Of a stretch of 64,000 bases of DNA, positions 1 through 64,000 are shown piece by piece. Location of the stretch: NCBI GenBank assembly GCA_902546145.1, contig CACCIT010000001.1, positions 62,001 to 126,000 on the forward strand, in the 5' to 3' direction. The translations under genes and the position numbers were made by a program. Below the pieces are notes generated by a model. It did not search any database. It saw only the letters and a program-made list of their open reading frames with translations, and was not told the DNA's origin. Positions within the stretch are counted from its first letter, which is position 1, and every line of letters starts with the position of its first letter. The DNA comes from an uncultured Pelagibacteraceae bacterium. GTDB lineage: Bacteria > Pseudomonadota > Alphaproteobacteria > Pelagibacterales > Pelagibacteraceae.

Positions 1-165
1 AACGTTCAGAACAAATCTAAAAAAACTATTGAACTTGTTGAGCATTATGAAAAATTAAAAAACTTAGAAACCCAAAATAAAGAAGATAAAATTTCTCAAA
101 AAAAAGAAGTTAAAAAAATAAAAAAAAATTATAAAAAAAAGAAATATTATAAAAAAACTAAATAA
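1..165 (+). CDS. C-terminal tail of an unidentified lysine-rich protein (partial)
   Basis: The window opens inside a plus-strand frame that stays open from base 1 and ends at TAA 163-165, giving the last 54 residues of a protein. The tail is dominated by Lys with some Glu and Asn, and ends in a run of Lys and Tyr. Such basic tails occur on RNA-binding proteins, but no domain can be recognised here and I name no function. The stop lies 8 bases inside the convergent thiG gene, in line with the tight packing of this genome. It could be a chance frame, but the absence of stops and the fit to the thiG boundary favour a real gene end. Confidence 0.5.
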   Translation, partial: NVQNKSKKTIELVEHYEKLKNLETQNKEDKISQKKEVKKIKKNYKKKKYYKKTK

Positions 166-931
166 TACCTTTTAGTGGAGAAGAGGGGTTTCCCATTAAG
201 GTTTTATCTATTCTTCCTGAATTGTATGATTGTCTTCCAGCAATAACAGCATTTTTAAATGCAAGAGCCATATCAAATGGTTTTTTTGCTTTCGCAATTG
301 CTGTGTTTACCAATACTCCATCACAACCAAGTTCCATTGCAATTGTAGCATCAGAAGCTTGTCCAAGACCCGCATCAATAATTAATGGAAGTTTTGTTTG
401 CTTCCTGATTATTTGAATATTAATTTTATTTTGTATTCCTAAACCTGATCCAATTGGTGCTGCTAGTGGCATTATCGCAGCAGCTCCAACATTTTCTAAT
501 CTTTTTGCCATTAATGGATCATCGTTACAATAAACCATAACTTTAAATCCCTCTTTGGTGAGAACTTCAGTAGATTCTAAAGTTTCAATCATATCAGGAA
601 ATAAATTTTCCTTATCTCCTAAAACTTCTAATTTAACTAATTTCCACCCACCTATTTCTCTTGCTAACCTCAAAGTTCTAAGGGCTTCTTTAGAATTAAA
701 ACAACCTGCTGTATTAGGTAAATAGGTAATCTTTTTTGGATCTATATAATCCATTAACAAGGGTTTGTTTTTATCAGAAATATTTACTCTTCTAACTGCA
801 ACAGTTACGATCTCTGCTCCTGACAATTTGATAGCTTTGGCACATTCAGACATCGTTTTATACTTTCCAGTGCCAACAATTAATCTAGATTTAAATTTTT
901 TTTTAGCAATGATGAGATTATCTTTTTTCAT
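158..931 (-). CDS. thiG: Thiazole synthase ThiG
   Basis: ThiG makes the thiazole phosphate half of thiamine from 1-deoxyxylulose 5-phosphate, dehydroglycine and sulfur carried by ThiS thiocarboxylate. At 257 residues it has normal family length. The N-terminal strand SRLIVGTGKY, NTAGC near residue 75, the expected Schiff-base lysine K100 in LVKLEVLGD and the GSGLGI and DAGLG phosphate-binding loops are all present. It lies one base downstream of thiS, forming a thiSG pair. ATG 931 is preceded by a strong Shine-Dalgarno formed by the last thiS codons. Known SAR11 lack thiC and depend on an external pyrimidine precursor; this pair would supply only the thiazole half. Confidence 0.96.
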   Translation of the reverse strand: MKKDNLIIAKKKFKSRLIVGTGKYKTMSECAKAIKLSGAEIVTVAVRRVNISDKNKPLLMDYIDPKKITYLPNTAGCFNSKEALRTLRLAREIGGWKLVKLEVLGDKENLFPDMIETLESTEVLTKEGFKVMVYCNDDPLMAKRLENVGAAAIMPLAAPIGSGLGIQNKINIQIIRKQTKLPLIIDAGLGQASDATIAMELGCDGVLVNTAIAKAKKPFDMALAFKNAVIAGRQSYNSGRIDKTLMGNPSSPLKGII

Positions 932-932
932 G

Positions 933-1142
933 TTACCCTCCTCCTATAAAATGAACAATCTCAATTTTGTCGTTTTGATTTAATTTAATTTTGTTAACAT
1001 TTTTTTTATCTATTATTTCTTCATTAAGTTCAATTGCTACTTTTTTCATAGGAATTTTAAGGTGTTTTATTAAATCTGAAAGTTTATATGTTTCAGAAAT
1101 TGATCTGTTTTTACCATTTACTTTGATTTTTATTTTTTTCAT
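933..1142 (-). CDS. thiS: Sulfur carrier protein ThiS
   Basis: This 69-residue ubiquitin-fold protein ends in Gly-Gly-Gly. Family members end in Gly-Gly, whose terminal carboxylate is adenylated and converted to the thiocarboxylate that donates sulfur to ThiG. The N-terminal beta hairpin (MKKIKIKVNGK) and the central 'VAIELNEEII' strand match the family. It is the first gene of the thiSG pair and is divergent from aroQ with only 16 bases between the starts, so both promoters must overlap that gap or coding sequence. The extra terminal glycine is unusual; only two are normally needed. Confidence 0.93.
   Translation of the reverse strand: MKKIKIKVNGKNRSISETYKLSDLIKHLKIPMKKVAIELNEEIIDKKNVNKIKLNQNDKIEIVHFIGGG
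936..944 (-). promoter_or_regulatory. Shine-Dalgarno of thiG embedded in the terminal Gly codons of thiS
   Basis: On the minus strand the last three thiS sense codons read GGAGGAGGG, followed by TAA, one base and the thiG ATG. The stretch is a near-perfect anti-16S match at a workable distance from thiG. It is purine-rich and GC-rich in a genome where most starts lack a clear SD. It therefore encodes the functional C-terminus of the sulfur carrier and also the ribosome site of its partner enzyme. Confidence 0.7.
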
Positions 1143-1158
1143 CGTATATAAAAGCTGA

Positions 1159-1599
1159 ATGAATAATAAAATAATTATTATTAACGGTCCAAATCTTAAT
1201 CTATTAGGTGAAAGAGAACAATCACAATATGGATCAGGTAACTATGAACAACTTAAAGAAAATTGTTTAAAAAAATCAAAAGAAATTGGGCTTGACTGTG
1301 AATTTATCCAATCAAATTTGGAGGGAGATTTAGTAAATACAATTCAAGATGCACGTAAAAATTATGATGGAATGATTCTAAATGCTGCTGCATTTACACA
1401 TACTTCAGTTGCAATAAGAGATGCTCTTGAATTGTTCAAGAAACCAATAATTGAAATGCATATATCAAACATATATAAAAGAGAGGAATTTAGACATAAA
1501 TCACTTATTAGTGGAGTTGCAACAGGTGGGATTTTTGGATTAGGCACTGAGGGATATATTTTGGCCATAATTTCATTACAAAAGCTTTTACAAAAATGA
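1159..1599 (+). CDS. aroQ: Type II 3-dehydroquinate dehydratase
   Basis: AroQ removes water from 3-dehydroquinate to give 3-dehydroshikimate in the shikimate pathway. The 146-residue length is typical of the dodecameric type II enzyme. INGPNLNLLGERE at residues 8-20, catalytic Tyr24 in the QYG motif, the NAAAFTHTS loop near 75-83 and His101 in EMHISN are the signature elements. It starts the operon aroQ-accB-accC; the accB ATG overlaps its TGA. aroQ upstream of accBC is a common proteobacterial arrangement. Confidence 0.96.
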   Translation: MNNKIIIINGPNLNLLGEREQSQYGSGNYEQLKENCLKKSKEIGLDCEFIQSNLEGDLVNTIQDARKNYDGMILNAAAFTHTSVAIRDALELFKKPIIEMHISNIYKREEFRHKSLISGVATGGIFGLGTEGYILAIISLQKLLQK

Positions 1600-2030
1600 A
1601 AATAGATAAAAACATAATCAAAGAACTTAGTAATTATTTAGATGAGTTTAATTTAACTGAAATAGAAATTACTGAAAAAGATACTAAAATTAAAGTTTCA
1701 AAAAATAACGTATCAATTAGCAACCAAACAATTCCAGCAACTGTAAACAATACAAATTTAACTGCTACTTCCCAATCTGCTGAAAGCGTTAAATCTGGTA
1801 CAGAAATTACTTCTCCAATAATTGGAACTGCTTATCATGCGCCAGAACCGGGGGCAAAAAAATTTGTTGAAGTTGGTAAAAAAATTAAAAAAGGTGACAC
1901 AATAATGATTGTTGAAGCAATGAAGACTATGAATCACGTCCCTTCTACTCATGATGGTGTTGTAAAAGAGATTTGTGTTGATGATGGTCAGCCAGTTGAG
2001 TTTGGTCAAACAATTCTTATTTTAGAATAA
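1596..2030 (+). CDS. accB: Biotin carboxyl carrier protein of acetyl-CoA carboxylase
   Basis: AccB carries biotin between the biotin carboxylase (AccC, next gene) and the carboxyltransferase in the first step of fatty acid synthesis. The 144 residues comprise an N-terminal helix, a flexible Thr/Ser/Asn linker (about 40-70) and a C-terminal biotinyl domain from about residue 70. Biotinylated lysine K110 sits in EAMKTMNH; the residue after Lys is Thr where most family members have Met or Leu, a mild variation. Start ATG overlaps the aroQ stop as ATGA, and accC begins 3 bases downstream, indicating translational coupling. Confidence 0.96.
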   Translation: MKIDKNIIKELSNYLDEFNLTEIEITEKDTKIKVSKNNVSISNQTIPATVNNTNLTATSQSAESVKSGTEITSPIIGTAYHAPEPGAKKFVEVGKKIKKGDTIMIVEAMKTMNHVPSTHDGVVKEICVDDGQPVEFGQTILILE

Positions 2031-2033
2031 TTA

Positions 2034-3371
2034 ATGTTCAAAAAAATTTTAATTGCAAATCGTGGAGAAATTGCAGTTAGAATTATAAGAGCATGTAAAG
2101 AATGGGGTATTGCAACCGTAGCAGTCCATTCAGATGTTGATAGAGAAAGCATGCATGTAAGAATGGCAGATGAAAGTGTCTGCATAGGTTCTCATCAACC
2201 AGCAAACAGTTATTTAAATATTCCCGCATTAATGTCTGCAATAGAACTGACTAACGCAGATGCTGTTCATCCAGGATATGGCTTCTTATCTGAAAATGCT
2301 AACTTTGCTAAAATTTTAGAGGAAAATAAAATTAAATTTATTGGTGCATCTTCTAAACATATTGAAATGATGGGAGATAAAATTCAAGCTAAAAGAATAG
2401 CTAAAGAAAATGGTTTACCTGTTATTGAAGGATCTGAAGGTGGTGTTAGGGATATTAATGAAGCAAAAGACCTTTGTAAAAAAATTGGTTTTCCTGTTCT
2501 GATTAAAGCCTCAGGTGGAGGTGGTGGAAAAGGTATGAAAATAGTACATAAAGAGGAAGAATTTGAAACTTTATTTTCCACAGCCAAATCAGAAGCACAA
2601 AAATACTTTGGTAACGACGAAGTGTATATTGAGAAATTCTTTCAAAATCCAAGACACATAGAAGTTCAAATACTAGCAGGAAAAAACAGAGTTGTGCATT
2701 TGCATGAAAGGGATTGCTCTGTTCAAAGAAGACATCAAAAACTTATTGAAGAAACTCCTAGTCCTGTTTTGAATGATGAAATTAGAAAAGATCTTTTTGA
2801 AAAAACTGTAAAAATGGTCTCTAAAATTGGGTACATGGGGGCTGGTACAGTCGAGTTTATCTATGAAGATGGAAAGTTTTACTTTCTTGAAATGAATACA
2901 AGAGTTCAAGTAGAACACCCTGTTACAGAAATGGTGACAGGAGTAGATATTATCAAAGAACAAATTTGGATAGCATTTTCTGAGGAAACGGCATTAAAAC
3001 AAAGCGATATTAATCCAAGAGGTCATGCTATTGAATGCAGAATAAACGCTGAAGATGCTAGTAAAAATTTTCAACCATCACCAGGGGTTATAAATATGTG
3101 TCACCAGCCATCTGGATTTAGAACAAGAGTAGATGGAGCCATATTTCAAGGTTACAAAGTTACTCCATATTATGACAGTATGGTTTGTAAATTAATTTGT
3201 CATGGACGAAATAGAACAGAAGCTATTCAAAGAATGAATAGATCTTTGGATGAATTTGTTATTGAAGGTATTACGACTACTATTCCACTTCACAAAAAAT
3301 TGTTAAATCATAAAAAATTTATCAATTCAGATTTTAATGTGAGCTGGCTAGATAAAGATACTATAGTTTAA
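2034..3371 (+). CDS. accC: Biotin carboxylase subunit of acetyl-CoA carboxylase
   Basis: AccC uses ATP and bicarbonate to carboxylate biotin on AccB. At 445 residues it has the standard length. It shows the N-terminal Rossmann-like segment (ILIANRGEIAVRI), the ATP-grasp glycine loop GGGGGKGMK near residue 160, the QRRHQKLIEE segment and the RVQVEHPVTE catalytic motif. It is the last gene of aroQ-accB-accC. Its TAA overlaps the convergent DUF2155 gene by 4 bases, leaving no room for a dedicated terminator. Confidence 0.98.
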   Translation: MFKKILIANRGEIAVRIIRACKEWGIATVAVHSDVDRESMHVRMADESVCIGSHQPANSYLNIPALMSAIELTNADAVHPGYGFLSENANFAKILEENKIKFIGASSKHIEMMGDKIQAKRIAKENGLPVIEGSEGGVRDINEAKDLCKKIGFPVLIKASGGGGGKGMKIVHKEEEFETLFSTAKSEAQKYFGNDEVYIEKFFQNPRHIEVQILAGKNRVVHLHERDCSVQRRHQKLIEETPSPVLNDEIRKDLFEKTVKMVSKIGYMGAGTVEFIYEDGKFYFLEMNTRVQVEHPVTEMVTGVDIIKEQIWIAFSEETALKQSDINPRGHAIECRINAEDASKNFQPSPGVINMCHQPSGFRTRVDGAIFQGYKVTPYYDSMVCKLICHGRNRTEAIQRMNRSLDEFVIEGITTTIPLHKKLLNHKKFINSDFNVSWLDKDTIV

Positions 3372-3769
3372 TAACATTTTATTAGCCACACATCATAAAT
3401 AGGATGATCAAACGGAGTTATTGAAGGGCTTGAAGAAAACATCCATCCATTAAAAACAAAAACTTCATCATTGTTTTGATTTGATAAATCTCTTACTTGT
3501 ATATAAGCAGTTATTTCTGGACTATCATCAAATTCAGAATTTTTACATTTTAAACTCTGAATTGATAAGTCTTTAAATTTTAGTAATTGACCATTTTTAA
3601 GTTTTAATGAAGTATTTTTAGAACTAATTTTATCTAAAATTTTAATTTCAGTAAAAGAACCTTCAAGTTGACTATTGGAATGTGAAATAGATGTGAATAG
3701 AAAAAAGAGGATTGGTAAGTAAAGAAAAAAACTACTCTTTCCAACTAGTATATTTTTTTTTAACACCAT
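3368..3769 (-). CDS. DUF2155 domain protein, predicted secreted
   Basis: This 133-residue protein has an N-terminal hydrophobic segment (about residues 12-30) that looks like a signal peptide, followed by a small beta-rich domain. The C-terminal part, with 'FNGWMFSSSPS' and 'HPIYDVWLIKC', is the hallmark of DUF2155, a conserved alphaproteobacterial family of unknown function with paired cysteines (here in LKCKN and the terminal KC). The start overlaps the end of the NDUFA12-like gene by 38 bases and no later Met gives a signal peptide. The same pairing with an NDUFA12-like gene is common in Alphaproteobacteria. Confidence 0.85.
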   Translation of the reverse strand: MVLKKNILVGKSSFFLYLPILFFLFTSISHSNSQLEGSFTEIKILDKISSKNTSLKLKNGQLLKFKDLSIQSLKCKNSEFDDSPEITAYIQVRDLSNQNNDEVFVFNGWMFSSSPSITPFDHPIYDVWLIKCY

Positions 3770-4091
3770 CTTTATTTTTATTTGGATAATATGCTTCTTC
3801 AGTTCCTGTTAAGTTTGATTGATGAGGTTTTTGCCAGTCATATTTTTCAAGCTCATGTTTTTTTTCTATTTTGTTAGGTGTAAAATGTATCCATGAATAC
3901 CACTCAACTGGAATTTTTGATGCATCAATAACATCAGAATATATTACCCATCTCTTTCCTTTTTTATCTTCGTAATATTTGTTTCCAAACTGATCTGTTC
4001 CAGCAAGTTTTCCAAAAAAAATTGTTTTTAATCTTGTGCCAAAAGTGTCTTGATTCCACCAAGTGAAAATTTTTTTTAAAAGTGTCAACAT
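3732..4091 (-). CDS. NDUFA12-family (17.2 kDa) complex I accessory protein
   Basis: A 119-residue homologue of the mitochondrial complex I accessory subunit NDUFA12, which in Alphaproteobacteria is an accessory subunit of NADH:ubiquinone oxidoreductase. Diagnostic segments are TWWNQDTFGTRL, FGKLAGTDQFGNKYYED and RWVIYSDVIDASKIPVEW. The C-terminal part with HQSNLTGT and YYPN is also typical. It heads a two-gene minus-strand operon with the DUF2155 gene and lies apart from other complex I genes, as usual. Presence of this family fits an alphaproteobacterium. Confidence 0.93.
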   Translation of the reverse strand: MLTLLKKIFTWWNQDTFGTRLKTIFFGKLAGTDQFGNKYYEDKKGKRWVIYSDVIDASKIPVEWYSWIHFTPNKIEKKHELEKYDWQKPHQSNLTGTEEAYYPNKNKDGVKKKYTSWKE

Positions 4092-4205
4092 GTTATTTTA
4101 TTTTTTATTTCAATTAAAAATTGTAAAAATTAAATTAGACTAAAATTTGAATAAGTATATAAATTAAAAGAATCTATTTTCAAACTAATTTTAAACTGAG
4201 GTAAA

Positions 4206-5021
4206 ATGGCAAAATATCTTGTAGAAACTTATTATACTTGTACCTTTAAGGTGAATCATTATTTAGACGATATAAATGAAACAGAGCTTAAAAACTTAGA
4301 AAAAAGAGACGATGGTAAATTCGAAGTTTTAGATGTCAAATTAGACAATAGAAAAACTAAAAGTTTAGATCCAAATAATAAAAAAGTAGTTGAAAATAAA
4401 AAAATTGAAATTGTCTCAAAAAGTACAAGTGAAAATTCTATAAGTAAAGAAACAGTTGTTCAAAACTTAAACAAAAACTCAGAAAAAGGTGGAAAAAGAT
4501 TTAGTATGCCTGACAGACGAAAAGGCTATATACAAAAAGCTACAATCGGAGATCATAAAGTCTATCTTCATACTGGTGAGTATGAAGATGGAAAAATTGG
4601 AGAAATATTTATCGACACAAGTAAAGAAGGAGAACTAGTTAAGGCATTAATGAATAACTTTGCTATAGCAGTGTCTTTAGGTCTTCAATACGGAGTGCCA
4701 TTAGATGAATTTATAAGCGCATTTGTGGGAACAAAATTTGAACCATCTGGCAAAGTACATGGAAATGATAGAATATTGAGCGCTACCTCTATTCTAGATT
4801 ATATTTTTAGAGAGTTGGCTATATCTTACCAAAATAGAGAAGATCTTGCGCACACTCCTGCAATTGGTGGAAATGAAACAAATGATCAAGAAAATGATGA
4901 TCAAAATCAATTATTAAAAATTGTAAAAGATATTACTAGCAAAGGATTTGTAAGAAACAACTATAAAAAAAATCTAGTTGATTTATCAGATGTTAAAATA
5001 AGTCTAAAAGGTAAAAAATAA
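4206..5021 (+). CDS. Stand-alone NrdJ C-terminal (TSCPD-type) domain protein
   Basis: The segment from about residue 97 to 220 closely resembles the C-terminal region of alphaproteobacterial class II (B12-dependent) ribonucleotide reductase: [52 protein letters not shown] and '[12 protein letters not shown]'. The catalytic barrel is absent. The first ~50 residues ([11 protein letters not shown] onward) and a charged linker form a separate small N-terminal domain. An SD, GAGGTAA, lies just before ATG 4206. The gene stands alone between the NDUFA12-like operon and aspS, in a 114-base gap with no other feature seen. Function is unknown; a DNA- or nucleotide-related regulatory role is only a guess. 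Family placement is firmer than function. Confidence 0.75.
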
Positions 5022-5023
5022 TT

Positions 5024-6808
5024 TTATTTTTTATTTTTTAAAGACAAGTTCAATTCTTTTAACTGTTCAGGATTAACTTCTGATGGGGCATTCATCATCA
5101 AATCTTGAGCATTTTGGTTCATTGGAAACATTGTTACTTCTCTAATATTCTTCTCATTAGCTAACAACATGACAATTCTATCTATTCCTGGAGCAATACC
5201 TCCATGGGGTGGAGCACCATAACTTAATGCGTTTATCATACCACTAAATTTTTTATCTACTTGCTGCTTATCATAACCAGCAATTGAGAATAACTTGTAC
5301 ATAAGTTCTGGTTTATGATTTCTTATAGCACCAGAGGATAATTCAATACCATTACAAACAATATCGTATTGATAAGCTAAAAGTTCTAGAGGATTTTCAA
5401 GTTCTTTTTCTGTTAAATCACCTTGTGGCATGGAAAATGGATTATGACTAAATTCGATTTTGCTGGTAACCTCATCTCTTTCAAACATTGGATAATCAAC
5501 TATCCAACAAAACGCGAAAATATCTTCATCAATTAAATGTAAATCTTCTGCAATTTTATTTCTTGCCTGAGAAGTTATTTTTTCTAATTCATTTTGTTTG
5601 CCACAAGCTAGAAAAATACTGTCCCCTACTTCTGCATTAGTTAAATTCATTATTTCTAACAATGCTTCTTTAGTGAAAAATTTTCCTATAGGTCCTTTAC
5701 CAGATAACTCAGTATCTTTTTCAAATGTAAAATAAGCCAAACCTGATGCTCCTTGTTCTTTGGCCCATTTATCAATATTATCAAAAAAGCTTCTTGGTTT
5801 ATCCTTAGTATTTTTTGTTATTATGCATCTTACTCTTGAACCAGATTTTACTAACTTTTTAAATATTTCAAAAGATACATCTTCTCTTGTAAATATTTCA
5901 GTAATATCATTTATTATAAGTGGATTTCTTAAATCAGGTTTATCACTTCCATATTTTAACATTGCTTCTTTGTAAGAAATTCTTGGAAACTTATCGTATA
6001 ATAATTTTTTATTCGAAAATGTTTTAAAAGTATTAACCATTAATTTTTCAACAACATTAAAAACATCTTCTTGTTCTACAAAAGACATTTCTAAATCTAA
6101 TTGATAAAATTCACCTGGACTTCGGTCTGCTCTTGCATCCTCATCCCTAAAGCAAGGAGCTATTTGAAAATACTTATCAAAACCAGAAACCATAATTAGT
6201 TGTTTAAATTGTTGTGGCGCTTGAGGTAACGCATAAAACTTCCCTGGATTTAATCTACTTGGAACTAAAAAATCTCTAGCACCCTCAGGACTAGAGGATG
6301 TTAGTATTGGTGTTTGGAATTCCAAAAAACCTAATTTGGTCATTTCATTTCTAATGTGTGAAATAACTTTTGATCTTAAGATTATATTTTCGTGTATTTT
6401 TTTTCTTCTTAAATCCAAAAATCTATATTTTAATCTTATTTCCTCAGCATATTCTTGATCACTGAAAACTGGCATTGGTAATTCTTTACAAGAACCTAGT
6501 TCTTCATAAGTGTCAATTGTTACCTCAATTTCTCCTGTACCTATTTCTTTGTTAATTGTATCTTCAGATCGAGCTACAACCTTACCTTCGATTTTAACTA
6601 CAGTTTCTAATTGAGTTTTTTCTAAGTTTGTAAAATTTTTATTATCTTTATCTATAATACATTGTGTGACACCATAATTATCTCTTAAATCTATGAATAA
6701 TAAGTTACCATGATCTCGTTTTTTATTGATCCAGCCTGAAAGAAATACTTTTTTACCAACATCTTCTTTTCTTAATTCGTTACAAGTATGTGTTCTATAT
6801 TTACTCAA
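5024..6808 (-). CDS. aspS: Aspartate--tRNA ligase
   Basis: AspRS charges tRNA-Asp (possibly also tRNA-Asn in bacteria using the amidotransferase route). The 594-residue length is that of the bacterial type with the GAD insertion. Order: OB-fold anticodon domain (residues 1-110, KVFLSGWINKKRDHGNL), class II motif 2 region (FRDEDARADRSPGEFYQLD near 220-240), insertion domain (290-420) and motif 3 (GAPPHGGIAPGIDRIVML near 540). It ends next to hdaA (no gap) and converges on the 4206-5021 gene with 2 bases between. Confidence 0.98.
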   Translation of the reverse strand: MSKYRTHTCNELRKEDVGKKVFLSGWINKKRDHGNLLFIDLRDNYGVTQCIIDKDNKNFTNLEKTQLETVVKIEGKVVARSEDTINKEIGTGEIEVTIDTYEELGSCKELPMPVFSDQEYAEEIRLKYRFLDLRRKKIHENIILRSKVISHIRNEMTKLGFLEFQTPILTSSSPEGARDFLVPSRLNPGKFYALPQAPQQFKQLIMVSGFDKYFQIAPCFRDEDARADRSPGEFYQLDLEMSFVEQEDVFNVVEKLMVNTFKTFSNKKLLYDKFPRISYKEAMLKYGSDKPDLRNPLIINDITEIFTREDVSFEIFKKLVKSGSRVRCIITKNTKDKPRSFFDNIDKWAKEQGASGLAYFTFEKDTELSGKGPIGKFFTKEALLEIMNLTNAEVGDSIFLACGKQNELEKITSQARNKIAEDLHLIDEDIFAFCWIVDYPMFERDEVTSKIEFSHNPFSMPQGDLTEKELENPLELLAYQYDIVCNGIELSSGAIRNHKPELMYKLFSIAGYDKQQVDKKFSGMINALSYGAPPHGGIAPGIDRIVMLLANEKNIREVTMFPMNQNAQDLMMNAPSEVNPEQLKELNLSLKNKK

Positions 6809-7471
6809 TTAATCTCCTAAAGCTTCTTTAATAATTTTAAAATCGATTGGTTTTTTTCTTTTTAAACTAATTTCGTCGATCTTATATATGAATTCAGATA
6901 TTTTGCCATAGGATCTATCTATTCTTTTTATAATGAAATCTATTAATTTCTTATCAATTGAAATCTGACGATCAGAAAGATTTTTTAATATTAAGGCATA
7001 TAACAAATCATCTTCTGGTTTATCAATCTTTGATAAAATAAAATTTTTAGCTCTAGAATTTAAATCATTTAATTCAAAAGTGTAATCAACAATAGGTTTT
7101 GTTGAAGTAATAATTAAATACTTATTGTCTTGCTCTATGTTATTCAAAAAAGTGAATAATAACTTTTCATCAATATTTTTATTCAAATCTTCAATAATTA
7201 TATTTTCATAGATTTTAATTTTTTTTAAATATTCATTACTAATATCAGCAGCGTTTATTTTAATACCCTTAAATTTATGTAAAAAAATATTAATTAAATG
7301 AGATTTTCCTGAAAATTTTTCACCAATAATATTTATAAAATTTTTTTCCCACTTGGGCCAACTATTTAATAATAGAAATGAAAATTCATTAGATTTTGAA
7401 ACATAAAAGTCCTGATCTTTAAAATTTTGATCATAGTCAAATTTTAAAATTTCTTGGTTTAAAGATTTCAT
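6809..7471 (-). CDS. hdaA: HdaA/DnaA-like replication regulator
   Basis: A 220-residue DnaA-related AAA+ protein without the DNA-binding domain IV of DnaA. The N-terminal Phe/Tyr-rich stretch (FDYDQNFKDQDFYVSK) is typical of HdaA, which with the sliding clamp stimulates DnaA-ATP hydrolysis to prevent re-initiation. A degenerate P-loop reads GEKFSGKSHL near residue 50, with 'IIEDLNK' as Walker B-like strand. I place the start at ATG 7471, which overlaps the upstream TGA as ATGA, rather than the TTG four codons earlier. A DUF2066 gene immediately upstream is the usual alphaproteobacterial neighbour. Confidence 0.85.
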   Translation of the reverse strand: MKSLNQEILKFDYDQNFKDQDFYVSKSNEFSFLLLNSWPKWEKNFINIIGEKFSGKSHLINIFLHKFKGIKINAADISNEYLKKIKIYENIIIEDLNKNIDEKLLFTFLNNIEQDNKYLIITSTKPIVDYTFELNDLNSRAKNFILSKIDKPEDDLLYALILKNLSDRQISIDKKLIDFIIKRIDRSYGKISEFIYKIDEISLKRKKPIDFKIIKEALGD

Positions 7472-8547
7472 TTTAATAACCAAATTTTATTTTTAATTTC
7501 AAAAAAATAATCATAATCTTTCATCACATCTAAGAACTGATCTCGAGTTCCATTAAAAATTATTTTATAAATGTTTTTTTTATTATCAAATTTAAATATA
7601 TTAAATTTATTTACCAATTCTATGTTTGAAAGTGTTTCCTCAAACTGATCAATTTTTATTATATTGCTATTATCAACTGAGATAGTCAAATCTAATTTAA
7701 TTGAAGTATTTATTATGTTTTTTAATTTCCAATAATCTTCAAAAATTATTTTTTGTTTATCTATAAATTTTTCTAAATCTCCTAAATTTTCTAAATTGAT
7801 ATTTTTGAATTTAAAATTTTTTAAATTTTGGTCTTTATTAAATACTATTTGATTGAGAACTCGAATTTCCTCATTATTTTTAAAAACAATCATTATAATG
7901 AAATCTTCAAAATTATATTTTTTTGAAATTTCCCTAAAATCAAAATCTTCTAAATTGTTAATATTTTTTTTTATTAAATTATAATCATCAATATCTTCGT
8001 TTGGTAAGATGTAATTTAGTTGATGATGTTTTTCTTTTTTTGAATTCCAATTTTTAAATAATTGACTTTCTGAAAAAAGAAATATTTCATTTTTTTCTTC
8101 ATCTACTTCTATTGGAAAAAAAATTAAATCTTTTTGAATAATAGATGAAGGAAATACATTTTTTTTTTCTAATAATTCAAAAAAACTTTTTTTATTAAAT
8201 TCTACATTTAAAGTAAGATTATATATTTCATCAATAAAACTTTCTTGAATAATTGAAAATGTTTCAACTAAACTTTTAACTTCTTTAGTTGAAGAATTTT
8301 GAATTTTTTTTTGATCTTTGCTTTGAGCAATTGTAAAAATAAGTTCCTCATATGCTTTAACAAAACCTCGATTTATAATCTTATTTTTGTCAAATGAGGC
8401 ATTAAATGGAGATGAAATTTCAATTTCTTTTATAGAAAATGTTTTTGCAACACTATTTTCTGTGGAAAAAAAAATATTTAATAAAGCAAGAAATAGAAAA
8501 AGATTATATAAACTCTTTAGTTTAAATAATTTTGAAAAACACCTCAT
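7468..8547 (-). CDS. DUF2066 domain protein, predicted exported
   Basis: This 359-residue protein starts with a basic segment and a hydrophobic stretch (about 13-30) that reads as a signal peptide ending near SVAKT. The rest is very rich in Lys, Asn, Phe and Ile and has no visible catalytic motif. I assign DUF2066 from length, export signal and its fixed position upstream of hdaA, more than from sequence motifs. The function of the family is unknown. The start is only 11 bases from the divergent purM start, so the promoters of both genes must overlap coding sequence. Confidence 0.65.
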   Translation of the reverse strand: MRCFSKLFKLKSLYNLFLFLALLNIFFSTENSVAKTFSIKEIEISSPFNASFDKNKIINRGFVKAYEELIFTIAQSKDQKKIQNSSTKEVKSLVETFSIIQESFIDEIYNLTLNVEFNKKSFFELLEKKNVFPSSIIQKDLIFFPIEVDEEKNEIFLFSESQLFKNWNSKKEKHHQLNYILPNEDIDDYNLIKKNINNLEDFDFREISKKYNFEDFIIMIVFKNNEEIRVLNQIVFNKDQNLKNFKFKNINLENLGDLEKFIDKQKIIFEDYWKLKNIINTSIKLDLTISVDNSNIIKIDQFEETLSNIELVNKFNIFKFDNKKNIYKIIFNGTRDQFLDVMKDYDYFFEIKNKIWLLK

Positions 8548-8558
8548 AAAATATTGTA

Positions 8559-9587
8559 ATGAATAATAAAAATTTTACCTATAAAAAAAGTGGTGTTAAT
8601 GTTAAAGCCGCCGATAAATTTGTAAATTTCATTTCATCAGTATCATCAAAAAAAAGGGGCAAAAAAAAGTTTTCTAATATTGGAGGGTTTGGTTCTATCT
8701 CAAATATTCCAAGCAACATAAAGCAACCTCAAATAGTTGCTTGTACAGATGGTGTTGGGACTAAAATTGAAATAGCTAATTCTTTAAATAAATTTGATAC
8801 AATTGGTATTGATCTTGTAGCAATGAGTGTGAACGATTTAATTGTTCAAGGTGCTAAACCTTTGCTTTTTTTAGATTACATTTCAATAAACAAGATTGAT
8901 TTAATTAAACTTAAATCGATCATTAAAGGAATAGTTAAGGGCTGTAAACTATCAGATTGTGAACTTGTAGGTGGAGAGACAGCAGAGATGCCTGGCACTT
9001 ATTCAAAAGGTAAATTTGATATAGCTGGTTTTGCCGTTGGTATTGTTGGTAAAAATAAAATCTTAAATAAAAATAAAATCAAAAAAAATAATTTAATATT
9101 GGCAATTCCATCTAGTGGATTACATTCTAATGGGTTCTCACTTGTAAGGTATTTAATAAATAAAAAAAAAATTAATATAAATAGAAATAAATTTTTAAAA
9201 TCAGAACTTTTGAAACCAACAAAAATATACGTAAAAGAAATAATCAATTTAATTTCAAAAAATCTTATTAATGGTTGTGCGAATATTACAGGAGGAGGAC
9301 TTGCTGATAACATTAAAAGAATTATACCAGATAACATGGTAGCTGATATTGATTTAAATGAAATTAAAACTTTAAAAATTTTTAATTGGCTTAAAAAAAA
9401 TGGAATATCAGAAAATGAAATGTTAAAAACATTTAACTGTGGTGTTGGTTTTTGCTTAATTATTAACAAAAAAAACTTAAATAAAATTCAAAGTTATTTT
9501 CCTAAAGATTACAAACCATATGTAATTGGAAAAATTATTAATGGAAAAAATAAAGTAAAATTAAATGGTTCTATCAACTGGAACTAA
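8559..9587 (+). CDS. purM: Phosphoribosylformylglycinamidine cyclo-ligase (AIR synthetase)
   Basis: PurM closes the imidazole ring in purine synthesis, converting FGAM to AIR with ATP. The 342 residues include the N-terminal 'YKKSGVNVKAAD', the 'TDGVGTKIEIA' and 'GIDLVAMSVNDL' motifs, GGETAEMPG near residue 138 and the Gly-rich ITGGGLADN near 243. It forms a pair with purN, which begins 23 bases before the purM stop in another frame, the usual purMN coupling. Confidence 0.97.
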   Translation: MNNKNFTYKKSGVNVKAADKFVNFISSVSSKKRGKKKFSNIGGFGSISNIPSNIKQPQIVACTDGVGTKIEIANSLNKFDTIGIDLVAMSVNDLIVQGAKPLLFLDYISINKIDLIKLKSIIKGIVKGCKLSDCELVGGETAEMPGTYSKGKFDIAGFAVGIVGKNKILNKNKIKKNNLILAIPSSGLHSNGFSLVRYLINKKKININRNKFLKSELLKPTKIYVKEIINLISKNLINGCANITGGGLADNIKRIIPDNMVADIDLNEIKTLKIFNWLKKNGISENEMLKTFNCGVGFCLIINKKNLNKIQSYFPKDYKPYVIGKIINGKNKVKLNGSINWN

Positions 9588-10146
9588 TAAAATTAAAACT
9601 GCAGTATTTATTTCTGGCACAGGTAGTAATTTAAAATCACTGATTAAATTTTCTAAATTAAAGAAATCTCCTATTTCTGTTAACATAATAATTACAAATA
9701 ATAAATTAGCTAAAGGTTTGAAATATGGAACCATTTTTAAAATTAAAAAAAAAATAATAAATTTCAAAAATAAAGAAATTGCTGAAAAAAAAATACTTAA
9801 TGAGCTTAGAAAAAATAAAATTGAATTAATTTGCTTAGCTGGATTTATGAAAATCTTATCAAAAAATTTTATTGAAAATTTTAAAGGTAAAATTTTAAAT
9901 ATTCACCCTTCCCTATTACCAAAATACAAAGGTTTAAATACTCATCAAAGAGCTATAAAGAATAAAGATAAATATTCAGGATGTACTGTACATTTTGTGA
10001 ATTCAAAATTGGACTCTGGAAAAATAATTCTTCAAAAGAAGGTTAATGTTCTAAAAAAAGATACCCCAGCTAGACTTGCTAAAAAAATTTTAGCTCAAGA
10101 GCATAAATTATATCCAAAAGCTATTTTGAAAATCTTTAGTCTTTAA
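9565..10146 (+). CDS. purN: Phosphoribosylglycinamide formyltransferase
   Basis: PurN transfers a formyl group from 10-formyl-THF to GAR. The 193 residues include the N-terminal 'VFISGTGSNLKSL' phosphate loop, the catalytic NIHPSLLP motif with its Asn and His near residue 112, and the GCTVHFV strand with downstream Asp. Its start lies inside the end of purM and its end overlaps the convergent ndk by 11 bases. Strong Lys/Ile/Asn bias reflects the low GC content, not a different origin. Confidence 0.96.
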   Translation: MVLSTGTNKIKTAVFISGTGSNLKSLIKFSKLKKSPISVNIIITNNKLAKGLKYGTIFKIKKKIINFKNKEIAEKKILNELRKNKIELICLAGFMKILSKNFIENFKGKILNIHPSLLPKYKGLNTHQRAIKNKDKYSGCTVHFVNSKLDSGKIILQKKVNVLKKDTPARLAKKILAQEHKLYPKAILKIFSL

Positions 10147-10546
10147 AAAAGAAATCAATTTCAATTTTTGCATTTTCAACACTATCGGATCCATGGACAG
10201 AATTTTTATCAATTGAAATCCCATATTTCTTTCTGATTGTGCCATCTTCAGCATCTTTAGGATTTGTTGCTCCCATCAATTCTCTATTTCCCAAAACTGC
10301 GTTTTCTTTTTCAAGCACCATTACTACTATCGGACCTGAAGATAAATATTCGCATAAATCATTGTAAAATGGCTTTGTTTCATGAACTTTGTAAAAATTT
10401 TCAGCCTCAGATTTTTCAATTTGAATTTTTTTTTCTTTTAAAATTGAAAAACCATTATTTTTAAACATTTCTTTTATTTCATTCTCTAGATTTCTCTCTA
10501 CTGCATCAGGTTTGATAATTGATAAAGTTTGTTCAATATTACTCAT
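10136..10546 (-). CDS. ndk: Nucleoside diphosphate kinase
   Basis: Ndk balances nucleoside triphosphate pools through a phospho-histidine. At 136 residues it has normal length. Key motifs are QTLSIIKPDAVERN at the N-terminus, the 'LMGATNPKDAEDGTIRK' loop and catalytic His118 in NSVHGSDS. It follows pepA on the minus strand with an 8-base overlap, so the two are probably co-transcribed. Confidence 0.97.
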   Translation of the reverse strand: MSNIEQTLSIIKPDAVERNLENEIKEMFKNNGFSILKEKKIQIEKSEAENFYKVHETKPFYNDLCEYLSSGPIVVMVLEKENAVLGNRELMGATNPKDAEDGTIRKKYGISIDKNSVHGSDSVENAKIEIDFFFKD

Positions 10547-11993
10547 ATTTATCCTCTATTAGTTTATTTAATAATCTTACTCCATAACCAGTAGCTCCAC
10601 CTGAATTTAATGCTCCTCCATATTTAGAGAAGGCCATACCTGCTATATCTAAGTGAGCCCATGGTGTTTTATTTAAAATAAATCTTTGTAAAAACTGTGC
10701 AGCAGTTGTTGAGCCTGCTCCCCCAACATAATTTATGTTTTGCATATCTGCATTTTTTGAGTCTATTAATTTATCGAAATTTTTATTTAACGGCATTCTC
10801 CAAACTTTTTCCTCAACTTTTTCACCTGCTTCAATGAGTTGGTTTGATAAATTATCATCATTTGAAAATAAGCCTGCGTATTCAGATCCCAATGAAACAA
10901 TAATTGCTCCTGTTAACGTTGCTAAATCAATTATAAACTTAGGTTTAAATTTTTCCTCAGTGTAAGTAAGAGCATCCGCAAGAACTAGTCTACCTTCTGC
11001 ATCCGTATTTAATATTTCAACAGTTTTTCCACTGTAGGATTTTACTATATCTCCTGGTCTTTGAGCGTTTCCACCTGGCATATTCTCTACTAGTCCTACA
11101 ACACCTACTGCATTTACTTTTGCTTTTCTTAAGGCCAAACTTTTCATCAATCCAACAACAACTGCGGAACCAGCCATATCGTAAGTCATGTCTTCCATAA
11201 ATTTAGCTGGTTTAAGCGAAATACCTCCGGTGTCGAAACAAACTCCTTTTCCAACAAATGCTAAAGGTTTTGATTTATCTTTCAAACCTTTCCATTCCAT
11301 AGTAACTAAATAAGACCCTCTTATACTTCCTTGACCAACACCCAATAAAGTATTCATCCCTAATTTTTTTAGTTTTTTTTCGTCATAAATAGTAATTTTC
11401 AAACCAAACTTTGATAAAGTTTTTATTCGTTTTGCATACTCATCAGGATGCAAAACATTACCAGGTTCTGAAACTAAATCTCTAGCATAGAAAGTTCCTT
11501 GTTCTATTGCATTAAATATTTTCTGGTCTTTATTGGAAGGCACATTCTTTCCAAATACATTAATTATAATATTATTTTTATTTTTTTTACTTTTATATTT
11601 ATCAAACACATAAGATTTAAGTTTTAAACCATGTAAAAAATAACCTATTAATTTTTTTTGATTTGCCGGAAGAACTTCCGAATTAATTTGAAATTCTTTT
11701 TGTTTTAAATTTTTTATATAATTAAAGAATTTAGCACCCAAGTTTTCTACTTCAAAAGAGTTAATATTTTTTTTTACAGATATTAAAAAAATTCTTTTTT
11801 TAGAATTTATATCAAAACTGATTATATTTTTAGTTAAATCATGAGAAGATAATATATCTCTCATAAACTCATATTCAGATTTAACTAAATTCTTCTTTAA
11901 ACTAATTAATGAATATTTTTCATCTACAAAAAATATTAATTTTCCAGAGTTATTTTTTGATGATTTATTTTTATAGTTAATTTTAATTGACAT
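10539..11993 (-). CDS. pepA: Leucyl aminopeptidase (M17)
   Basis: Cytosolic di-metal aminopeptidase that recycles N-terminal residues from peptides. The C-terminal catalytic domain (about 170-484) has VGKGVCFDTGGISLK, DMAGSAVVVG and the signature NTDAEGRLVLADAL with its metal-binding Asp and Glu. The N-terminal 165 residues are a divergent Lys/Asn-rich M17 N-domain. It is the first gene of a pepA-ndk unit. It is divergent from lptF across 61 bases with TATATA-like sequences but no convincing full promoter. Confidence 0.96.
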   Translation of the reverse strand: MSIKINYKNKSSKNNSGKLIFFVDEKYSLISLKKNLVKSEYEFMRDILSSHDLTKNIISFDINSKKRIFLISVKKNINSFEVENLGAKFFNYIKNLKQKEFQINSEVLPANQKKLIGYFLHGLKLKSYVFDKYKSKKNKNNIIINVFGKNVPSNKDQKIFNAIEQGTFYARDLVSEPGNVLHPDEYAKRIKTLSKFGLKITIYDEKKLKKLGMNTLLGVGQGSIRGSYLVTMEWKGLKDKSKPLAFVGKGVCFDTGGISLKPAKFMEDMTYDMAGSAVVVGLMKSLALRKAKVNAVGVVGLVENMPGGNAQRPGDIVKSYSGKTVEILNTDAEGRLVLADALTYTEEKFKPKFIIDLATLTGAIIVSLGSEYAGLFSNDDNLSNQLIEAGEKVEEKVWRMPLNKNFDKLIDSKNADMQNINYVGGAGSTTAAQFLQRFILNKTPWAHLDIAGMAFSKYGGALNSGGATGYGVRLLNKLIEDKYE

Positions 11994-12054
11994 AAATTTT
12001 TAATACAAACTGTTAGTGATGGATGCTATATATGAATAAAAATACCTTATTTCA

Positions 12055-13200
12055 ATGAAAAAAATACTCTTTCGAAAGTTTATGTATGATTGCACATTTT
12101 TCTTTTTCATTTCTCTTATTTCAGCATCAATTATCGTTTGGGTATTTCAGGCAGTTAATTTTCTAGATTTAATGGTTGAAGATGGCAGAGATTTTTTTCT
12201 TTATCTAAAATATACACTGTTAAATTTTCCAAAAATAATTAGTAAACTTTTTCCTTTTGCACTTTTCTTTAGTTTTTTTTATGTAATTTCTAAATATGAG
12301 CTTAATAATGAACTGATAATTTTTTGGAACTTTGGAATTTCCAAAATACAAGTCATAAATTTCTTCATTAAATATTCTATACTTTTTATGTTATTTCAAA
12401 TTTTACTGGTATCGTTATTAGTGCCTACAACACAAAATTTTTCCAGAAATCTTATTAAAGATTCTAATATAAATTTTTTTGAAAGCTTTATTAAGCCAAA
12501 AAAATTTAATGATAACATTAAAGGATTAACTCTATTTGTTGATGAAAAAAAAAACAACGGTGAATTAGTTAATATTTACCTTAAAAAAGAAACTGATAAC
12601 CAAAATTTTCAAATTACATATGCAAAAAGTGGTTTCTTTTTATCAAAAAATAATAATCAAATGTTAGTGTTAAAAAATGGTCAAACAATAAATAAAATTG
12701 GAAACAATCTTACTACATTTAATTTTAAAGAATCTTCTTTAAATATGTCTAATCAAGACTCGGGAATAATTAAAGTTGATAAAATTCAGGAAACCTCAAC
12801 AATAAATTTACTTAAATGTGTAAATAGATTTGAAAAGATATTTTTAAATATTTCGATTAAATCTGAGAAAATATTTATTCAAAACTGCACAATAGAAAAT
12901 TTAGATAATATATTTAAAGAAATTTATAAGAGATTTTTGGTTCCTATGTATATTCCATCATTAATATTATGTTCTTTAATATTAATAATATATTCTAAAG
13001 AAAATATTAATTACACTAAGTTTAGGATTTTTGTATTTTTAGTAGGTTTTGGTTTAATAATTTTTTCAGAAACAACTCAAAAACTAATTCAAGAGAATTT
13101 GAATTTTAATATTATTATATTTTTAATACCATTGGTTATTTTTTTATTACTTTTAATTTCAATTAATAGCAAAATTAAATTTAAGGCAAATAGTATTTAG
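12055..13200 (+). CDS. lptF: LPS export permease LptF
   Basis: LptF with LptG forms the transmembrane part of the LptB2FG transporter that pulls lipopolysaccharide from the inner membrane toward LptD. The 381 residues show the family plan: two N-terminal membrane helices, a third near residues 95-125, a periplasmic beta-jellyroll domain (about 130-290) and three C-terminal helices. The first residues (KKILFRKFMYDCTFFF) match the LptF/YjgP start. lptG follows after one base. The ATPase LptB is not in this window. Confidence 0.9.
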   Translation: MKKILFRKFMYDCTFFFFISLISASIIVWVFQAVNFLDLMVEDGRDFFLYLKYTLLNFPKIISKLFPFALFFSFFYVISKYELNNELIIFWNFGISKIQVINFFIKYSILFMLFQILLVSLLVPTTQNFSRNLIKDSNINFFESFIKPKKFNDNIKGLTLFVDEKKNNGELVNIYLKKETDNQNFQITYAKSGFFLSKNNNQMLVLKNGQTINKIGNNLTTFNFKESSLNMSNQDSGIIKVDKIQETSTINLLKCVNRFEKIFLNISIKSEKIFIQNCTIENLDNIFKEIYKRFLVPMYIPSLILCSLILIIYSKENINYTKFRIFVFLVGFGLIIFSETTQKLIQENLNFNIIIFLIPLVIFLLLLISINSKIKFKANSI

Positions 13201-13201
13201 T

Positions 13202-14278
13202 ATGATGAAAACATATTATAAATTTATACTTAGTACTTTTTTAAAGTCATTTATATTTGTTTTTTTTATAATGTTTAGCTTGGTTATAATTTTAAATATT
13301 TTGAGTGAGATTGAATTTTTTAGAAATACAAATGTAAGTGTTTTATTTCCTCTATACCTGTCACTACTTAATTCTCCTGCCTTAATATTTGAAATGTTCC
13401 CGTTTATCTTTCTCATAGGAACACAACTATTTTTTATAAACTTATTTAATGATAATCAAATTCAAATATTTAAATATTCAGGGTTAAAAAACTCAAAGAT
13501 TTTAACTATAATAAGTTTTTTCACTTTTTTTCTTGGTATATTCATCATATTAATTTTTTATAGTTTTTCGTCTAACTTAAAAAATTTTTACTTAGAGCTT
13601 AAAAATAATTATACAGCTGATGACGAATATTTAGCGGTCGTAACCAAAAATGGATTATGGATAAAAGATAATGTTGATGGAAAAGTAAGCATCATTAATG
13701 CATCAAAAATAGATAAAAACTATTTAATAAATACATTTATAACTCAGTTTGATAATGAGTATGAGGTTTTGAGCAATATTCAAGCAGAAAAGATAGATAT
13801 ATCAAACAATAATTGGTTAGCTTACCAAGTTAAATTATATGAAAATAATCAAAGTGAAAAAAAAGATACTTTTATAATAAAATCGAATTTTAATTATGAA
13901 AAGATTCAAAGCTTGTTTTCAAACTTATCATCATTATCAATTTTAAAATTACTTGATCTGAGAAATAATTATCTCTCTTTAAATTATTCAATAATAGAGG
14001 TAGATTTAGAATTAAACAGGATTATTTCATATCCAATATATCTATCGTTAATGACTATCTTATCGGCTATATTAATGTTTAATATTAAAAGATTTAACAG
14101 TACTACAATCAAAATAGCTCTTGGTCTTTTTTTATCTGTAGTAATTTATTATCTTAATAATTTTTTCTATGTAATGGGTAAAACAGAAAAATTTGATGTT
14201 TCTGTGGCTATTTGGACACCTTTACTAGCAATATTAATATTAAATCTTACAATGATTTTTAAAATTAATGAAAAATAG
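13202..14278 (+). CDS. lptG: LPS export permease LptG
   Basis: Second membrane subunit of the LPS exporter, with the same six-helix plus periplasmic jellyroll plan as LptF. The N-terminus (TYYKFILSTFLKSF) is a typical YjgQ/LptG start. The periplasmic part spans about 130-265, containing 'NGLWIKDNVDGKVSIINA', and the C-terminal helices follow. The lptD start lies inside its last codons (11-base overlap). Assignment of F versus G rests on gene order and that N-terminal sequence. Confidence 0.9.
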   Translation: MMKTYYKFILSTFLKSFIFVFFIMFSLVIILNILSEIEFFRNTNVSVLFPLYLSLLNSPALIFEMFPFIFLIGTQLFFINLFNDNQIQIFKYSGLKNSKILTIISFFTFFLGIFIILIFYSFSSNLKNFYLELKNNYTADDEYLAVVTKNGLWIKDNVDGKVSIINASKIDKNYLINTFITQFDNEYEVLSNIQAEKIDISNNNWLAYQVKLYENNQSEKKDTFIIKSNFNYEKIQSLFSNLSSLSILKLLDLRNNYLSLNYSIIEVDLELNRIISYPIYLSLMTILSAILMFNIKRFNSTTIKIALGLFLSVVIYYLNNFFYVMGKTEKFDVSVAIWTPLLAILILNLTMIFKINEK

Positions 14279-17200
14279 AATTTCTATAATACTTATAACT
14301 TTTCTAATTTTAGTTAATTGCAAACTAAGTTTGGCTCAAGAACAATTTGAATTTAATGTTACTCAAATAGAAGTTTATGAAAATGGAAACAAATTTAAAG
14401 GCCTTAAAAGAGGTAAGATAAAAACAGATAGCAACATAAACTTAGAAGCTGATGAATTCGAGTATAATAAGATTACCAACATACTTGTTGCAAATGGCAA
14501 TGTAATAATAAAAGATCTTGTAAACGATATATTAATTGAAACTGGGAGTGTAACATACAAAAAAAATGAAGAGATAATTTTTACAAATACAAGATCAAAG
14601 GCAACTGGAAAAAATACAATTATAAATGCTGATAGTTTTAGATATAACAAAAAACAAAATGAATTATATGCAAATGGAAATGTAATAATCAATGATTTGC
14701 TTAATGATATTTTGATTGAAGCAGATGATTTAAACTATTTAGTTAATAAAGACATAATTTTTACAAATACAAGATCAAAGGCAACTGGAAAAAATACAAT
14801 TATAAATGCTGATAGTTTTAGATATAACAAAAAACAAAATGAATTATATGCAAATGGAAATGTAATAATCAATGATTTGCTTAATGATATTTTGATTGAA
14901 GCAGATGATTTAAACTATTTAGTTAATAAAGACATAATTTTTACAAATACAAGATCAAAGGCAACTGGAAAAAATACAATTATAAATGCTGATAGTTTTA
15001 AGTTTAATAGATCAACTAATGAATTAAATGCTCATGGCAATGCAGAAATTGAGGATTTAGTTAAAAAAATAATTGTTGAGTCAGAAAGAATTAACTTTTT
15101 CAAAAATAATCAAAAGTTTAATTCTAAAGGTAATTCAAAAGCCTATGATAATGGACTTACAATAAATGCTGATGAATTTGAGTATAACAAAACCTTAAAT
15201 ATTGCAAACGCATATAAAAATGTAGTTATCAATGATGAAATTCAAGATGTTAAGATATTTGCGGAAAACTCTACATACTTTAGGAACAAAGAGAAAATTA
15301 TTACAGAAGGAAAAACAGAGGCAATATCAGAAAATAAGTATAACTTTAAATCTAAAAATACTGTATTTTTAAGAAATGAAGGTGTCTTAAGTTCAGAATT
15401 CAAAACAATCATAACTGATGATGAAAATAATTTCTATGATTTGAATAATTTTAATTACATAACAAAGACCAAAATATTGCGTGGTAATAACGTAAAAATA
15501 ACAACAAATTTCAAAAAAGAAAATAGTGATGATTTTTTATTTTCAAATGCAATATTTAATTTAGAAAAAAAAGAATTTAAAGGCAAAGATACTAAAGTTT
15601 TCTTGCATAGTAATATATTCCAAAAAGAGAAAGAAAAATTTTTAGAATTAATCGGAAAAACTGAAATTAATAAACTTGTTGATGAAGACAAAATATTTGA
15701 AAATAAACCAAGATTATTTGGAATTTCTTCTAGTGGAGACAAAAATAAGACTATTGTTAATAAGGGTATTTTTACAAGTTGTAAAAACAGTGAAGACAAT
15801 TGTCCTTCTTGGAGTATGAAGTCAAAAAAAATAACTCATGATAAAAATAAAAAACTATTAATGTATGAAAATTCAATTTTAAATTTATATAATATTCCAG
15901 TTTTTTATTTTCCAAAATTTTTTCATCCTGACCCAACTGTTAAAAGACAATCAGGATTTTTAAGGCCTCAACTTAATAGATCTAAAACTTTGGGAACATC
16001 ATTTTACCTACCTTATTTTCATGTAATCTCAGATAACAAAGATTATACTTTTAAACCTCAAGTTTTTGATAGTGAAATTAAAATGTTTCAAAATGAATAC
16101 AGACAAGTAAATAAAAATTCAAAATTTATAGCAGATTTCGGTATAACCAAAGGCTATCAGTCATCATTAAATGGAAGCAAAAGAAATAGTATTGGGCATT
16201 TATTTAGTAATTATGAAAGAAATTTAGAATACAAAAACTATGAAACTAGCAAAATAGATATATCTCTTGAGAGTGTTACAAATGATACTTTTCTGAATGT
16301 GTTTAAAAACAATTTAATCAAATCTTCAGTAAAACCTACTAGCTTAAGCCAACTTACATCCGGTATTTCATTAATTTTAGATAAAAAAGAATTTAAATTT
16401 GATACAAATTTTAAGATCCATGAAACTTTGTCAGGATTGGAAAGTGATAGGTATCAATATAATTTACCTTCGTATAATTTTTCAACAGATTTTACGAATG
16501 ATCTATTTGATGGTTTTTTTGAATTTTCATCGTCTGGTAGTAATGTTTTAGATAATACAAACAGATTAAAAACTTCTATCAATAACAACCTTAATTATTC
16601 AAGTTTAGATTATTTTTCAAACTTAGGTTTCAAAAATAATTTTAATATTTATTTAAAAAATTTTAATACAGTAGCCAAAAATCATAGTGTTTACAAATCT
16701 AGTCCTCAATCACAGATTATGAGTTTGTTTGAAGTTAATTCCACATATCCATTGGAAAAATTTACTGAGGGTTATGAGGAAACTATTACACCGACAATTT
16801 CATTTAGAATAAATCCAAGTCATATGAAAAATTTAAGTAACAGAAATGTTAATGTTGATAATATCTTTAGTTTAAATCGATTGGGTATAGACGAAGCTTA
16901 CGAAGAAGGGAAATCCTTAACCTTGGGTTTAAATTATAGAAAAGATAAATTAATTGATGAGGATAAAATTCCAAAGGAAATTAAGGAAAAAATTGAAAAT
17001 AATGAATTAGAAAAAATTGAAAAATATTTTGAAATAAAATTAGCAGGAGTACTAAGAGATGTTGAAGAAGAAAAAATTTCAAGTTCAACTACACTTAATA
17101 GAAAAGCATCAAATTTATTTGGTTCTATTACAAATAAATTGAATGAAAAAGTTCAACTAGACTATAATTTTGCAATAGATAATGATTTAAATACATTTGA

Positions 17201-17573
17201 AAATAATGATATTGGGTTAAAATTTTCTCTTAATAACTTAATTTCAACATTCAATTTTACAGAAACAAGTGGTGAAATGGGTAGCTCTAACACAATATCT
17301 AATTCAACTTTATTTAAAATTAATGATTATAATTATTTTACTTTTGAAACTAGAAGAAACAGAAAAATTAGTTTGACTGAATACTATGACTTAGTTTACG
17401 AATATAAAAATGATTGTTTAACAGCAGGTATAAAATATAGAAAAACTTATTATGAAGATCGTGATGCAAAACCAACAGAAGATTTGTTGCTTACTCTTAC
17501 CCTTTTCCCACTTACAACTTTAGAGCAAAATGTTGACCAAAGTTTTTATAGAGAAAATGATTTATTTGATTAA
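14268..17573 (+). CDS. lptD: LPS assembly outer-membrane protein LptD with duplicated OstA repeats
   Basis: LptD is the outer-membrane barrel that inserts LPS. At 1101 residues it is longer than typical (about 700-800). After a signal peptide (residues 1-23) there is an extended LptA-like OstA region of about 60-residue units with the pattern 'INADSFRYNKKQNELYANGN'. Two of these units are perfect DNA duplicates (residues about 103-222, then a partial third), and degenerate units follow to about 370. The LptD barrel begins near 500, with SWSMKSKKITHD, PVFYFPKFFHPDPTVKRQSGFL and cysteines at the CKNSEDNC pair. Gene order lptFG-lptD-surA supports the call. The expanded region would lengthen the periplasmic bridge. 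Confidence 0.93.
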   Translation: MKNRISIILITFLILVNCKLSLAQEQFEFNVTQIEVYENGNKFKGLKRGKIKTDSNINLEADEFEYNKITNILVANGNVIIKDLVNDILIETGSVTYKKNEEIIFTNTRSKATGKNTIINADSFRYNKKQNELYANGNVIINDLLNDILIEADDLNYLVNKDIIFTNTRSKATGKNTIINADSFRYNKKQNELYANGNVIINDLLNDILIEADDLNYLVNKDIIFTNTRSKATGKNTIINADSFKFNRSTNELNAHGNAEIEDLVKKIIVESERINFFKNNQKFNSKGNSKAYDNGLTINADEFEYNKTLNIANAYKNVVINDEIQDVKIFAENSTYFRNKEKIITEGKTEAISENKYNFKSKNTVFLRNEGVLSSEFKTIITDDENNFYDLNNFNYITKTKILRGNNVKITTNFKKENSDDFLFSNAIFNLEKKEFKGKDTKVFLHSNIFQKEKEKFLELIGKTEINKLVDEDKIFENKPRLFGISSSGDKNKTIVNKGIFTSCKNSEDNCPSWSMKSKKITHDKNKKLLMYENSILNLYNIPVFYFPKFFHPDPTVKRQSGFLRPQLNRSKTLGTSFYLPYFHVISDNKDYTFKPQVFDSEIKMFQNEYRQVNKNSKFIADFGITKGYQSSLNGSKRNSIGHLFSNYERNLEYKNYETSKIDISLESVTNDTFLNVFKNNLIKSSVKPTSLSQLTSGISLILDKKEFKFDTNFKIHETLSGLESDRYQYNLPSYNFSTDFTNDLFDGFFEFSSSGSNVLDNTNRLKTSINNNLNYSSLDYFSNLGFKNNFNIYLKNFNTVAKNHSVYKSSPQSQIMSLFEVNSTYPLEKFTEGYEETITPTISFRINPSHMKNLSNRNVNVDNIFSLNRLGIDEAYEEGKSLTLGLNYRKDKLIDEDKIPKEIKEKIENNELEKIEKYFEIKLAGVLRDVEEEKISSSTTLNRKASNLFGSITNKLNEKVQLDYNFAIDNDLNTFENNDIGLKFSLNNLISTFNFTETSGEMGSSNTISNSTLFKINDYNYFTFETRRNRKISLTEYYDLVYEYKNDCLTAGIKYRKTYYEDRDAKPTEDLLLTLTLFPLTTLEQNVDQSFYRENDLFD
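14574..15000 (+). repeat. Perfect 180-bp tandem repeat within lptD (about 2.4 copies)
   Basis: Bases 14581-14760 and 14761-14940 are identical, 14941-15000 repeats the first 60 bases again, and the identity extends about 7 bases before 14581. The period is 180 bases, exactly 60 codons, so copy number can change without a frameshift. The unit encodes one OstA/LptA-like beta-jellyroll repeat. Complete DNA identity, synonymous sites included, means very recent duplication or gene conversion, or an assembly effect. Confidence 0.97.
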
Positions 17574-18492
17574 GTTTTTTAAATTTTTTTTTATATTTTT
17601 TATTTTTCTAAATTATAATTTAATAGCTAGTTCAACAGAGAATAAAATAATTTATAAAATTGATAATGAAATAATAACTAGTTTTGATATAACTAGAGAA
17701 TTTAGATATTTGGCACTCATAAATCCGAATATAATTAACTTAAAAAAAGCAGAAATTTTTGAAATTTCAAAAAACTCTTTAATTAGAGAAAAAATTAAGA
17801 AAATTGAAATTTTAAATCATACCAGCTCTTTAAGCTTAAATGAGGATTTTTTTAATCAATTGCTTACCGAAAATTACACTAAACTGGGTCTAAATAATTT
17901 AAAAGAGCTGGAAAAAAAACTATACAGTATTGGATTTAGTTTAGATGAATTTAAAAATAAATTAGCAATAGAAGCCTTATGGAATCAGCTGGTTTATGAA
18001 AAATATTTCACAAAAGTAAAAATAGATAAAGATAAGTTAAAAAATGAAATATCCAGAAAAAGCAGACAATTAGTATATAATTTGTCTGAAATAGTTTTCA
18101 ATGCAGAAAATAAGAAAGATTTTGAAGACAAATTTAAAAATATTGAGAGAGAGATAGAAACAAATGGATTTGAAAACGCAGCATTATTGCACAGTATTTC
18201 TGATAGTAAGTCTTTAGGTGGTAATTTAGGTTGGATAAATGAAACTTCTATAAATAAAAATTTAAATATAAAAATTAAAAATTTGAAAATAGGAGAGTTT
18301 ACCAAGCCTGAAGTTATCCCTGGTGGTTTTCTTATTATAAAATTAAATAATGTTGAGGAAAAAAAAATATCTATTAATAAAGATTTAGAATTGAAAAAAT
18401 TAATTACATTGAAAACAAATCAACAATTAAATAGATTTTCGAATATTTATTTTAAAAAAATAAAAAAAAATATAAAAATTGAAAAAATTTAA
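17557..18492 (+). CDS. surA: SurA-like periplasmic peptidyl-prolyl isomerase/chaperone
   Basis: Predicted periplasmic chaperone for outer-membrane proteins such as LptD. From ATG 17557 the protein has 311 residues with a strongly hydrophobic signal segment, a SurA N-domain (IIYKIDNEIITSFDITRE onward) and a single parvulin-like domain (about 170-275, including GGNLGWI and IGEFTKPEVIPGGFLIIKL). It is shorter than E. coli SurA, which has two parvulin domains. An upstream ATG (17530) would add nine polar residues before the signal peptide and is less likely. It overlaps the end of lptD and precedes pdxA. Confidence 0.82.
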   Translation: MIYLIKFFKFFFIFFIFLNYNLIASSTENKIIYKIDNEIITSFDITREFRYLALINPNIINLKKAEIFEISKNSLIREKIKKIEILNHTSSLSLNEDFFNQLLTENYTKLGLNNLKELEKKLYSIGFSLDEFKNKLAIEALWNQLVYEKYFTKVKIDKDKLKNEISRKSRQLVYNLSEIVFNAENKKDFEDKFKNIEREIETNGFENAALLHSISDSKSLGGNLGWINETSINKNLNIKIKNLKIGEFTKPEVIPGGFLIIKLNNVEEKKISINKDLELKKLITLKTNQQLNRFSNIYFKKIKKNIKIEKI

Positions 18493-19444
18493 ACCTATAA
18501 TTATCATTCCAGGTGAGCCAAATAGTGTTTTTTTAGAAATTTTTTTTAAATTATTTAAGCAAAAAATAAAAAGTCCTTTAATTTTAATAGGATCTTCAAA
18601 ACTTGTTAGGTTTCAAATGAAAAAGCTAAATTATAAAATAAAAATTAAAATTCTAAATTTTAGTAAACTAAATGACTATGTTTTAAATAATAATACAATT
18701 AATTTAATTGATATAGATTATAATTTTAAAAAAACGTTTGAGCCAATATCAAAAAAATCAAACAAATATATACATAAATCTCTCAAAATTGGTTTAGAGC
18801 TAATTAAAAATAAATTTTCAGATAAATTAATAAATGGTCCAATTTCTAAAAAAAACTTTTTAAATAAAAAATATCCTGGGATGACAGAATATTTTTCAAA
18901 AGAATTCTCTGTTAAAAAAAATGCAATGTTAATTTACAATAAAAGGCTATCTGTATGTCCAATTACAACGCATTTACCTTTAAAATTTGTATCAAAAAAT
19001 ATTAGTAAAGAAAAAATAATTGGTAAGGTTAGACTAATAAATGAATTTTATACAACAAAACTTAAATTTAAACCAAAAATTGCTATTTTAGGGCTAAATC
19101 CTCATTGTGAAACTATTGATAAGTTTGATGAGGACAATAAAATAATTTCTCCTGCAATAAAATTTTTAAAAAGTAAAAATTATTTTGTTTCAGGACCTTT
19201 TTCAGCAGATACGATTTTTTTATCTCAAAATCGAAAAAAATATAATGTTATTGTTGGAATGTATCATGATCAAGTATTATCACCGCTTAAAACATTGTTC
19301 GAGTATGATGCAATAAATATAACACTGGGATTGCCTTTTCTTAGAATATCACCTGACCATGGACCGAATGAAAACATGCTTGGAAAAAATAAATCAAACC
19401 CACTCAGTTTAATGAGAGCAATCTCGTTTTTAGACAAAAATTGA
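18479..19444 (+). CDS. pdxA: 4-hydroxythreonine-4-phosphate dehydrogenase PdxA
   Basis: PdxA oxidises 4-phosphohydroxy-L-threonine in the DXP-dependent pyridoxal phosphate pathway. The 321 residues contain IIPGEPNSV at the N-terminus, 'LINGPISK' near residue 118, the metal-binding His in THLPLK, NPHCET near 205 and GMYHDQVLSPLK with its metal ligands near 260, ending with the 'SPDHGP' motif. The start is TTG at 18479, 14 bases inside surA; no ATG is available in a suitable place. The gene order surA-pdxA-rsmA is conserved in Proteobacteria. Confidence 0.94.
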   Translation: MKKFKPIIIIPGEPNSVFLEIFFKLFKQKIKSPLILIGSSKLVRFQMKKLNYKIKIKILNFSKLNDYVLNNNTINLIDIDYNFKKTFEPISKKSNKYIHKSLKIGLELIKNKFSDKLINGPISKKNFLNKKYPGMTEYFSKEFSVKKNAMLIYNKRLSVCPITTHLPLKFVSKNISKEKIIGKVRLINEFYTTKLKFKPKIAILGLNPHCETIDKFDEDNKIISPAIKFLKSKNYFVSGPFSADTIFLSQNRKKYNVIVGMYHDQVLSPLKTLFEYDAINITLGLPFLRISPDHGPNENMLGKNKSNPLSLMRAISFLDKN

Positions 19445-20226
19445 TAAAAGCAAAAAAAAGTTTAGGACAAAACTTCTTAATTGATGATAAAGTTTTAAAA
19501 CAAATTGTTAATTGTTTAGAAATTAAAAACAAAAACGTACTTGAAATAGGACCTGGAACAGGAAATCTCACAAAATATATTTTAAACAAAAAACCAAAAA
19601 AGATGACCGTAATTGAGAAGGATAATGATCTTGTTGACAACTTAAAAGATAAATTTAATGAAAATTTAAATATAATTAATAATGATGTTCTGAATATAGA
19701 TGAAAGCTCATTATTTAATGAAAAAGTAATAGTATTTGGGAATTTACCTTACAATATATCTACTGAGATACTTAGCAAATGGATAATTAACTTAAAAAAT
19801 GATTTTTGGTTTGAAAATTTAGTTTTGATGTTCCAAAAAGAAGTGGCTGATAGAATAATAGCTAGTAACAATAATTCAAGTTATGGAAGATTGTCTATTC
19901 TAGCAAATTGGAAATTAATTATTAAAAAAATATGTGACATAAGGCCAAATTCTTTTTCACCAAAGCCAAAAATAGATAGCAGTTTGCTTATATTTACTCC
20001 AAGAAAAGATTACTATAAATTGAAAAATCCTAAAAACTTAGAAAAAATTACTAGAATTTTTTTTAACAATAGAAGAAAAATGATTAAGAAACCATTTAAT
20101 CAAATATTTAATGGTGATCTAAGAATATTAGAAAAACTTAAAATTGATTTAAATTTAAGACCACAGAACTTAAATACTGAAACTTATTATAAACTTACTG
20201 AAGAATATGAGAATTTAAGAAGTTAG
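19441..20226 (+). CDS. rsmA: 16S rRNA (adenine1518/1519-N6)-dimethyltransferase RsmA (KsgA)
   Basis: RsmA dimethylates two adjacent adenines in the 3' hairpin of 16S rRNA. The 261 residues carry [11 protein letters not shown] at the N-terminus, the SAM motif [10 protein letters not shown] near residue 36, and the catalytic NLPYNIST motif near 101. The start is TTG 19441 in a TTGA overlap with the pdxA stop, and no ATG lies nearby. It overlaps convergent gmk by 12 bases. Confidence 0.96.
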
Positions 20227-20847
20227 TTTCTCAATATGATTTCTGATAAAATTTAGATCATAATCTTTGGAACCGTCATTTAACTCTGCCTCTATAAGAT
20301 TATCAATCTTATTATAACATTTTTCTATCTCGTCATTAATTATTACATAGTCATAATTTATCCAGTGCAATACATCTCTTTCAAACTGCTTCATTCTCTC
20401 CTCTACAATCAGTTTATCTCTCATGTCTCTGTTTGAAAGTCTTTGAAATAAAACTTCTTTACTTGGAGGTAAAATAAAAAAAGAAATTAACTTGAAATCA
20501 AGCTTTTTATTTTTTATTTGATCTGCACCTTGCCAATCAATGTCAAACAAAACATTATTTCCTTTATTTAAATTATCAATAACTGGAGTTCTTGTTGTGC
20601 CATAATAATTATTAAAAACTTTTGCATATTCAAGAAATTCCTCATTTTTAATTAATCTTTGAAATTCATCATTATCTACAAAATAATAATCTTTATGATT
20701 TATTTCGCCTTGACGAGGATTTCTAGTTGTATGCGAAACGGAAATTACGTAGTTATCTTTTTTTGATAATAAATTTACTAACGTAGTTTTCCCTGCTCCT
20801 GATGGAGAGGAAAGTATTATCATTACCCCATCTTTTTCTGAGGGCAT
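20215..20847 (-). CDS. gmk: Guanylate kinase
   Basis: Gmk phosphorylates GMP to GDP. The 210 residues include the P-loop [11 protein letters not shown] (14-23), the GMP-binding [11 protein letters not shown] motif near 39 and DYYFVD, and the Walker B-like 'VLFDIDWQG' near 100. It lies 8 bases after acpP and is probably the last gene of fabD-fabG-acpP-gmk. In many Alphaproteobacteria fabF and mltG sit between acpP and gmk; neither is here. Confidence 0.97.
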
Positions 20848-20855
20848 TGAAATTT

Positions 20856-21095
20856 CTAGTTTGCTTTTCCTTCGATAAATTTAACTGCATCTCCTACAGT
20901 TAAAATTTTCTCTGCTTCGCTATCTGAAATTTCAGATCCAAATTCTTCTTCAAAAGCCATCACTAACTCAACTGTATCTAAACTATCAGCTCCTAAATCG
21001 TCTATAAAACTAGATTCTTCTGTTACTTTAGCTTCATCGATACCTAAGTGATCTGCTACAATTTTTTTTACTTTGCTTGAAACGTCTTCTGACAT
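20856..21095 (-). CDS. acpP: Acyl carrier protein
   Basis: A 79-residue acidic four-helix carrier protein; Ser38 in [12 protein letters not shown] is the phosphopantetheine attachment site. It holds growing acyl chains for fatty acid synthesis. ATG 21095 is preceded by AAAAAGGA, a good SD. Unlike its tightly linked neighbours it has its own 48-base upstream gap with a promoter-like sequence, as expected for a protein needed in large amounts. Confidence 0.98.
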
Positions 21096-21119
21096 ATTGA
21101 TCCTTTTTGTTATAATTCG

Positions 21120-21147
21120 TTAATAGTTTAAAAAGCTATTTTGTCAA
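21120..21147 (-). promoter_or_regulatory. Predicted acpP promoter
   Basis: Minus-strand reading gives TTGACA (21142-21147), 16 bases, then TATTAA (21120-21125), about 24 bases upstream of the acpP ATG. The -35 box overlaps the fabG stop codon. The consensus -35 in so AT-rich a region and the location before a highly expressed gene support it; the spacer is one base shorter than ideal, and TATAAC slightly downstream is an alternative -10. Confidence 0.5.
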
Positions 21148-21881
21148 GCCATATACATGCCACCATTAACATGCAAGGTTTCACCATTTATATAGCTAGA
21201 TTGATCAGAACATAAAAAACCTACAACATTTGCAATATCATCAGGCTCACCAAGACGTGCAGATGGTATTTTTGATATAATTGTTTCTTTAAACTTTTCA
21301 TCTATCTTATCTGTCATAGCAGTTTTAATAAAACCAGGTGAGATGCAATTAACATTAATATTTTTCTTTCCATATTCAATTGCTAAACTTTTAGACATAG
21401 CAACTATTCCTGCTTTTGATGCGGTATAGTTAGCTTGACCTAAATTTCCCGTATGTCCAACTACAGAAGTAATATTAACTATTTTTCCAGATTTATTTTT
21501 TAACATTTTTTTTATAGCAAATTTACTCATTAAAAATGTTGACGTTAAATTAATATCAATTACCTTTCGCCATTCCTCCAAACTCATTCTAATTGCCAAG
21601 TTATCTTGTGTGATGCCTGCATTATTAACAATGCAATTCAAACTACCACCTAGTTCTTTTGTTGCATTTTCAATAAATTCCTCAATTTTTTCACTCTGAG
21701 ATATGTCAAACTTTAAAATATTTATTTTTTCGAGTCCTTTTTTTAATTCTTCAAGTTTTTCAATTCTTGTTCCTGAAGCTAAAATATTAGCGCCACTTTC
21801 ATATAATTTCTTTACAATAGAATTGCCTATTCCTCCAGATGCACCTGTAACAATTATATTTTTATCTTTTAAATCATTCAT
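21144..21881 (-). CDS. fabG: 3-oxoacyl-ACP reductase FabG
   Basis: NADPH-dependent short-chain dehydrogenase that reduces beta-ketoacyl-ACP. The 245 residues show the nucleotide loop TGASGGIG (12-19), NNAG near 86, and the catalytic Ser139, Tyr152 and Lys156 (YTASK). The C-terminal 'YINGETLHVNGGMYM' is typical of FabG. Its ATG overlaps the fabD TGA (ATGA) so translation is coupled to fabD. Confidence 0.97.
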   Translation of the reverse strand: MNDLKDKNIIVTGASGGIGNSIVKKLYESGANILASGTRIEKLEELKKGLEKINILKFDISQSEKIEEFIENATKELGGSLNCIVNNAGITQDNLAIRMSLEEWRKVIDINLTSTFLMSKFAIKKMLKNKSGKIVNITSVVGHTGNLGQANYTASKAGIVAMSKSLAIEYGKKNINVNCISPGFIKTAMTDKIDEKFKETIISKIPSARLGEPDDIANVVGFLCSDQSSYINGETLHVNGGMYMA

Positions 21882-22804
21882 ATGTTTAAATTTCCAATAT
21901 CCTCTTGACTGTTTATCGTGTTAATTTTAACTTCTCTATTAATTCTTTTTACCAAACCTGACAAAACTTTCCCAGGTCCAATTTCTATAAAATGATTTAC
22001 ATCATTATTTATCATATTTAACACACTTTCTCTCCATCTTACTCTATTTTCAATTTGTTTTATTAAAAGCGATTTTAAATCGTCAGAATTTGAAATGGCT
22101 TCAGCTGTTACATTTGATATCAATTTATTACTTCCATCAGAAAATGAAATCTTATTTAATTCTTCTGTCATAATTTCTGTTGCCTTACTCATAAGACTGC
22201 AGTGAAAAGGAGCACTAACAGGAAGTTTGATATTTTTAATTGAATTTTCTTTTAATATTTCAATTAACTTCTCTAGATCTTGAGTTTTTCCACTTAAAAC
22301 TATTTGCCCCTCTGAATTATCATTTGCTATTTGTGCTATAAGTTTGGATTCATTATCTTTTAATATTTTTTCGATCACCTCAACAGTTGATCCAAGCACT
22401 GCAACCATTCCACCTTCACCTTTTGGAACTGAATTTTGCATAGCATCACCTCTGATTCTTAAAATTTTTAATGTTTCTGCAAAATTTAAATATCCAGCAC
22501 AAGATAAAGCAGAATATTCACCTAAAGAATGTCCAGCAAAATACTTTGCTTTATTTAAATCAATATTAAATTCTTTTCTAATAACGTTAAATATTGAATA
22601 ACTTATTAAAAAAATTGCTGGTTGTGTGTTTGATGTTAAATCAAGCTCTTCCTTAGGTCCTTCTAATATTAGCTTTGAAATTGAATAATTTAATGTCTCG
22701 TCTGCCTCATTAAATAAGCTTTTCACAAGCTCAAATTTTTCATAAAACTCTTTTCCCATTCCAACCATTTGAGATCCTTGACCTGGGAATATTACAGAAA
22801 ACAT
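21878..22804 (-). CDS. fabD: Malonyl-CoA:ACP transacylase FabD
   Basis: FabD loads malonate onto ACP. The 308 residues contain FPGQGSQMVGMG at the N-terminus, the nucleophile Ser93 in GHSLGEYSAL, the catalytic His near 203 in SAPFHCSLM, and 'IEIGPGKVL' near the end. It heads the fabD-fabG-acpP-gmk unit and is divergent from rpsF across 86 bases. Confidence 0.97.
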   Translation of the reverse strand: MFSVIFPGQGSQMVGMGKEFYEKFELVKSLFNEADETLNYSISKLILEGPKEELDLTSNTQPAIFLISYSIFNVIRKEFNIDLNKAKYFAGHSLGEYSALSCAGYLNFAETLKILRIRGDAMQNSVPKGEGGMVAVLGSTVEVIEKILKDNESKLIAQIANDNSEGQIVLSGKTQDLEKLIEILKENSIKNIKLPVSAPFHCSLMSKATEIMTEELNKISFSDGSNKLISNVTAEAISNSDDLKSLLIKQIENRVRWRESVLNMINNDVNHFIEIGPGKVLSGLVKRINREVKINTINSQEDIGNLNI

Positions 22805-22852
22805 ATAAAAATATTAATAATTTTGTGTTTTTATCTATTGTAATTGCACTTT

Positions 22853-22858
22853 TATAAT
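22853..22858 (+). promoter_or_regulatory. Predicted -10 element of the rpsF operon
   Basis: A perfect TATAAT (22853-22858) lies 32 bases before the rpsF ATG in the divergent fabD/rpsF gap. The matching -35 position (TTTATC, 17 bases upstream) is poor. Start of transcription would be near 22865, leaving about 25 bases of leader. No S6:S18-binding leader structure is visible in so short a leader. Confidence 0.4.
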
Positions 22859-22890
22859 AGTATATCCTCACATTTTATTAAAGAACATAA

Positions 22891-23244
22891 ATGAACTTAT
22901 ACGAACACACTATAATTGCGAGACAAGATACTTCTCCAAGCGAGTTAAAACAGTTAACTGAAAAATATTCTAAAATTGTTGAAAAAAATGAGGGTGAAGT
23001 TGTAAAAACTGAGAACTGGGGCCTTCTAAATCTTTCTTATCTAATCAAGAAAAATAAGAAAGGTAGCTATATTCACTTTAAAATTAAAGGTAAAGGTAAA
23101 GTAGTTGAAGAGTTAGAAAAAAATGAAGCTATTGATAAAAAATTATTAAGATATCTAACAGTAAGAGTAAAAGAGTTTGATTTAGACACAAACTATTTCG
23201 GCAAAAAAGAAGATAGTGAAAACAAAGAAAGTGCCAAAAACTAA
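22891..23244 (+). CDS. rpsF: 30S ribosomal protein bS6
   Basis: A 117-residue bS6 with the N-terminal strand [13 protein letters not shown], central [19 protein letters not shown] segment and the 'LRYLTVRV' strand that pairs with bS18, followed by a charged C-terminal tail. First gene of the universally conserved rpsF-rpsR-rplI operon. Its TAA overlaps the rpsR ATG by one base. Confidence 0.98.
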
Positions 23245-23516
23245 TGCCAAAAAGACAAAGTGGAAACAAAAAAGGAAAGCAAAGTAATTTTGCTAAGTTA
23301 AGTATTTTCCAACCAAATAAATATAAATTTAAAAAAACTTGCCCGCTTTCAGTAAAAGGTGCACCTAAAGTTGATTATAAAAATATCAAACTTTTAAAAA
23401 GATATGTTTCTGAAAATGGTAAGATTTTACCTTCAAGAATTACAAATGTTTCTCAAAAGAAACAAAGAGAATTATCTTTATCAATTAAAAGAGCAAGAAA
23501 CCTAGCTTTAATATAA
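23244..23516 (+). CDS. rpsR: 30S ribosomal protein bS18
   Basis: A 90-residue bS18. The core [20 protein letters not shown] is followed by [27 protein letters not shown], the classical C-terminal signature. The N-terminal 45 residues are a basic extension. Start and stop overlap rpsF and rplI by one base each, as TAATG. Confidence 0.98.
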
Positions 23517-23974
23517 TGAAAGTTATTTTATTAGAAAATGTTAAAAGAATTGGATCTCTCGGAGAGGTAATTGACGTAAAAAGAGGGTTTGCTAGAAACT
23601 TTTTGATTGCAAATAAAAAAGCTCTTTATGCATCTAAAGAAAACATCAAAGAAGTAGAAAAGATAAAAGCTGAATTATCTAAAAAAGATAATGAGAGAAA
23701 ACAAGAAGCAGCTAAGATTGCAGAACAAGTAAATAATAAGGAATACTCAGTACAAAAATTAAGTACTGAAAATAATGAACTTTATGGTTCAGTTAAGCCC
23801 ACTGAAATTTCAAAACTTATTCAAGAAGAAAATAAAATTGAAATCAAACCTTCAATGATACAACCAGTTGAAGAAATTAAATCTTTAGGAAAATTCAAAG
23901 TTAAAATTTCTTTACACTCTGAAGTTGATGCTGAAATAATTGTTAACGTTACATCAGCAGACACAATTCAATAA
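23516..23974 (+). CDS. rplI: 50S ribosomal protein bL9
   Basis: A 152-residue bL9 with the N-terminal rRNA-binding domain (VILLENVKRIGSLGEVIDVK, GFARNFLI), a long central helix (about 45-80) and a smaller C-terminal domain including 'LYGSVKPTEI'. Last of the three ribosomal genes; dnaB follows after 67 bases, the usual order. Confidence 0.98.
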   Translation: MKVILLENVKRIGSLGEVIDVKRGFARNFLIANKKALYASKENIKEVEKIKAELSKKDNERKQEAAKIAEQVNNKEYSVQKLSTENNELYGSVKPTEISKLIQEENKIEIKPSMIQPVEEIKSLGKFKVKISLHSEVDAEIIVNVTSADTIQ

Positions 23975-24041
23975 TTATACATTCTTTTCAACAGCTAAAA
24001 TTTAAAATTTAAATAATAAAAATTTTCTATAAATTTGGTCT

Positions 24042-25460
24042 ATGGAAAATAATCTAAGTATTGTTAAAGATAAATTTAAAGAATTACCAAATAACATTGA
24101 AGCAGAACAAGCTGTAATTGGTTCAATACTAGTGAGCAACGATATTTTTGATGAAATTAATACTATTGTTTCTTCAATTAATTTTTATGATCCTATGCAT
24201 CAAAAGATTTTTGAAGCTATCGAAAGTCTTATTTACAAAGGTATGCTTGCTAATCCCATTACTTTAAAAAATTATTTTGAAGATGAAAAAGATGACATTA
24301 ATGTTCCAGAGTATTTAGTAAAAGTAACTAAATTTTCTACATCTGTAAGACAAGCAGTAGAGTACTCAAAAATAATATATGATATGTTTGTCAGACGAGA
24401 GCTGATAAAAATATCTGAAGAAACTATCGATAGTGCTAAACTTAATGACCTTGATACTAGCGGTCAAACTATAATTGAGAATTCTGAGAAACAATTATTT
24501 GATTTGGCTGAAAAAGGATCTTTTAGTTCTTCACTTATTAAATTTGATGATGCCATGAAACAAACTATAGAAATGGCTTCAGCTGCGTATAAAAACGAAG
24601 AGGGAATTGTTGGAGTTCCAACAGGGCTTAGAGATTTAGATGATAAACTTGGTGGTTTGCATCAATCTGATTTGATCATTATTGCAGGTCGTCCATCAAT
24701 GGGTAAAACATCACTTGCAACAAACATAGCATTCAATGCTGCTCAAAAACTTCAAGATAGTGGTAAAAAATCTTCTATAGCTTTTTTCTCTTTAGAAATG
24801 TCATCTGAACAGCTTTCAACTCGTATTATCTCAGAACAAGCAAGAATTAGCTCTAATGACATAAGAAGAGGTAGAATTTCTGATGATCAATTTGATAAAT
24901 TTCTTGAGACTTCTAAAAATATAGCTGAACTTCCACTTTATATTGATGAAACCCCAGCAATTAGCATTGCTGCTTTAAGTAATAGAGCAAGAAGAATTAA
25001 AAGACTATTTGGATTAGATATGATTGTAGTTGATTATATTCAGTTAATGAGAGGTACAACTTACAATAAAGACGGTAGAGTTCAGGAAATCTCTCAGATC
25101 ACACAAGGGCTAAAAGCAATTGCAAAAGAGCTTGCTGTTCCAGTTGTTGCTCTATCGCAGTTGTCAAGACAAGTTGAACAAAGAGATGACCACAAACCTC
25201 AATTAGCAGATTTAAGAGAATCAGGTTCAATTGAGCAAGATGCGGATGTTGTTATGTTTGTTTACAGAGAAGGATATTATCTATCTAGAAAAGAACCAAG
25301 AGAAGCAACTGTAGAACATGCAGAATGGCAAGCTAAAATGAATGAGGTCGCACACTTAGCGCAAATTATAATTGGGAAACAACGACACGGTCCAATTGGT
25401 AATGTAACACTTGAGTTTGAGGAAAGATTTACCAAATTTAAAGATACTCAAACTAATTAA
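24042..25460 (+). CDS. dnaB: Replicative DNA helicase DnaB
   Basis: Hexameric 5'-3' fork helicase. The 472 residues comprise the N-terminal helical domain (LPNNIEAEQAVIGSIL at 15-30), a linker and the RecA-like domain with Walker A GRPSMGKTS (216-224), 'FFSLEMSSEQL' and Walker B 'MIVVDYIQLM'. DLRESGSIEQDAD and the arginine finger region follow. No intein is present, although DnaB is a frequent intein site. Position after rplI is conserved. Confidence 0.98.
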   Translation: MENNLSIVKDKFKELPNNIEAEQAVIGSILVSNDIFDEINTIVSSINFYDPMHQKIFEAIESLIYKGMLANPITLKNYFEDEKDDINVPEYLVKVTKFSTSVRQAVEYSKIIYDMFVRRELIKISEETIDSAKLNDLDTSGQTIIENSEKQLFDLAEKGSFSSSLIKFDDAMKQTIEMASAAYKNEEGIVGVPTGLRDLDDKLGGLHQSDLIIIAGRPSMGKTSLATNIAFNAAQKLQDSGKKSSIAFFSLEMSSEQLSTRIISEQARISSNDIRRGRISDDQFDKFLETSKNIAELPLYIDETPAISIAALSNRARRIKRLFGLDMIVVDYIQLMRGTTYNKDGRVQEISQITQGLKAIAKELAVPVVALSQLSRQVEQRDDHKPQLADLRESGSIEQDADVVMFVYREGYYLSRKEPREATVEHAEWQAKMNEVAHLAQIIIGKQRHGPIGNVTLEFEERFTKFKDTQTN

Positions 25461-25480
25461 TTTCCAATATAAATGAGCCA

Positions 25481-27874
25481 ATGTTAGCTCAAATGTATCA
25501 AAACTTAGTTTTAAAAAACCCAAAGTCAGTATTTATAATACTAATTATTTCTATTTTAAGTTTTGGTTATTTTTCTAAAGATTTTAGGCTAGATGCTTCA
25601 TCAGAAACCTTATTAATTGATGGAGATCCAGATTTAGCTTACTTACAGGAAGTTTCAGAAAGATACGGTTCTAAGGAGTTTTTAATTCTTACTTACACTC
25701 CTAATGAAGGAATGGTGACAGACTCTTCAATAAATAATCTATTAAGTCTTAAATACAAAATTCAAAGTTTAGATTGGGTTCATAGTGTTATTACACTTTT
25801 AGACATACCACTTTTAAATAATTCAGATGCACCACTTCAGGAAAGATTAGAAAGCTTTAAAACTTTAAAAGATGAAGAAGTAGACAGAGAAAGAGGATTT
25901 AGTGAAATTTTAAACAGTCCTGTCTTTAGAAATTTTGTAATTAGTGAGGATGGTAAAACAAGTGGGATAATTGTTAACATAAAGCAAAATAAAAAATTAG
26001 AGGATATAGAAAATAAGTCTAAAGAAGAAATAGAAAATTATAAAGATCAAATAAAAAAACAAAACCATCAAAACATTTTAGAGATAAGACAAGTAATTCA
26101 AAGTTATGGAGATGTTGGAAAAATTTACTTAGGTGGAATTCCAATGATTGCGGATGATATGATGACTTTTATCAAAAGTGATATTGTTGTATTTGGTATT
26201 GGAGTTTTATTATTTATTATAGCAACTCTTTGGTTTGTATTTAGAAATCTAATTTGGATTATTATTCCTATCAGTAGTTGTTTTTTCTCAGTGATTATCA
26301 TGATGGGTCTACTTGGATTGCTTGGGTGGAAAGTGACTGTTATATCGTCAAACTTTATTGCCTTGATGCTTATTCTTACAATGGCGATGAATATTCATAT
26401 GAGCACAAGGTTTCTTCAGCTTAAAAAAAATTTTCCAACAAAAAGGAACTTTGAAATCATTTCACTTACAACTAGCAAAATGTTTTGGCCTATATTGTAT
26501 ACAGCTTTAACAACAATTTTGGCTTTCTTATCTTTAATCTTTAGTGAAATTAAACCGATTATAGATTTTGGATGGATGATGACTTTTGGTTTAATTACAT
26601 CATTTATAATAACTTTTACTTTGCTCCCCACTCTTTTAAGTTTTACTTCAGCTAGAAATGTAGCTTTAAAAAAAGAACAAGACTCTAAAGTTACATCAAT
26701 ACTTGGCTCAATTTCTTTAAATAACAAATTTACAATTTTTTCTGCAACTGGAATTATTATTATCTTAAGTGTGGTTGGTATAAGTAAATTAGAAGTTGAG
26801 AATAGTTTTATAAATTATTTTGATAAAAATACTGAAATTTATAAAGGAATGAAACTCATTGATGAGGAACTGGGTGGAACTACTCCTTTAGAAGTAATTT
26901 TAAAATTTCCAAAAAAAGAAGAAAAGAAATCAGAAGAAGATGATGAATTTGAAGATTGGGGAGATGAAGAAGATGCAAATGATGAAAAATATTGGTTTAC
27001 TAAAGATAAAGTAGATAGAATTGCATCTGTTCATAATTATTTAGACAGTCTTCCACAAGTTGGTAAAGTTTTGTCTTTTTCATCAATTATTGATATCGCA
27101 ACACAATTAAATAATAATAATCCACTTGGTACTTTAGAAATGGGAGTATTGTATTCAAAAATACCTGAAAGTATTAAAACAGAAATAATTGATCCGTATT
27201 TATCAATAGAAAATAATGAAGCTCGAATTAGTCTTAGAATAATAGACTCACAAGAAAATTTAAGAAGAAATGACTTAATTAATAAAATTAATTTTGACTT
27301 AGAAAATGAATTAGGATTAGAAAAAGATGATTATAAATTAGCAGGGGTATTAATATTATTTAATAATTTGTTACAAAGTTTATTTAAGTCACAAATTTTG
27401 ACACTTGGTTTGGTTATGATTGGTATTTTCTCAATGTTTATTATTTTATTTAGAAATATAAAACTTTCATTAATTGGTGTTGTGCCTAATTTTATAGCTG
27501 CATTCTTTATTTTAGGAATTATTGGCTTGTTAGGAATACCTTTGGATATGATGACTATTACAATTGCTGCAATTACAATTGGTATAGCTGTTGATAATAG
27601 TATTCACTATATTTACAGGTTCAAAGAAGAATTTAGTAAAATAAAAAATTATAACAACACATTAAAAACTTGTCACTCAACAGTTGGGGTTGCAATATTA
27701 AACACTTCAATCACAATTGTTTTTGGTTTTTCAATTTTGGTATTATCTAAATTTATACCAACAATTTATTTTGGAATGTTTACAGGTCTTGCAATGTTAC
27801 TTGCAATGATATCGGTGTTAACTTTGCTGCCAGCATTGATATTGGCGGTTAAACCTTTTGGTAAAGATGCTTAA
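25481..27874 (+). CDS. RND/MMPL-family exporter
   Basis: A 797-residue polytopic protein with two repeats of the RND superfamily: one N-terminal helix, a periplasmic loop (about 35-245), five helices (245-400), a further helix near 420, a second periplasmic loop (about 440-640) and five helices at the end. 'TITIGIAVDNSIHYIYRFKEE' matches the proton-relay helix of MMPL proteins that export lipids or hydrophobic solutes. A strongly acidic insertion (about 485-510, runs of Glu and Asp with Trp) sits in the second periplasmic loop. The substrate is unknown; lipid or hopanoid export is possible but only inferred from the family. cvpA overlaps its stop by one base. Confidence 0.85.
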   Translation: MLAQMYQNLVLKNPKSVFIILIISILSFGYFSKDFRLDASSETLLIDGDPDLAYLQEVSERYGSKEFLILTYTPNEGMVTDSSINNLLSLKYKIQSLDWVHSVITLLDIPLLNNSDAPLQERLESFKTLKDEEVDRERGFSEILNSPVFRNFVISEDGKTSGIIVNIKQNKKLEDIENKSKEEIENYKDQIKKQNHQNILEIRQVIQSYGDVGKIYLGGIPMIADDMMTFIKSDIVVFGIGVLLFIIATLWFVFRNLIWIIIPISSCFFSVIIMMGLLGLLGWKVTVISSNFIALMLILTMAMNIHMSTRFLQLKKNFPTKRNFEIISLTTSKMFWPILYTALTTILAFLSLIFSEIKPIIDFGWMMTFGLITSFIITFTLLPTLLSFTSARNVALKKEQDSKVTSILGSISLNNKFTIFSATGIIIILSVVGISKLEVENSFINYFDKNTEIYKGMKLIDEELGGTTPLEVILKFPKKEEKKSEEDDEFEDWGDEEDANDEKYWFTKDKVDRIASVHNYLDSLPQVGKVLSFSSIIDIATQLNNNNPLGTLEMGVLYSKIPESIKTEIIDPYLSIENNEARISLRIIDSQENLRRNDLINKINFDLENELGLEKDDYKLAGVLILFNNLLQSLFKSQILTLGLVMIGIFSMFIILFRNIKLSLIGVVPNFIAAFFILGIIGLLGIPLDMMTITIAAITIGIAVDNSIHYIYRFKEEFSKIKNYNNTLKTCHSTVGVAILNTSITIVFGFSILVLSKFIPTIYFGMFTGLAMLLAMISVLTLLPALILAVKPFGKDA

Positions 27875-28419
27875 TGGTAGATGCTCTTAAAGATTTTCTT
27901 GAAGCATCCTCTATTATTGATTTAATCTATATTGCAATAACAATATGGTATTTAATTAGTTGTTATAGAAAAGGGTTTGTCTTAAGCATCCTTTCAATGG
28001 CTAAATGGCTCCTAGCCTACGTTATTACACTAATTTTATTTCCACGTATAAAACCTTATGTAGAAGATATAATCGACAATGAATATGTTCTCGATATTGG
28101 ACTTGGAATTACAATATTTATAGTCGTTATCTTTTTAGTATTATTAGTTAACAAAGGTATCAGCAAAGCTGTGAAATATACTGGTATAGGAGGTTTAGAC
28201 ACTACCTTTGGATTCTTTTTTGGGTTTGTAAAAGCATATATTGTTGCTGTTTGTATTTTTTCAGGAATTCACATTGTTTATAATCATGATAAATGGCCAA
28301 TAAATTTAGATAAATCATACACCTTTCCATATTTAGAAAAAGGTAGTAATTATCTGATAAAAGAATTCCCTAATGAAAAAACATATCAAGATTCTAAAGA
28401 AAAAATTGAAGATATTTGA
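27874..28419 (+). CDS. cvpA: CvpA family membrane protein
   Basis: A 181-residue inner-membrane protein with four predicted helices. The stretch 'IDLIYIAITIWYLISCYRKGF' near the N-terminus and TGIGGLDTTFGFFFGFVKAYI (about 107-127) are typical of CvpA, required for colicin V production in E. coli and linked to envelope homeostasis. It precedes purF, the classical cvpA-purF pairing, and overlaps it by 47 bases. Confidence 0.93.
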   Translation: MVDALKDFLEASSIIDLIYIAITIWYLISCYRKGFVLSILSMAKWLLAYVITLILFPRIKPYVEDIIDNEYVLDIGLGITIFIVVIFLVLLVNKGISKAVKYTGIGGLDTTFGFFFGFVKAYIVAVCIFSGIHIVYNHDKWPINLDKSYTFPYLEKGSNYLIKEFPNEKTYQDSKEKIEDI

Positions 28420-29854
28420 TCCGAAATTAAAAGAAGAGTGTGGAGTATTTGGCATTAGTAACGCAAAAGATGCGTCTGCATTAACAGCTTTAGGTTTGCA
28501 TGCATTGCAGCATAGAGGTCAGGAAGGTTGCGGAATTGTTACTTTTGATGGAGAGAAATATTATTCAGAAAAAAGATTTGGATTAGTCGGAGATAATTTC
28601 AACAAAGAAAAAGTTTTAAAAAACCTAAAAGGTAATTATGCTATTGGACATAATCGATACAGTACTACCGGCAATAATATTTTAAGAAATATTCAGCCTT
28701 TTTTTGCAGATACTAATGCAGGTGGTATTGGGGTATCGCATAACGGAAACTTAACAAATTCAATATCTTTAAGAAACAAACTTGTAGAGGAAGGAGCTAT
28801 TTTTTATACAACTTCTGACACAGAAACTATTGTTCAGTTAATTGCTAAATCTAAAAGATCAAAAACAATTGATAAAGTAATAGATGCCATATTCCAAATT
28901 CAAGGTGGATATGCATTAGTAATGATGACTCAAAAATCTTTAATAGGTGTAAGAGATCCATATGGTATTAGACCTTTGATGATTGGAAAATTAGGTAGTA
29001 GCTATGTTTTAGCTTCTGAAACTTGTGCATTAGATATTATTGGCGCAAAATTTATAAGAGAAGTAGAGAACGGTGAAATAGTGTTAATTGAAAATGATGA
29101 ACTAACTAGCATCAAACCCTTCCCTCCAAAAAAAGTAAGACCATGTGTGTTTGAGTATATTTACTTTTCAAGACCAGATAGCTTACTTGATAACAAGACA
29201 GCTTATGAGCATAGAAAAAATTTAGGAAAAGAGCTTGCAAAAGAAAATGATGTTGATGCAGATATAGTGGTACCTGTGCCAGACTCTGGTAACGCTGCAG
29301 CACTTGGTTTTTCTCAACATTTAAAAATGAATTTTGAACATGGTCTAATTAGAAATCACTATGTTGGAAGAACCTTCATTGAACCAAGTCAGCAAATTAG
29401 AAGTTTGGGTGTAAAATTAAAATTAAATGCAAATCAAAGTACAATTAAAGATAAAAAAATTATTTTAATTGATGACTCGCTAGTTAGAGGAACTACATCT
29501 TATAAGATTGTTAAAATGCTCTATGATGCAGGTGCAAAAGAAGTTCATGTTCGAATTGCTTGTCCTGAGATCAAATATCCAGATTTTTATGGCGTAGATA
29601 CCCCAACTAAAAAAGAGTTATTGGCAGCAAATAAAACAAATGATGAAATTTGTGAATATATAGGAGCAAAATCACTAAAATTTTTATCTATTGACGGATT
29701 GTATAGAGCAATTGGTTTTGAAAAAAGAAATGAGGCTTATCCTCAATTAACAGACCATTATTTTACTGGTGATTACCCAGTTAAACCTGTTGATGAATTG
29801 GGTGATAATAAAATAACTCAACTTTCTTTATTAAGTACAGCATCTAATAATTAA
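28373..29854 (+). CDS. purF: Amidophosphoribosyltransferase
   Basis: PurF commits PRPP to purine synthesis using glutamine. The 493 residues start with a 22-residue basic propeptide before Cys23 in EECGVFGI, the N-terminal nucleophile after cleavage. LHALQHRGQEG and GHNRYSTTG follow, then the PRPP loop IILIDDSLVRGTTS near 363-376. The ATG lies 47 bases inside cvpA, an unusually deep overlap, but the next in-frame initiation codon is only a TTG near 28406. Confidence 0.96.
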   Translation: MKKHIKILKKKLKIFDPKLKEECGVFGISNAKDASALTALGLHALQHRGQEGCGIVTFDGEKYYSEKRFGLVGDNFNKEKVLKNLKGNYAIGHNRYSTTGNNILRNIQPFFADTNAGGIGVSHNGNLTNSISLRNKLVEEGAIFYTTSDTETIVQLIAKSKRSKTIDKVIDAIFQIQGGYALVMMTQKSLIGVRDPYGIRPLMIGKLGSSYVLASETCALDIIGAKFIREVENGEIVLIENDELTSIKPFPPKKVRPCVFEYIYFSRPDSLLDNKTAYEHRKNLGKELAKENDVDADIVVPVPDSGNAAALGFSQHLKMNFEHGLIRNHYVGRTFIEPSQQIRSLGVKLKLNANQSTIKDKKIILIDDSLVRGTTSYKIVKMLYDAGAKEVHVRIACPEIKYPDFYGVDTPTKKELLAANKTNDEICEYIGAKSLKFLSIDGLYRAIGFEKRNEAYPQLTDHYFTGDYPVKPVDELGDNKITQLSLLSTASNN

Positions 29855-29857
29855 AAT

Positions 29858-30415
29858 ATGAAAACAGTAAATTTTACTGAAATGAAAAATGGCTCTAAAG
29901 AGGATTATGAGCTACTAGAAAAATTTGAAAAAAATTTTGAAAGACAAACAGCAGATAGGATTATTAATTATTTGTCTAAGCAAACTACAACGCTGGAAGG
30001 ATATAAAATCTCAAGATTAGAACATTCCTTACAAGCTGCAACAAGAGCATTTAAAAATAATGAAAATGATGAGATGGTTGTTGCAACATTATTACATGAC
30101 ATAGGAGATGATCTTGCACCAATGAATCATTCACAATACGCAGCTTCCATTTTAAGACCTTACGTTTCTGAAAGAACTTATTGGATCATTCTTCATCATG
30201 GTCTTTTTCAAACTTATTATAGTGCTCATCACTTAGGTGGTGATAGAAACGCGAGAGATAAATTTAAAGATCATAAGTACTACCAGGACACAATAGATTT
30301 TTGTGAAAAATATGATCAGTGTTCATTTGATCCTGAATATAAAAGTATGTCTTTAGAGGATTTTACGCCATTAATAAGGAAAATATTCTCAAAAGAACCT
30401 TATTATTACCTTTAA
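29858..30415 (+). CDS. HD-domain protein (PhnZ/MIOX-like HD superfamily)
   Basis: This 185-residue protein has the HD metal-binding pattern: H56 in RLEHSLQAA, H80-D81 in LLHDIGDD, H91, the pair H113-H114 in ILHHGLF and a late Asp (153 or 158). The spacing resembles the small HD subgroup that includes diiron oxygenases such as PhnZ and inositol oxygenase, rather than nucleotide phosphohydrolases. That would make it an oxygenase of a small polar substrate, but I cannot decide between the two from sequence alone. It follows purF after 3 bases and may be co-transcribed with it. Confidence 0.6.
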   Translation: MKTVNFTEMKNGSKEDYELLEKFEKNFERQTADRIINYLSKQTTTLEGYKISRLEHSLQAATRAFKNNENDEMVVATLLHDIGDDLAPMNHSQYAASILRPYVSERTYWIILHHGLFQTYYSAHHLGGDRNARDKFKDHKYYQDTIDFCEKYDQCSFDPEYKSMSLEDFTPLIRKIFSKEPYYYL

Positions 30416-30444
30416 ATTCATTTATAAATCACTAATTAGAAGCC

Positions 30445-31740
30445 ATGATTAAAACTAAAGATCAAATTATAGAATATTTTAAGTCAGGTATTAAAGATAC
30501 GAAAGACTTTAAAATTGGAATTGAACACGAAAAATTTTTGTTCGACACTAATGAAAACAAAAGAATTGATTACCCAAAAGTAAAAGAAATGTTTACAGCC
30601 TTAACTGAGTTTGGCTGGAACCCTGTATTTGAAAAAGAAAATTTCATTGGTCTTAATAAAGGTGGTAAAAATATTACACTAGAACCTGGAAACCAAATTG
30701 AATTATCAGGTGACAAGTTAAACCATATGCATGAAGCATGTGCAGAATCTCAAGATTATCTATTTGAATTAAAACAAGTTACTAAAAAATTAGATATAAA
30801 AATAGTTAGTGCAGGTTTTGATCCTATTTCAAAATTAGAAGATATTCCAAACAATCCTAAGCAACGTTATGAGTTAATGACAAAAGACATGCCATTAGGT
30901 GGTGAGCTTAGTTTAGATATGATGTATCGAACGTGTGGAACACAATTAAATATTGATTACAATTCAGAAGAAGATTTTATTAAAAAATTTAAATTAGCTA
31001 ATTCTATTGTTCCAATTTCAATTGCACTATTTGCAAATTCTTCAATAGTTGAAAAAAAGAATAGTAATTATTTATCTTACAGATCTAAAGTTTGGCAAAG
31101 CACCTCAAGAGGAGGTTTGCCTAAATTATTTTTTGAAAGTTTAGATTTTGAAAAATATGCAGAATTTGTAATAAACTTTCCAATTTTATTCATTCAACAT
31201 AATGATCAGTATACTTCAGGAAGAAAATATACATTTAAAGATTTCATGGATGGAAAAATTGAGGAAATAGGAAATAGACTTCCAACTGAATCTGATCTTA
31301 CAACCCACTTAAGTACAATCTTTACTGAAAATAGACTGAAGAAATATATTGAGCTTAGATCAATGGATACCTGTGGTTGGGATTGCTTGTGTGCCGGACC
31401 GGCTTTTAATATTGGTATGTTGTATGGAAATTTAGATGAAGCGTATGAATTAGTCTCTTCATGGGAAACAGACAAAATAATTAATGCTTATTTAGAGGCT
31501 CCACAAAAAGGATTTAATACTCAATTAATGGGTAAAGACTTATTGTATTGGACTTCTACTCTTCTGCACATTTCTAGAAAAGGATTAGAGAAAAGAGACA
31601 TCATTAGTAAAAAAGGAAATAACGAAACTATCTTCTTAAATCATTTGCAAAATGTAGTTGATAATAAGACTACAAATGCAGATCATATGATTAGTAAATT
31701 TTCGAAAGATGAAAATTTAGAAGAATTATATGACAAATAA
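30445..31740 (+). CDS. gshA: Glutamate--cysteine ligase
   Basis: First enzyme of glutathione synthesis, of the plant/alphaproteobacterial GCS2-type. The 431 residues include 'FKIGIEHEKFLFD' near 22, GGKNITLEPGNQIELSG near 73-90, 'MMYRTCGTQLNIDY' near 158 and 'YIELRSMDTCGWD' near 306. gshB begins 11 bases before its stop, giving a gshAB operon. Confidence 0.94.
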   Translation: MIKTKDQIIEYFKSGIKDTKDFKIGIEHEKFLFDTNENKRIDYPKVKEMFTALTEFGWNPVFEKENFIGLNKGGKNITLEPGNQIELSGDKLNHMHEACAESQDYLFELKQVTKKLDIKIVSAGFDPISKLEDIPNNPKQRYELMTKDMPLGGELSLDMMYRTCGTQLNIDYNSEEDFIKKFKLANSIVPISIALFANSSIVEKKNSNYLSYRSKVWQSTSRGGLPKLFFESLDFEKYAEFVINFPILFIQHNDQYTSGRKYTFKDFMDGKIEEIGNRLPTESDLTTHLSTIFTENRLKKYIELRSMDTCGWDCLCAGPAFNIGMLYGNLDEAYELVSSWETDKIINAYLEAPQKGFNTQLMGKDLLYWTSTLLHISRKGLEKRDIISKKGNNETIFLNHLQNVVDNKTTNADHMISKFSKDENLEELYDK

Positions 31741-32653
31741 AATAGTAGCTGTTCAAGGAAATCATCCCTCTACCTTAAACCCTGTAACTGATACCAGTGT
31801 TTTTTTAGTTAACGAAATTCAAAACAAATATAAAATTTTTTATTATGATCCAAAAGATCTATCAATAATTAACAAAAAAGTTCTAGCTAAAGGTTTCTTC
31901 ATTAAGTTCAATTATCAAAACAAGAAATTTTATAAAATCATTAAAAAACAAACTTTAGACCTTACAAAGTGTAAGTTTATTTTAATCCGTCAAGATCCAC
32001 CATTTAATTTAGAATATATTTCCACTACTTACATTTTAGATTTTATTAAAAATAAAGTTAAAATAATCAATAACCCAACATCAATAAGAAATATTTCTGA
32101 AAAGTTATATTCAACAAAATATTTAAAATATATGCCTGGTACACTTTTTTCTCAGGATACAAATGAAATCAAAAATTTTATTAGAAAACATAAGAAAGTA
32201 ATTGTAAAACCTATTCATAGTTATAGTGGTAATGATATTCACTTATTAAACAAATTTAATTCAAAACTTATTAATAAATTTATTAAAAAACATGATCATA
32301 TTATGTGTCAAAAATTTTTACCTAAGATTAATAAAGGAGACAAAAGAGTTTTTATAATTAATGGAAAAGTTTGTGGTGCAATTTCTAGAGTTCCTAAGAA
32401 GGGATCTTATCTAAGTAATATGAGCAAAGGTGCTAAACCTATTAATATCAATTTAACTAAGCTAGAAAATAAAATTTCAAAATTAATTGCTAAAGATTTA
32501 AAAAAAGAAAATATATATTTTGCAGGGATTGATTTTATAGATCAAAAATTAAATGGAGATATAAATGTTACTTCTCCTACAGGACTTAAAACTTTTTTTG
32601 ATTTATCAGGAATAAACCTAGCAAAAACTTTTTGGAAAGAATTAAAAGCGTGA
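31730..32653 (+). CDS. gshB: Glutathione synthase
   Basis: ATP-grasp ligase that adds glycine to gamma-glutamylcysteine. The 307 residues show the N-terminal GSH-synthase fold with 'ILIRQDPPFNLEYI' near 83, the ATP-grasp lysine region VIVKPIHSYSGNDIHLL near 155, QKFLPKINKGDKRVFII near 192 and 'NVTSPTGL' near 283, which in the family supplies metal-binding Asn. Follows gshA with an overlap; the next gene starts at GTG in a GTGA overlap. Confidence 0.95.
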   Translation: MTNKIVAVQGNHPSTLNPVTDTSVFLVNEIQNKYKIFYYDPKDLSIINKKVLAKGFFIKFNYQNKKFYKIIKKQTLDLTKCKFILIRQDPPFNLEYISTTYILDFIKNKVKIINNPTSIRNISEKLYSTKYLKYMPGTLFSQDTNEIKNFIRKHKKVIVKPIHSYSGNDIHLLNKFNSKLINKFIKKHDHIMCQKFLPKINKGDKRVFIINGKVCGAISRVPKKGSYLSNMSKGAKPININLTKLENKISKLIAKDLKKENIYFAGIDFIDQKLNGDINVTSPTGLKTFFDLSGINLAKTFWKELKA

Positions 32654-33525
32654 ACAATTTAACTGATCAGCAAAGAGGTTCATTAATGGCTTTTGTTGCA
32701 GTGATGTTTATCACTCCTGATAGTTTATTTATTAGGCTTTCAAATGTTGATACTTGGGGATTAGTTTTTTATAGAGGCATCATTCCATTTGTAACTGTAT
32801 TTGTTGGCATGTTGTTTATTTACAAATCTTCTTTTTTTAAATTACTTTATGGAAATTCTATTTATGGCGTTGCTTACATTGTTACATTTTCAATAACCAA
32901 CATTACTTTTGTACTATCAATTCAAAATACAAATGTTGCAAACACACTTGTTATGATTGCACTTGCACCAATGTTGTCAGCTATTTTTGGTGCAATATTT
33001 TTAAAAGAAAAACCAGATCGAAATACTTTGGTTGCTATAGCAATTACGTTTTTAAGTGTTCTTTATATATTTTACGATTCTGTGAAATTAGGAAATATTT
33101 TTGGAGATATTTTAGGTTTTATTACTGCATGTGGTCTTGCTGCAGGAGCAACAATCATAAGAGCTGGAAAAAGTCTAAACTTAGTTCCTTCAGCTGTGGT
33201 TGGTAAGTTGGTCGTAGCATTAGTTGCTTTATTTTTTATTGATACCTTTGAGCTAAAAGACAATGATATTTATATCATTCCAGCGATGTGTATCCTTTGT
33301 GTGGCCATTCCTTTTGTGTTGGTAACACTAGCTCCAAGATACATAACAGGAGCTGAGGTAAATCTATTCTTTCTAATGGAAACAGTTTTGGGACCTATAT
33401 GGGTGTGGATGGTTGTTAAAGAACAACCTTCAATGGAGACAATTCAGGGAGGAGTGGTAATCATTTTAACTATCGCTATTCACTCTTTCCTAGCCATAAA
33501 AAAAACACAAACCAAAACTACTTAG
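32650..33525 (+). CDS. EamA/DMT-family transporter
   Basis: About 291 residues with ten predicted membrane helices in two EamA repeats, typical of drug/metabolite transporters that move amino acids or other small metabolites. I use GTG 32650, which overlaps the gshB stop as GTGA, instead of the TTG 18 bases upstream; the protein then begins MNNLTDQQRGSLMAF with the first helix right after. Co-transcription with gshAB is likely but the substrate is unknown. Confidence 0.85.
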   Translation: MNNLTDQQRGSLMAFVAVMFITPDSLFIRLSNVDTWGLVFYRGIIPFVTVFVGMLFIYKSSFFKLLYGNSIYGVAYIVTFSITNITFVLSIQNTNVANTLVMIALAPMLSAIFGAIFLKEKPDRNTLVAIAITFLSVLYIFYDSVKLGNIFGDILGFITACGLAAGATIIRAGKSLNLVPSAVVGKLVVALVALFFIDTFELKDNDIYIIPAMCILCVAIPFVLVTLAPRYITGAEVNLFFLMETVLGPIWVWMVVKEQPSMETIQGGVVIILTIAIHSFLAIKKTQTKTT

Positions 33526-33556
33526 CCCGCAATTTATTAATACTTAAAATTTAGAA

Positions 33557-34870
33557 ATGCAAAAAGAAGTAAAAAAATCCTGGGCCCTATTTATAGGTAT
33601 TGGAGTAATGATGATAGCTCACGGACTGCAAATGCAGTTGATGGGTATTAGATCTGTACTTGAAGACTTTAGTGTTTTTACAACTGGTGTCTTTATGTCT
33701 GGTTATTACATTGGATATTTTATTGGTTCTAGAACAACTCCAAATTTTGTATCTAAAGTTGGTCACATTAGAGTGTTTGCAGCTTTTGCATCTCTTGCAT
33801 CTTTAAGCGCGTTAGTTGCTGTTGTTTATGTAAATCCATTTATGTGGACTGTTAGTAGATTTGTAACAGGTATCAGTTTAGTTAGTTGTTATGTTGTTAC
33901 TGAAAGTTGGTTAAATGATAGAGCAACAAACAAAAACAGAGGTCAATTATTATCTGCATACATGATGGTAATTTATTTTGGTTTGGCACTTGGAATGTTA
34001 TTGCTTAACTTAAGTGAACCAAAAGCTTATGAACCCTTTATTTTAGTTTCTATTCTTTTATCAGTAGCACTTGTTCCAATTTTATTAACAAAAAGACCAG
34101 CTCCTAAATTTAAAAAAATTGAGACAATTAGTATTAAAGAACTCTATCAAATCTCTCCGCTTGGAACTTTTAGTTCTTTTTTTACTGGAGTAATTCATGC
34201 TGCATTTTTTTCATTAATATCTGTTTATGCAACGCTTGCAAAGCTAACTTTATTTGAAACATCTGTTTTATTATTTATAGCAACAATTGCAGGAGTACTT
34301 GGTCAAGGTCCTATTGGATATTTTTCAGATCAATTTGATAGAAGAAGAGTTATTGTTATAACTACTTTTGGTAGTTCTGTATTAGCATTGTTGTCAATTT
34401 TTACATCAAATGATCCGATCCAAAATATTTATTACATGGATGAATTTAGTTTTAGAAAAATTATATTTTTTATAGCTGTTGGGCTTTATTCAAGTTTATG
34501 TCTTCCATTGTTCTCTTTAAATCTTGCACATACTAATGACTTTGTGCCAAAATCTAAATTCGTTGCTGCTGGGGGAGGACTTCAATTAATTTTTGGTGTT
34601 GGTGCAATAAGTGGTCCAATTTTATGTTCATTGTTTATGGAATGGTTTGGATTGAATGGATTTTTTGCATTTTTAGTTATAGTTCATGCTTTAATTGGTA
34701 CATTTGGTTTATACAGAATGAGAGTAAGAGAGACTGTCGATAATCCAGATTCTACATTTACACCTGTTCCTGCAACCATTACACCTGCTGGATTAGAATT
34801 AGACCCAGATACTCCAGCAACATTGGAAGAAACTTCTAAAACTGATAATCCTGAAATTAAAAAATATTAA
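33557..34870 (+). CDS. Major facilitator superfamily transporter
   Basis: A 437-residue MFS protein with 12 predicted helices. YFIGSRTTPNFVSKVGHIRVF near 55 is the inter-helix 2/3 motif, and 'FSDQFDRRRVIV' near 260 is its repeat in the second half. It resembles the YcaD-like MFS group. The C-terminal 45 residues are cytoplasmic, Pro/Thr/Asp-rich and likely disordered. The gene converges on the ehuA gene with 4 bases between. Substrate unknown. Confidence 0.85.
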   Translation: MQKEVKKSWALFIGIGVMMIAHGLQMQLMGIRSVLEDFSVFTTGVFMSGYYIGYFIGSRTTPNFVSKVGHIRVFAAFASLASLSALVAVVYVNPFMWTVSRFVTGISLVSCYVVTESWLNDRATNKNRGQLLSAYMMVIYFGLALGMLLLNLSEPKAYEPFILVSILLSVALVPILLTKRPAPKFKKIETISIKELYQISPLGTFSSFFTGVIHAAFFSLISVYATLAKLTLFETSVLLFIATIAGVLGQGPIGYFSDQFDRRRVIVITTFGSSVLALLSIFTSNDPIQNIYYMDEFSFRKIIFFIAVGLYSSLCLPLFSLNLAHTNDFVPKSKFVAAGGGLQLIFGVGAISGPILCSLFMEWFGLNGFFAFLVIVHALIGTFGLYRMRVRETVDNPDSTFTPVPATITPAGLELDPDTPATLEETSKTDNPEIKKY

Positions 34871-34874
34871 ATTT

Positions 34875-35663
34875 TTAATGTGAGTCTAATACTGCATGTA
34901 AAAATTGTTTAGTTCTCTCGTTTTGAGGATCTCCAAATAATTTTTCTGGTGGTCCTTCCTCAAATATTTTACCTTCATTAAAAAAACAAACTCTATCAGA
35001 AATCTCACGAGCAAAACCCATTTGGTGAGTGACCATTATCATAGTCAAACTATGCTCTTTATTTAGTGAACGGATAACGTTTAATACTTCTCCTACTACC
35101 TCAGGATCAAGCGCAGAAGTTATTTCATCTAAAAGCATAACTTTGGGTCTCATGGCAAGAGCTCTTGCTATAGCAACTCTTTGCTGTTGACCTCCTGAAA
35201 GCCTACTTGGGTGTTGGTCTTTTTTATCTGTCAAACCTACTAGTTCCAATAATTCTAAGGCTCTTTCCTCTGCTTCTTCTTTTTTAAGACCTAAAACTTC
35301 AATTGGCGCTTCTATGCAATTTTGTAAAGCTGTCATATGGGGAAACAAATTGAATTGCTGAAATACCATCCCAATTTTTGAACGTCTTTCTCTTAAATAC
35401 TTTTCACTTGCCTCAACAAGGTTACCATTTTCATTCATATGAGTTAGAGGTTCCCCGTCGAGATTAATTACACCTCCATTTATTTTTTCTAAAGTCATTA
35501 AAACTCTAAGAACTGTAGTTTTACCTGATCCTGAAGGTCCTATAATTGAGACCATTTCATTTTTTTTAATATCTAGATTTAATTTATCCAAAACTACTAA
35601 GTCACCATATTGTTTGGTTACTTGATCAAATTTTACAATTATTTCGTCAGATGAATTTTTCAT
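34875..35663 (-). CDS. ehuA: Polar amino acid/ectoine-type ABC transporter ATPase (EhuA-like)
   Basis: A 262-residue PAAT-family ATPase. Walker [10 protein letters not shown] (42-50), Q-loop [11 protein letters not shown] near 100, signature LSGGQQQR near 155 and Walker [15 protein letters not shown] followed by the switch His in MVTHQMGF are all intact. It is the last gene of the minus-strand unit ehuB-C-D-A and powers the two permeases. Ectoine-type specificity is inferred from the binding protein and gene order; the ATPase alone would only say polar amino acid importer. Confidence 0.85.
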
Positions 35664-35666
35664 AAT

Positions 35667-36344
35667 TTATTTTTTTATTTTCCCTTGTGCTTTATTAACA
35701 TCATTTTCTAATTTTCTAACCCACATTGCAGCAGGAATTGAAAGAGTTAAAAATATAATTCCAACCAAAGTATAAGGTTCTAAATATCTATAATTATATC
35801 CACCTACTGCAGTTGCTGCATGGAATAATTCTGCAACTCCTATTGTTGAAAGTAATGGCGTATCTTTAAAGATACCAACTAAATAATTTCCCATACCTGG
35901 TATAGCTATAGGAAATGCTTGTGGCAGAACTATTCTTCTGTAAGTATAAATTGTTGAAAAATTAAGAGCTCTACATGCTTCCCATTGAGATTTTGGAACT
36001 CCTTCCAGAGCACCTCTATAAACTTCAGATAAATAAGTTCCAAAATGAAGACCAATAGTAATCATTCCACAAACCCAAGCTGATAGGGTAATTCCAAATT
36101 GTGGTAATACAAAATAAACAAAAAATAACTGAATCAAAAGTGGTGTTGATCTTATAAATTCTACTATTTCTCTATTAATCCAATTAACAATTTTAAAAGG
36201 AGTTTTTTGACCTAGTAAAAAAAATAAACCAACTATTAAAGCGATCGCATAACCTACACCAGCTGCAAGAATAGTATTTAAAGTTGCAATTGCCATTTGT
36301 GGCAAAATTTCAAATGTAAAATCCCATCTCCATCCCATTTGCAT
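35667..36344 (-). CDS. ehuD: ABC transporter permease (EhuD-like)
   Basis: A 225-residue PAAT permease with five helices. The start MQMGWRWDFTFEILPQM is close to the EhuD N-terminus, and the EAA loop 'EACRALNFSTIYTYRRIVLPQAF' near residue 130-150 contacts the ATPase. It sits 3 bases upstream of ehuA and 3 bases downstream of ehuC. It forms a heterodimer with the next permease. Confidence 0.8.
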   Translation of the reverse strand: MQMGWRWDFTFEILPQMAIATLNTILAAGVGYAIALIVGLFFLLGQKTPFKIVNWINREIVEFIRSTPLLIQLFFVYFVLPQFGITLSAWVCGMITIGLHFGTYLSEVYRGALEGVPKSQWEACRALNFSTIYTYRRIVLPQAFPIAIPGMGNYLVGIFKDTPLLSTIGVAELFHAATAVGGYNYRYLEPYTLVGIIFLTLSIPAAMWVRKLENDVNKAQGKIKK

Positions 36345-36347
36345 AAT

Positions 36348-37019
36348 TTAAATTCTTTCCTTTCCAACTTTTCTAGCTGCTAACACTTCTAACCATCTCA
36401 AAAATGGAACTAATGCAAATCTAGCAATAATATAATAAATCAGTAGTGCTGTTCCAAAACACTGAGCAGATAACCAAGTAATTGAATTAATTTGTTTTGC
36501 TTCAAAAGTTAAATCCACAACTGTTACCAATGCAACTAATGCTGTCGCTTTTAATAATTCGACAGTTAAATTTGCTGCAGGTGGAAGAATTATTGGAAAT
36601 ATTTGTGGAATAATAATTCTTTTAATTCTTTTTGCTGGAGTAAAATTTAAAGCATGTGCCGCCTCCCATTGTCCCTTAGGCACTGCGAGTATTCCTGCTC
36701 TAACTATTTCTGCACCATAAGCACCAAAGTTTAAACCAAGAGCCACTACTCCTGCTGTAAATGCTTCAAGTGATATTCCAAAAAAAGGTAATACATAATA
36801 GGCCCAAAATAATTGAACCAATAAAGAAGTTCCCCTGAAAAATTCTATATATACTGTAGCAATCCCTTGTATCGCTCGATTTTTAGACAATCTCATCAAA
36901 CCAAAAATCATGGAAATAATCACATATAGAATCATAGAACAAACAAGCACTTTTATTGTAGTGACTGTTCCTAACAAAAGTGTAACACCGTGTTCGTTTA
37001 AAAATTCAAAATATGTCAA
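36348..37019 (-). CDS. ehuC: ABC transporter permease (EhuC-like)
   Basis: A 223-residue permease paralogous to EhuD, with the EAA loop 'EAAHALNFTPAKRIKRIIIPQIF' near residue 120-145 and five helices. Translation appears to start at TTG 37019, supported by AAAGGA eight bases upstream; there is no ATG in the right place. A stem-loop separates it from ehuB upstream, which likely lowers its expression relative to the binding protein. Confidence 0.8.
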   Translation of the reverse strand: MTYFEFLNEHGVTLLLGTVTTIKVLVCSMILYVIISMIFGLMRLSKNRAIQGIATVYIEFFRGTSLLVQLFWAYYVLPFFGISLEAFTAGVVALGLNFGAYGAEIVRAGILAVPKGQWEAAHALNFTPAKRIKRIIIPQIFPIILPPAANLTVELLKATALVALVTVVDLTFEAKQINSITWLSAQCFGTALLIYYIIARFALVPFLRWLEVLAARKVGKERI

Positions 37020-37040
37020 AGTATTTTCCTTTAGATTTTA

Positions 37041-37070
37041 AAACCAGGCAACAATTAAGTTGCCTGGTTT
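37041..37070 (-). terminator. Intercistronic stem-loop between ehuB and ehuC
   Basis: A perfect 12-bp inverted repeat (AAACCAGGCAAC, 37041-37052, and its complement 37059-37070) with a 6-base loop. It is one of the most GC-rich hairpins in the window. On the minus strand it follows the ehuB stop by about 20 bases and is followed by a short TTTT run, so it can act as a leaky terminator or as a 3' stabiliser of the ehuB transcript. Such structures commonly set binding protein above permease expression. Confidence 0.8.
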
Positions 37071-37089
37071 AATTTTTTAATAATGTAAA

Positions 37090-37935
37090 TTATTTAGTTG
37101 AGCAAGCCCACTCTGTAGTCATGTCAGCGGGAGGTAGTTGAGCTTTATCATAGCCATACTTACCAGCTCTCTCTAACATTTTATCAGGATTAGCTAAAAC
37201 TTTAGCTAAAGCTACGTTGAAAGCATCTCTGAACTTACTATCACTTTTTCTAAAACCAATACCTACTACGTTTACAGTTTCTTTAGGCATTAATTTAGGA
37301 TCAGTTACTTCAAAAGCTCCGCCAGTTTTTTCCTCATGCTCTTTTGCACCAAAGAAAGTTTGTACAGCAGCATCAGCTCTTCCAGCTTTCATTGCTGCTA
37401 AAATACCAACTTCACCTTCTACTAAAAGCATTTGGCTATCTGGAACACCAGCTTTTTTTGCAGCTTCTACAGTGTTAAAACCAGTTCCTGTTACAAGTTT
37501 AGCTCCAGTTCTTATAACATCCTCGTAATTATTAATTCCTTTAGGGTTACCTTTTGGAACTAACATTGCATCACCAAATACTCCGATTGGATCTGAAAAA
37601 TCAATGTTGGCACATCTGCTTTTTAAAATGTACATACCACCAGTTATCATGTCTGATCTGTCAGCATTTATTCCTGGAATAAGACCTGACCATTCAAAAA
37701 CTTTAGTTTCATGCTCAGTAATTCCCATTTCTTCTAAAACAGTTAAAGCAATCATGTTTACGAAACCTAATGCTTCACCATTATCTCCAGCATATGCCCA
37801 TGGCACAGCAGTACCAAAACCTAGTCTTAATTTGTGACCATCTGCAAGCCTTTCAGTTAATGTTTTTGCATTAACAGTCGAAATACTAAACAGAAGAACA
37901 AATAAAACAGTTAACGTTTTATATATTTTTCTCAT
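37090..37935 (-). CDS. ehuB: Periplasmic substrate-binding protein, ectoine/hydroxyectoine type (EhuB-like)
   Basis: A 281-residue solute-binding protein, with signal peptide MRKIYKTLTVLFVLLFSIST and cleavage after NA. The type II binding fold carries 'LRLGFGTAVPWAY', 'GLIPGINADRSDMITGGMYI' and 'FSDPIGVFGDAMLVPKGNP', very like EhuB proteins that bind ectoine and hydroxyectoine. I use ATG 37935, preceded by the strong SD GAAGGGG, rather than the upstream start that would put 19 polar residues before the signal peptide. The upstream gap has a TTGAA-N7-TTCAA inverted repeat (37998-38014) that might be an operator. A related osmolyte or amino acid ligand remains possible. Confidence 0.75.
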   Translation of the reverse strand: MRKIYKTLTVLFVLLFSISTVNAKTLTERLADGHKLRLGFGTAVPWAYAGDNGEALGFVNMIALTVLEEMGITEHETKVFEWSGLIPGINADRSDMITGGMYILKSRCANIDFSDPIGVFGDAMLVPKGNPKGINNYEDVIRTGAKLVTGTGFNTVEAAKKAGVPDSQMLLVEGEVGILAAMKAGRADAAVQTFFGAKEHEEKTGGAFEVTDPKLMPKETVNVVGIGFRKSDSKFRDAFNVALAKVLANPDKMLERAGKYGYDKAQLPPADMTTEWACSTK

Positions 37936-38032
37936 TATATCCCCTTCGTTATGTTTTGATAAAGTTAAACAGATTAGAGAAGTGGTGTACACAGTAATTG
38001 AAATAAATATTCAATCCTGAGTTGTCTGCAAT

Positions 38033-38821
38033 TTATTTTATAAGGATTTTTTCTGATAAATTTATTTCACCATCATTTTCCGGTGTCAAATAAACACCCA
38101 TGTCATAGTGATCGTAAGTTTGTTTTAAAGTTTTAAGTAAATTAAAAGAATTATCATCTGTTTCAGGTTTTAAGTTTATTGCAACACATCTTGGAATATT
38201 TTTTTCAACTTTAAACAAAATATTATTTATTTTTATAGTTTTACCAATCCAGTTTCTTTCTTCCCAAGCTTCCACTCCATCAAAATATAGATTGCCTCTG
38301 AAAATAGATTTTTCAATTTTTTTATCAATTTTATTCTCAAAATCTTTAATGCTATTAATATTTAAAAGCGAAATTGAGTTTCTAAACATAGACTTGTTAG
38401 ATATAGAGGTATCATAAAAAGGATACTCATCATTTCTCATAAGTCTTATATCGTTTTTTAAAGACCCCTCTAGTTCAATTAATTTTCTTACAAGATCATC
38501 TCTTTCATTTGTTTCATTAACGTTAACAGTAATAATTTCTTTATTATTTAGCGTTAGAGTTAACTTATTGTCCTCATGTAAAAAATTGTACTTATTAAAC
38601 ACTGGTGTGTTTTTAAGCGTTACAATTTTATTCCATTTACCTTTTCTTGTTTCAGGATTTTTTTCGAATTCTACAGATTGATCTAAATTAAGATTTTGTG
38701 AAAAAGCAAAAACTCTATCACCTTCTATCCCAACATTTTTATTAATTTTACATTTTTCAATATTTTGAAATGAAATCGATTTTACAGGACAGTTATGTAT
38801 TGAAGTAATAATAACACTCAT
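38033..38821 (-). CDS. MOSC domain protein
   Basis: A 262-residue protein with a MOSC N-terminal beta-barrel (ITSIHNCPVKSISFQ, residues 4-18; 'GIEGDRVFAFSQ' near 32) and a C-terminal MOSC domain with FRGNLYFDGVEAWEERNW near 180 and the conserved Cys in NIPRCVAINL near 215. MOSC proteins relate to the molybdenum cofactor sulfurase C-terminal domain and bind Moco or transfer sulfur; mARC-type reductases of N-hydroxylated compounds are close relatives. It is divergent from the dioxygenase operon across 18 bases. Confidence 0.85.
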   Translation of the reverse strand: MSVIITSIHNCPVKSISFQNIEKCKINKNVGIEGDRVFAFSQNLNLDQSVEFEKNPETRKGKWNKIVTLKNTPVFNKYNFLHEDNKLTLTLNNKEIITVNVNETNERDDLVRKLIELEGSLKNDIRLMRNDEYPFYDTSISNKSMFRNSISLLNINSIKDFENKIDKKIEKSIFRGNLYFDGVEAWEERNWIGKTIKINNILFKVEKNIPRCVAINLKPETDDNSFNLLKTLKQTYDHYDMGVYLTPENDGEINLSEKILIK

Positions 38822-38839
38822 ATAATCTTTAAAAATAAT

Positions 38840-39664
38840 ATGACTTATCTTAATTCAAATCAACAGAAACAATACAATGAAGAAGGATATGTAGCGCCCT
38901 TAGATATTTTAACTCAAGAAGAAGCTTTAGAAGCAAGAAATGAAATTGAGCTAATTGAAAAAGAAATGCCAAATGAAATTGATAAATCTGGCAGATACAA
39001 TGTGCACTTAATATCTCCTAAACTAGATGCGATTGTTCATAATTCTAAAATTCTTGATGCAGTTGAAAGTATTATTGGAAAAAATATTTTAGTTTGTAGT
39101 ACTACTTTATTTATTAAAAACCCTAAACAAGAGGGATTTGTAAGTTATCATCAAGATGCAAAATATATTGGGTTAGAACCTCATAATTGGGTCACTGCAT
39201 GGATAGCAATTACAGACTCAAATAATGAAAATGGTTGCATGAGAATGTGGCCTAAGTCTCATATCGAACTAAAAGATCATAACCAAAAGTTTAATGAAGG
39301 AAACCTCTTAACACGTGGTCAAACAGTAGAAGGAGTGCCAGAAAATGAAGTTAAACCCATAGAGCTTAAAGCGGGTCAAATGTCTTTACACCACCCAAGA
39401 ATAGTCCACGGCTCTGGAATAAATAAAAGTAATGATAGAAGAATTGGTTTTGTGGTTCAAAGTTACATAGGAACCAATGTTAAACAAATTTTAGGAAAAA
39501 ATAGTGTTCAAATTGCTAGAGGAAAAGATGAATATCATTATCACAAAGTTATTAATCGTGCTAATTCATTAATGAGTGAAGAAGGCAAGTCTTTAAGAAT
39601 TAGAGAAAATAAATATCTACAAGAAATCTTTTATAACGGTTCAGAAAAACAAGGAACATATTAA
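38840..39664 (+). CDS. Phytanoyl-CoA dioxygenase (PhyH) family Fe(II)/2-oxoglutarate oxygenase
   Basis: This 274-residue oxygenase has the facial triad H104-x-D106 (in SYHQDAKY) and distal His190 (RIVHGSG), followed by Arg200/Arg201, the likely 2-oxoglutarate-binding positions. It therefore should be catalytically competent. The family hydroxylates small molecules, including ectoine. The likely substrate is unknown. It is the first gene of a four-gene plus-strand operon with two Gfo/Idh/MocA oxidoreductases and a second PhyH protein. Confidence 0.85.
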   Translation: MTYLNSNQQKQYNEEGYVAPLDILTQEEALEARNEIELIEKEMPNEIDKSGRYNVHLISPKLDAIVHNSKILDAVESIIGKNILVCSTTLFIKNPKQEGFVSYHQDAKYIGLEPHNWVTAWIAITDSNNENGCMRMWPKSHIELKDHNQKFNEGNLLTRGQTVEGVPENEVKPIELKAGQMSLHHPRIVHGSGINKSNDRRIGFVVQSYIGTNVKQILGKNSVQIARGKDEYHYHKVINRANSLMSEEGKSLRIRENKYLQEIFYNGSEKQGTY

Positions 39665-39668
39665 CAAG

Positions 39669-40679
39669 ATGAAAAAGACTATTAATCTTGGAGTGATAGG
39701 TATAGATCATGGTCACATCTTTGACATGTTGGACGAAATGTTAAAAGAAGGATGTACGTGTGATCATTTTTGGACAGAGGGTGATCCATTAACCCTAGGG
39801 GAATTCAATTCAAAATATCCAAATATTAAAAGAAAAGAAAATAAGGAAGAAATATTAAATGATCCCTCAATTGATATGATTTTAATATCTTCAGTTCCTA
39901 AAGATAGAGCTCATAATTCAATAGAAGCTTTAAAAGCTGGAAAAGATGTGATGGTCGATAAACCTGGTTGCACTACCCTGGATCAATTAAACGAGCTTAA
40001 ACAAACAGTAAAAGAGACTGGAAAAATATGGTCAGTTAATTTTTCAGAAAGATTTCATGTTGCAGCTGTTGCTAAGGCTGAAGAATTAGTAAACGAGGGA
40101 AAAATTGGTAAAGTAAAGCAAACAATTGGTACCGGTCCACATAGACAAGGTAATTATGAGAGACCTGATTGGTTTTATGATCGAGAAAGTTATGGTGGAA
40201 TAATTACTGATATAGGCTCTCATCAAATTCATCAATTTTTAGTATTTACAAATTCAAATGAAGCAAAAATTAATCATGCTCTTGTGGAAAATACTACCAA
40301 AAAAGAAAAACCTGGTTTTCAAGATTTTGGAGAGGTTAATCTAACTGGTAATGGTGGACATGGTTACGTTAGATTAGATTGGTTCACTCCAGATGCACTT
40401 CCAACGTGGGGAGATGGACGATTATTAATCCTTGGGGATAAAGGTTATATAGAAATAAGAAAATATACAGATTTAGCAAAATCAGAAAAAGGTAATCATT
40501 TATATTTAGCGAACAATGAAGAAGTTAAATACATCGATTGCTCTGATGTTAAGCTCCCCTACTTTAGAAATTTAATTAATGATGTAATAAACAGAACTGA
40601 AACTGCTTGTGCTCAGGAATTAACTTATCTTTCAATGAAACTTGCAATAAAAGCACAATTAAAAGCTGAAACAAAATGA
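39669..40679 (+). CDS. Gfo/Idh/MocA-family oxidoreductase
   Basis: A 336-residue NAD(P)-dependent dehydrogenase with an N-terminal Rossmann fold (INLGVIGIDHGHI) and the 'VDKPG' motif near 97, where most relatives have EKP. The C-terminal alpha/beta domain includes 'GGIITDIGSHQIHQFL' near 177, with active-site Asp and His positions of the family. Typical substrates are sugars, inositols or their derivatives. Starts 4 bases after the first PhyH gene and overlaps the next by 4 bases. Confidence 0.88.
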   Translation: MKKTINLGVIGIDHGHIFDMLDEMLKEGCTCDHFWTEGDPLTLGEFNSKYPNIKRKENKEEILNDPSIDMILISSVPKDRAHNSIEALKAGKDVMVDKPGCTTLDQLNELKQTVKETGKIWSVNFSERFHVAAVAKAEELVNEGKIGKVKQTIGTGPHRQGNYERPDWFYDRESYGGIITDIGSHQIHQFLVFTNSNEAKINHALVENTTKKEKPGFQDFGEVNLTGNGGHGYVRLDWFTPDALPTWGDGRLLILGDKGYIEIRKYTDLAKSEKGNHLYLANNEEVKYIDCSDVKLPYFRNLINDVINRTETACAQELTYLSMKLAIKAQLKAETK

Positions 40680-41755
40680 AAAAGTATCAAGTAGCAATTA
40701 TTGGAACCAATATAGGTGCTAAGCACTATGAAGATTTTCAAAAAGTTAAAGAAAGATTTAATGTTCACACTTTATGTGGACTTACAAGAGAAGCAATTGA
40801 TAACATTTTATCAAATGACACCGAAACAAAAATATCACTCAACTTTGATGAAGTATTAAAAGTAAAAGAAATTGATATCATTGATATATGTCTTCCACCC
40901 CACTTACATTTTTCAGCTTGTAAAAAATCTATGGAAGCTGGAAAGCATGTAATTTGTGAAAAACCATTAGTATCAAGTCTTAAAGAAGTAGATGAATTAG
41001 AAAAGATCAGTAAAGAAACAGGTAAAATTATTTTTCCAGTTTTCCAATATCGTTATGGTCTAGGATTTTCTAAATTAAAAGCATTAATAAAATCTGGTTT
41101 AGCAGGAAAACCTTTGGTTGCTTCATTAGAAACTCATTGGAATAGAGGAAAAGATTATTATTCAAAACCTTGGAGAGGAACTTGGGAAGGTGAACAAGGT
41201 GGAGCTATATTAAGTCATTCAATACACATTCATGACTTAGTAAGCATGATCTTAGGTCCGGTTTCAAATGTATTTGCTAAATTATCAACTAGAGTAAATG
41301 ATATTGAAGTAGAAGATTGTGCAGCTTTATCAATTGAAATGGAAAATGGAACTTTAGTTACAAGCTCAATTACTCTTGGAGCTGCAAATGATACTAGTAG
41401 ACTTCGATTTTGTTTTGAAGGATTAACAGCTGAGTCTGGTGCATCTCCAGACAAACCATACAGTCCAGCAGATGATGAGTGGCATTTCTTACCAAGATCC
41501 CCAGTTACTCAAGCTAAAATAGATGAGGTACTGGCAAAAGTAGAAGAGCCTCAATCTTGGTATGCAGGTATGTTTGATGAAATTGCAAACAAATTAGATG
41601 GATCCAATAGTGATGAGGTAACTTTATCAGATGCTAGAAAATCTTTGGAATTTGTTACTGCTGTCTACGATTCTTCTAGGCAAAATAAAAACATTAAACT
41701 TCCAATAGATAAAGACAATCCACTTTATCATTCATGGTTGCCAAATAAATCATGA
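40676..41755 (+). CDS. Gfo/Idh/MocA-family oxidoreductase (second)
   Basis: A 359-residue paralogue with Rossmann motif AIIGTNIGAKHY, the classical CEKPLV motif near 96, and 'GGAILSHSIHIHDLVSMILG' near 178 as the catalytic region. Its closer match to the family consensus than the preceding gene suggests two distinct oxidation steps, not a duplication. ATGA overlaps couple it to both neighbours. Confidence 0.88.
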   Translation: MKKYQVAIIGTNIGAKHYEDFQKVKERFNVHTLCGLTREAIDNILSNDTETKISLNFDEVLKVKEIDIIDICLPPHLHFSACKKSMEAGKHVICEKPLVSSLKEVDELEKISKETGKIIFPVFQYRYGLGFSKLKALIKSGLAGKPLVASLETHWNRGKDYYSKPWRGTWEGEQGGAILSHSIHIHDLVSMILGPVSNVFAKLSTRVNDIEVEDCAALSIEMENGTLVTSSITLGAANDTSRLRFCFEGLTAESGASPDKPYSPADDEWHFLPRSPVTQAKIDEVLAKVEEPQSWYAGMFDEIANKLDGSNSDEVTLSDARKSLEFVTAVYDSSRQNKNIKLPIDKDNPLYHSWLPNKS

Positions 41756-42579
41756 TAAACTTTGAGCTCAATGAGAGTTTAATTGAAGAGTTTAATAATA
41801 ATGGTTTTCTGATTTTAGATAACTTTTTAGATTTAAAATATATTGAAGATCTTAGAAATAAATTTGAGCCTTTATTTAAAGGTAATTTTGAAACAGGAAT
41901 TGAGCCAGATGAGTGGAACTGGAGATTTGGTAAAGATCCTGAAGATGTTACTCGTCAAATCTGTAATGCTTGGAAGGCAGATAATTTAATAAAAAAAGTA
42001 GTTTGTCATAAAATAATTGGTAAAGTTTGTTCTCGTTTGATGAACTGGCAAGGTGCAAGATTAGTTCAGGATAATGTTTTATGGAAACCTCCCGGAGGAA
42101 AAACATTAGGCTTTCATCAAGACGCTGCTTATGATGATTGGCTTATTCCTCAAACAATGATGACCTGTTGGATGTCATTAGATGATACATCAAAAGATAC
42201 TGGAACTTTAGAGTATATAAAAGGCTCTCATAAATGGGTACTACAGCCTCCTAAAGGAGAATTTCACTCCCCTGAAGATTATAAAAAAGAATTAAATATT
42301 TTTGCTGAAAAAAATAATAAACAAATAGAAGTTGCTTATGTAGAGGTGCCAGCTGGTGGTGTTTCATTTCACCATGGCTTTACCTGGCATGGATCAGGAA
42401 TTAATACTTCAAGTAACAATCGACGAGCAATTGTTTCTCATTGTGTTCCAAGTAATGCAAAGTTTCATCCAATAAATGAAGGTGGAACAGCTAAGACTTA
42501 TAAAAAATATAAAAAGGAAAATTGTGATCTTTTAGATGAAGAGTATTTTCCTCTTTTATGGGAAAATAATTCTATTTAG
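41752..42579 (+). CDS. Phytanoyl-CoA dioxygenase (PhyH) family protein (second)
   Basis: A 275-residue oxygenase with H122-x-D124 (GFHQDAAYDDW), distal His213 (FTWHGSGIN) and Arg224/Arg225, so the iron and cosubstrate sites look intact. It differs strongly from the 38840 gene outside these motifs. It ends the four-gene operon and overlaps the convergent GFA gene by 8 bases. An FeII/2-oxoglutarate oxygenase at each end of a pair of dehydrogenases suggests sequential hydroxylation and oxidation of a small organic solute. Confidence 0.85.
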   Translation: MINFELNESLIEEFNNNGFLILDNFLDLKYIEDLRNKFEPLFKGNFETGIEPDEWNWRFGKDPEDVTRQICNAWKADNLIKKVVCHKIIGKVCSRLMNWQGARLVQDNVLWKPPGGKTLGFHQDAAYDDWLIPQTMMTCWMSLDDTSKDTGTLEYIKGSHKWVLQPPKGEFHSPEDYKKELNIFAEKNNKQIEVAYVEVPAGGVSFHHGFTWHGSGINTSSNNRRAIVSHCVPSNAKFHPINEGGTAKTYKKYKKENCDLLDEEYFPLLWENNSI

Positions 42580-43042
42580 ATCCATCAAACCTATCTTCAT
42601 CCTGTCTAGTTGGATTGTAGGTAGGTGATGTTTCAAATTGTTCTTCACATTTAATATCAATATAAGGCGCTTTTGATCTTGTAAAAATCTCACCTGATAC
42701 TCCAAACCAAAAACTTGGTGGATCAAATGTTGCAGCAGCAATAGCTGTTAAACCCTTTAAAGCTGGTGCTGATATAGTCCAATAAACACTGGTTCCACAT
42801 TTTTTACAAAAATTTGTTTCAAAAGTATTTCCGCTCTCAGTTACAAACTTATATTGATTATAATTTTGTGAGTGGTGTTTTACATTTTCTTCTTTAAACC
42901 AAGCACCAACTCCAAAAGGACTGCCTGATCTTAGTTGGCAATATCTACAGTGACAAACTCTAGCTCTTTCTGGATTACCAGTTGTTTCGTATCTGTTTTC
43001 TCCACAAGCACATCCACCTTGATGAATTTCTTTATCTGACAT
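42572..43042 (-). CDS. GFA-family (glutathione-dependent formaldehyde-activating enzyme-like) zinc protein
   Basis: A 156-residue GFA/CENP-V-fold protein with the three cysteine clusters expected to bind zinc: GGCACGENRYE near 8, CHCRYCQLRSGSPFG near 31-45 and FCKKCGTSVYW near 78-88. Founder members bind glutathione to speed formaldehyde addition, but most homologues have unknown substrates. It lies just upstream (divergent, 29 bases) of the target gene of the genomic island and so marks the left flank. Confidence 0.88.
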   Translation of the reverse strand: MSDKEIHQGGCACGENRYETTGNPERARVCHCRYCQLRSGSPFGVGAWFKEENVKHHSQNYNQYKFVTESGNTFETNFCKKCGTSVYWTISAPALKGLTAIAAATFDPPSFWFGVSGEIFTRSKAPYIDIKCEEQFETSPTYNPTRQDEDRFDGSK

Positions 43043-43052
43043 AATTAAAGAC

Positions 43053-43058
43053 TATAAT
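43053..43058 (+). promoter_or_regulatory. Probable original -10 of the island target gene
   Basis: A perfect TATAAT lies 13 bases before the ATG of the left, truncated copy of the target gene, in the short divergent gap with the GFA gene. The -35 position is weak (CTTTAT). In an uninterrupted locus this would drive the 75-residue gene; in this genome it now leads only to the 22-codon remnant. The right copy has different upstream sequence. Confidence 0.45.
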
Positions 43059-43070
43059 ATTTTAAAATAA

Positions 43071-43132
43071 TATGAACAAAGAAAACGCAAGTAAACTCTG
43101 GAAAATTATTCAGGAAGCTGGCGATTATTTGG
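43071..43132 (+). repeat. Left copy of the 62-bp duplication (attL-like)
   Basis: These 62 bases, one base upstream of ATG 43072 and the first 61 bases of the small gene, are identical to 46849-46910 over every position. Similarity ends abruptly at both sides. It marks the left border of the island. Confidence 0.95.
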
Positions 43133-43140
43133 GGGAATAG
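43072..43140 (+). pseudogene. 5' remnant of the 75-residue target gene
   Basis: The ORF starts exactly like the intact gene at 46850 (MNKENASKLWKIIQEAGDYL) but leaves it after codon 20 and ends with Gly-Glu and TAG at 43138-43140, giving 22 codons. It is the part of the target gene cut off by the insertion. It still has a -10-like TATAAT upstream and may be transcribed, but the product would lack nearly all of the C-terminal conserved part. Confidence 0.85.
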
Positions 43141-43150
43141 AGGGACACCC

Positions 43151-43184
43151 TACTACACACTACTTCACACTAGTAGACACTAGT
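43151..43184 (+). repeat. 10-bp iteron block at the left end of the island
   Basis: Three consecutive 10-bp units (TACTACACAC, TACTTCACAC, TAGTAGACAC) and a partial fourth (TAGT). Spacing equals about one helical turn, so a protein could bind each unit on the same DNA face. The last part contains the inverted pair ACTAGT/ACTAGT around TAGACACTAG. Confidence 0.7.
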
Positions 43185-43187
43185 TAT

Positions 43188-43288
43188 GCGAATAATTAAA
43201 ATTTGTATTAAAATAAATCGCATAAAGACTCATCGATTTAATCAAAAAACTTGAATACAGACTTGAAACAAATTAGATAAATCAAATA
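43188..43288 (+). repeat. Left copy of an imperfect 101-bp direct repeat
   Basis: Aligned without gaps to 46604-46704, with about nine mismatches by eye (roughly 91 percent identity). The final 29 bases (ACTTGAAACAAATTAGATAA and the next 9) are identical. The divergence contrasts with the fully identical 62-bp outer repeats, so the two repeat pairs differ in age or constraint. Confidence 0.9.
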
Positions 43289-43379
43289 CATGTTTTTCAA
43301 GCAATTAGACACCCTATTAAGGATTTGGTAATCTTGGTTATGAGTTTAAGTGCTGAACTTAAAAAAAAAATAATAAAAT

Positions 43380-43589
43380 CTAAATTTTATAATCTTTTCT
43401 CCATTTATTTGTAATCTTTGTTATGGCTCTATTTTGTGGATGATTATCACTAAAACCGTTTTCACCTGAAATACCAGCGTTGTGACAATTAGATGCTATA
43501 ACTTTTATTTCATCAGCTAATTTATCATCATTGTATTTTTTTTTTATGATTGTTGAAATTGAAAATACAGCATGTTCAATAGGTCCCAT
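43380..43589 (-). CDS. Small conserved-looking hypothetical protein, last gene of the island operon
   Basis: A 69-residue protein, MGPIEHAVFSISTIIKKKYN at the start, then a helical part and a C-terminal stretch with CHNAGISGENGFSDNHPQN and a basic end (KWRKDY). It is 17 bases downstream of the GHKL ATPase gene and has its own SD (GGAG) before ATG 43589, which argues that it is translated. Cys, His, Asn and Asp in the middle could form a small metal or catalytic site, but no family is recognised. It may be a toxin-like effector or a regulator of the system; the sequence does not decide. Confidence 0.6.
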   Translation of the reverse strand: MGPIEHAVFSISTIIKKKYNDDKLADEIKVIASNCHNAGISGENGFSDNHPQNRAITKITNKWRKDYKI

Positions 43590-43606
43590 TATTACTCCTT
43601 TCTAAA

Positions 43607-45586
43607 TTAGATTTCCGAAACTCTAGATTTCTCTTTTTCAATTCTTGATTTTAGATCAATTACTTTTTTTGAACCAAAAGACATAAATTTATCCTCTACA
43701 TAAATTTTGTGAATTGCATCTGCATATTTATTTTGAAGTTCATTTGCATATTTATTAATAGCATCTGGTCCAGCTACTAATGGTGTATATTTTCCAGTTT
43801 CTATAGCCCTTTTTGCAACAGCTTTTGAGACAGCCTCTAAAACTAACTCTGCTTGCATCACTTGACCACCAGGAGTATCCAATCCTTTGCCACCTTCTCC
43901 GAGATATAAACTTACTGATGGAGATTTAATAAAAATTACTACATTGTTTTCTGAGTCAAACATAACTCTTTGCTTAACCCCTTCCCTTGGATCGTATTTA
44001 ATATCGTTTATGAAACCACCTCTTTTCTTTGGCTTAGGGTTTGGATTAGGATTTCTAACAGTTTTAGCTACAGAGTGTAAAAGAGTTTGTGCTTCATTAC
44101 TTTCGAAATTAGCAGTTAAAACATTATCGCTACCAACTTGTCCTCCTTCAACTCTAACAGTAGCTTTAACAAGATCTTCCCACTCTGTTTCTTGAAAAGC
44201 AACATCTTTAGTTACAACATTTAATTTCTGCTCTTCAGATGAAAAACTTACAACGTCACCTTCTTTAGCTATGCTAGTATTAGCATAAACTGAAATACTG
44301 TTTGTTTTATTTGAAATTATTGAAAAATATTCTGACAGGAAACCAAACCCATTATTAGGTCTAGGTTTATTTTTTCCCTGAGTTACAACTGGACCTAAAT
44401 CATTTTCACCTAAGAGTTCTTTAAATAATTCATTTATTTTATTTACTGACTCTTCTATTTTAACTTTATGTTTTTTGTCTAATTGACCTTTCCTACTATT
44501 TTGAATTTCTCTTCTTTTCGCATCTATAAAAGGTTTAATTTTTTCAATTACAGTTTCTTTTAAAGCTTTCATGAAGTCGTGATTCCAATTAGGACCAGTT
44601 CTATTAGTTGAAAATACAACTTCATCTCTTAATGCAAGTTCTCTTATATGTGGACAATCACACGTTCCATAAAAAAAAGAAAATGCTTCGTCAGCTGACC
44701 AATCAAATGCGGTATTATCTACTGCTAATCCTTGGGTATAAAAGACTATTCCAGATAAAGCAGACTCCTTTTCTTCGGAAACTGTAGTTAATTCTTCCTT
44801 ACATTCATTTAATTCTAAATTTATCTTTATATCAGGGAAATTTTTAACTGAAACTTCCTCATTTAGAATATTTTTTGATTTAGGATAATTAAATTCTAAA
44901 ACTCTTTCATGAAGAACTCTTTTTCCTCTAGTTGACTTAAAATTAATAGATCTATTTGGATCAGCTATTATATGTCTTATCTCAAAATGTGTCTGTAGTT
45001 GTTCCCTCAACTGTTCATACTGAGTTATTGTTCTTATTTTTGAACAATCTGCAACAACCAAAGTACCATTTTTTTTATGTATTCCTAATTCTGATCTTAT
45101 TTTTTTATTAGCTGATTTCTGTGGGTGTTTAAATAATTTTGGTTTTCTTTTTTTTGTATAGACATCAATTCTATTATATTTGCCATCTTTAATTGTATGT
45201 ACAGTTCCAGAACCAAGTCCCAATAAAGATTGAATCAATCCTCTTCCCCAAAGTCCTCTTACACTTCTTCCTTTTTGAGTATTATCAAATCCACTAGTTG
45301 AAGCTGCGTAAGTTCTTATTTTTTTCTCTAACTCATCCTCACCCATTCCTTCTGCAAAATCTCTAAATTTTAAAATTGCACTATCTAGTTTTCTTTCATA
45401 TTCAATTTCAATTTTTCCATTAATTTTTGCATTTTTATTTTCTAATCTTTTATAACTATCATCAGGATTTGTTGTTAATTCAATTGCTGCTCTTTTTAAA
45501 TCACCTCTTATTGTGTCATTCGCATCTGTAGTTAGCAACCTATCGTCTATCTTAAAATCTAATTCTTCACCTTTTTTTGCTACCAT
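43607..45586 (-). CDS. GHKL (Hsp90/MutL/MORC-type) ATPase, predicted core of an anti-phage system
   Basis: A 659-residue protein with a complete Bergerat ATP fold at its N-terminus: N-box E36-x3-N40 (IELTTNPDD), G1-box D76-x-A-x-G80-M81 (RDFAEGMGEDE) and Gly-rich lid G111-x2-G114-x-G116 (RGLWGRGL). The general-base Glu36 and Mg-binding Asn40 are intact, so ATP hydrolysis is expected. Residues about 290-380 contain CDCPHIRELALRD; residues about 420-505 look like a beta-sandwich domain; the end is helical. GHKL ATPases of this sort (MORC/MutL-like) are known from bacterial restriction-like and defence loci. It follows the wHTH gene with one base between. Exact subfamily is not recognised. Confidence 0.8.
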   Translation of the reverse strand: MVAKKGEELDFKIDDRLLTTDANDTIRGDLKRAAIELTTNPDDSYKRLENKNAKINGKIEIEYERKLDSAILKFRDFAEGMGEDELEKKIRTYAASTSGFDNTQKGRSVRGLWGRGLIQSLLGLGSGTVHTIKDGKYNRIDVYTKKRKPKLFKHPQKSANKKIRSELGIHKKNGTLVVADCSKIRTITQYEQLREQLQTHFEIRHIIADPNRSINFKSTRGKRVLHERVLEFNYPKSKNILNEEVSVKNFPDIKINLELNECKEELTTVSEEKESALSGIVFYTQGLAVDNTAFDWSADEAFSFFYGTCDCPHIRELALRDEVVFSTNRTGPNWNHDFMKALKETVIEKIKPFIDAKRREIQNSRKGQLDKKHKVKIEESVNKINELFKELLGENDLGPVVTQGKNKPRPNNGFGFLSEYFSIISNKTNSISVYANTSIAKEGDVVSFSSEEQKLNVVTKDVAFQETEWEDLVKATVRVEGGQVGSDNVLTANFESNEAQTLLHSVAKTVRNPNPNPKPKKRGGFINDIKYDPREGVKQRVMFDSENNVVIFIKSPSVSLYLGEGGKGLDTPGGQVMQAELVLEAVSKAVAKRAIETGKYTPLVAGPDAINKYANELQNKYADAIHKIYVEDKFMSFGSKKVIDLKSRIEKEKSRVSEI

Positions 45587-45587
45587 A

Positions 45588-46247
45588 TTATTTATTTAGC
45601 TTTTTAAGCATACCTCCTGAATATTTGTCATCGTTGTTTGTGGAAAATAGAAACACATATTTTTCTTTTAAATCATCTAAGAAATTGATCATATCATCTC
45701 TGTTACAAGCTTTAAGATGTTGCGTTAATTCAATAAATGATCTGTTGAGCATTTCAGACGAGCTTTCCATTGTGCAATGTAATATTTCTCTCAAATCAAA
45801 TTCTGTAACATCTAAAATGCTTTTTGAATTTAAAAATTTTTTATAACCATCTGAATTTTCCATTATATTAACGATTTTACCAGATCTTGTCCTGTTATCT
45901 TTATTTGTTTTGATCGATGATTTAATTTTTAATTTCTGCTCAGTTATTTTTACTAAATCAACACCCTTTGGAAGGACTGTAAATCCACTTTTATTGTTTC
46001 CAGAAATATAATCTAAATGTCTACAATCAACCCATCTTTTATCTATAACAGCTGAGTCAGGCCAATCTTCATGTCCCCTTAATCCAAACTTTTTAGGAAA
46101 CATTTTAAAAGCTCCAAGAACTAGTTCTTCTCTTGTTATTGACCTATTTTGTTCACATAATTTATGTGCTGTATAAACGATCAGCTCATTCATACCTACA
46201 TCAATATATTTATTTTCTTCAAACATTTTTAAATCTTCTAATCTCAT
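45588..46247 (-). CDS. Winged-helix-like protein of the island operon
   Basis: A 219-residue protein. Residues about 18-100 read as a winged helix: helices ELIVYTAHKLCEQ and ITREELVLGAFKMFPKKFGL, then GHEDWPDSAVIDKRW and a helix plus wing 'SGFTVLPKGVDLVKITEQ'. The MFPxKFGLxGxxxWPDS pattern is one I associate with DNA-binding subunits beside ATPases in bacterial conflict loci. The C-terminal ~90 residues are helical and may mediate assembly. ATG 46247 overlaps the previous stop by one base (TAATG). Likely a DNA-sensing or targeting partner of the GHKL ATPase rather than a simple repressor, but a repressor role is possible given the palindrome in the promoter. Confidence 0.65.
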   Translation of the reverse strand: MRLEDLKMFEENKYIDVGMNELIVYTAHKLCEQNRSITREELVLGAFKMFPKKFGLRGHEDWPDSAVIDKRWVDCRHLDYISGNNKSGFTVLPKGVDLVKITEQKLKIKSSIKTNKDNRTRSGKIVNIMENSDGYKKFLNSKSILDVTEFDLREILHCTMESSSEMLNRSFIELTQHLKACNRDDMINFLDDLKEKYVFLFSTNNDDKYSGGMLKKLNK

Positions 46248-46468
46248 TATGTAAAATCAAACTCATCTCTTTCTCTTCCAGTTTTTGAGTTTCTAAACTT
46301 ATGTTTTATTACTCTTACTTCTTTTTCAAGCGCGCTAATAATTTGCTCAGCTTCATCTGTTGAGTAAGCGTAATGACTTTTATTAGCTAAATTACCAATG
46401 AGCTTAATAGTTTTAATTGCTTTGTTAGTTCTGCTTTTTGCAAGTTCTCTAAATTTTTTATCTTTCAT
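46247..46468 (-). CDS. Small helical protein, first gene of the island operon
   Basis: A 73-residue protein from ATG 46468: a basic helix (KDKKFRELAKSRTNKAIKTI), KLIGNLANKSHYAYST near residue 23-38, and a charged helix (DEAEQIISALEKEVRVIKHKF). I reject the longer reading that starts at 46522, since it would place the promoter inside the gene. The R-x-N-K-A-x-x-x-I-x-LIGNLANKS-x-YxY pattern resembles small proteins found beside restriction- and ATPase-type defence genes; function unknown. It is coupled to the wHTH gene by TAATG. Confidence 0.65.
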   Translation of the reverse strand: MKDKKFRELAKSRTNKAIKTIKLIGNLANKSHYAYSTDEAEQIISALEKEVRVIKHKFRNSKTGRERDEFDFT

Positions 46469-46475
46469 TGTATTT

Positions 46476-46504
46476 AATATATGTTGCCATATGGCATATG
46501 TCAA
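46476..46504 (-). promoter_or_regulatory. Near-consensus promoter of the island operon, leaderless
   Basis: On the minus strand: TTGACA (46499-46504), 17-base spacer, TATATT (46476-46481), then only 7 bases to ATG 46468. Transcription should begin at or within a base or two of the start codon, so the mRNA is likely leaderless and no SD is present. The -35 hexamer and spacing are ideal, making it the best promoter seen in the window. It is the only plausible one for all four genes. Confidence 0.75.
46485..46496. promoter_or_regulatory. 12-bp palindrome TGCCATATGGCA in the promoter spacer (putative operator)
   Basis: A perfect inverted repeat centred in the spacer between the -35 and -10 boxes, containing GCC/GGC in a very AT-rich background. 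A dimeric repressor bound here would block RNA polymerase. The wHTH or the first small protein of the operon are candidates for autoregulation. Confidence 0.6.
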
Positions 46505-46849
46505 GTGTAAATAATTATACAACCTATAGACTAATCATTATTTAAACCTATATTTACAACAATATTTAGACGAGTATCTTTTTAATTAATTATAAATAAG
46601 AAAGCAGATAATTAAAATTTTTATTAAAATAAATTGTATAAAGACTCATCTATTTAATTAAAAAACTTAAATACATACTTGAAACAAATTAGATAAATCA
46701 AATAGCTATTGAGTGTGTGCAAAAAATCTATAGCTCTTAAATATCATTTATTTATTGAGTCGTTTTGACTCGTTAAATATATTATAGGATTTTATAGGAT
46801 AACTTGAAACAAACTTGAAACAAACGAGATAAATCAAGGTATAAGTAGT
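46505..46849. other. Gene-free right end of the island
   Basis: 345 bases with no credible ORF. It holds the right 101-bp repeat (46604-46704), a GAGTC-N5-GACTC inverted repeat (46757-46771), a duplicated TTATAGGAT, and at 46802-46836 a tandem ACTTGAAACAA followed by ACGAGATAAATCAA that is a diverged form of the end of the 101-bp repeat. TATAAG at 46840-46845 directly before the restored gene may be its new -10, with TTGAAA upstream. Confidence 0.55.
46604..46704 (+). repeat. Right copy of the imperfect 101-bp direct repeat
   Basis: Partner of 43188-43288, same orientation, no gaps. Its last part (ACTTGAAACAAATTAGATAA) recurs a third time in modified form at 46802-46836, just before the restored gene. 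The triple occurrence suggests a protein-binding or promoter sequence linked to the island ends. Confidence 0.9.
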
Positions 46850-46910
46850 ATGAACAAAGAAAACGCAAGTAAACTCTGGAAAATTATTCAGGAAGCTGGC
46901 GATTATTTGG
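46849..46910 (+). repeat. Right copy of the 62-bp duplication (attR-like)
   Basis: Identical to 43071-43132; here it continues in frame into the intact target gene. The element thus brings a replacement for the first 20 codons of the gene it interrupts. Confidence 0.95.
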
Positions 46911-47077
46911 TGGGACAATTACCTGACCATCCAAATCACCCTAAAGGAAGAAACCCCTATGCTCATGTTGCTATCTGTGTGAAGAGTAAATTCAATGCAA
47001 GTTATAAGGATATTCCTGATGAAAAATTTGATGAAGTTATAAAGTATATTGAGTTTTTAAAAGAAAATCCTAGTTAG
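46850..47077 (+). CDS. Small protein restored by the island, possible ORF6C-like C-terminal domain
   Basis: A 75-residue protein. The C-terminal half (AHVAICVKSKFNASYKDIPD, then DEVIKYIEFLKENPS) resembles the ORF6C module at the end of phage antirepressors, with an F-x-A/G-S-Y-K-D-I-P core followed by a helix. The N-terminal half has an HPNHPKGRNPY segment. No SD is seen and a TATAAG element lies 4 bases before the ATG, which could give a leaderless transcript. Its end overlaps convergent ltaE by 8 bases. Function unknown; the ORF6C comparison is by eye and tentative. Confidence 0.6.
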   Translation: MNKENASKLWKIIQEAGDYLVGQLPDHPNHPKGRNPYAHVAICVKSKFNASYKDIPDEKFDEVIKYIEFLKENPS

Positions 47078-48119
47078 ATTTAATTGTATTTAACAATTCA
47101 TCAACATCACTAGCTTTAGTATTCCAAGCAGCAACTAATCTAACCGCTTTACCATCCAATTCTTCTTCATTCATTTTGTAACCTTGAGAATTTAGATGTT
47201 CTATTTTTTCTCTTGGAAATTTTGCAAAAACTTCATTTGCCTCTGTTGGATAAGCAATTTCAATATCATTATGTTTACTTAAACCATCACTTAATTTTTT
47301 ACCCATTGCATTAGCATGTTTTGCGTTTCTCAACCAAACATCATTTGAAATGTAGGCATCTAGTTGAGCAGACACAAAACGCATTTTAGATAATAAATGC
47401 CCTGCTCTTTTCATTAAAAAAGCAATGTCCCCTACTAATTCTTTCTTAAAAAATATAATTGCTTCAGCAGCTAAACATCCATTTTTAGTTGCTCCAAATG
47501 ACAATACATCAACCCCTGATTTCCAAGTCATTTCAGCAGGAGTTGCACCTAAAGATACCAATGCATTAGCAAATCTAGCACCATCCATATGTAAATTTAG
47601 ATTATGTTTGTGAGTTATCTCTGCAATTTTTTTGATTTCATCTAATTGATAAACTTCCCCTGTTTCACATACTTGAGTGATACTGACTGATGAAGGTTGG
47701 GTGTGATGCACAATTCCTTTTCCACCTATCGATTGGTGTAATTCTTCTGCAGTTATTTTTCCCATTATTCCAGTTAAAGGAATTAATTTTCCACCTCCTG
47801 TATAAAATTCAGGGGCACCACATTCATCCGTATTAATGTGAGACATCTTATGGCAATAAATATTTCCATATGATGGTGTCATTGTAGATAAAGCTAATGC
47901 ATTTGCAGCTGTCCCTGATGCAGTTGGAAAAACAATTACTTCTTTTTCAAATATTTCAGAAAACTTATCTTGTAACTCTGTTGATAAAGGATCATTTCCA
48001 TAAGGAGTACTATCTCCTTCATTTGCTTTTATGATTGCCTCTAATACTTCAGGACAAGCACCCGCAACATTATCGGAAGCGAATTTAACCCGCTCTCTTT
48101 TTGTTTTTATTTTTGCCAT
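47070..48119 (-). CDS. ltaE: Low-specificity L-threonine aldolase
   Basis: PLP enzyme cleaving L-threonine or allo-threonine to glycine and acetaldehyde, of the beta-eliminating lyase family. The 349 residues include ASDNVAGACPEV at 15, the 'VFPTASGTAANALAL' segment near 63, Asp179 in LHMDGARFANA and the PLP lysine K212 in SFGATKNGC. It lies two bases downstream of the amidinotransferase gene and may be in its operon; glycine from this enzyme could feed an amidinotransferase reaction. Confidence 0.93.
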   Translation of the reverse strand: MAKIKTKRERVKFASDNVAGACPEVLEAIIKANEGDSTPYGNDPLSTELQDKFSEIFEKEVIVFPTASGTAANALALSTMTPSYGNIYCHKMSHINTDECGAPEFYTGGGKLIPLTGIMGKITAEELHQSIGGKGIVHHTQPSSVSITQVCETGEVYQLDEIKKIAEITHKHNLNLHMDGARFANALVSLGATPAEMTWKSGVDVLSFGATKNGCLAAEAIIFFKKELVGDIAFLMKRAGHLLSKMRFVSAQLDAYISNDVWLRNAKHANAMGKKLSDGLSKHNDIEIAYPTEANEVFAKFPREKIEHLNSQGYKMNEEELDGKAVRLVAAWNTKASDVDELLNTIKSN

Positions 48120-48121
48120 TG

Positions 48122-49237
48122 TTATTGTTTTGGAAAATAATCTTTTAAAGTGCCTTCTCTATATACATCTGCTGTACAACAATGAAGTCCTCCACCAAAT
48201 GCATAAGCATCTCTTAATTCTACAGGCACTACTTCCATTCCTAATTTATCTAATTGCTCAGCTTGATAAATTTCACTTTTCTCAACACAAACTGTTTTAG
48301 GATCTAAAACCAAAACATTCATTGATAACCATGTTGAAGAATAACAAAGTGGTGGCGGTTCGTTATGAGCTGGTTGAGCACTATCAACAATTTGCCATCC
48401 ATTATCTTCAAAAAGTTTTCTTTGTTCTTTTGGTAATCTTCTTTGAGGATTGTTGATTATTAAACCTTCTTTTATTGGGGTAAACGTTGCATCAATGTGA
48501 ATAGGATATGGATCTCCTGGGAAATTTACTGCGTGAACTCTGTGATCTTTATAATGTCTTTTTAGCCAATCAATTCCTTTTAAATTAGTTGTAAATCCAT
48601 GTTGCACAACCAAATCTTTTCCAAATCTCAATACATCTGCTGCATCAAACAATGGCTCTTCTTCAGTAGTTACAAAATATTTTTTCTCAGTCCACTCTAA
48701 TCTTTTTTGAACACCAATTTTATCTGATAAATAATCTTTTCTGTAATCTGCATCTGTTAATCTTGGTTTTGGAGCAGACTCGTGTCTCATGTTAGGATCT
48801 TGATTGTAATAATCTTTAAGTAATGGTCGGTAACATAAATATTCAAACCAACGACATCTGTAACTCATTGTTGCTTCTAAAATTTCATTACCCACAGTTA
48901 ACAAAACATCTCTTGGAGGCATACAACCAAACATAGTTTCTGCTTCCCAATCTGGTGTTGATGTTTTTTGATTAAAATCAATTGGTGTTGGTCGATCAAC
49001 TTTAATACCTCTTTTTTGAAGCATGTTAGAAAAGTTGTCTAACAATTCATTTGCTTTATCGACAGTGTCTTTGGTTCTTGGACCAAACTGTCCTCGCATA
49101 TCACTATCTTCAGGAACTTTTGCATCTAATGCTGGCTCTGGTGCTGGAATACAAGTACCATCCGCTCTTCCAACAATTACATGTTTTAACGGATCCCATT
49201 CATTCCAACTATTAACAATAGTTTTGTTCTCGCTCAT
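48122..49237 (-). CDS. Glycine amidinotransferase-like enzyme
   Basis: A 371-residue amidinotransferase of the AGAT (GATM) family. Family enzymes move the amidino group of arginine to glycine or another amine, giving guanidinoacetate and ornithine. D201 in FDAADVLRF, H247 in PIHIDATF and the nucleophile C353 in GGGLHCCTADV match the human AGAT triad. TRP- and Cys-rich elements near 100-140 (MFGCMPPRD, CRWFEYLCYR) are also conserved. It is next to a creatinase gene. Acceptor specificity cannot be read from the sequence; glycine is the default, other amines are known in relatives. Confidence 0.85.
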   Translation of the reverse strand: MSENKTIVNSWNEWDPLKHVIVGRADGTCIPAPEPALDAKVPEDSDMRGQFGPRTKDTVDKANELLDNFSNMLQKRGIKVDRPTPIDFNQKTSTPDWEAETMFGCMPPRDVLLTVGNEILEATMSYRCRWFEYLCYRPLLKDYYNQDPNMRHESAPKPRLTDADYRKDYLSDKIGVQKRLEWTEKKYFVTTEEEPLFDAADVLRFGKDLVVQHGFTTNLKGIDWLKRHYKDHRVHAVNFPGDPYPIHIDATFTPIKEGLIINNPQRRLPKEQRKLFEDNGWQIVDSAQPAHNEPPPLCYSSTWLSMNVLVLDPKTVCVEKSEIYQAEQLDKLGMEVVPVELRDAYAFGGGLHCCTADVYREGTLKDYFPKQ

Positions 49238-49242
49238 AAAGA

Positions 49243-50460
49243 TTAGTTTTTTATAATATTATGCTCAGGCCCGAAAGGAAATTTTGTAATATTTTCTGCT
49301 CCATCTTTACCAATCACTAATATATCGTGTTCTCTATATCCACCAGCACCAGGATTACCTTCTGGGATCATTATCATTGGCTCCATAGAAACCACCATAT
49401 TTTCCTCAAGAACAGTATCAATATCTTCTCTTAATTCTAAACCAGCTTCTCTTCCATAAAAATGTGAAAGCATACCAAATGAATGGCCATAGCCAAATGT
49501 TCGGTACTGAAGGTAACCAAGTTCAGCAAATAATTCATTTAACTCATGACAAATATCAGAACATTTAACACCTGGTTTGATTAATTCTAATCCTCGCTTA
49601 TGAACTTTAACATTTGCTTCCCAAGCTTTAAGGGAGGCATCATCTGCATGGTCTAAAAACAAAGTTCTCTCCAATGCAGTGTAATATCCTGAGATCATTG
49701 GGAAAGTATTTAAAGATAAAATATCTCCTTTAACTAATTTTCTATTAGTCTTTGGATTGTGAGCTCCATCTGTATTGATACCAGATTGGAACCATACCCA
49801 AGTGTCCATGTATTCTGCACCTGGATAACTTTTAACAATCTCCCTTTCCATTCTATCCCTTGCTGCTATTGCTACTTCGATCTCCGTGTTATCTTCTCTA
49901 ATATTTTTAGCTATTTCTTCACCACCAATGTCTGCAATCCTTGCGCCATTTCGAATGATCTCAATTTCTTCATCAGATTTAATCATTCTAAGTTTCATTA
50001 GATCTTTTGAAACATCACTAAAAACAGAGAAAGTAAAAATAGATCCTATTTTTTCTCTCATATCTAAAGTGACATGATCATTTTCAATTCCTATGTTTTT
50101 TGGAGGCTCATCTCTTCCAATAATTGATACAATTGCTCTTAGAAAGTTATCTCTTTTCCAATCAGTATAAATAACATTATCACAATGTGATCTACGCCAT
50201 GGTTGGCTTGCATCAATATTAGCTGAAATTGTTGAAATTTTATCTTGAGTAATCACACATCCATATGGTCTTCCAAAAGAACAGTAAATAAAACCTGTGT
50301 AATACGCAACGTTATGCATGGATGTTAAAATAATCATATCAAGACCATTTTTTTCCATCACCGATCTAAGTTTACTTACTCGATCGTTATACTCTTTATC
50401 TGTAAATGGTAATTTTACTTTTTCACCATTTTTAAGTTCAAAAAAATCTGGTCGTTCCAT
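49243..50460 (-). CDS. Creatinase (creatine amidinohydrolase)
   Basis: A 405-residue pita-bread M24 protein that matches bacterial creatinase along its length. SFGRPYGCVIT near 61, NIDASQPWRR near 81-90, DTWVWFQSGINTDGAHNP with catalytic His234, YYTALERTLFLD with Glu264, and SMEPMIM with Glu360 are offset by two from His232, Glu262 and Glu358 of Pseudomonas creatinase. Creatinase hydrolyses creatine to sarcosine and urea without metal. Very high resemblance makes it more likely than a peptidase. It precedes the amidinotransferase gene (5 bases) and follows a DMT permease. Confidence 0.9.
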   Translation of the reverse strand: MERPDFFELKNGEKVKLPFTDKEYNDRVSKLRSVMEKNGLDMIILTSMHNVAYYTGFIYCSFGRPYGCVITQDKISTISANIDASQPWRRSHCDNVIYTDWKRDNFLRAIVSIIGRDEPPKNIGIENDHVTLDMREKIGSIFTFSVFSDVSKDLMKLRMIKSDEEIEIIRNGARIADIGGEEIAKNIREDNTEIEVAIAARDRMEREIVKSYPGAEYMDTWVWFQSGINTDGAHNPKTNRKLVKGDILSLNTFPMISGYYTALERTLFLDHADDASLKAWEANVKVHKRGLELIKPGVKCSDICHELNELFAELGYLQYRTFGYGHSFGMLSHFYGREAGLELREDIDTVLEENMVVSMEPMIMIPEGNPGAGGYREHDILVIGKDGAENITKFPFGPEHNIIKN

Positions 50461-50466
50461 AATAAT

Positions 50467-51372
50467 TTAATTTAATGCTATGTAGCGTTTATTCCATCTC
50501 ATAATTAAGCTGTAGTAGAATAAAGATACAAACAAAAAGAAACCTCCAATAATTGTATTTGTTGATGGTACTTCATTAATTCCTAAAATTGGTAACCAAA
50601 CCCAAAATATTCCACCCACAACTTCTGTTAAAGATAACAATGTTAACTCAGCAGCTGGAATAGCTTTTGAACCAATTGAATATAAAATTAATCCTGAACA
50701 AACTAAAAATCCATGAAGTGAAAATAAAGAACTATTATAACTCGTAGCAAAGAATGCTTGTCCAGTAGATAAAATCATAATTGATGCAAACACAAAACAA
50801 AAGAAACCAGCAAAAGCAACTGTTGTAAATTTAGGAGTTTCCTTTCGCCATCTTAGCGAAACTGAAAATACTGAAAAACCTATCGATGAGGTTAGTCCAA
50901 ATACAAAACCAATTAAAGATTTCTCACCAGTATTACCAATTGCCATTATCAATATGCCAGCTGAAGCAATTATAATTGATATCCAAACATTAAGTGAAAT
51001 TCGTTCTCTAAGAAATAAAAACGCTAAAAGTGCAGTAAAGAAAGGCATTGCAGCCAAACAAAGTAAAGTAACAGCAGCACTGGTATTTGTTATCGAGTAA
51101 ATAAACGTAATCATTGCAACTCCAAGACCTGAGCCACCAACTACTCCTGATAATCCTATTTTATAGTAATTTTTATAAAAGTTTTTTCCCTCTTCAAAAT
51201 ATAAGTAGAGATTAAGTAGAATAAAAATAGTTAAACCTCTTCCAAAAATATACTGCCAAGGAACAAGATTAGGACTATCCATATATCTTACAACCAAAGG
51301 TCCAAATGACCATAAAATACCAGCAAATAGTACAATTGGGACAGCAAGTTTTGGATTTCTTAACTCTAACAT
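50467..51372 (-). CDS. EamA/DMT-family transporter
   Basis: A 301-residue protein with ten predicted helices in two EamA repeats. 'VPWQYIFGRGLTIFILL' near 37 and 'TSAAVTLLCLAAMPFFTALLAFLFLRERIS' are typical of the family, and residues near 255-262 (EVVGGIFW) repeat the pattern. It lies 6 bases before the creatinase gene as the probable first gene of DMT-creatinase-amidinotransferase-ltaE, and a role in exchange of creatine-like solutes or their products is inferred from this only. Confidence 0.82.
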   Translation of the reverse strand: MLELRNPKLAVPIVLFAGILWSFGPLVVRYMDSPNLVPWQYIFGRGLTIFILLNLYLYFEEGKNFYKNYYKIGLSGVVGGSGLGVAMITFIYSITNTSAAVTLLCLAAMPFFTALLAFLFLRERISLNVWISIIIASAGILIMAIGNTGEKSLIGFVFGLTSSIGFSVFSVSLRWRKETPKFTTVAFAGFFCFVFASIMILSTGQAFFATSYNSSLFSLHGFLVCSGLILYSIGSKAIPAAELTLLSLTEVVGGIFWVWLPILGINEVPSTNTIIGGFFLFVSLFYYSLIMRWNKRYIALN

Positions 51373-51421
51373 ATGGAGAAATCTAATTCTAAAAAGATTT
51401 TTCTACAACAAAAATACGTTT

Positions 51422-52675
51422 CTAAATCAAAGTTTGATTGGAGTGGTTGGGGAAAAAACAATCTAAGATGTCTCCTTTTTTAAATTTTGATTTCCCTGCT
51501 GGTAACAAAGACCAAATGTTTGATTTAACAAAAGATTTTACTCTAAAAGACTCTTGCCCTTGTAAAATCTCAACTTCTATTTTTCCATTTTTAGTTGTGC
51601 TTAATTTACTTTTTGCAAACCTTGTAAAATTCTGTTTTTTAGAAAAACTATTTTTTAAAGTTGCCCTAATAGGCTGTTCTTCACTTAGTCCTAAAATGTT
51701 TTCCATAAAAGGAATAACGAAAAATCTAAAACAAGCAGATGATGACATTGGATTTCCTGGAAGTCCAAAGATTGCTTTTTGTTTTCCTTTAATTTTGGCA
51801 AATAAAATTGGTTTTCCTGGTCGGATTGCTACACTTTTAAAATAATTGGATAATTTAAATGTCTTAACAACACTTGGAATATAGTCATATTTTCCAGCAG
51901 AAACAGCGCCTGAGGTTATCAATATATCGGTATCAGTACTTATAAGTTTTTTAATTTGAGATTTATAAATATTTTGATGGTTGTCTCTAAGTATTCCACC
52001 ATTTTTAAAATTGAATAAAAAGTTTTCTTTAAGATTTTTGATATAATGACTATTAGAGTTTCTAACTTTCCAATTTGGAATGTTGTCTTGGTCGGTAATT
52101 TCATTTCCTGTTGAAAAAAATAAAATATTAATCTTCTTTTTAACTTTAATTTTTTTTATCCCCAATGTTTTAAAAGCTAAAATGTGATTTGGCTGTATTA
52201 TTGTATTTTTTTTTACAACCATCTCACCTTTTTTAAAATCTGAACCTGCAAATCTCACATGATTAAATTTTTTAATTTTTTGATTAACTAAAATATATTT
52301 TCTATTATTTTTGTTTGGATAAAAAATAATTTGTTCTATTGGGATAATTGTATCAAAACTTTTAGGGATTATACCACCTGTCATTATTTCAACAGCATCA
52401 TATTTTTTAATTTTTTTATTTAATGATTTTGTTCCTGCTGCAATGGATCCGATTATTTTAAATTGTTTTGGTGAATTTTTCTTAATTCCATTAGTATCTT
52501 TCGATTTAACTGCAAATCCATCAAATGCAGCATTATCTCCTGATGGATAATTGATCTTTGAATAAATGTTATCTGAAATCACTCTATTAAGAGAATTTTC
52601 ACTAGATATACTTTGATCTTTAATTTTAATTTTTGCTTTTTTTAAAATTTTTCTAGATTGATCGTAACTAATCAT
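51422..52675 (-). CDS. moeA: Molybdopterin molybdenumtransferase MoeA
   Basis: MoeA inserts molybdate into adenylated molybdopterin. The 417 residues contain the domain I/II start 'GDNAAFDGFAVKS' near 47, 'MTGGIIPKSFDTIIPIE' near 98, FFSTGNEI near 188 and the domain III 'VAIRPGKPILFAKI' and GLPGNPMSS near 300-312. It shares an 8-base overlap with mobA and sits near the formate dehydrogenase genes, which need the cofactor. Confidence 0.94.
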   Translation of the reverse strand: MISYDQSRKILKKAKIKIKDQSISSENSLNRVISDNIYSKINYPSGDNAAFDGFAVKSKDTNGIKKNSPKQFKIIGSIAAGTKSLNKKIKKYDAVEIMTGGIIPKSFDTIIPIEQIIFYPNKNNRKYILVNQKIKKFNHVRFAGSDFKKGEMVVKKNTIIQPNHILAFKTLGIKKIKVKKKINILFFSTGNEITDQDNIPNWKVRNSNSHYIKNLKENFLFNFKNGGILRDNHQNIYKSQIKKLISTDTDILITSGAVSAGKYDYIPSVVKTFKLSNYFKSVAIRPGKPILFAKIKGKQKAIFGLPGNPMSSSACFRFFVIPFMENILGLSEEQPIRATLKNSFSKKQNFTRFAKSKLSTTKNGKIEVEILQGQESFRVKSFVKSNIWSLLPAGKSKFKKGDILDCFFPNHSNQTLI

Positions 52676-53276
52676 TTTTTAATAAATCTTTAGCTTGTTC
52701 TAAATCTTCTTTTGTATTGATATTAAAGAAAGGATCTTGATTTGAAAACTCCATATTAATTATTTTAACTCCAATACTATTAGCCCACAATTCAACTTTC
52801 CGAGCTCCTTTTTCTAGATCATCTTCTAATTGATCTAATAAATTCATCGACCATAAACCAAAGATGTTGTGCCTAGTATTGTTTGATTTTATAAAAAATA
52901 AACTACTTTCATTTTCATCAATTTGATTAATGAATTGCTCTAAAATTTCTTTTTTAAAAAAAGGAGTATCTACTGGAAAAGTTGCAATCCATTGATAGTT
53001 TTTTTTATGATCTTTGACCCATTTCATTGCTGACAGAACTCCACCTAAAGGGCCAAGATCTTTTTTAATATCTCCAATTAGTGAAATTTTATCTGAATTA
53101 GTAAATTTAATTGAATTATTTGATACTATTAATACTTCCTTAAATTCATCAATTATTTCTGCCAAGATGTAATCAATTAATATTTTATCAGCTAGCAATA
53201 TTTGAGATTTATCTTCACCAAACCTTTGTGACTTCCCGCCTGCTAGCACTGTTCCTAAAATATTGTTATGTTCCAT
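52668..53276 (-). CDS. mobA: Molybdenum cofactor guanylyltransferase MobA
   Basis: MobA adds GMP to molybdopterin to give the guanine dinucleotide cofactor used by formate dehydrogenases. From ATG 53276 it has 202 residues: the nucleotide loop LAGGKSQRFGEDKSQ, the 'LGPLGGVLSAM' segment and 'FPVDTPFF' metal-binding Asp. The upstream Met six codons earlier is rejected because family members start close to the LAGG loop. First of the mobA-moeA pair; divergent from the NifU-like gene. Confidence 0.9.
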   Translation of the reverse strand: MEHNNILGTVLAGGKSQRFGEDKSQILLADKILIDYILAEIIDEFKEVLIVSNNSIKFTNSDKISLIGDIKKDLGPLGGVLSAMKWVKDHKKNYQWIATFPVDTPFFKKEILEQFINQIDENESSLFFIKSNNTRHNIFGLWSMNLLDQLEDDLEKGARKVELWANSIGVKIINMEFSNQDPFFNINTKEDLEQAKDLLKND

Positions 53277-53318
53277 TAATAAAATATAAAACATTCAAAT
53301 TTGAATTAAAGAAATTAA

Positions 53319-53717
53319 ATGGATTTAAGAATTTTAGAAATCGCGTCTCACACAGAAAATAATAAAGTTTTAGAAAACTTTACTCACAAATCAAAAAACA
53401 AAAATCCTATTTGTGGAGATGAAATGGAAATAAGCTTAATTGTCAAAGATGACGTTGTAAAAGATATGGGTTATCAGTGTAAATCTTGTATTTATTGCCA
53501 AGCATCTGTAAGCTTATTATCTAGAAAAATTAAGGATAAAAACTTAAAGGAAATAAAAGATTTTGTTACCGCTGGTGAAAAATTGTTTGAAGATGTTAAA
53601 GTAAGTCTAGAAAAACACTGGAAAGATTTTAAAGAAATTTTAGATAAAAAAAATCTTTCGAGGAAAGAATGTTTGCTTTTACCTTTAAGAACAATTGTTA
53701 AAGCATTAAAAATTTAA
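53319..53717 (+). CDS. NifU/IscU-like iron-sulfur scaffold
   Basis: A 132-residue IscU-fold protein. Cys32 in NPICGDEM (with adjacent Asp), Cys57/Cys60 in CKSCIYCQASVS and a late Cys in RKECLLLP supply the three scaffold cysteines, with an additional Cys54. The first helix EIASHTENN replaces the usual YxNPRN segment. It starts the plus-strand operon leading to formate dehydrogenase, and may deliver clusters to its many Fe-S sites. This genome probably also has a SUF system elsewhere. Confidence 0.85.
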   Translation: MDLRILEIASHTENNKVLENFTHKSKNKNPICGDEMEISLIVKDDVVKDMGYQCKSCIYCQASVSLLSRKIKDKNLKEIKDFVTAGEKLFEDVKVSLEKHWKDFKEILDKKNLSRKECLLLPLRTIVKALKI

Positions 53718-54194
53718 ATGATCAAAATCACAAAAGCATTATTACAAAAAGCATTGATTGCAGGTTTTTTTTCAACAATCACTATAGGGGTACTTACAGT
53801 ATTAACTTACAAAAGTACTCTTGGATATTTTATTGCAGCATCATTTGGCTCATCCATGGTTTTATTGTTTGGATTTCCTGAAAGTCCTTTTGCTCAACCA
53901 AAAAATGTTTTCTTTGGACATTTGTTAACTGCTTTAGTGGGGGTGTTATTTGTTAATTTTATTCCACTTCCAATTTATATGAGTATTGCATTTGCAGTAG
54001 GTATTGGAGTGTTCTTAATGATTTTATTAAATGTTGTTCATCCTCCTGCGGGAGGAAATCCAATAATTGTTATTATTGGAAGTGCTTCTTATGATTATTT
54101 AATTAATCCAATTATATTTGGATGTATCATAATTTTGTTACTCGCAATCATAATCAATAAATATTTATTACAAAAAAACTATCCTTTAAAATAA
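53718..54194 (+). CDS. HPP-family integral membrane protein
   Basis: A 158-residue protein with four predicted helices. The name-giving HPPAGGNP motif is near residue 110, and 'FGFPESPFAQPKNVFFGHL' near 50 matches the family. Members in plastids and cyanobacteria transport nitrite; in the context of formate dehydrogenase, transport of formate or another small anion is a reasonable guess but unproven. No gap to the previous gene. Confidence 0.88.
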   Translation: MIKITKALLQKALIAGFFSTITIGVLTVLTYKSTLGYFIAASFGSSMVLLFGFPESPFAQPKNVFFGHLLTALVGVLFVNFIPLPIYMSIAFAVGIGVFLMILLNVVHPPAGGNPIIVIIGSASYDYLINPIIFGCIIILLLAIIINKYLLQKNYPLK

Positions 54195-54196
54195 TT

Positions 54197-55036
54197 ATGA
54201 ATTCAAAATATAAAGTTTTAAAGTATTCATCTAATAATTTTAAAGATGTTGATGATTTAGTTTCAATTGAAGAACCATTAGAGATTTCTTTAAAGTACAA
54301 AGAAAAAGATAATTGGGTTGAGCAAACTTTATCTATTACGATGAGAACTCCTGGTAATGATGAAGATCTTGTAAGAGGATTTTTATTTAATGAACAAATT
54401 GTAAAAAGTTTAAATGATATCGATAGCATTGAAAGTTATGGAGACAAAGTTGGTCAATATAAAATTCAAAATAAAATACTAGCAACACTTAATAATTCAG
54501 AAAATGTTAATATATCAAAAATTAAAAGAGATTTTTTAACAAACTCCTCTTGTGGTGTTTGTGGGAAATCTTCATTGGATGCGCTAGAGATAATTAAAAC
54601 TACAAAGACAAATGCCTCCGAACCTAAAATTTCAAAAGATGTAATTATTCAATCACCTGATATTTTAAGAGAAGGTCAGTCTGAATTCAGCAAAACTGGT
54701 GGTATCCATGCAAGTGGTCTATTTAATAGTGATGGAAAATTGATAGCTCTTAGAGAAGATGTTGGAAGACATAACGCTTTAGACAAACTTATCGGCTGTG
54801 CTTTGGAGAAAAACCAATTTGATCCAAAAGACCAATTTATTACGTGTTCTGGGAGACTTAATTTTGAGCTAGTTCAGAAGGTATTAATGACAGATATTGG
54901 GATTATGATCGGGGTTGGTGCGCCAACAAGTCTTGCTATCGATTTAGCTAATAAGTTTGACATCACCCTCATAGGTTTCGTAAAGATGGACAGTTTTAAT
55001 ATTTACACAAATAACAAAAAAGTTAAGGTGGAATAA
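54197..55036 (+). CDS. fdhD: Formate dehydrogenase accessory sulfurtransferase FdhD
   Basis: FdhD passes sulfur from IscS to the Mo cofactor to activate formate dehydrogenase. The 279 residues show 'TMRTPGNDEDLVRGFL' near 48, the catalytic loop C119-x2-C122 (SSCGVCGKSS), TGGIHASGLF near 175, and 'REDVGRHNALDKLIG' near 190. In an operon with the fds genes that need it. Confidence 0.96.
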   Translation: MNSKYKVLKYSSNNFKDVDDLVSIEEPLEISLKYKEKDNWVEQTLSITMRTPGNDEDLVRGFLFNEQIVKSLNDIDSIESYGDKVGQYKIQNKILATLNNSENVNISKIKRDFLTNSSCGVCGKSSLDALEIIKTTKTNASEPKISKDVIIQSPDILREGQSEFSKTGGIHASGLFNSDGKLIALREDVGRHNALDKLIGCALEKNQFDPKDQFITCSGRLNFELVQKVLMTDIGIMIGVGAPTSLAIDLANKFDITLIGFVKMDSFNIYTNNKKVKVE

Positions 55037-55052
55037 TAAAAAAAGGGTAATT

Positions 55053-56708
55053 GTGTCAAAAAATATAAGTAATTTATCTGGAAGAATAGGCCTAAAAGAC
55101 AATCTATTTAAGCAGATTTCAGAGAACACATTAAGTGAAAACCCACAAGATATTAAAGAAATTGCAAAAAAACATAACCTTGGAGTTTCAACACTTCACG
55201 GTGCTGAATCTTTTTATGAATTTTTAAGACCTTCACACAGAGAAAAAAAAGCTTTCGTATGTAACGGTAGTGCATGCATGTGTGCTGGTACTCAAGACAA
55301 ACTAAAAGATAAATTAAAAGAAAAATTAGGTGATGACAAAGTTGGAGAGATGTTTTGTCTAGGTCATTGTTATGAAAATCATGCATTTCACTATGATGGT
55401 GAAAATTATGCTGGAAAAGATATTGAAAAGATTGATCAAATTTTAAAAGGTGAGGAAATTAAACAAGAAAAGTTTTTTTCTAAGAGCTATGCAACAACAA
55501 GTTTTTTAATGGATGATAAATTATCATCAACAGATCAATTCAAAGAACAGTTAAGTAAATTTTTAAAAACAGATAAAAAGGAAATAGTAAAATCATTATT
55601 AGACTCAAACTTAACAGGAAGAGGTGGCGCTGGTTTTCCAACAGGAATGAAATGGGATTTCTGTAGTAAAGCAAAAGGTGATAAGAAATACGTTATCTGT
55701 AATGCAGATGAAGGTGACTCAGGAGCTTTTTCAGATAGATACCTATTAGAAGATCAACCATTAAAAGTTATTTTTGGAATGGTGCTGTGTGGATTTGTAA
55801 TTGGAAGTGATGAAGGAGTTTTATACATCAGAGGCGAGTATCCAAAATCTATTGAAGCGATTAATGGATGTATCAATGAACTTAAAAAATTAAATTTACT
55901 TGGTGAAAATATTTTAGGAACAGATTTTTCTTTTGATCTTGGAATTTGTATCGGTCAAGGTGCATATATTTGTGGAGAAGAAACAGCTTTGATAGCTTCT
56001 ATTGAAGGAAGAAGAGCTGAAGTAGATGTAAGACCTCCCTTCCCTGTAACAGAAGGATTGTATAAAAAACCAACGGTGGTTAACAATGTCGAAACTTTAG
56101 CAGCTGCAACTGGAATTTTATTAAATGGATCAGACAAATTTTCTTCAGTTGGAAATAAAAAGTCAGCTGGAACAAAACTAGTTTGCTTAGATAGCTTCTT
56201 TAACAATCCAGGTGTTTATGAAATTGATATGGGAACACCAATGAAAAAAATATTTAATGAAATTGGTGGCGGATACAAAGAACCTGTTAAAGCTTTTCAA
56301 ATAGGTGGCCCTTTAGGTGGGGTTGTTCCTTTGAGTGAAATAGAAAATTTAAATTTAGATTTTCAAGAGTTTACTGCAAAAGGTTTTATGTTAGGTCACG
56401 CAAGTGTAGTTAGTATTCCAAAAGATTTTCCAATGGCTGAATATATTCATCATTTATTTGAATTTTCTGCAGAAGAGTCTTGTGGGAAATGTTTTCCTGG
56501 AAGACTTGGATCTTACAGAGGAAAAGAAATGTTTGATCAAGCTAAGAAGAAAACAGCTAAAATTCCTTTAAAATTACTAGAAGAATTGTTGGTTACTATG
56601 CAAAAAGGCTGCTTATGTGCTCTATGTGGAGCGATCCCAACTCCTATTCAAAACATCCTAAAATACTTTGGTGATGAAATGAAAAATGATATGGTGAAAG
56701 ATAATTAA
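55053..56708 (+). CDS. fdsB: NAD+-dependent formate dehydrogenase, fused gamma/beta subunit (FdsG-FdsB)
   Basis: A 551-residue flavoprotein. Residues 1-125 are a NuoE-like thioredoxin-fold [2Fe-2S] domain with cysteines 70, 75, 102 and 106. Residues 150-551 are NuoF-like: GRGGAGFPTG for NADH/FMN near 190, NADEGDSGAFSDR near 220, 'GAYICGEETALIASIEG' near 310, and the [4Fe-4S] ligands ESCGKCFPGR and CLCALCGA near the end. It passes electrons from the alpha subunit to NAD+. Starts at GTG 55053. Separate fdsG is absent since its domain is fused here. The fdsA ATG overlaps its TAA by one base. Confidence 0.92.
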   Translation: MSKNISNLSGRIGLKDNLFKQISENTLSENPQDIKEIAKKHNLGVSTLHGAESFYEFLRPSHREKKAFVCNGSACMCAGTQDKLKDKLKEKLGDDKVGEMFCLGHCYENHAFHYDGENYAGKDIEKIDQILKGEEIKQEKFFSKSYATTSFLMDDKLSSTDQFKEQLSKFLKTDKKEIVKSLLDSNLTGRGGAGFPTGMKWDFCSKAKGDKKYVICNADEGDSGAFSDRYLLEDQPLKVIFGMVLCGFVIGSDEGVLYIRGEYPKSIEAINGCINELKKLNLLGENILGTDFSFDLGICIGQGAYICGEETALIASIEGRRAEVDVRPPFPVTEGLYKKPTVVNNVETLAAATGILLNGSDKFSSVGNKKSAGTKLVCLDSFFNNPGVYEIDMGTPMKKIFNEIGGGYKEPVKAFQIGGPLGGVVPLSEIENLNLDFQEFTAKGFMLGHASVVSIPKDFPMAEYIHHLFEFSAEESCGKCFPGRLGSYRGKEMFDQAKKKTAKIPLKLLEELLVTMQKGCLCALCGAIPTPIQNILKYFGDEMKNDMVKDN

Positions 56709-59476
56709 TGAGCTCAGAGAAAAGAAAAATTGCTTATATTGATGGAAAACCTTACGAAATAGGTCCTAATCATACATCTATTTTAAAATTCGTTAAAAGC
56801 TATGTTGGTGAAAAAAAGGTGCCAACTTTATGTGATGACCCTAACTTAGCACCATATGGAGCTTGCAGAGTTTGTTCAGTTGAAGTTGCGTTAGAAAAAG
56901 ACGGACCAACTAGAGTAGTTGCATCTTGTCATACACCTGTTGTAGAAAACCAGCACATATTTACTTCAAACGAAGCATTAACAAGTCTTAGAAAAAATAT
57001 TGTTGAGTTAGTTTTAACTGACCACCCTATGGAATGTGATACTTGTGAAGTAAACAATAACTGTGAACTTCAAACGGTTGCAAATGATTTAGGTGTTGCT
57101 GATCATAGATACAATAGTCCTAAGCAACATAAAGGAATTCCAAGAGATACTTCTCATGATTACATGAGAATGAATTTAGATAACTGTATTAACTGCGGAA
57201 GATGTGTCAGAGCATGTGATGAAATTCAAGGATCATTTGTTTTAACAATGAGTGGTAGAGGATTTGAATCTAGAATTACAACAGACAACGATATGATGTT
57301 TGGAGATAGTTCTTGTGTGTCATGTGGAGCTTGTGCTCATACATGTCCAACGGATGCAATTTCCGATGTATTCCAATCTAAGTCTGCAGCTGTAGATAAA
57401 AAAGTTAGAACAACTTGTTCGTACTGTGGTGTTGGTTGTAATTTAGAAGCATCTATTAAAGATGATAAGGTAGTTGCAATAGACACTCCTAAGCAAACAG
57501 AAGTAAACGCTGGTCACACTTGTATTAAGGGGAGATACGCATTTAGTTTTTATGAACACCCTGACAGATTAAAAACTCCATTGATTAAAAGAAATGGAAA
57601 GTTTGAAGAAGCAAGTTGGGATGAAGCGTATGACTTTATCAAAAAAGAAATGAATAGAATTACAAAAGAAAATGGACCAGATGCTTTTGCTGGAATTTCT
57701 TCTGCAAGATGTACAAACGAAGAAAACTATGTTTTCCAAAAAATGATTAGAGCAGCTGTTGGAACTAACAGTGTAGATTGTTGTGCAAGAATTTGTCATT
57801 CGCCTACAGCTTGGGGTATGCAACAAACATTTGGAACAGGTGCTGCAACTAACTCAACAGAAGATATTTATCATGCAGATTTATTTTTAGTGATTGGTGC
57901 AAACCCAACTAATGCTCACCCAGTAACAGGAGCAAAAATTAAACAGCAAGTGATGAAAGGTAAAAAATTAATTGTCCTTGATCCGGTGACAACTGAATTA
58001 GCTAAACTTGCAGATTATCATATCAAACTTAGACCAGGTACTAACGTTGCGGTTCTAAATATGATGTTACACTTTATTATTAAATCTAAACTTTATAATG
58101 CTGACTTTGTAAGAGATAGAACAGAAGGTTTTGATAATTTCTTAAAAGAAATCGAAAGACAGGATGTTGATCAGTTAGCAAAAGTTGCTGGTGTTGATAA
58201 ACAACTAGTTAAAGAAGCTGCAATTGCCTATGCAACAGCAAGAAATTCAATGGAGTTCCATGGATTAGGAGTTACTGAACACGAACAAGGTTCTAAAACT
58301 GTGATGTTGATTGCTGATTTAGCAATGATTACAGGAAATATTGGAAGAAAAGGTGTTGGTGTAAATCCACTTAGAGGCCAAAATAATGTACAAGGTGCTG
58401 CGGATATGGGTTGTCAGCCTCACCAAGGTGCAGGTTATTTTGAGGTAGCAGATGAAAACAATCAAAAATTTTATACTGAAAAATATGGTGTAACTCACCC
58501 TACTAAACCAGGTTTAAAAATTCCTCAAATGTTTGAGGCCGCAATCAGTAAAGAACTAAAAGGTTTATGGATTATTGGTGAAGATATAGTTCAAACAGAT
58601 CCAAATAGTGCACATGTTATTGAAGCAATGAACTCATTAGAGCTATTGGTGGTTCAAGAAATATTTATGAGTGAAACTGCAAAACTTGCAACTGTAGTTT
58701 TACCTGGAACTACATTCTTAGAAAAAGATGGAACTTTTACAAATACTGAAAGAAGAATTCAAAGAGTTAATAGAGCAGTTCCTCCATTACCAGGTACAAA
58801 ACCAGATGGACTAATTGTAACTGAGATGATGCAAAAATTAGGTTTTGATCAACCATCTTATGATGCAGATCAAGTATTAGCAGAGATTGCTGATGTGGTA
58901 CCATTCTTTAAAGGTGTTACTAGAGAGAGACTTGGTAAATTAGGATTACAATGGCCTGTAAAAGAAGATGGAACAGATACACAAATTCTACACACAGAAA
59001 CATTTAAACTTGGAAAAGGAAGATTGAAAAACTTTGATTGGAAAGAATCTAGTGAGATAGAAGCTAATCAAAAAGATTATCCATTAATTTTAACTACAAG
59101 TAGAGTTTTACAACACTACAATGCAGCAACAATGACAAGAAGAACAAAAAATATAAATATTGTTAATGAAGACGTTTTATTAATTCATCCTAAAGATGCA
59201 GCTCATAGAGATTTAAATACGGGTGATATTGGAAGATTATATTCTGGAAGAGGAGAAGTTGCTTTAAAAGTTGAAGTAACAGACAAAGTTAAAGAAGGAA
59301 TTGTATTTACAACATTCCACTTCCCAGAACATATGGTCAATATGGTTACTGGTCATGGAAAAGATGAAGAAACTATGTGTGCAGAATACAAAGTTTCATC
59401 AGTTGAAGTTCAAAAAATTTCTAATCAATTTAAAACAGAAGTTAAGCCAAAAGAACATCAAGCTGAAGTTAGTTAA
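56708..59476 (+). CDS. fdsA: Formate dehydrogenase alpha subunit, Mo-bisMGD, cysteine type
   Basis: A 922-residue NuoG-like/Mo fusion. Order: [2Fe-2S] domain with C42, C53 and C56; His-Cys [4Fe-4S] motif DHPMECDTCEVNNNC near 105-119; two ferredoxin clusters (NCINCGRCVRAC 159-170, SCVSCGACAHTC 202-213); the Mo-side cluster TCSYCGVGC (236-244); then the molybdopterin domain with C363-H364 in CCARICHSP. The codon at 363 is TGT, so no selenocysteine. The C-terminal dinucleotide-binding domain begins near 790. Oxidises formate to CO2 and, with the beta subunit, yields NADH. Confidence 0.95.
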   Translation: MSSEKRKIAYIDGKPYEIGPNHTSILKFVKSYVGEKKVPTLCDDPNLAPYGACRVCSVEVALEKDGPTRVVASCHTPVVENQHIFTSNEALTSLRKNIVELVLTDHPMECDTCEVNNNCELQTVANDLGVADHRYNSPKQHKGIPRDTSHDYMRMNLDNCINCGRCVRACDEIQGSFVLTMSGRGFESRITTDNDMMFGDSSCVSCGACAHTCPTDAISDVFQSKSAAVDKKVRTTCSYCGVGCNLEASIKDDKVVAIDTPKQTEVNAGHTCIKGRYAFSFYEHPDRLKTPLIKRNGKFEEASWDEAYDFIKKEMNRITKENGPDAFAGISSARCTNEENYVFQKMIRAAVGTNSVDCCARICHSPTAWGMQQTFGTGAATNSTEDIYHADLFLVIGANPTNAHPVTGAKIKQQVMKGKKLIVLDPVTTELAKLADYHIKLRPGTNVAVLNMMLHFIIKSKLYNADFVRDRTEGFDNFLKEIERQDVDQLAKVAGVDKQLVKEAAIAYATARNSMEFHGLGVTEHEQGSKTVMLIADLAMITGNIGRKGVGVNPLRGQNNVQGAADMGCQPHQGAGYFEVADENNQKFYTEKYGVTHPTKPGLKIPQMFEAAISKELKGLWIIGEDIVQTDPNSAHVIEAMNSLELLVVQEIFMSETAKLATVVLPGTTFLEKDGTFTNTERRIQRVNRAVPPLPGTKPDGLIVTEMMQKLGFDQPSYDADQVLAEIADVVPFFKGVTRERLGKLGLQWPVKEDGTDTQILHTETFKLGKGRLKNFDWKESSEIEANQKDYPLILTTSRVLQHYNAATMTRRTKNINIVNEDVLLIHPKDAAHRDLNTGDIGRLYSGRGEVALKVEVTDKVKEGIVFTTFHFPEHMVNMVTGHGKDEETMCAEYKVSSVEVQKISNQFKTEVKPKEHQAEVS

Positions 59477-59481
59477 TTAAA

Positions 59482-60927
59482 ATGACCATCGGTTGGCATT
59501 TTGATAATTCATATTCAAAACTATCAAAAACATTTAAAGAAGACATCAAACCTACACCCGTTCATGAACCTGAACTTGTTATTTTAAACGAAGAACTTGC
59601 TAAAAATTTAAATTTAAACTTTTCAGGAATAGATAAAAAAAAATTAGCTGAAATATTTTCAGGAAATAGTTTGCCTGATGGAACTAATTCAATTGCACAA
59701 GCATATGCTGGTCATCAATTTGGTCATTTCACGATGCTTGGAGATGGTAGAGCAGTTTTATTAGGAGAACATATAGATAATAAAAATCAACGTTTCGATA
59801 TACAATTTAAAGGTTCAGGAAGAACCTCTTTTTCTAGAGGCGGAGATGGAAGGGCTGCTTTAGGTCCAATGCTGAGAGAATACATAATTAGTGAAGCAAT
59901 TAACGCTTTAAATATTCCAACAACTAGAAGTCTTGCTGTTGTTAAAACTGGGGAAAAAGTAGTTAGAGAAAATTTGTTAAATGGAGCAATATTAACAAGA
60001 GTTGCATCCAGTCATATTCGAGTTGGAACTTTTCAATATATTGCAGCCACTCAAAATCTTGAGGATCTTAATACATTAGTTGATTACACAATTGATAGAC
60101 ACTATCCAGAAATTAAATCCTCTAAAAACAAAGCTTTAGATTTATTAAGTCTTGTAATGGAAAAACAATGTCAGTTAGTCATTAATTGGATGAGAGTTGG
60201 ATTTATTCATGGAGTGATGAACACTGATAATATGGCTATTTCTGGCGAAACAATTGATTATGGTCCATGTGCTTTTATGGATCAGTATGATCCAAAAACT
60301 GTTTTTAGCTCTATAGATAAATTTGGAAGATATGCTTTTTCAAATCAACCACCAATTACAAAATGGAATTTAGCAAGATTTGCAGAATGTCTGATACCAC
60401 TTATTGATAAAGATGAAGATACAGCAGTTAAAATTGCAACAGAGTTAATTGATAATTTTCAAAATATTTATGAAGAAAAATGGTTAAATATGATGAGAGA
60501 TAAACTTGGTTTATTTGGTGAAGATAAAAATGATCTAACATTAATTAATAAACTTTTAGATTGGATGAAAAATAATAATGCAGATTACACAAATACCTTC
60601 TGTCATTTAATGGGTGTTGAGATTGATGATGAAGTTTACAAAAATGATGATTTTAAAAGTTGGACTAATGAATGGGAAAAAAGATTAAAACTAAATAATT
60701 CATCTGACAAATATTTGGAACTGATGAAAAAAACTAATCCTATCGTTATTCCAAGAAATCAAAAAGTTGAAGAAGCTCTAGCTGATGCAGACAAAGGAAA
60801 TCTAGAAACAATGAATAAGCTTTTAAAAGTTTTAAGTAATCCTTATTCTGATCAAAAAAATATTATTGAATTTCAAAAGTCTACACTAATTGGTAAAGAA
60901 AAATATCAAACTTTTTGTGGAACTTAA
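59482..60927 (+). CDS. selO: SelO/YdiU-family protein adenylyltransferase (AMPylase)
   Basis: A 481-residue pseudokinase of the SelO family that transfers AMP to protein Ser/Thr/Tyr; known members act in oxidative stress. FGHFTMLGDGRAVLLGE near 77-93 and IQFKGSGRTSFSRGGDGRAAL near 110-130 carry the glycine-rich loop and catalytic Lys; 'GVMNTDNMAISGETIDYGPC' near 243 matches the metal-binding Asn/Asp segment. Its C-terminus ends in FCGT; no TGA is read through, so it is not a selenoprotein. It follows fdsA after 5 bases and may share its transcript. Confidence 0.92.
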   Translation: MTIGWHFDNSYSKLSKTFKEDIKPTPVHEPELVILNEELAKNLNLNFSGIDKKKLAEIFSGNSLPDGTNSIAQAYAGHQFGHFTMLGDGRAVLLGEHIDNKNQRFDIQFKGSGRTSFSRGGDGRAALGPMLREYIISEAINALNIPTTRSLAVVKTGEKVVRENLLNGAILTRVASSHIRVGTFQYIAATQNLEDLNTLVDYTIDRHYPEIKSSKNKALDLLSLVMEKQCQLVINWMRVGFIHGVMNTDNMAISGETIDYGPCAFMDQYDPKTVFSSIDKFGRYAFSNQPPITKWNLARFAECLIPLIDKDEDTAVKIATELIDNFQNIYEEKWLNMMRDKLGLFGEDKNDLTLINKLLDWMKNNNADYTNTFCHLMGVEIDDEVYKNDDFKSWTNEWEKRLKLNNSSDKYLELMKKTNPIVIPRNQKVEEALADADKGNLETMNKLLKVLSNPYSDQKNIIEFQKSTLIGKEKYQTFCGT

Positions 60928-62159
60928 TTATTAAATAATTTTTTGGTTAAAGAATAAACTGAAGAAATAAATATTAATGATATAATGAAAATTATATAAA
61001 AATCCAAACAATGTTTAGTGACTGTCGCAATTGGTTTGAAAAGTTTTAAATGGTTTTCATACATGTAAATTAATATTGTCGATATAAAAAATTTTCCACA
61101 CAAAGCATAATAATAAAAGCTATAAAAGGACTTAAAATTACTTAATTTTTTTTGACTTAGTATCCATGGAATTAAACCTAAAAAAAATATTTCTCTATAC
61201 ATATAATTAGAAAAACTAAAATAACAAACCAACACAATAATGGTTGATAAAATGTAGAGTCTATTTTCAAAACAATTTTTGCTGAATAATTCTTTTATTT
61301 TTTCATCCGAAAAAATAAATTTTACTTTTGAAAATAATGTAAAAATAATTGGAACTAAAAGAATTAATAAAATGAAAATATATTTTATCCAATTATAGTC
61401 TTTGCCATGAAATACAATTTTTATATCATTTATATGATTAACAAATCCTATAAAAGAAAAAGATAAAAAAGCTGACGCAGAAAATTGTTTTGAATTTTCA
61501 GATATTTTTTTCAAACTATCAATTTCAAAGTATAAAATAAAAAAAATAATGAGTACTAAAAATGTTAAATTTATTATTATTTTTTTTAAGTTCCTTTTAA
61601 ATAAAAAAATTATTGAACTAACTATGGGATAAAATTTAGTTATAGTTCCTAAAATGATTAAAAAATAATTTAATATTAAATTTTTATTAATAGATATTAG
61701 AAAGATAATTAAAAAAATTAAATTATCAATGTTAGCCCTCTCAATTACAAATAAAACTGGAATACTAAAAATAAATGGTAGTGCTGTTAAATATTCAAAT
61801 TTTTTTTTGAAATCAAAAAATGTTACGACTACATAAATAAATAAAAAATTAATAATTATAGGTAACACTAAATAATAAAACTTTGGAAATTCTTTTATTA
61901 ATGGAATATTAAGTAATATATTTCCATATACATGATACCTATTCCAAAAATCACATGGGTTCTCAATGTATACGTCTACTTTTGTTTTGCATAAATTAGC
62001 ACTTAAGATCACCGACCAATCAGCAAATATATTTATTACTCCATCTTTAACAATTGGGAAAAGTGTTGGATAAATAAGTTGTTTTGTAATGAGAAAATAA
62101 AATATTAAAGATATTATTGATGCAATAATGAAATAAGTTAAATTTTTTTTAAATTGCAT
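60924..62159 (-). CDS. Polytopic membrane protein, possible GT-C (GT87/DUF2029-like) glycosyltransferase
   Basis: A 411-residue protein with about ten hydrophobic helices. 'VIERANIDNLIFLIIFLISI' near 142 and 'ITKFYPIVSSIIFLF' near 174 recall the RGNxD and KxYP positions of GT87-type mannosyltransferases that use polyprenyl-linked sugars. A loop after the first helix contains DVYIENPCDFWNRYH. Very rich in Ile, Phe, Lys and Asn even for this genome, and without functional link to its neighbours, so it could be a gained gene. Overlaps convergent selO by 4 bases. Weak assignment. Confidence 0.45.
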   Translation of the reverse strand: MQFKKNLTYFIIASIISLIFYFLITKQLIYPTLFPIVKDGVINIFADWSVILSANLCKTKVDVYIENPCDFWNRYHVYGNILLNIPLIKEFPKFYYLVLPIIINFLFIYVVVTFFDFKKKFEYLTALPFIFSIPVLFVIERANIDNLIFLIIFLISINKNLILNYFLIILGTITKFYPIVSSIIFLFKRNLKKIIINLTFLVLIIFFILYFEIDSLKKISENSKQFSASAFLSFSFIGFVNHINDIKIVFHGKDYNWIKYIFILLILLVPIIFTLFSKVKFIFSDEKIKELFSKNCFENRLYILSTIIVLVCYFSFSNYMYREIFFLGLIPWILSQKKLSNFKSFYSFYYYALCGKFFISTILIYMYENHLKLFKPIATVTKHCLDFYIIFIISLIFISSVYSLTKKLFNN

Positions 62160-62168
62160 CAGTAAATT

Positions 62169-63272
62169 TTAGAGAACGTAAGGTTCTCTTCTGGCCGTTT
62201 TACCTAATACTCTTTCGACAGCAAAATCACTTATATCAATTGTTTGATACGAACCAGTTGTAATCAATTCAGTTAATGCTCTTCCAATACCTGGGGCTTG
62301 CATCAATCCTCTTCCTGTAAATCCAGTAGCCATATAAACATTATCGTACTTAGGATGTTTTCCAACTACAGCATTATTATCTAGTCTGTTACAATCATAG
62401 TAACCTGCCCAGCCTCCAGTTAATTTTAATTCTTCAAAAGCTGGTATTCTTTTTGCTAGTGCTGGCCAAACTAATTCTTCAAAATCATTCCATGCTGGCT
62501 CCAAGTCATCTGCCCCAAATACTGACAATGGTGATCCTGCTAAATACTCACCACCCTCTGGTCTCCAATATACACCTGTAGTTAAATCACCAATTAGAGG
62601 CATTTCTTTTATGTATGTTGGACATTTTACTCTGAACACTGTGTGTTTTTGAGGTTCAACAGGAATGTCTTCTAATAACTCTTTAGTCCAACAACCAGCT
62701 GCAGAAACAATTGTTTTAGCATTTATCTCTGATAGACTTTTAATCTCTCCTTTTATAAATTCTGCTCCAAGTTCTATTGCCTTACTTTTAAGTGCACTAT
62801 GAAACATGAAAGGATCAATCCAACCTTCACTTTGGTTGTCTGTGTAAGTAGCGGTCTCAACACCTTCATCATTTATATATGGAAATACTTTTGATAACTC
62901 TGAGCCTTTAATATTTTTTGTACCTGCATCACATTCTTTATGATTTTCTAAAGCTTTATATTGTTCTTCAGCATGTTCAGGACCAAACATCAAAAGGTAA
63001 CCATTGGTCACCATACTTGCTGTTGGATTAGGATTTTTTTCAGTTTTCAATAATTCTGGTATTTGAAAAATAAATTCTCTTGCAAATTTACCTAGGAGGA
63101 TATTTTCTTTTTGAAAAAATTGTCTTCTAAAACCTCCTAAAGACAAAGGAAATGAAGCTGTTTTATAAGTTGGATCTCTTTCAATGACTTTAACTTTTCT
63201 TCCTTCTTTTGAGAGAAAATAAGCTGTTGCCGCTCCGATTATTCCACCACCAACTACAACAACATCATCCAT
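62169..63272 (-). CDS. FAD-dependent amine/amino-acid oxidoreductase (DAO family)
   Basis: A 367-residue flavoprotein starting MDDVVVVGGGIIGAATAYF, with the FAD-binding GxGxxG loop and 'IERDPTYKTASFPLSLGG' near 40. 'GWAGYYDCNRLDNNAVVG' near 300 and 'MATGFTGRGLMQAPGIGRAL' near 325 are typical of the sarcosine/dimethylglycine oxidase-like DAO group. I use ATG 63272; the longer reading adds an unrelated 18-residue stretch. Substrate unknown; the presence of creatinase 12 kb away makes sarcosine attractive but unproven. Two bases after tspO. Confidence 0.85.
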   Translation of the reverse strand: MDDVVVVGGGIIGAATAYFLSKEGRKVKVIERDPTYKTASFPLSLGGFRRQFFQKENILLGKFAREFIFQIPELLKTEKNPNPTASMVTNGYLLMFGPEHAEEQYKALENHKECDAGTKNIKGSELSKVFPYINDEGVETATYTDNQSEGWIDPFMFHSALKSKAIELGAEFIKGEIKSLSEINAKTIVSAAGCWTKELLEDIPVEPQKHTVFRVKCPTYIKEMPLIGDLTTGVYWRPEGGEYLAGSPLSVFGADDLEPAWNDFEELVWPALAKRIPAFEELKLTGGWAGYYDCNRLDNNAVVGKHPKYDNVYMATGFTGRGLMQAPGIGRALTELITTGSYQTIDISDFAVERVLGKTARREPYVL

Positions 63273-63274
63273 AA

Positions 63275-63742
63275 TTAATTCAATATTATCAAACTTGTAT
63301 TCAAAATTAGAGCAAAGCAACACCAAAGTAAATATGGAATCATTAAATACGAGCTCATCATTGTGACGCGTCTATAACTTATGATTAGATTGATAATAAA
63401 TGCAATTAACACAACTAATACTAATAAAGCTAAAACCATGTTGTGAAATACAAAGAAAACTATACTCCAAGTTGCATTGAAAACTAAATGAATAAAATAA
63501 ATATAAACTGTATTCATCACTTTATTTTTAGAATGCCAGTACATCCAAATAGAAATTGTCATCAATAAATATAAAATTGTCCATACCGGACCAAACACCC
63601 AGTCTGGTGGATTAAAAACAGGTTTATTTAATAAAGAATACCAAGGCTCCTTGAAAGTAAATGTAGCTAAACCTCCAATTAATGAAGCTGAAAATGTAAT
63701 GATAAGAAATAATATAAATGTTACAATTTTATTTTTTAACAT
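63275..63742 (-). CDS. tspO: TspO/MBR-family protein
   Basis: From ATG 63742 a 155-residue protein with five helices. Motifs KPVFNPPDWVFGPVWTILYLLM near 36-57 are the porphyrin/cholesterol-binding TspO signature; 'LVFNATWSIVFFVFHN' near 86 is also characteristic. TspO binds tetrapyrroles and modulates stress responses; in marine bacteria it is often near light- or pigment-linked genes, of which none is seen here. It precedes the FAD oxidoreductase. Confidence 0.93.
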   Translation of the reverse strand: MLKNKIVTFILFLIITFSASLIGGLATFTFKEPWYSLLNKPVFNPPDWVFGPVWTILYLLMTISIWMYWHSKNKVMNTVYIYFIHLVFNATWSIVFFVFHNMVLALLVLVVLIAFIINLIISYRRVTMMSSYLMIPYLLWCCFALILNTSLIILN

Positions 63743-63763
63743 AATGTTTACACATAACAAAAA

Positions 63764-64000
63764 ATGAGCAAAAAAACTATTTGGATAACTGGTGGCAGCA
63801 CAGGAATTGGTAAAGCTTTGGCAATTAAATTTGCAAACAAAGGATGGAATGTTGCGGTATCTGCGAGAAGAGTTGAGCTCCTAGATGAACTTTCAAAAAA
63901 TTATGAAAATATTTCATCATTTCCCTTAGATGTTACTGATAAAACAAAATGTATAGAAGTTTTCAATAAGATTAAAACTAAGTTTGAAAATATTGATATA
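63764..64000 (+). CDS. Short-chain dehydrogenase/reductase (partial, runs off the window)
   Basis: The first 79 codons of an SDR protein. MSKKTIWITGGSTGIGKALA has the TGxxxGIG nucleotide-binding motif, followed by an alpha-beta Rossmann pattern and 'FPLDVTD', with the Asp that contacts the adenine ring. ATG 63764 is divergent from tspO by 21 bases. The catalytic Tyr-Lys lies outside the window, so substrate cannot be discussed. Confidence 0.9.
   Translation, partial: MSKKTIWITGGSTGIGKALAIKFANKGWNVAVSARRVELLDELSKNYENISSFPLDVTDKTKCIEVFNKIKTKFENIDI

Follow-up and report, generated by a model that had tools for sequence, protein, structure and literature searches.

A probable self-regulated, leaderless promoter switch at the head of a likely anti-phage operon in SAR11

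In the 64,000-nt stretch of SAR11 (Pelagibacteraceae-like) DNA analysed here (the window), the promoter at 46469-46504 and the palindrome in its spacer probably form a switch through which a likely anti-phage system regulates itself. Both recur, the palindrome in imperfect form, in a related mobile cassette of another marine SAR11 bacterium. The promoter itself, read on the minus strand as TTGACA, 17 nt, TATATT, 7 nt and ATG, is almost certainly real and of the sigma70 type (a judgement and not a computed value), and the first-pass annotation had all its coordinates right, including those of the 12-bp palindrome TGCCATATGGCA at the centre of the 17-nt spacer. RNA polymerase would start at the AUG of the first gene (gene 1), making the operon mRNA leaderless or nearly so, and a protein bound to TGCC-N4-GGCA between the -35 and -10 hexamers would exclude the polymerase and hold the operon low until it leaves. 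This protein would be a product of the operon, most likely that of gene 1, which by sitting on the spacer operator would shut its own promoter and so provide the tight, switchable control that had been proposed. The operon, a GHKL ATPase system, is itself the cargo of a small cassette that lies at an insertion hotspot of SAR11 genomes. The explanation as a whole, combining a leaderless promoter, a spacer operator, autorepression by gene 1 and a mobile defence-like operon, is given about an even chance of being right. The features concerned are collected in Table 1.

Table 1. Features of the promoter, the operon and the enclosing cassette, in window coordinates
Feature	Position	Strand	Basis or remark
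-35 hexamer TTGACA	46499..46504	-	sequence; TTG at -35/-36 from ATG in 7/8 homologous operons
17-nt spacer TATGCCATATGGCAACA	46482..46498	-	sequence; 13/17 positions same in L057
Operator-like palindrome TGCCATATGGCA, 12 bp, conserved core TGCC-N4-GGCA	46485..46496	.	unique in own genome; half-sites kept in G174/L057
-10 hexamer TATATT	46476..46481	-	sequence; same in L057 and L106
AAATACA, 7 nt between -10 and ATG	46469..46475	-	sequence
Gene 1 ATG	46466..46468	-	start aligned in L057; without SD
Gene 1, 73 aa, basic helical hairpin, candidate autoregulator	46247..46468	-	AlphaFold2 H2-27/H37-59, pLDDT 78
Gene 2, 219 aa, predicted winged-helix N-terminal domain and helical domain	45588..46247	-	AlphaFold2 mean pLDDT 80, wHTH mostly >79
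Gene 3, 659 aa, GHKL (Hsp90/MutL/MORC-like) ATPase	43607..45586	-	ELTTNPDD and GLWGRGL motifs
69-aa ORF, operon end	43380..43589	-	no family found; not recognised downstream of relatives
Intact conserved 75-aa gene, insertion hotspot, near cassette boundary	46850..47077	+	
Truncated 64-nt 5' copy of the conserved 75-aa gene, far cassette boundary	43072..43135	+	

The mRNA of gene 1 is predicted to be leaderless, with its 5' end at the ATG or 1-2 nt from it, because of the geometry of the promoter, the alignment of the start codon with that of L057 (in genome G174, the closest relative by gene 1) and the lack of an SD site; this is judged, again by no computation, to be likely. In the 179 kb of the same contig that served as the base for the chance statistics, gene 1 is the only ORF of 60 aa or longer whose ATG has, 4-9 nt in front of it, a promoter with no more than one mismatch from the consensus. 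A missing SD is ordinary here, since a strict SD 4-mer precedes 32 of 181 genes. A survey of 196 SAR11 genes preceded by 60 nt or more of intergenic DNA showed an excess of sigma70-like sites (at most two mismatches) at 20-34 nt from the start codon and not one at 0-9 nt; the leaderless-type geometry is thus unusual for the lineage, and the suggestion that all SAR11 promoters look this way was rejected on this basis. An in-frame TTG start further upstream (46522) was rejected, having neither an equivalent in L057 nor an SD and placing the promoter inside the gene. A search for structured RNAs and riboswitches gave no Rfam match.

A profile of gene 1, which proved the productive query for relatives where gene 3 did not, recovered the same three-gene operon at six other loci (L057, L058, L059, L097, L102 and L103) and a seventh relative, L106, whose operon is cut by a contig end; the gene-1 relatives that carry names come from Pelagibacteraceae or Pelagibacterales single-cell genomes. 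The promoter reads TTGACA tatgccatatggcaacatatattaaataca ATG in the window, TTGACT tatgccacacggcacaatatattataatt ATG in L057 (resolved as TTGACT-TATGCCACACGGCACAA-TATATT-6-ATG), TTGACA ttataatatatttaacatatattaaaaat ATG in L106, TTGTCA tattaca... ATG in L058 and L102, and TTGTAA tattacaaaaatgtg... ATG in L059 and L097. A TTG stands 35-36 nt before the ATG in seven of the eight operons, that is, in the window and six of its seven relatives, with 42 nt in L103, as against 5 of 181 background genes; the probability of this spacing is 1e-10 if the operons are independent and 2e-5 if they count as three lineages only. Between the window and L057, 24 of 29 promoter positions are the same compared with 42 of 100 in the flanking upstream DNA (p 8e-5 ungapped, p 0.013 against a gapped flank alignment), and three of nine four-fold degenerate sites in gene 1 agree. 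Because the promoter is conserved between these two where flanks and four-fold sites have diverged, the promoter block is under constraint. These comparisons also bear on whether transcription begins further upstream, with the near-consensus promoter not being the operon's main one: the divergent starts lie 381 nt apart (46469-46849) and the AT-rich DNA between them could hold other promoters, but it is the upstream DNA that has diverged between the window and L057 and not the 29-nt promoter, and the distance from TTG to ATG is kept in six of seven relatives, which makes such a start very unlikely.

On the palindrome, we lean, by judgement, towards TGCC-N4-GGCA being a functional operator. The exact TGCCATATGGCA occurs once in the 0.9-Mb assembly, and the shorter core TGCC-N4-GGCA once in the 179 kb of contig. 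TATGCC-N4-GGCA is likewise found once in the assembly and once in the L057 genome, each time at the gene-1 promoter. Perfect 12-bp palindromes of any composition are no rarity in DNA so rich in AT: the 179 kb hold 125 of them, and a 17-nt spacer would contain one with a chance of 0.4%. Those with at least three G/C pairs number three in 179 kb (1e-4 per spacer). The first-pass annotation had held that absence of the palindrome from close homologues would speak against it; the closest homologue bears the element out, with reservations. In L057 both half-sites, their position and the promoter are kept, with 13 of 17 spacer positions and all eight half-site bases the same, while the perfect 12 bp is lost (TGCCACACGGCA, with the centre changed from ATAT to ACAC). 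This is the only relative to keep TGCC-N4-GGCA, at the same promoter position; TGCC/GGCA is absent from the other, more distant relatives of this operon type. Four of those carry other inverted repeats (GTAATATTAC or TCATATT-N5-AATATGA), the repeat being TTGTAATATTACAA in L059 and L097 and TCATATT-N5-AATATGA in L058 and L102.

The palindrome could instead be incidental to a plain leaderless promoter, with low expression arising from weak leaderless translation and no dedicated regulator. This fits the 11 of 181 genes that have a palindrome of 12 bp or longer at most 45 nt upstream of their start, and the relatives that lack TGCC/GGCA yet keep the promoter and its distance from the ATG. Moreover, conservation of the arms beyond the rest of the spacer is marginal (p 0.05 that all eight arm bases would survive four spacer mismatches), and the spacer taken by itself shows no significant excess of conservation over a gapped flank alignment (p 0.13). 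Nevertheless, the chance of about 1e-4 that a spacer of 17 nt holds a 12-bp palindrome rich in G/C, together with the recurrence in L057, at the same place, of the element that is the sole TGCC-N4-GGCA in 179 kb, leaves this explanation unlikely. It is highly improbable that the site is bound by a global SAR11 regulator encoded elsewhere in place of an operon product. SAR11 bacteria have kept few regulators, and a host regulator could silence a cassette that moves horizontally, but several sites would then be expected where the genome has one, at this promoter, and relatives inserted at the same hotspot have different repeats. In viral contigs, TTGACNTATGCC-N4-GGCA gave 29 matches, none of them seen 5' of a gene-1 relative, and nearly all look like chance occurrences in coding DNA. 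Two viral contigs, L137 and L148 (IMGVR_UViG_2802429469_000002 and 2802429468_000002), have a TATGCCAATTGGCATA palindrome filling the 17-nt spacer of TTGACT-17-TAGAAT; this promoter has an SD, no gene-1 relative was seen with it, and its likeness to that of the window is probably convergent.

Assuming a real operator, the pattern of divergence among the operons suggests which product would bind it. The window and L057 are 73% identical in gene 1, and 24% and 27% in genes 2 and 3. That gene 1 is merely slow-evolving was rejected by comparison with the L058/L059/L097/L102 group, in which all three genes diverge together (78-91%, 73-88% and 65-87% identity for genes 1, 2 and 3). The window operon therefore resembles a chimera: promoter, operator and gene 1 seem to form one unit, and genes 2 and 3 to have another origin. 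As the type of operator follows gene 1 and not genes 2 and 3, we infer a portable head module made up of leaderless promoter, operator and gene 1. Since this module fronts different pairs of winged-helix protein and GHKL ATPase, the first product is the likeliest regulator, and gene 1 is most likely autoregulatory. However, this evidence is indirect: operator and gene 1 are adjacent, and their covariation could come from linkage alone. The AlphaFold2 model of gene 1 consists of two long helices and a turn, in which no HTH is predicted; Foldseek returned no solved structure like it, and Pfam and NCBIfam no match. That gene 1 binds the operator without a recognisable DNA-binding fold is accordingly advanced as a tentative judgement. 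A PADLOC "endonuclease" match to gene 1 (E 0.0046) was dismissed as weak, and GyrA-like matches of the gene-1 profile (L115 and L116) as false. The two small proteins of the island had been proposed as binders in the first-pass annotation; the 73-aa product remains a candidate through its covariation with the operator, whereas the 69-aa product was not found in relatives and has no support as a binder.

The other candidate is gene 2, whose winged-helix protein might be the repressor of a real operator in a leaderless promoter, alone or in a complex with gene 1 as co-factor. It has a predicted wHTH, a classical DNA-binding fold, with weak Foldseek likeness to DtxR and MarR, and no complete relative of the window type has an operon that lacks it. 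However, its top Foldseek match, also weak, is MukF, and wHTH domains are common in effector complexes too. The half-sites are moreover identical in the window and L057 though gene 2 is so diverged that even its predicted recognition helix differs from one to the other. This difference and the chimeric pattern favour gene 1 as the cognate regulator, and a role for gene 2 as repressor is considered quite unlikely.

Behind the promoter lie four minus-strand ORFs of 73, 219, 659 and 69 aa, the second overlapping the first by 1 nt. None of the four has a significant match in Pfam, NCBIfam, PADLOC or PHROG, or to the C-protein or PDC-M33 families. In gene 3 the N box, G1 and G2 ATP-binding motifs are present, with E36, N40, D43, D76, G80 and G116 invariant in two alignments. 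Its homologues, reached through gene 1, match HATPase_c_3 below the curated cut-off in the window operon type and above it in the L107 and L109 types, and its profile matches MutL, Hsp75 and endoplasmin weakly. Scans with the gene 3 protein of viral contigs, genome contigs, phages and plasmids found no relative.

The gene-1 family was found in SAR11 and on plasmids. Its members occur with SD-like sites and other GHKL proteins in the operon types of L107-L109, and with GHKL-like or other large proteins and DNA methylase or Vsr-like genes in L104, L105 and L110-L114. On plasmids, the family supplies the first gene of PDC-M33-type operons (Planococcus, Arthrobacter) and stands before PDC-M33A in Deinococcus. 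The GHKL ATPase operon of the window is most likely an anti-phage or restriction-like system. The earlier suggestion that control of this kind fits a costly or toxic system agrees with the cargo, a GHKL ATPase operon, and with the restriction-modification (R-M) genes beside more distant relatives. At five plasmid loci (L156, L157, L159, L161 and L162) a member of the gene-1 family, previously overlooked, opens candidate defence operons of the PDC-M33 type, and the plasmid loci adjoin dcm or other cytosine methylases, Vsr, type II endonucleases or a Shedu-family gene. L104 (8037-8797) and L105 (8166-8920) have tandem genes for a 72-74-aa protein and then a 177-181-aa protein, the C-terminal part of which also matches the gene-1 profile. 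In the L107-type operon (L107, 10078-11832) the third large protein carries a Sigma70 region 4 domain and matches MzaA of the Mza defence system.

In its proposed working, the window module parallels the control exerted by AcuR and by C proteins, and is a member of neither family. For the acuR-acuI-dddL operon of Rhodobacter sphaeroides, the leaderless start and repression were proved by 5' RACE and operator mutations (PMC3017554). Both operons are alphaproteobacterial and begin with the regulator (here a candidate); both have an inverted repeat overlapping the promoter, no SD on the first gene, and -35 and -10 hexamers placed so that the mRNA would begin at the AUG (the -10 here ends 7 nt before the ATG). 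However, AcuR is a TetR-family protein with acrylate as ligand and an 8+6+8 operator, whereas gene 1 of the window has no HTH or TetR fold and its cargo is a GHKL operon. The C-dependent pvuIIC transcript of C.PvuII is likewise leaderless (PMC2997769), and as with C proteins a small protein, here of 73 aa, heads a restriction-like operon with an operator (here a candidate) that overlaps its own promoter. In contrast, C proteins are XRE-type HTH proteins acting as both activators and repressors, while gene 1 matches no HTH family and is predicted to be a helical hairpin. Among the genes of the window cassette, none could be recognised as coding for a methyltransferase or restriction enzyme. MORC and paraMORC GHKL ATPases occur in mobile R-M-like operons, with Candidatus Pelagibacter in the neighbourhood figure (Iyer, Abhiman & Aravind 2008, PMC2292703). 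The window cargo resembles these operons in that gene 3 is a GHKL protein, but R-M genes (DNA methylase, Vsr, type II endonuclease) occur only near other gene-1 operon types. Since the search of the window operon identified neither an S5 domain nor a helicase or nuclease, gene 3 is not placed in the paraMORC subfamily. The link to PDC-M33, a PADLOC candidate system, lies in the gene-1 family heading plasmid operons of that type; genes 2 and 3 of the window match no PDC-M33 models, and profile comparison with the PDC-M33A and PDC-M33B sets showed no relation.

It is possible, if doubtful, that the 73-78-aa helical-hairpin family is a non-HTH class of autoregulators that moves, together with its own leaderless promoter and operator, as a portable unit to the front of unrelated GHKL-ATPase defence operons in SAR11, and whose relatives head similar plasmid operons in Bacillota, Deinococcota, Actinomycetota and other Alphaproteobacteria. 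The main known examples of defence operons under regulated leaderless control are R-M systems with C proteins. SAR11, which are among the most abundant bacteria of the sea and have few regulators, would then have found an independent solution, one that would show how costly defence genes can be moved safely between cells. A small protein family that heads GHKL or candidate defence operons in several phyla, and is annotated only as hypothetical, would thereby gain a function.

The cassette that carries the operon sits at a hotspot for insertions in SAR11. The duplicated ends that were compared (43072-43135 and 46843-46913) belong to the truncated and intact copies of a conserved 75-aa gene (MNKENASKLW...), and the operons of L057, L058, L097 and L108 are flanked in this way too, as is unrelated cargo in L043 and L049. 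The truncated copies stop 58-65 nt into the gene, sit at the far end of cassettes of 1-5 kb and are followed by similar sequence, GGTGCTAGAGGTACACACTACTTCACACTA in L058; the sequence after the duplicated ends is TAG-GGTACACACTAC-TCACACTA-like. No recombinase was recognised in the window cassette. L049 has three truncated copies in a row, as from serial insertions. A second direct repeat of 97 nt, 93% identical, lies inside the cassette ends (43192-43288 and 46608-46704), with related copies in L043, L045 and L049, and may consist of arm-type sites or be the promoter region of the 75-aa gene in duplicate.
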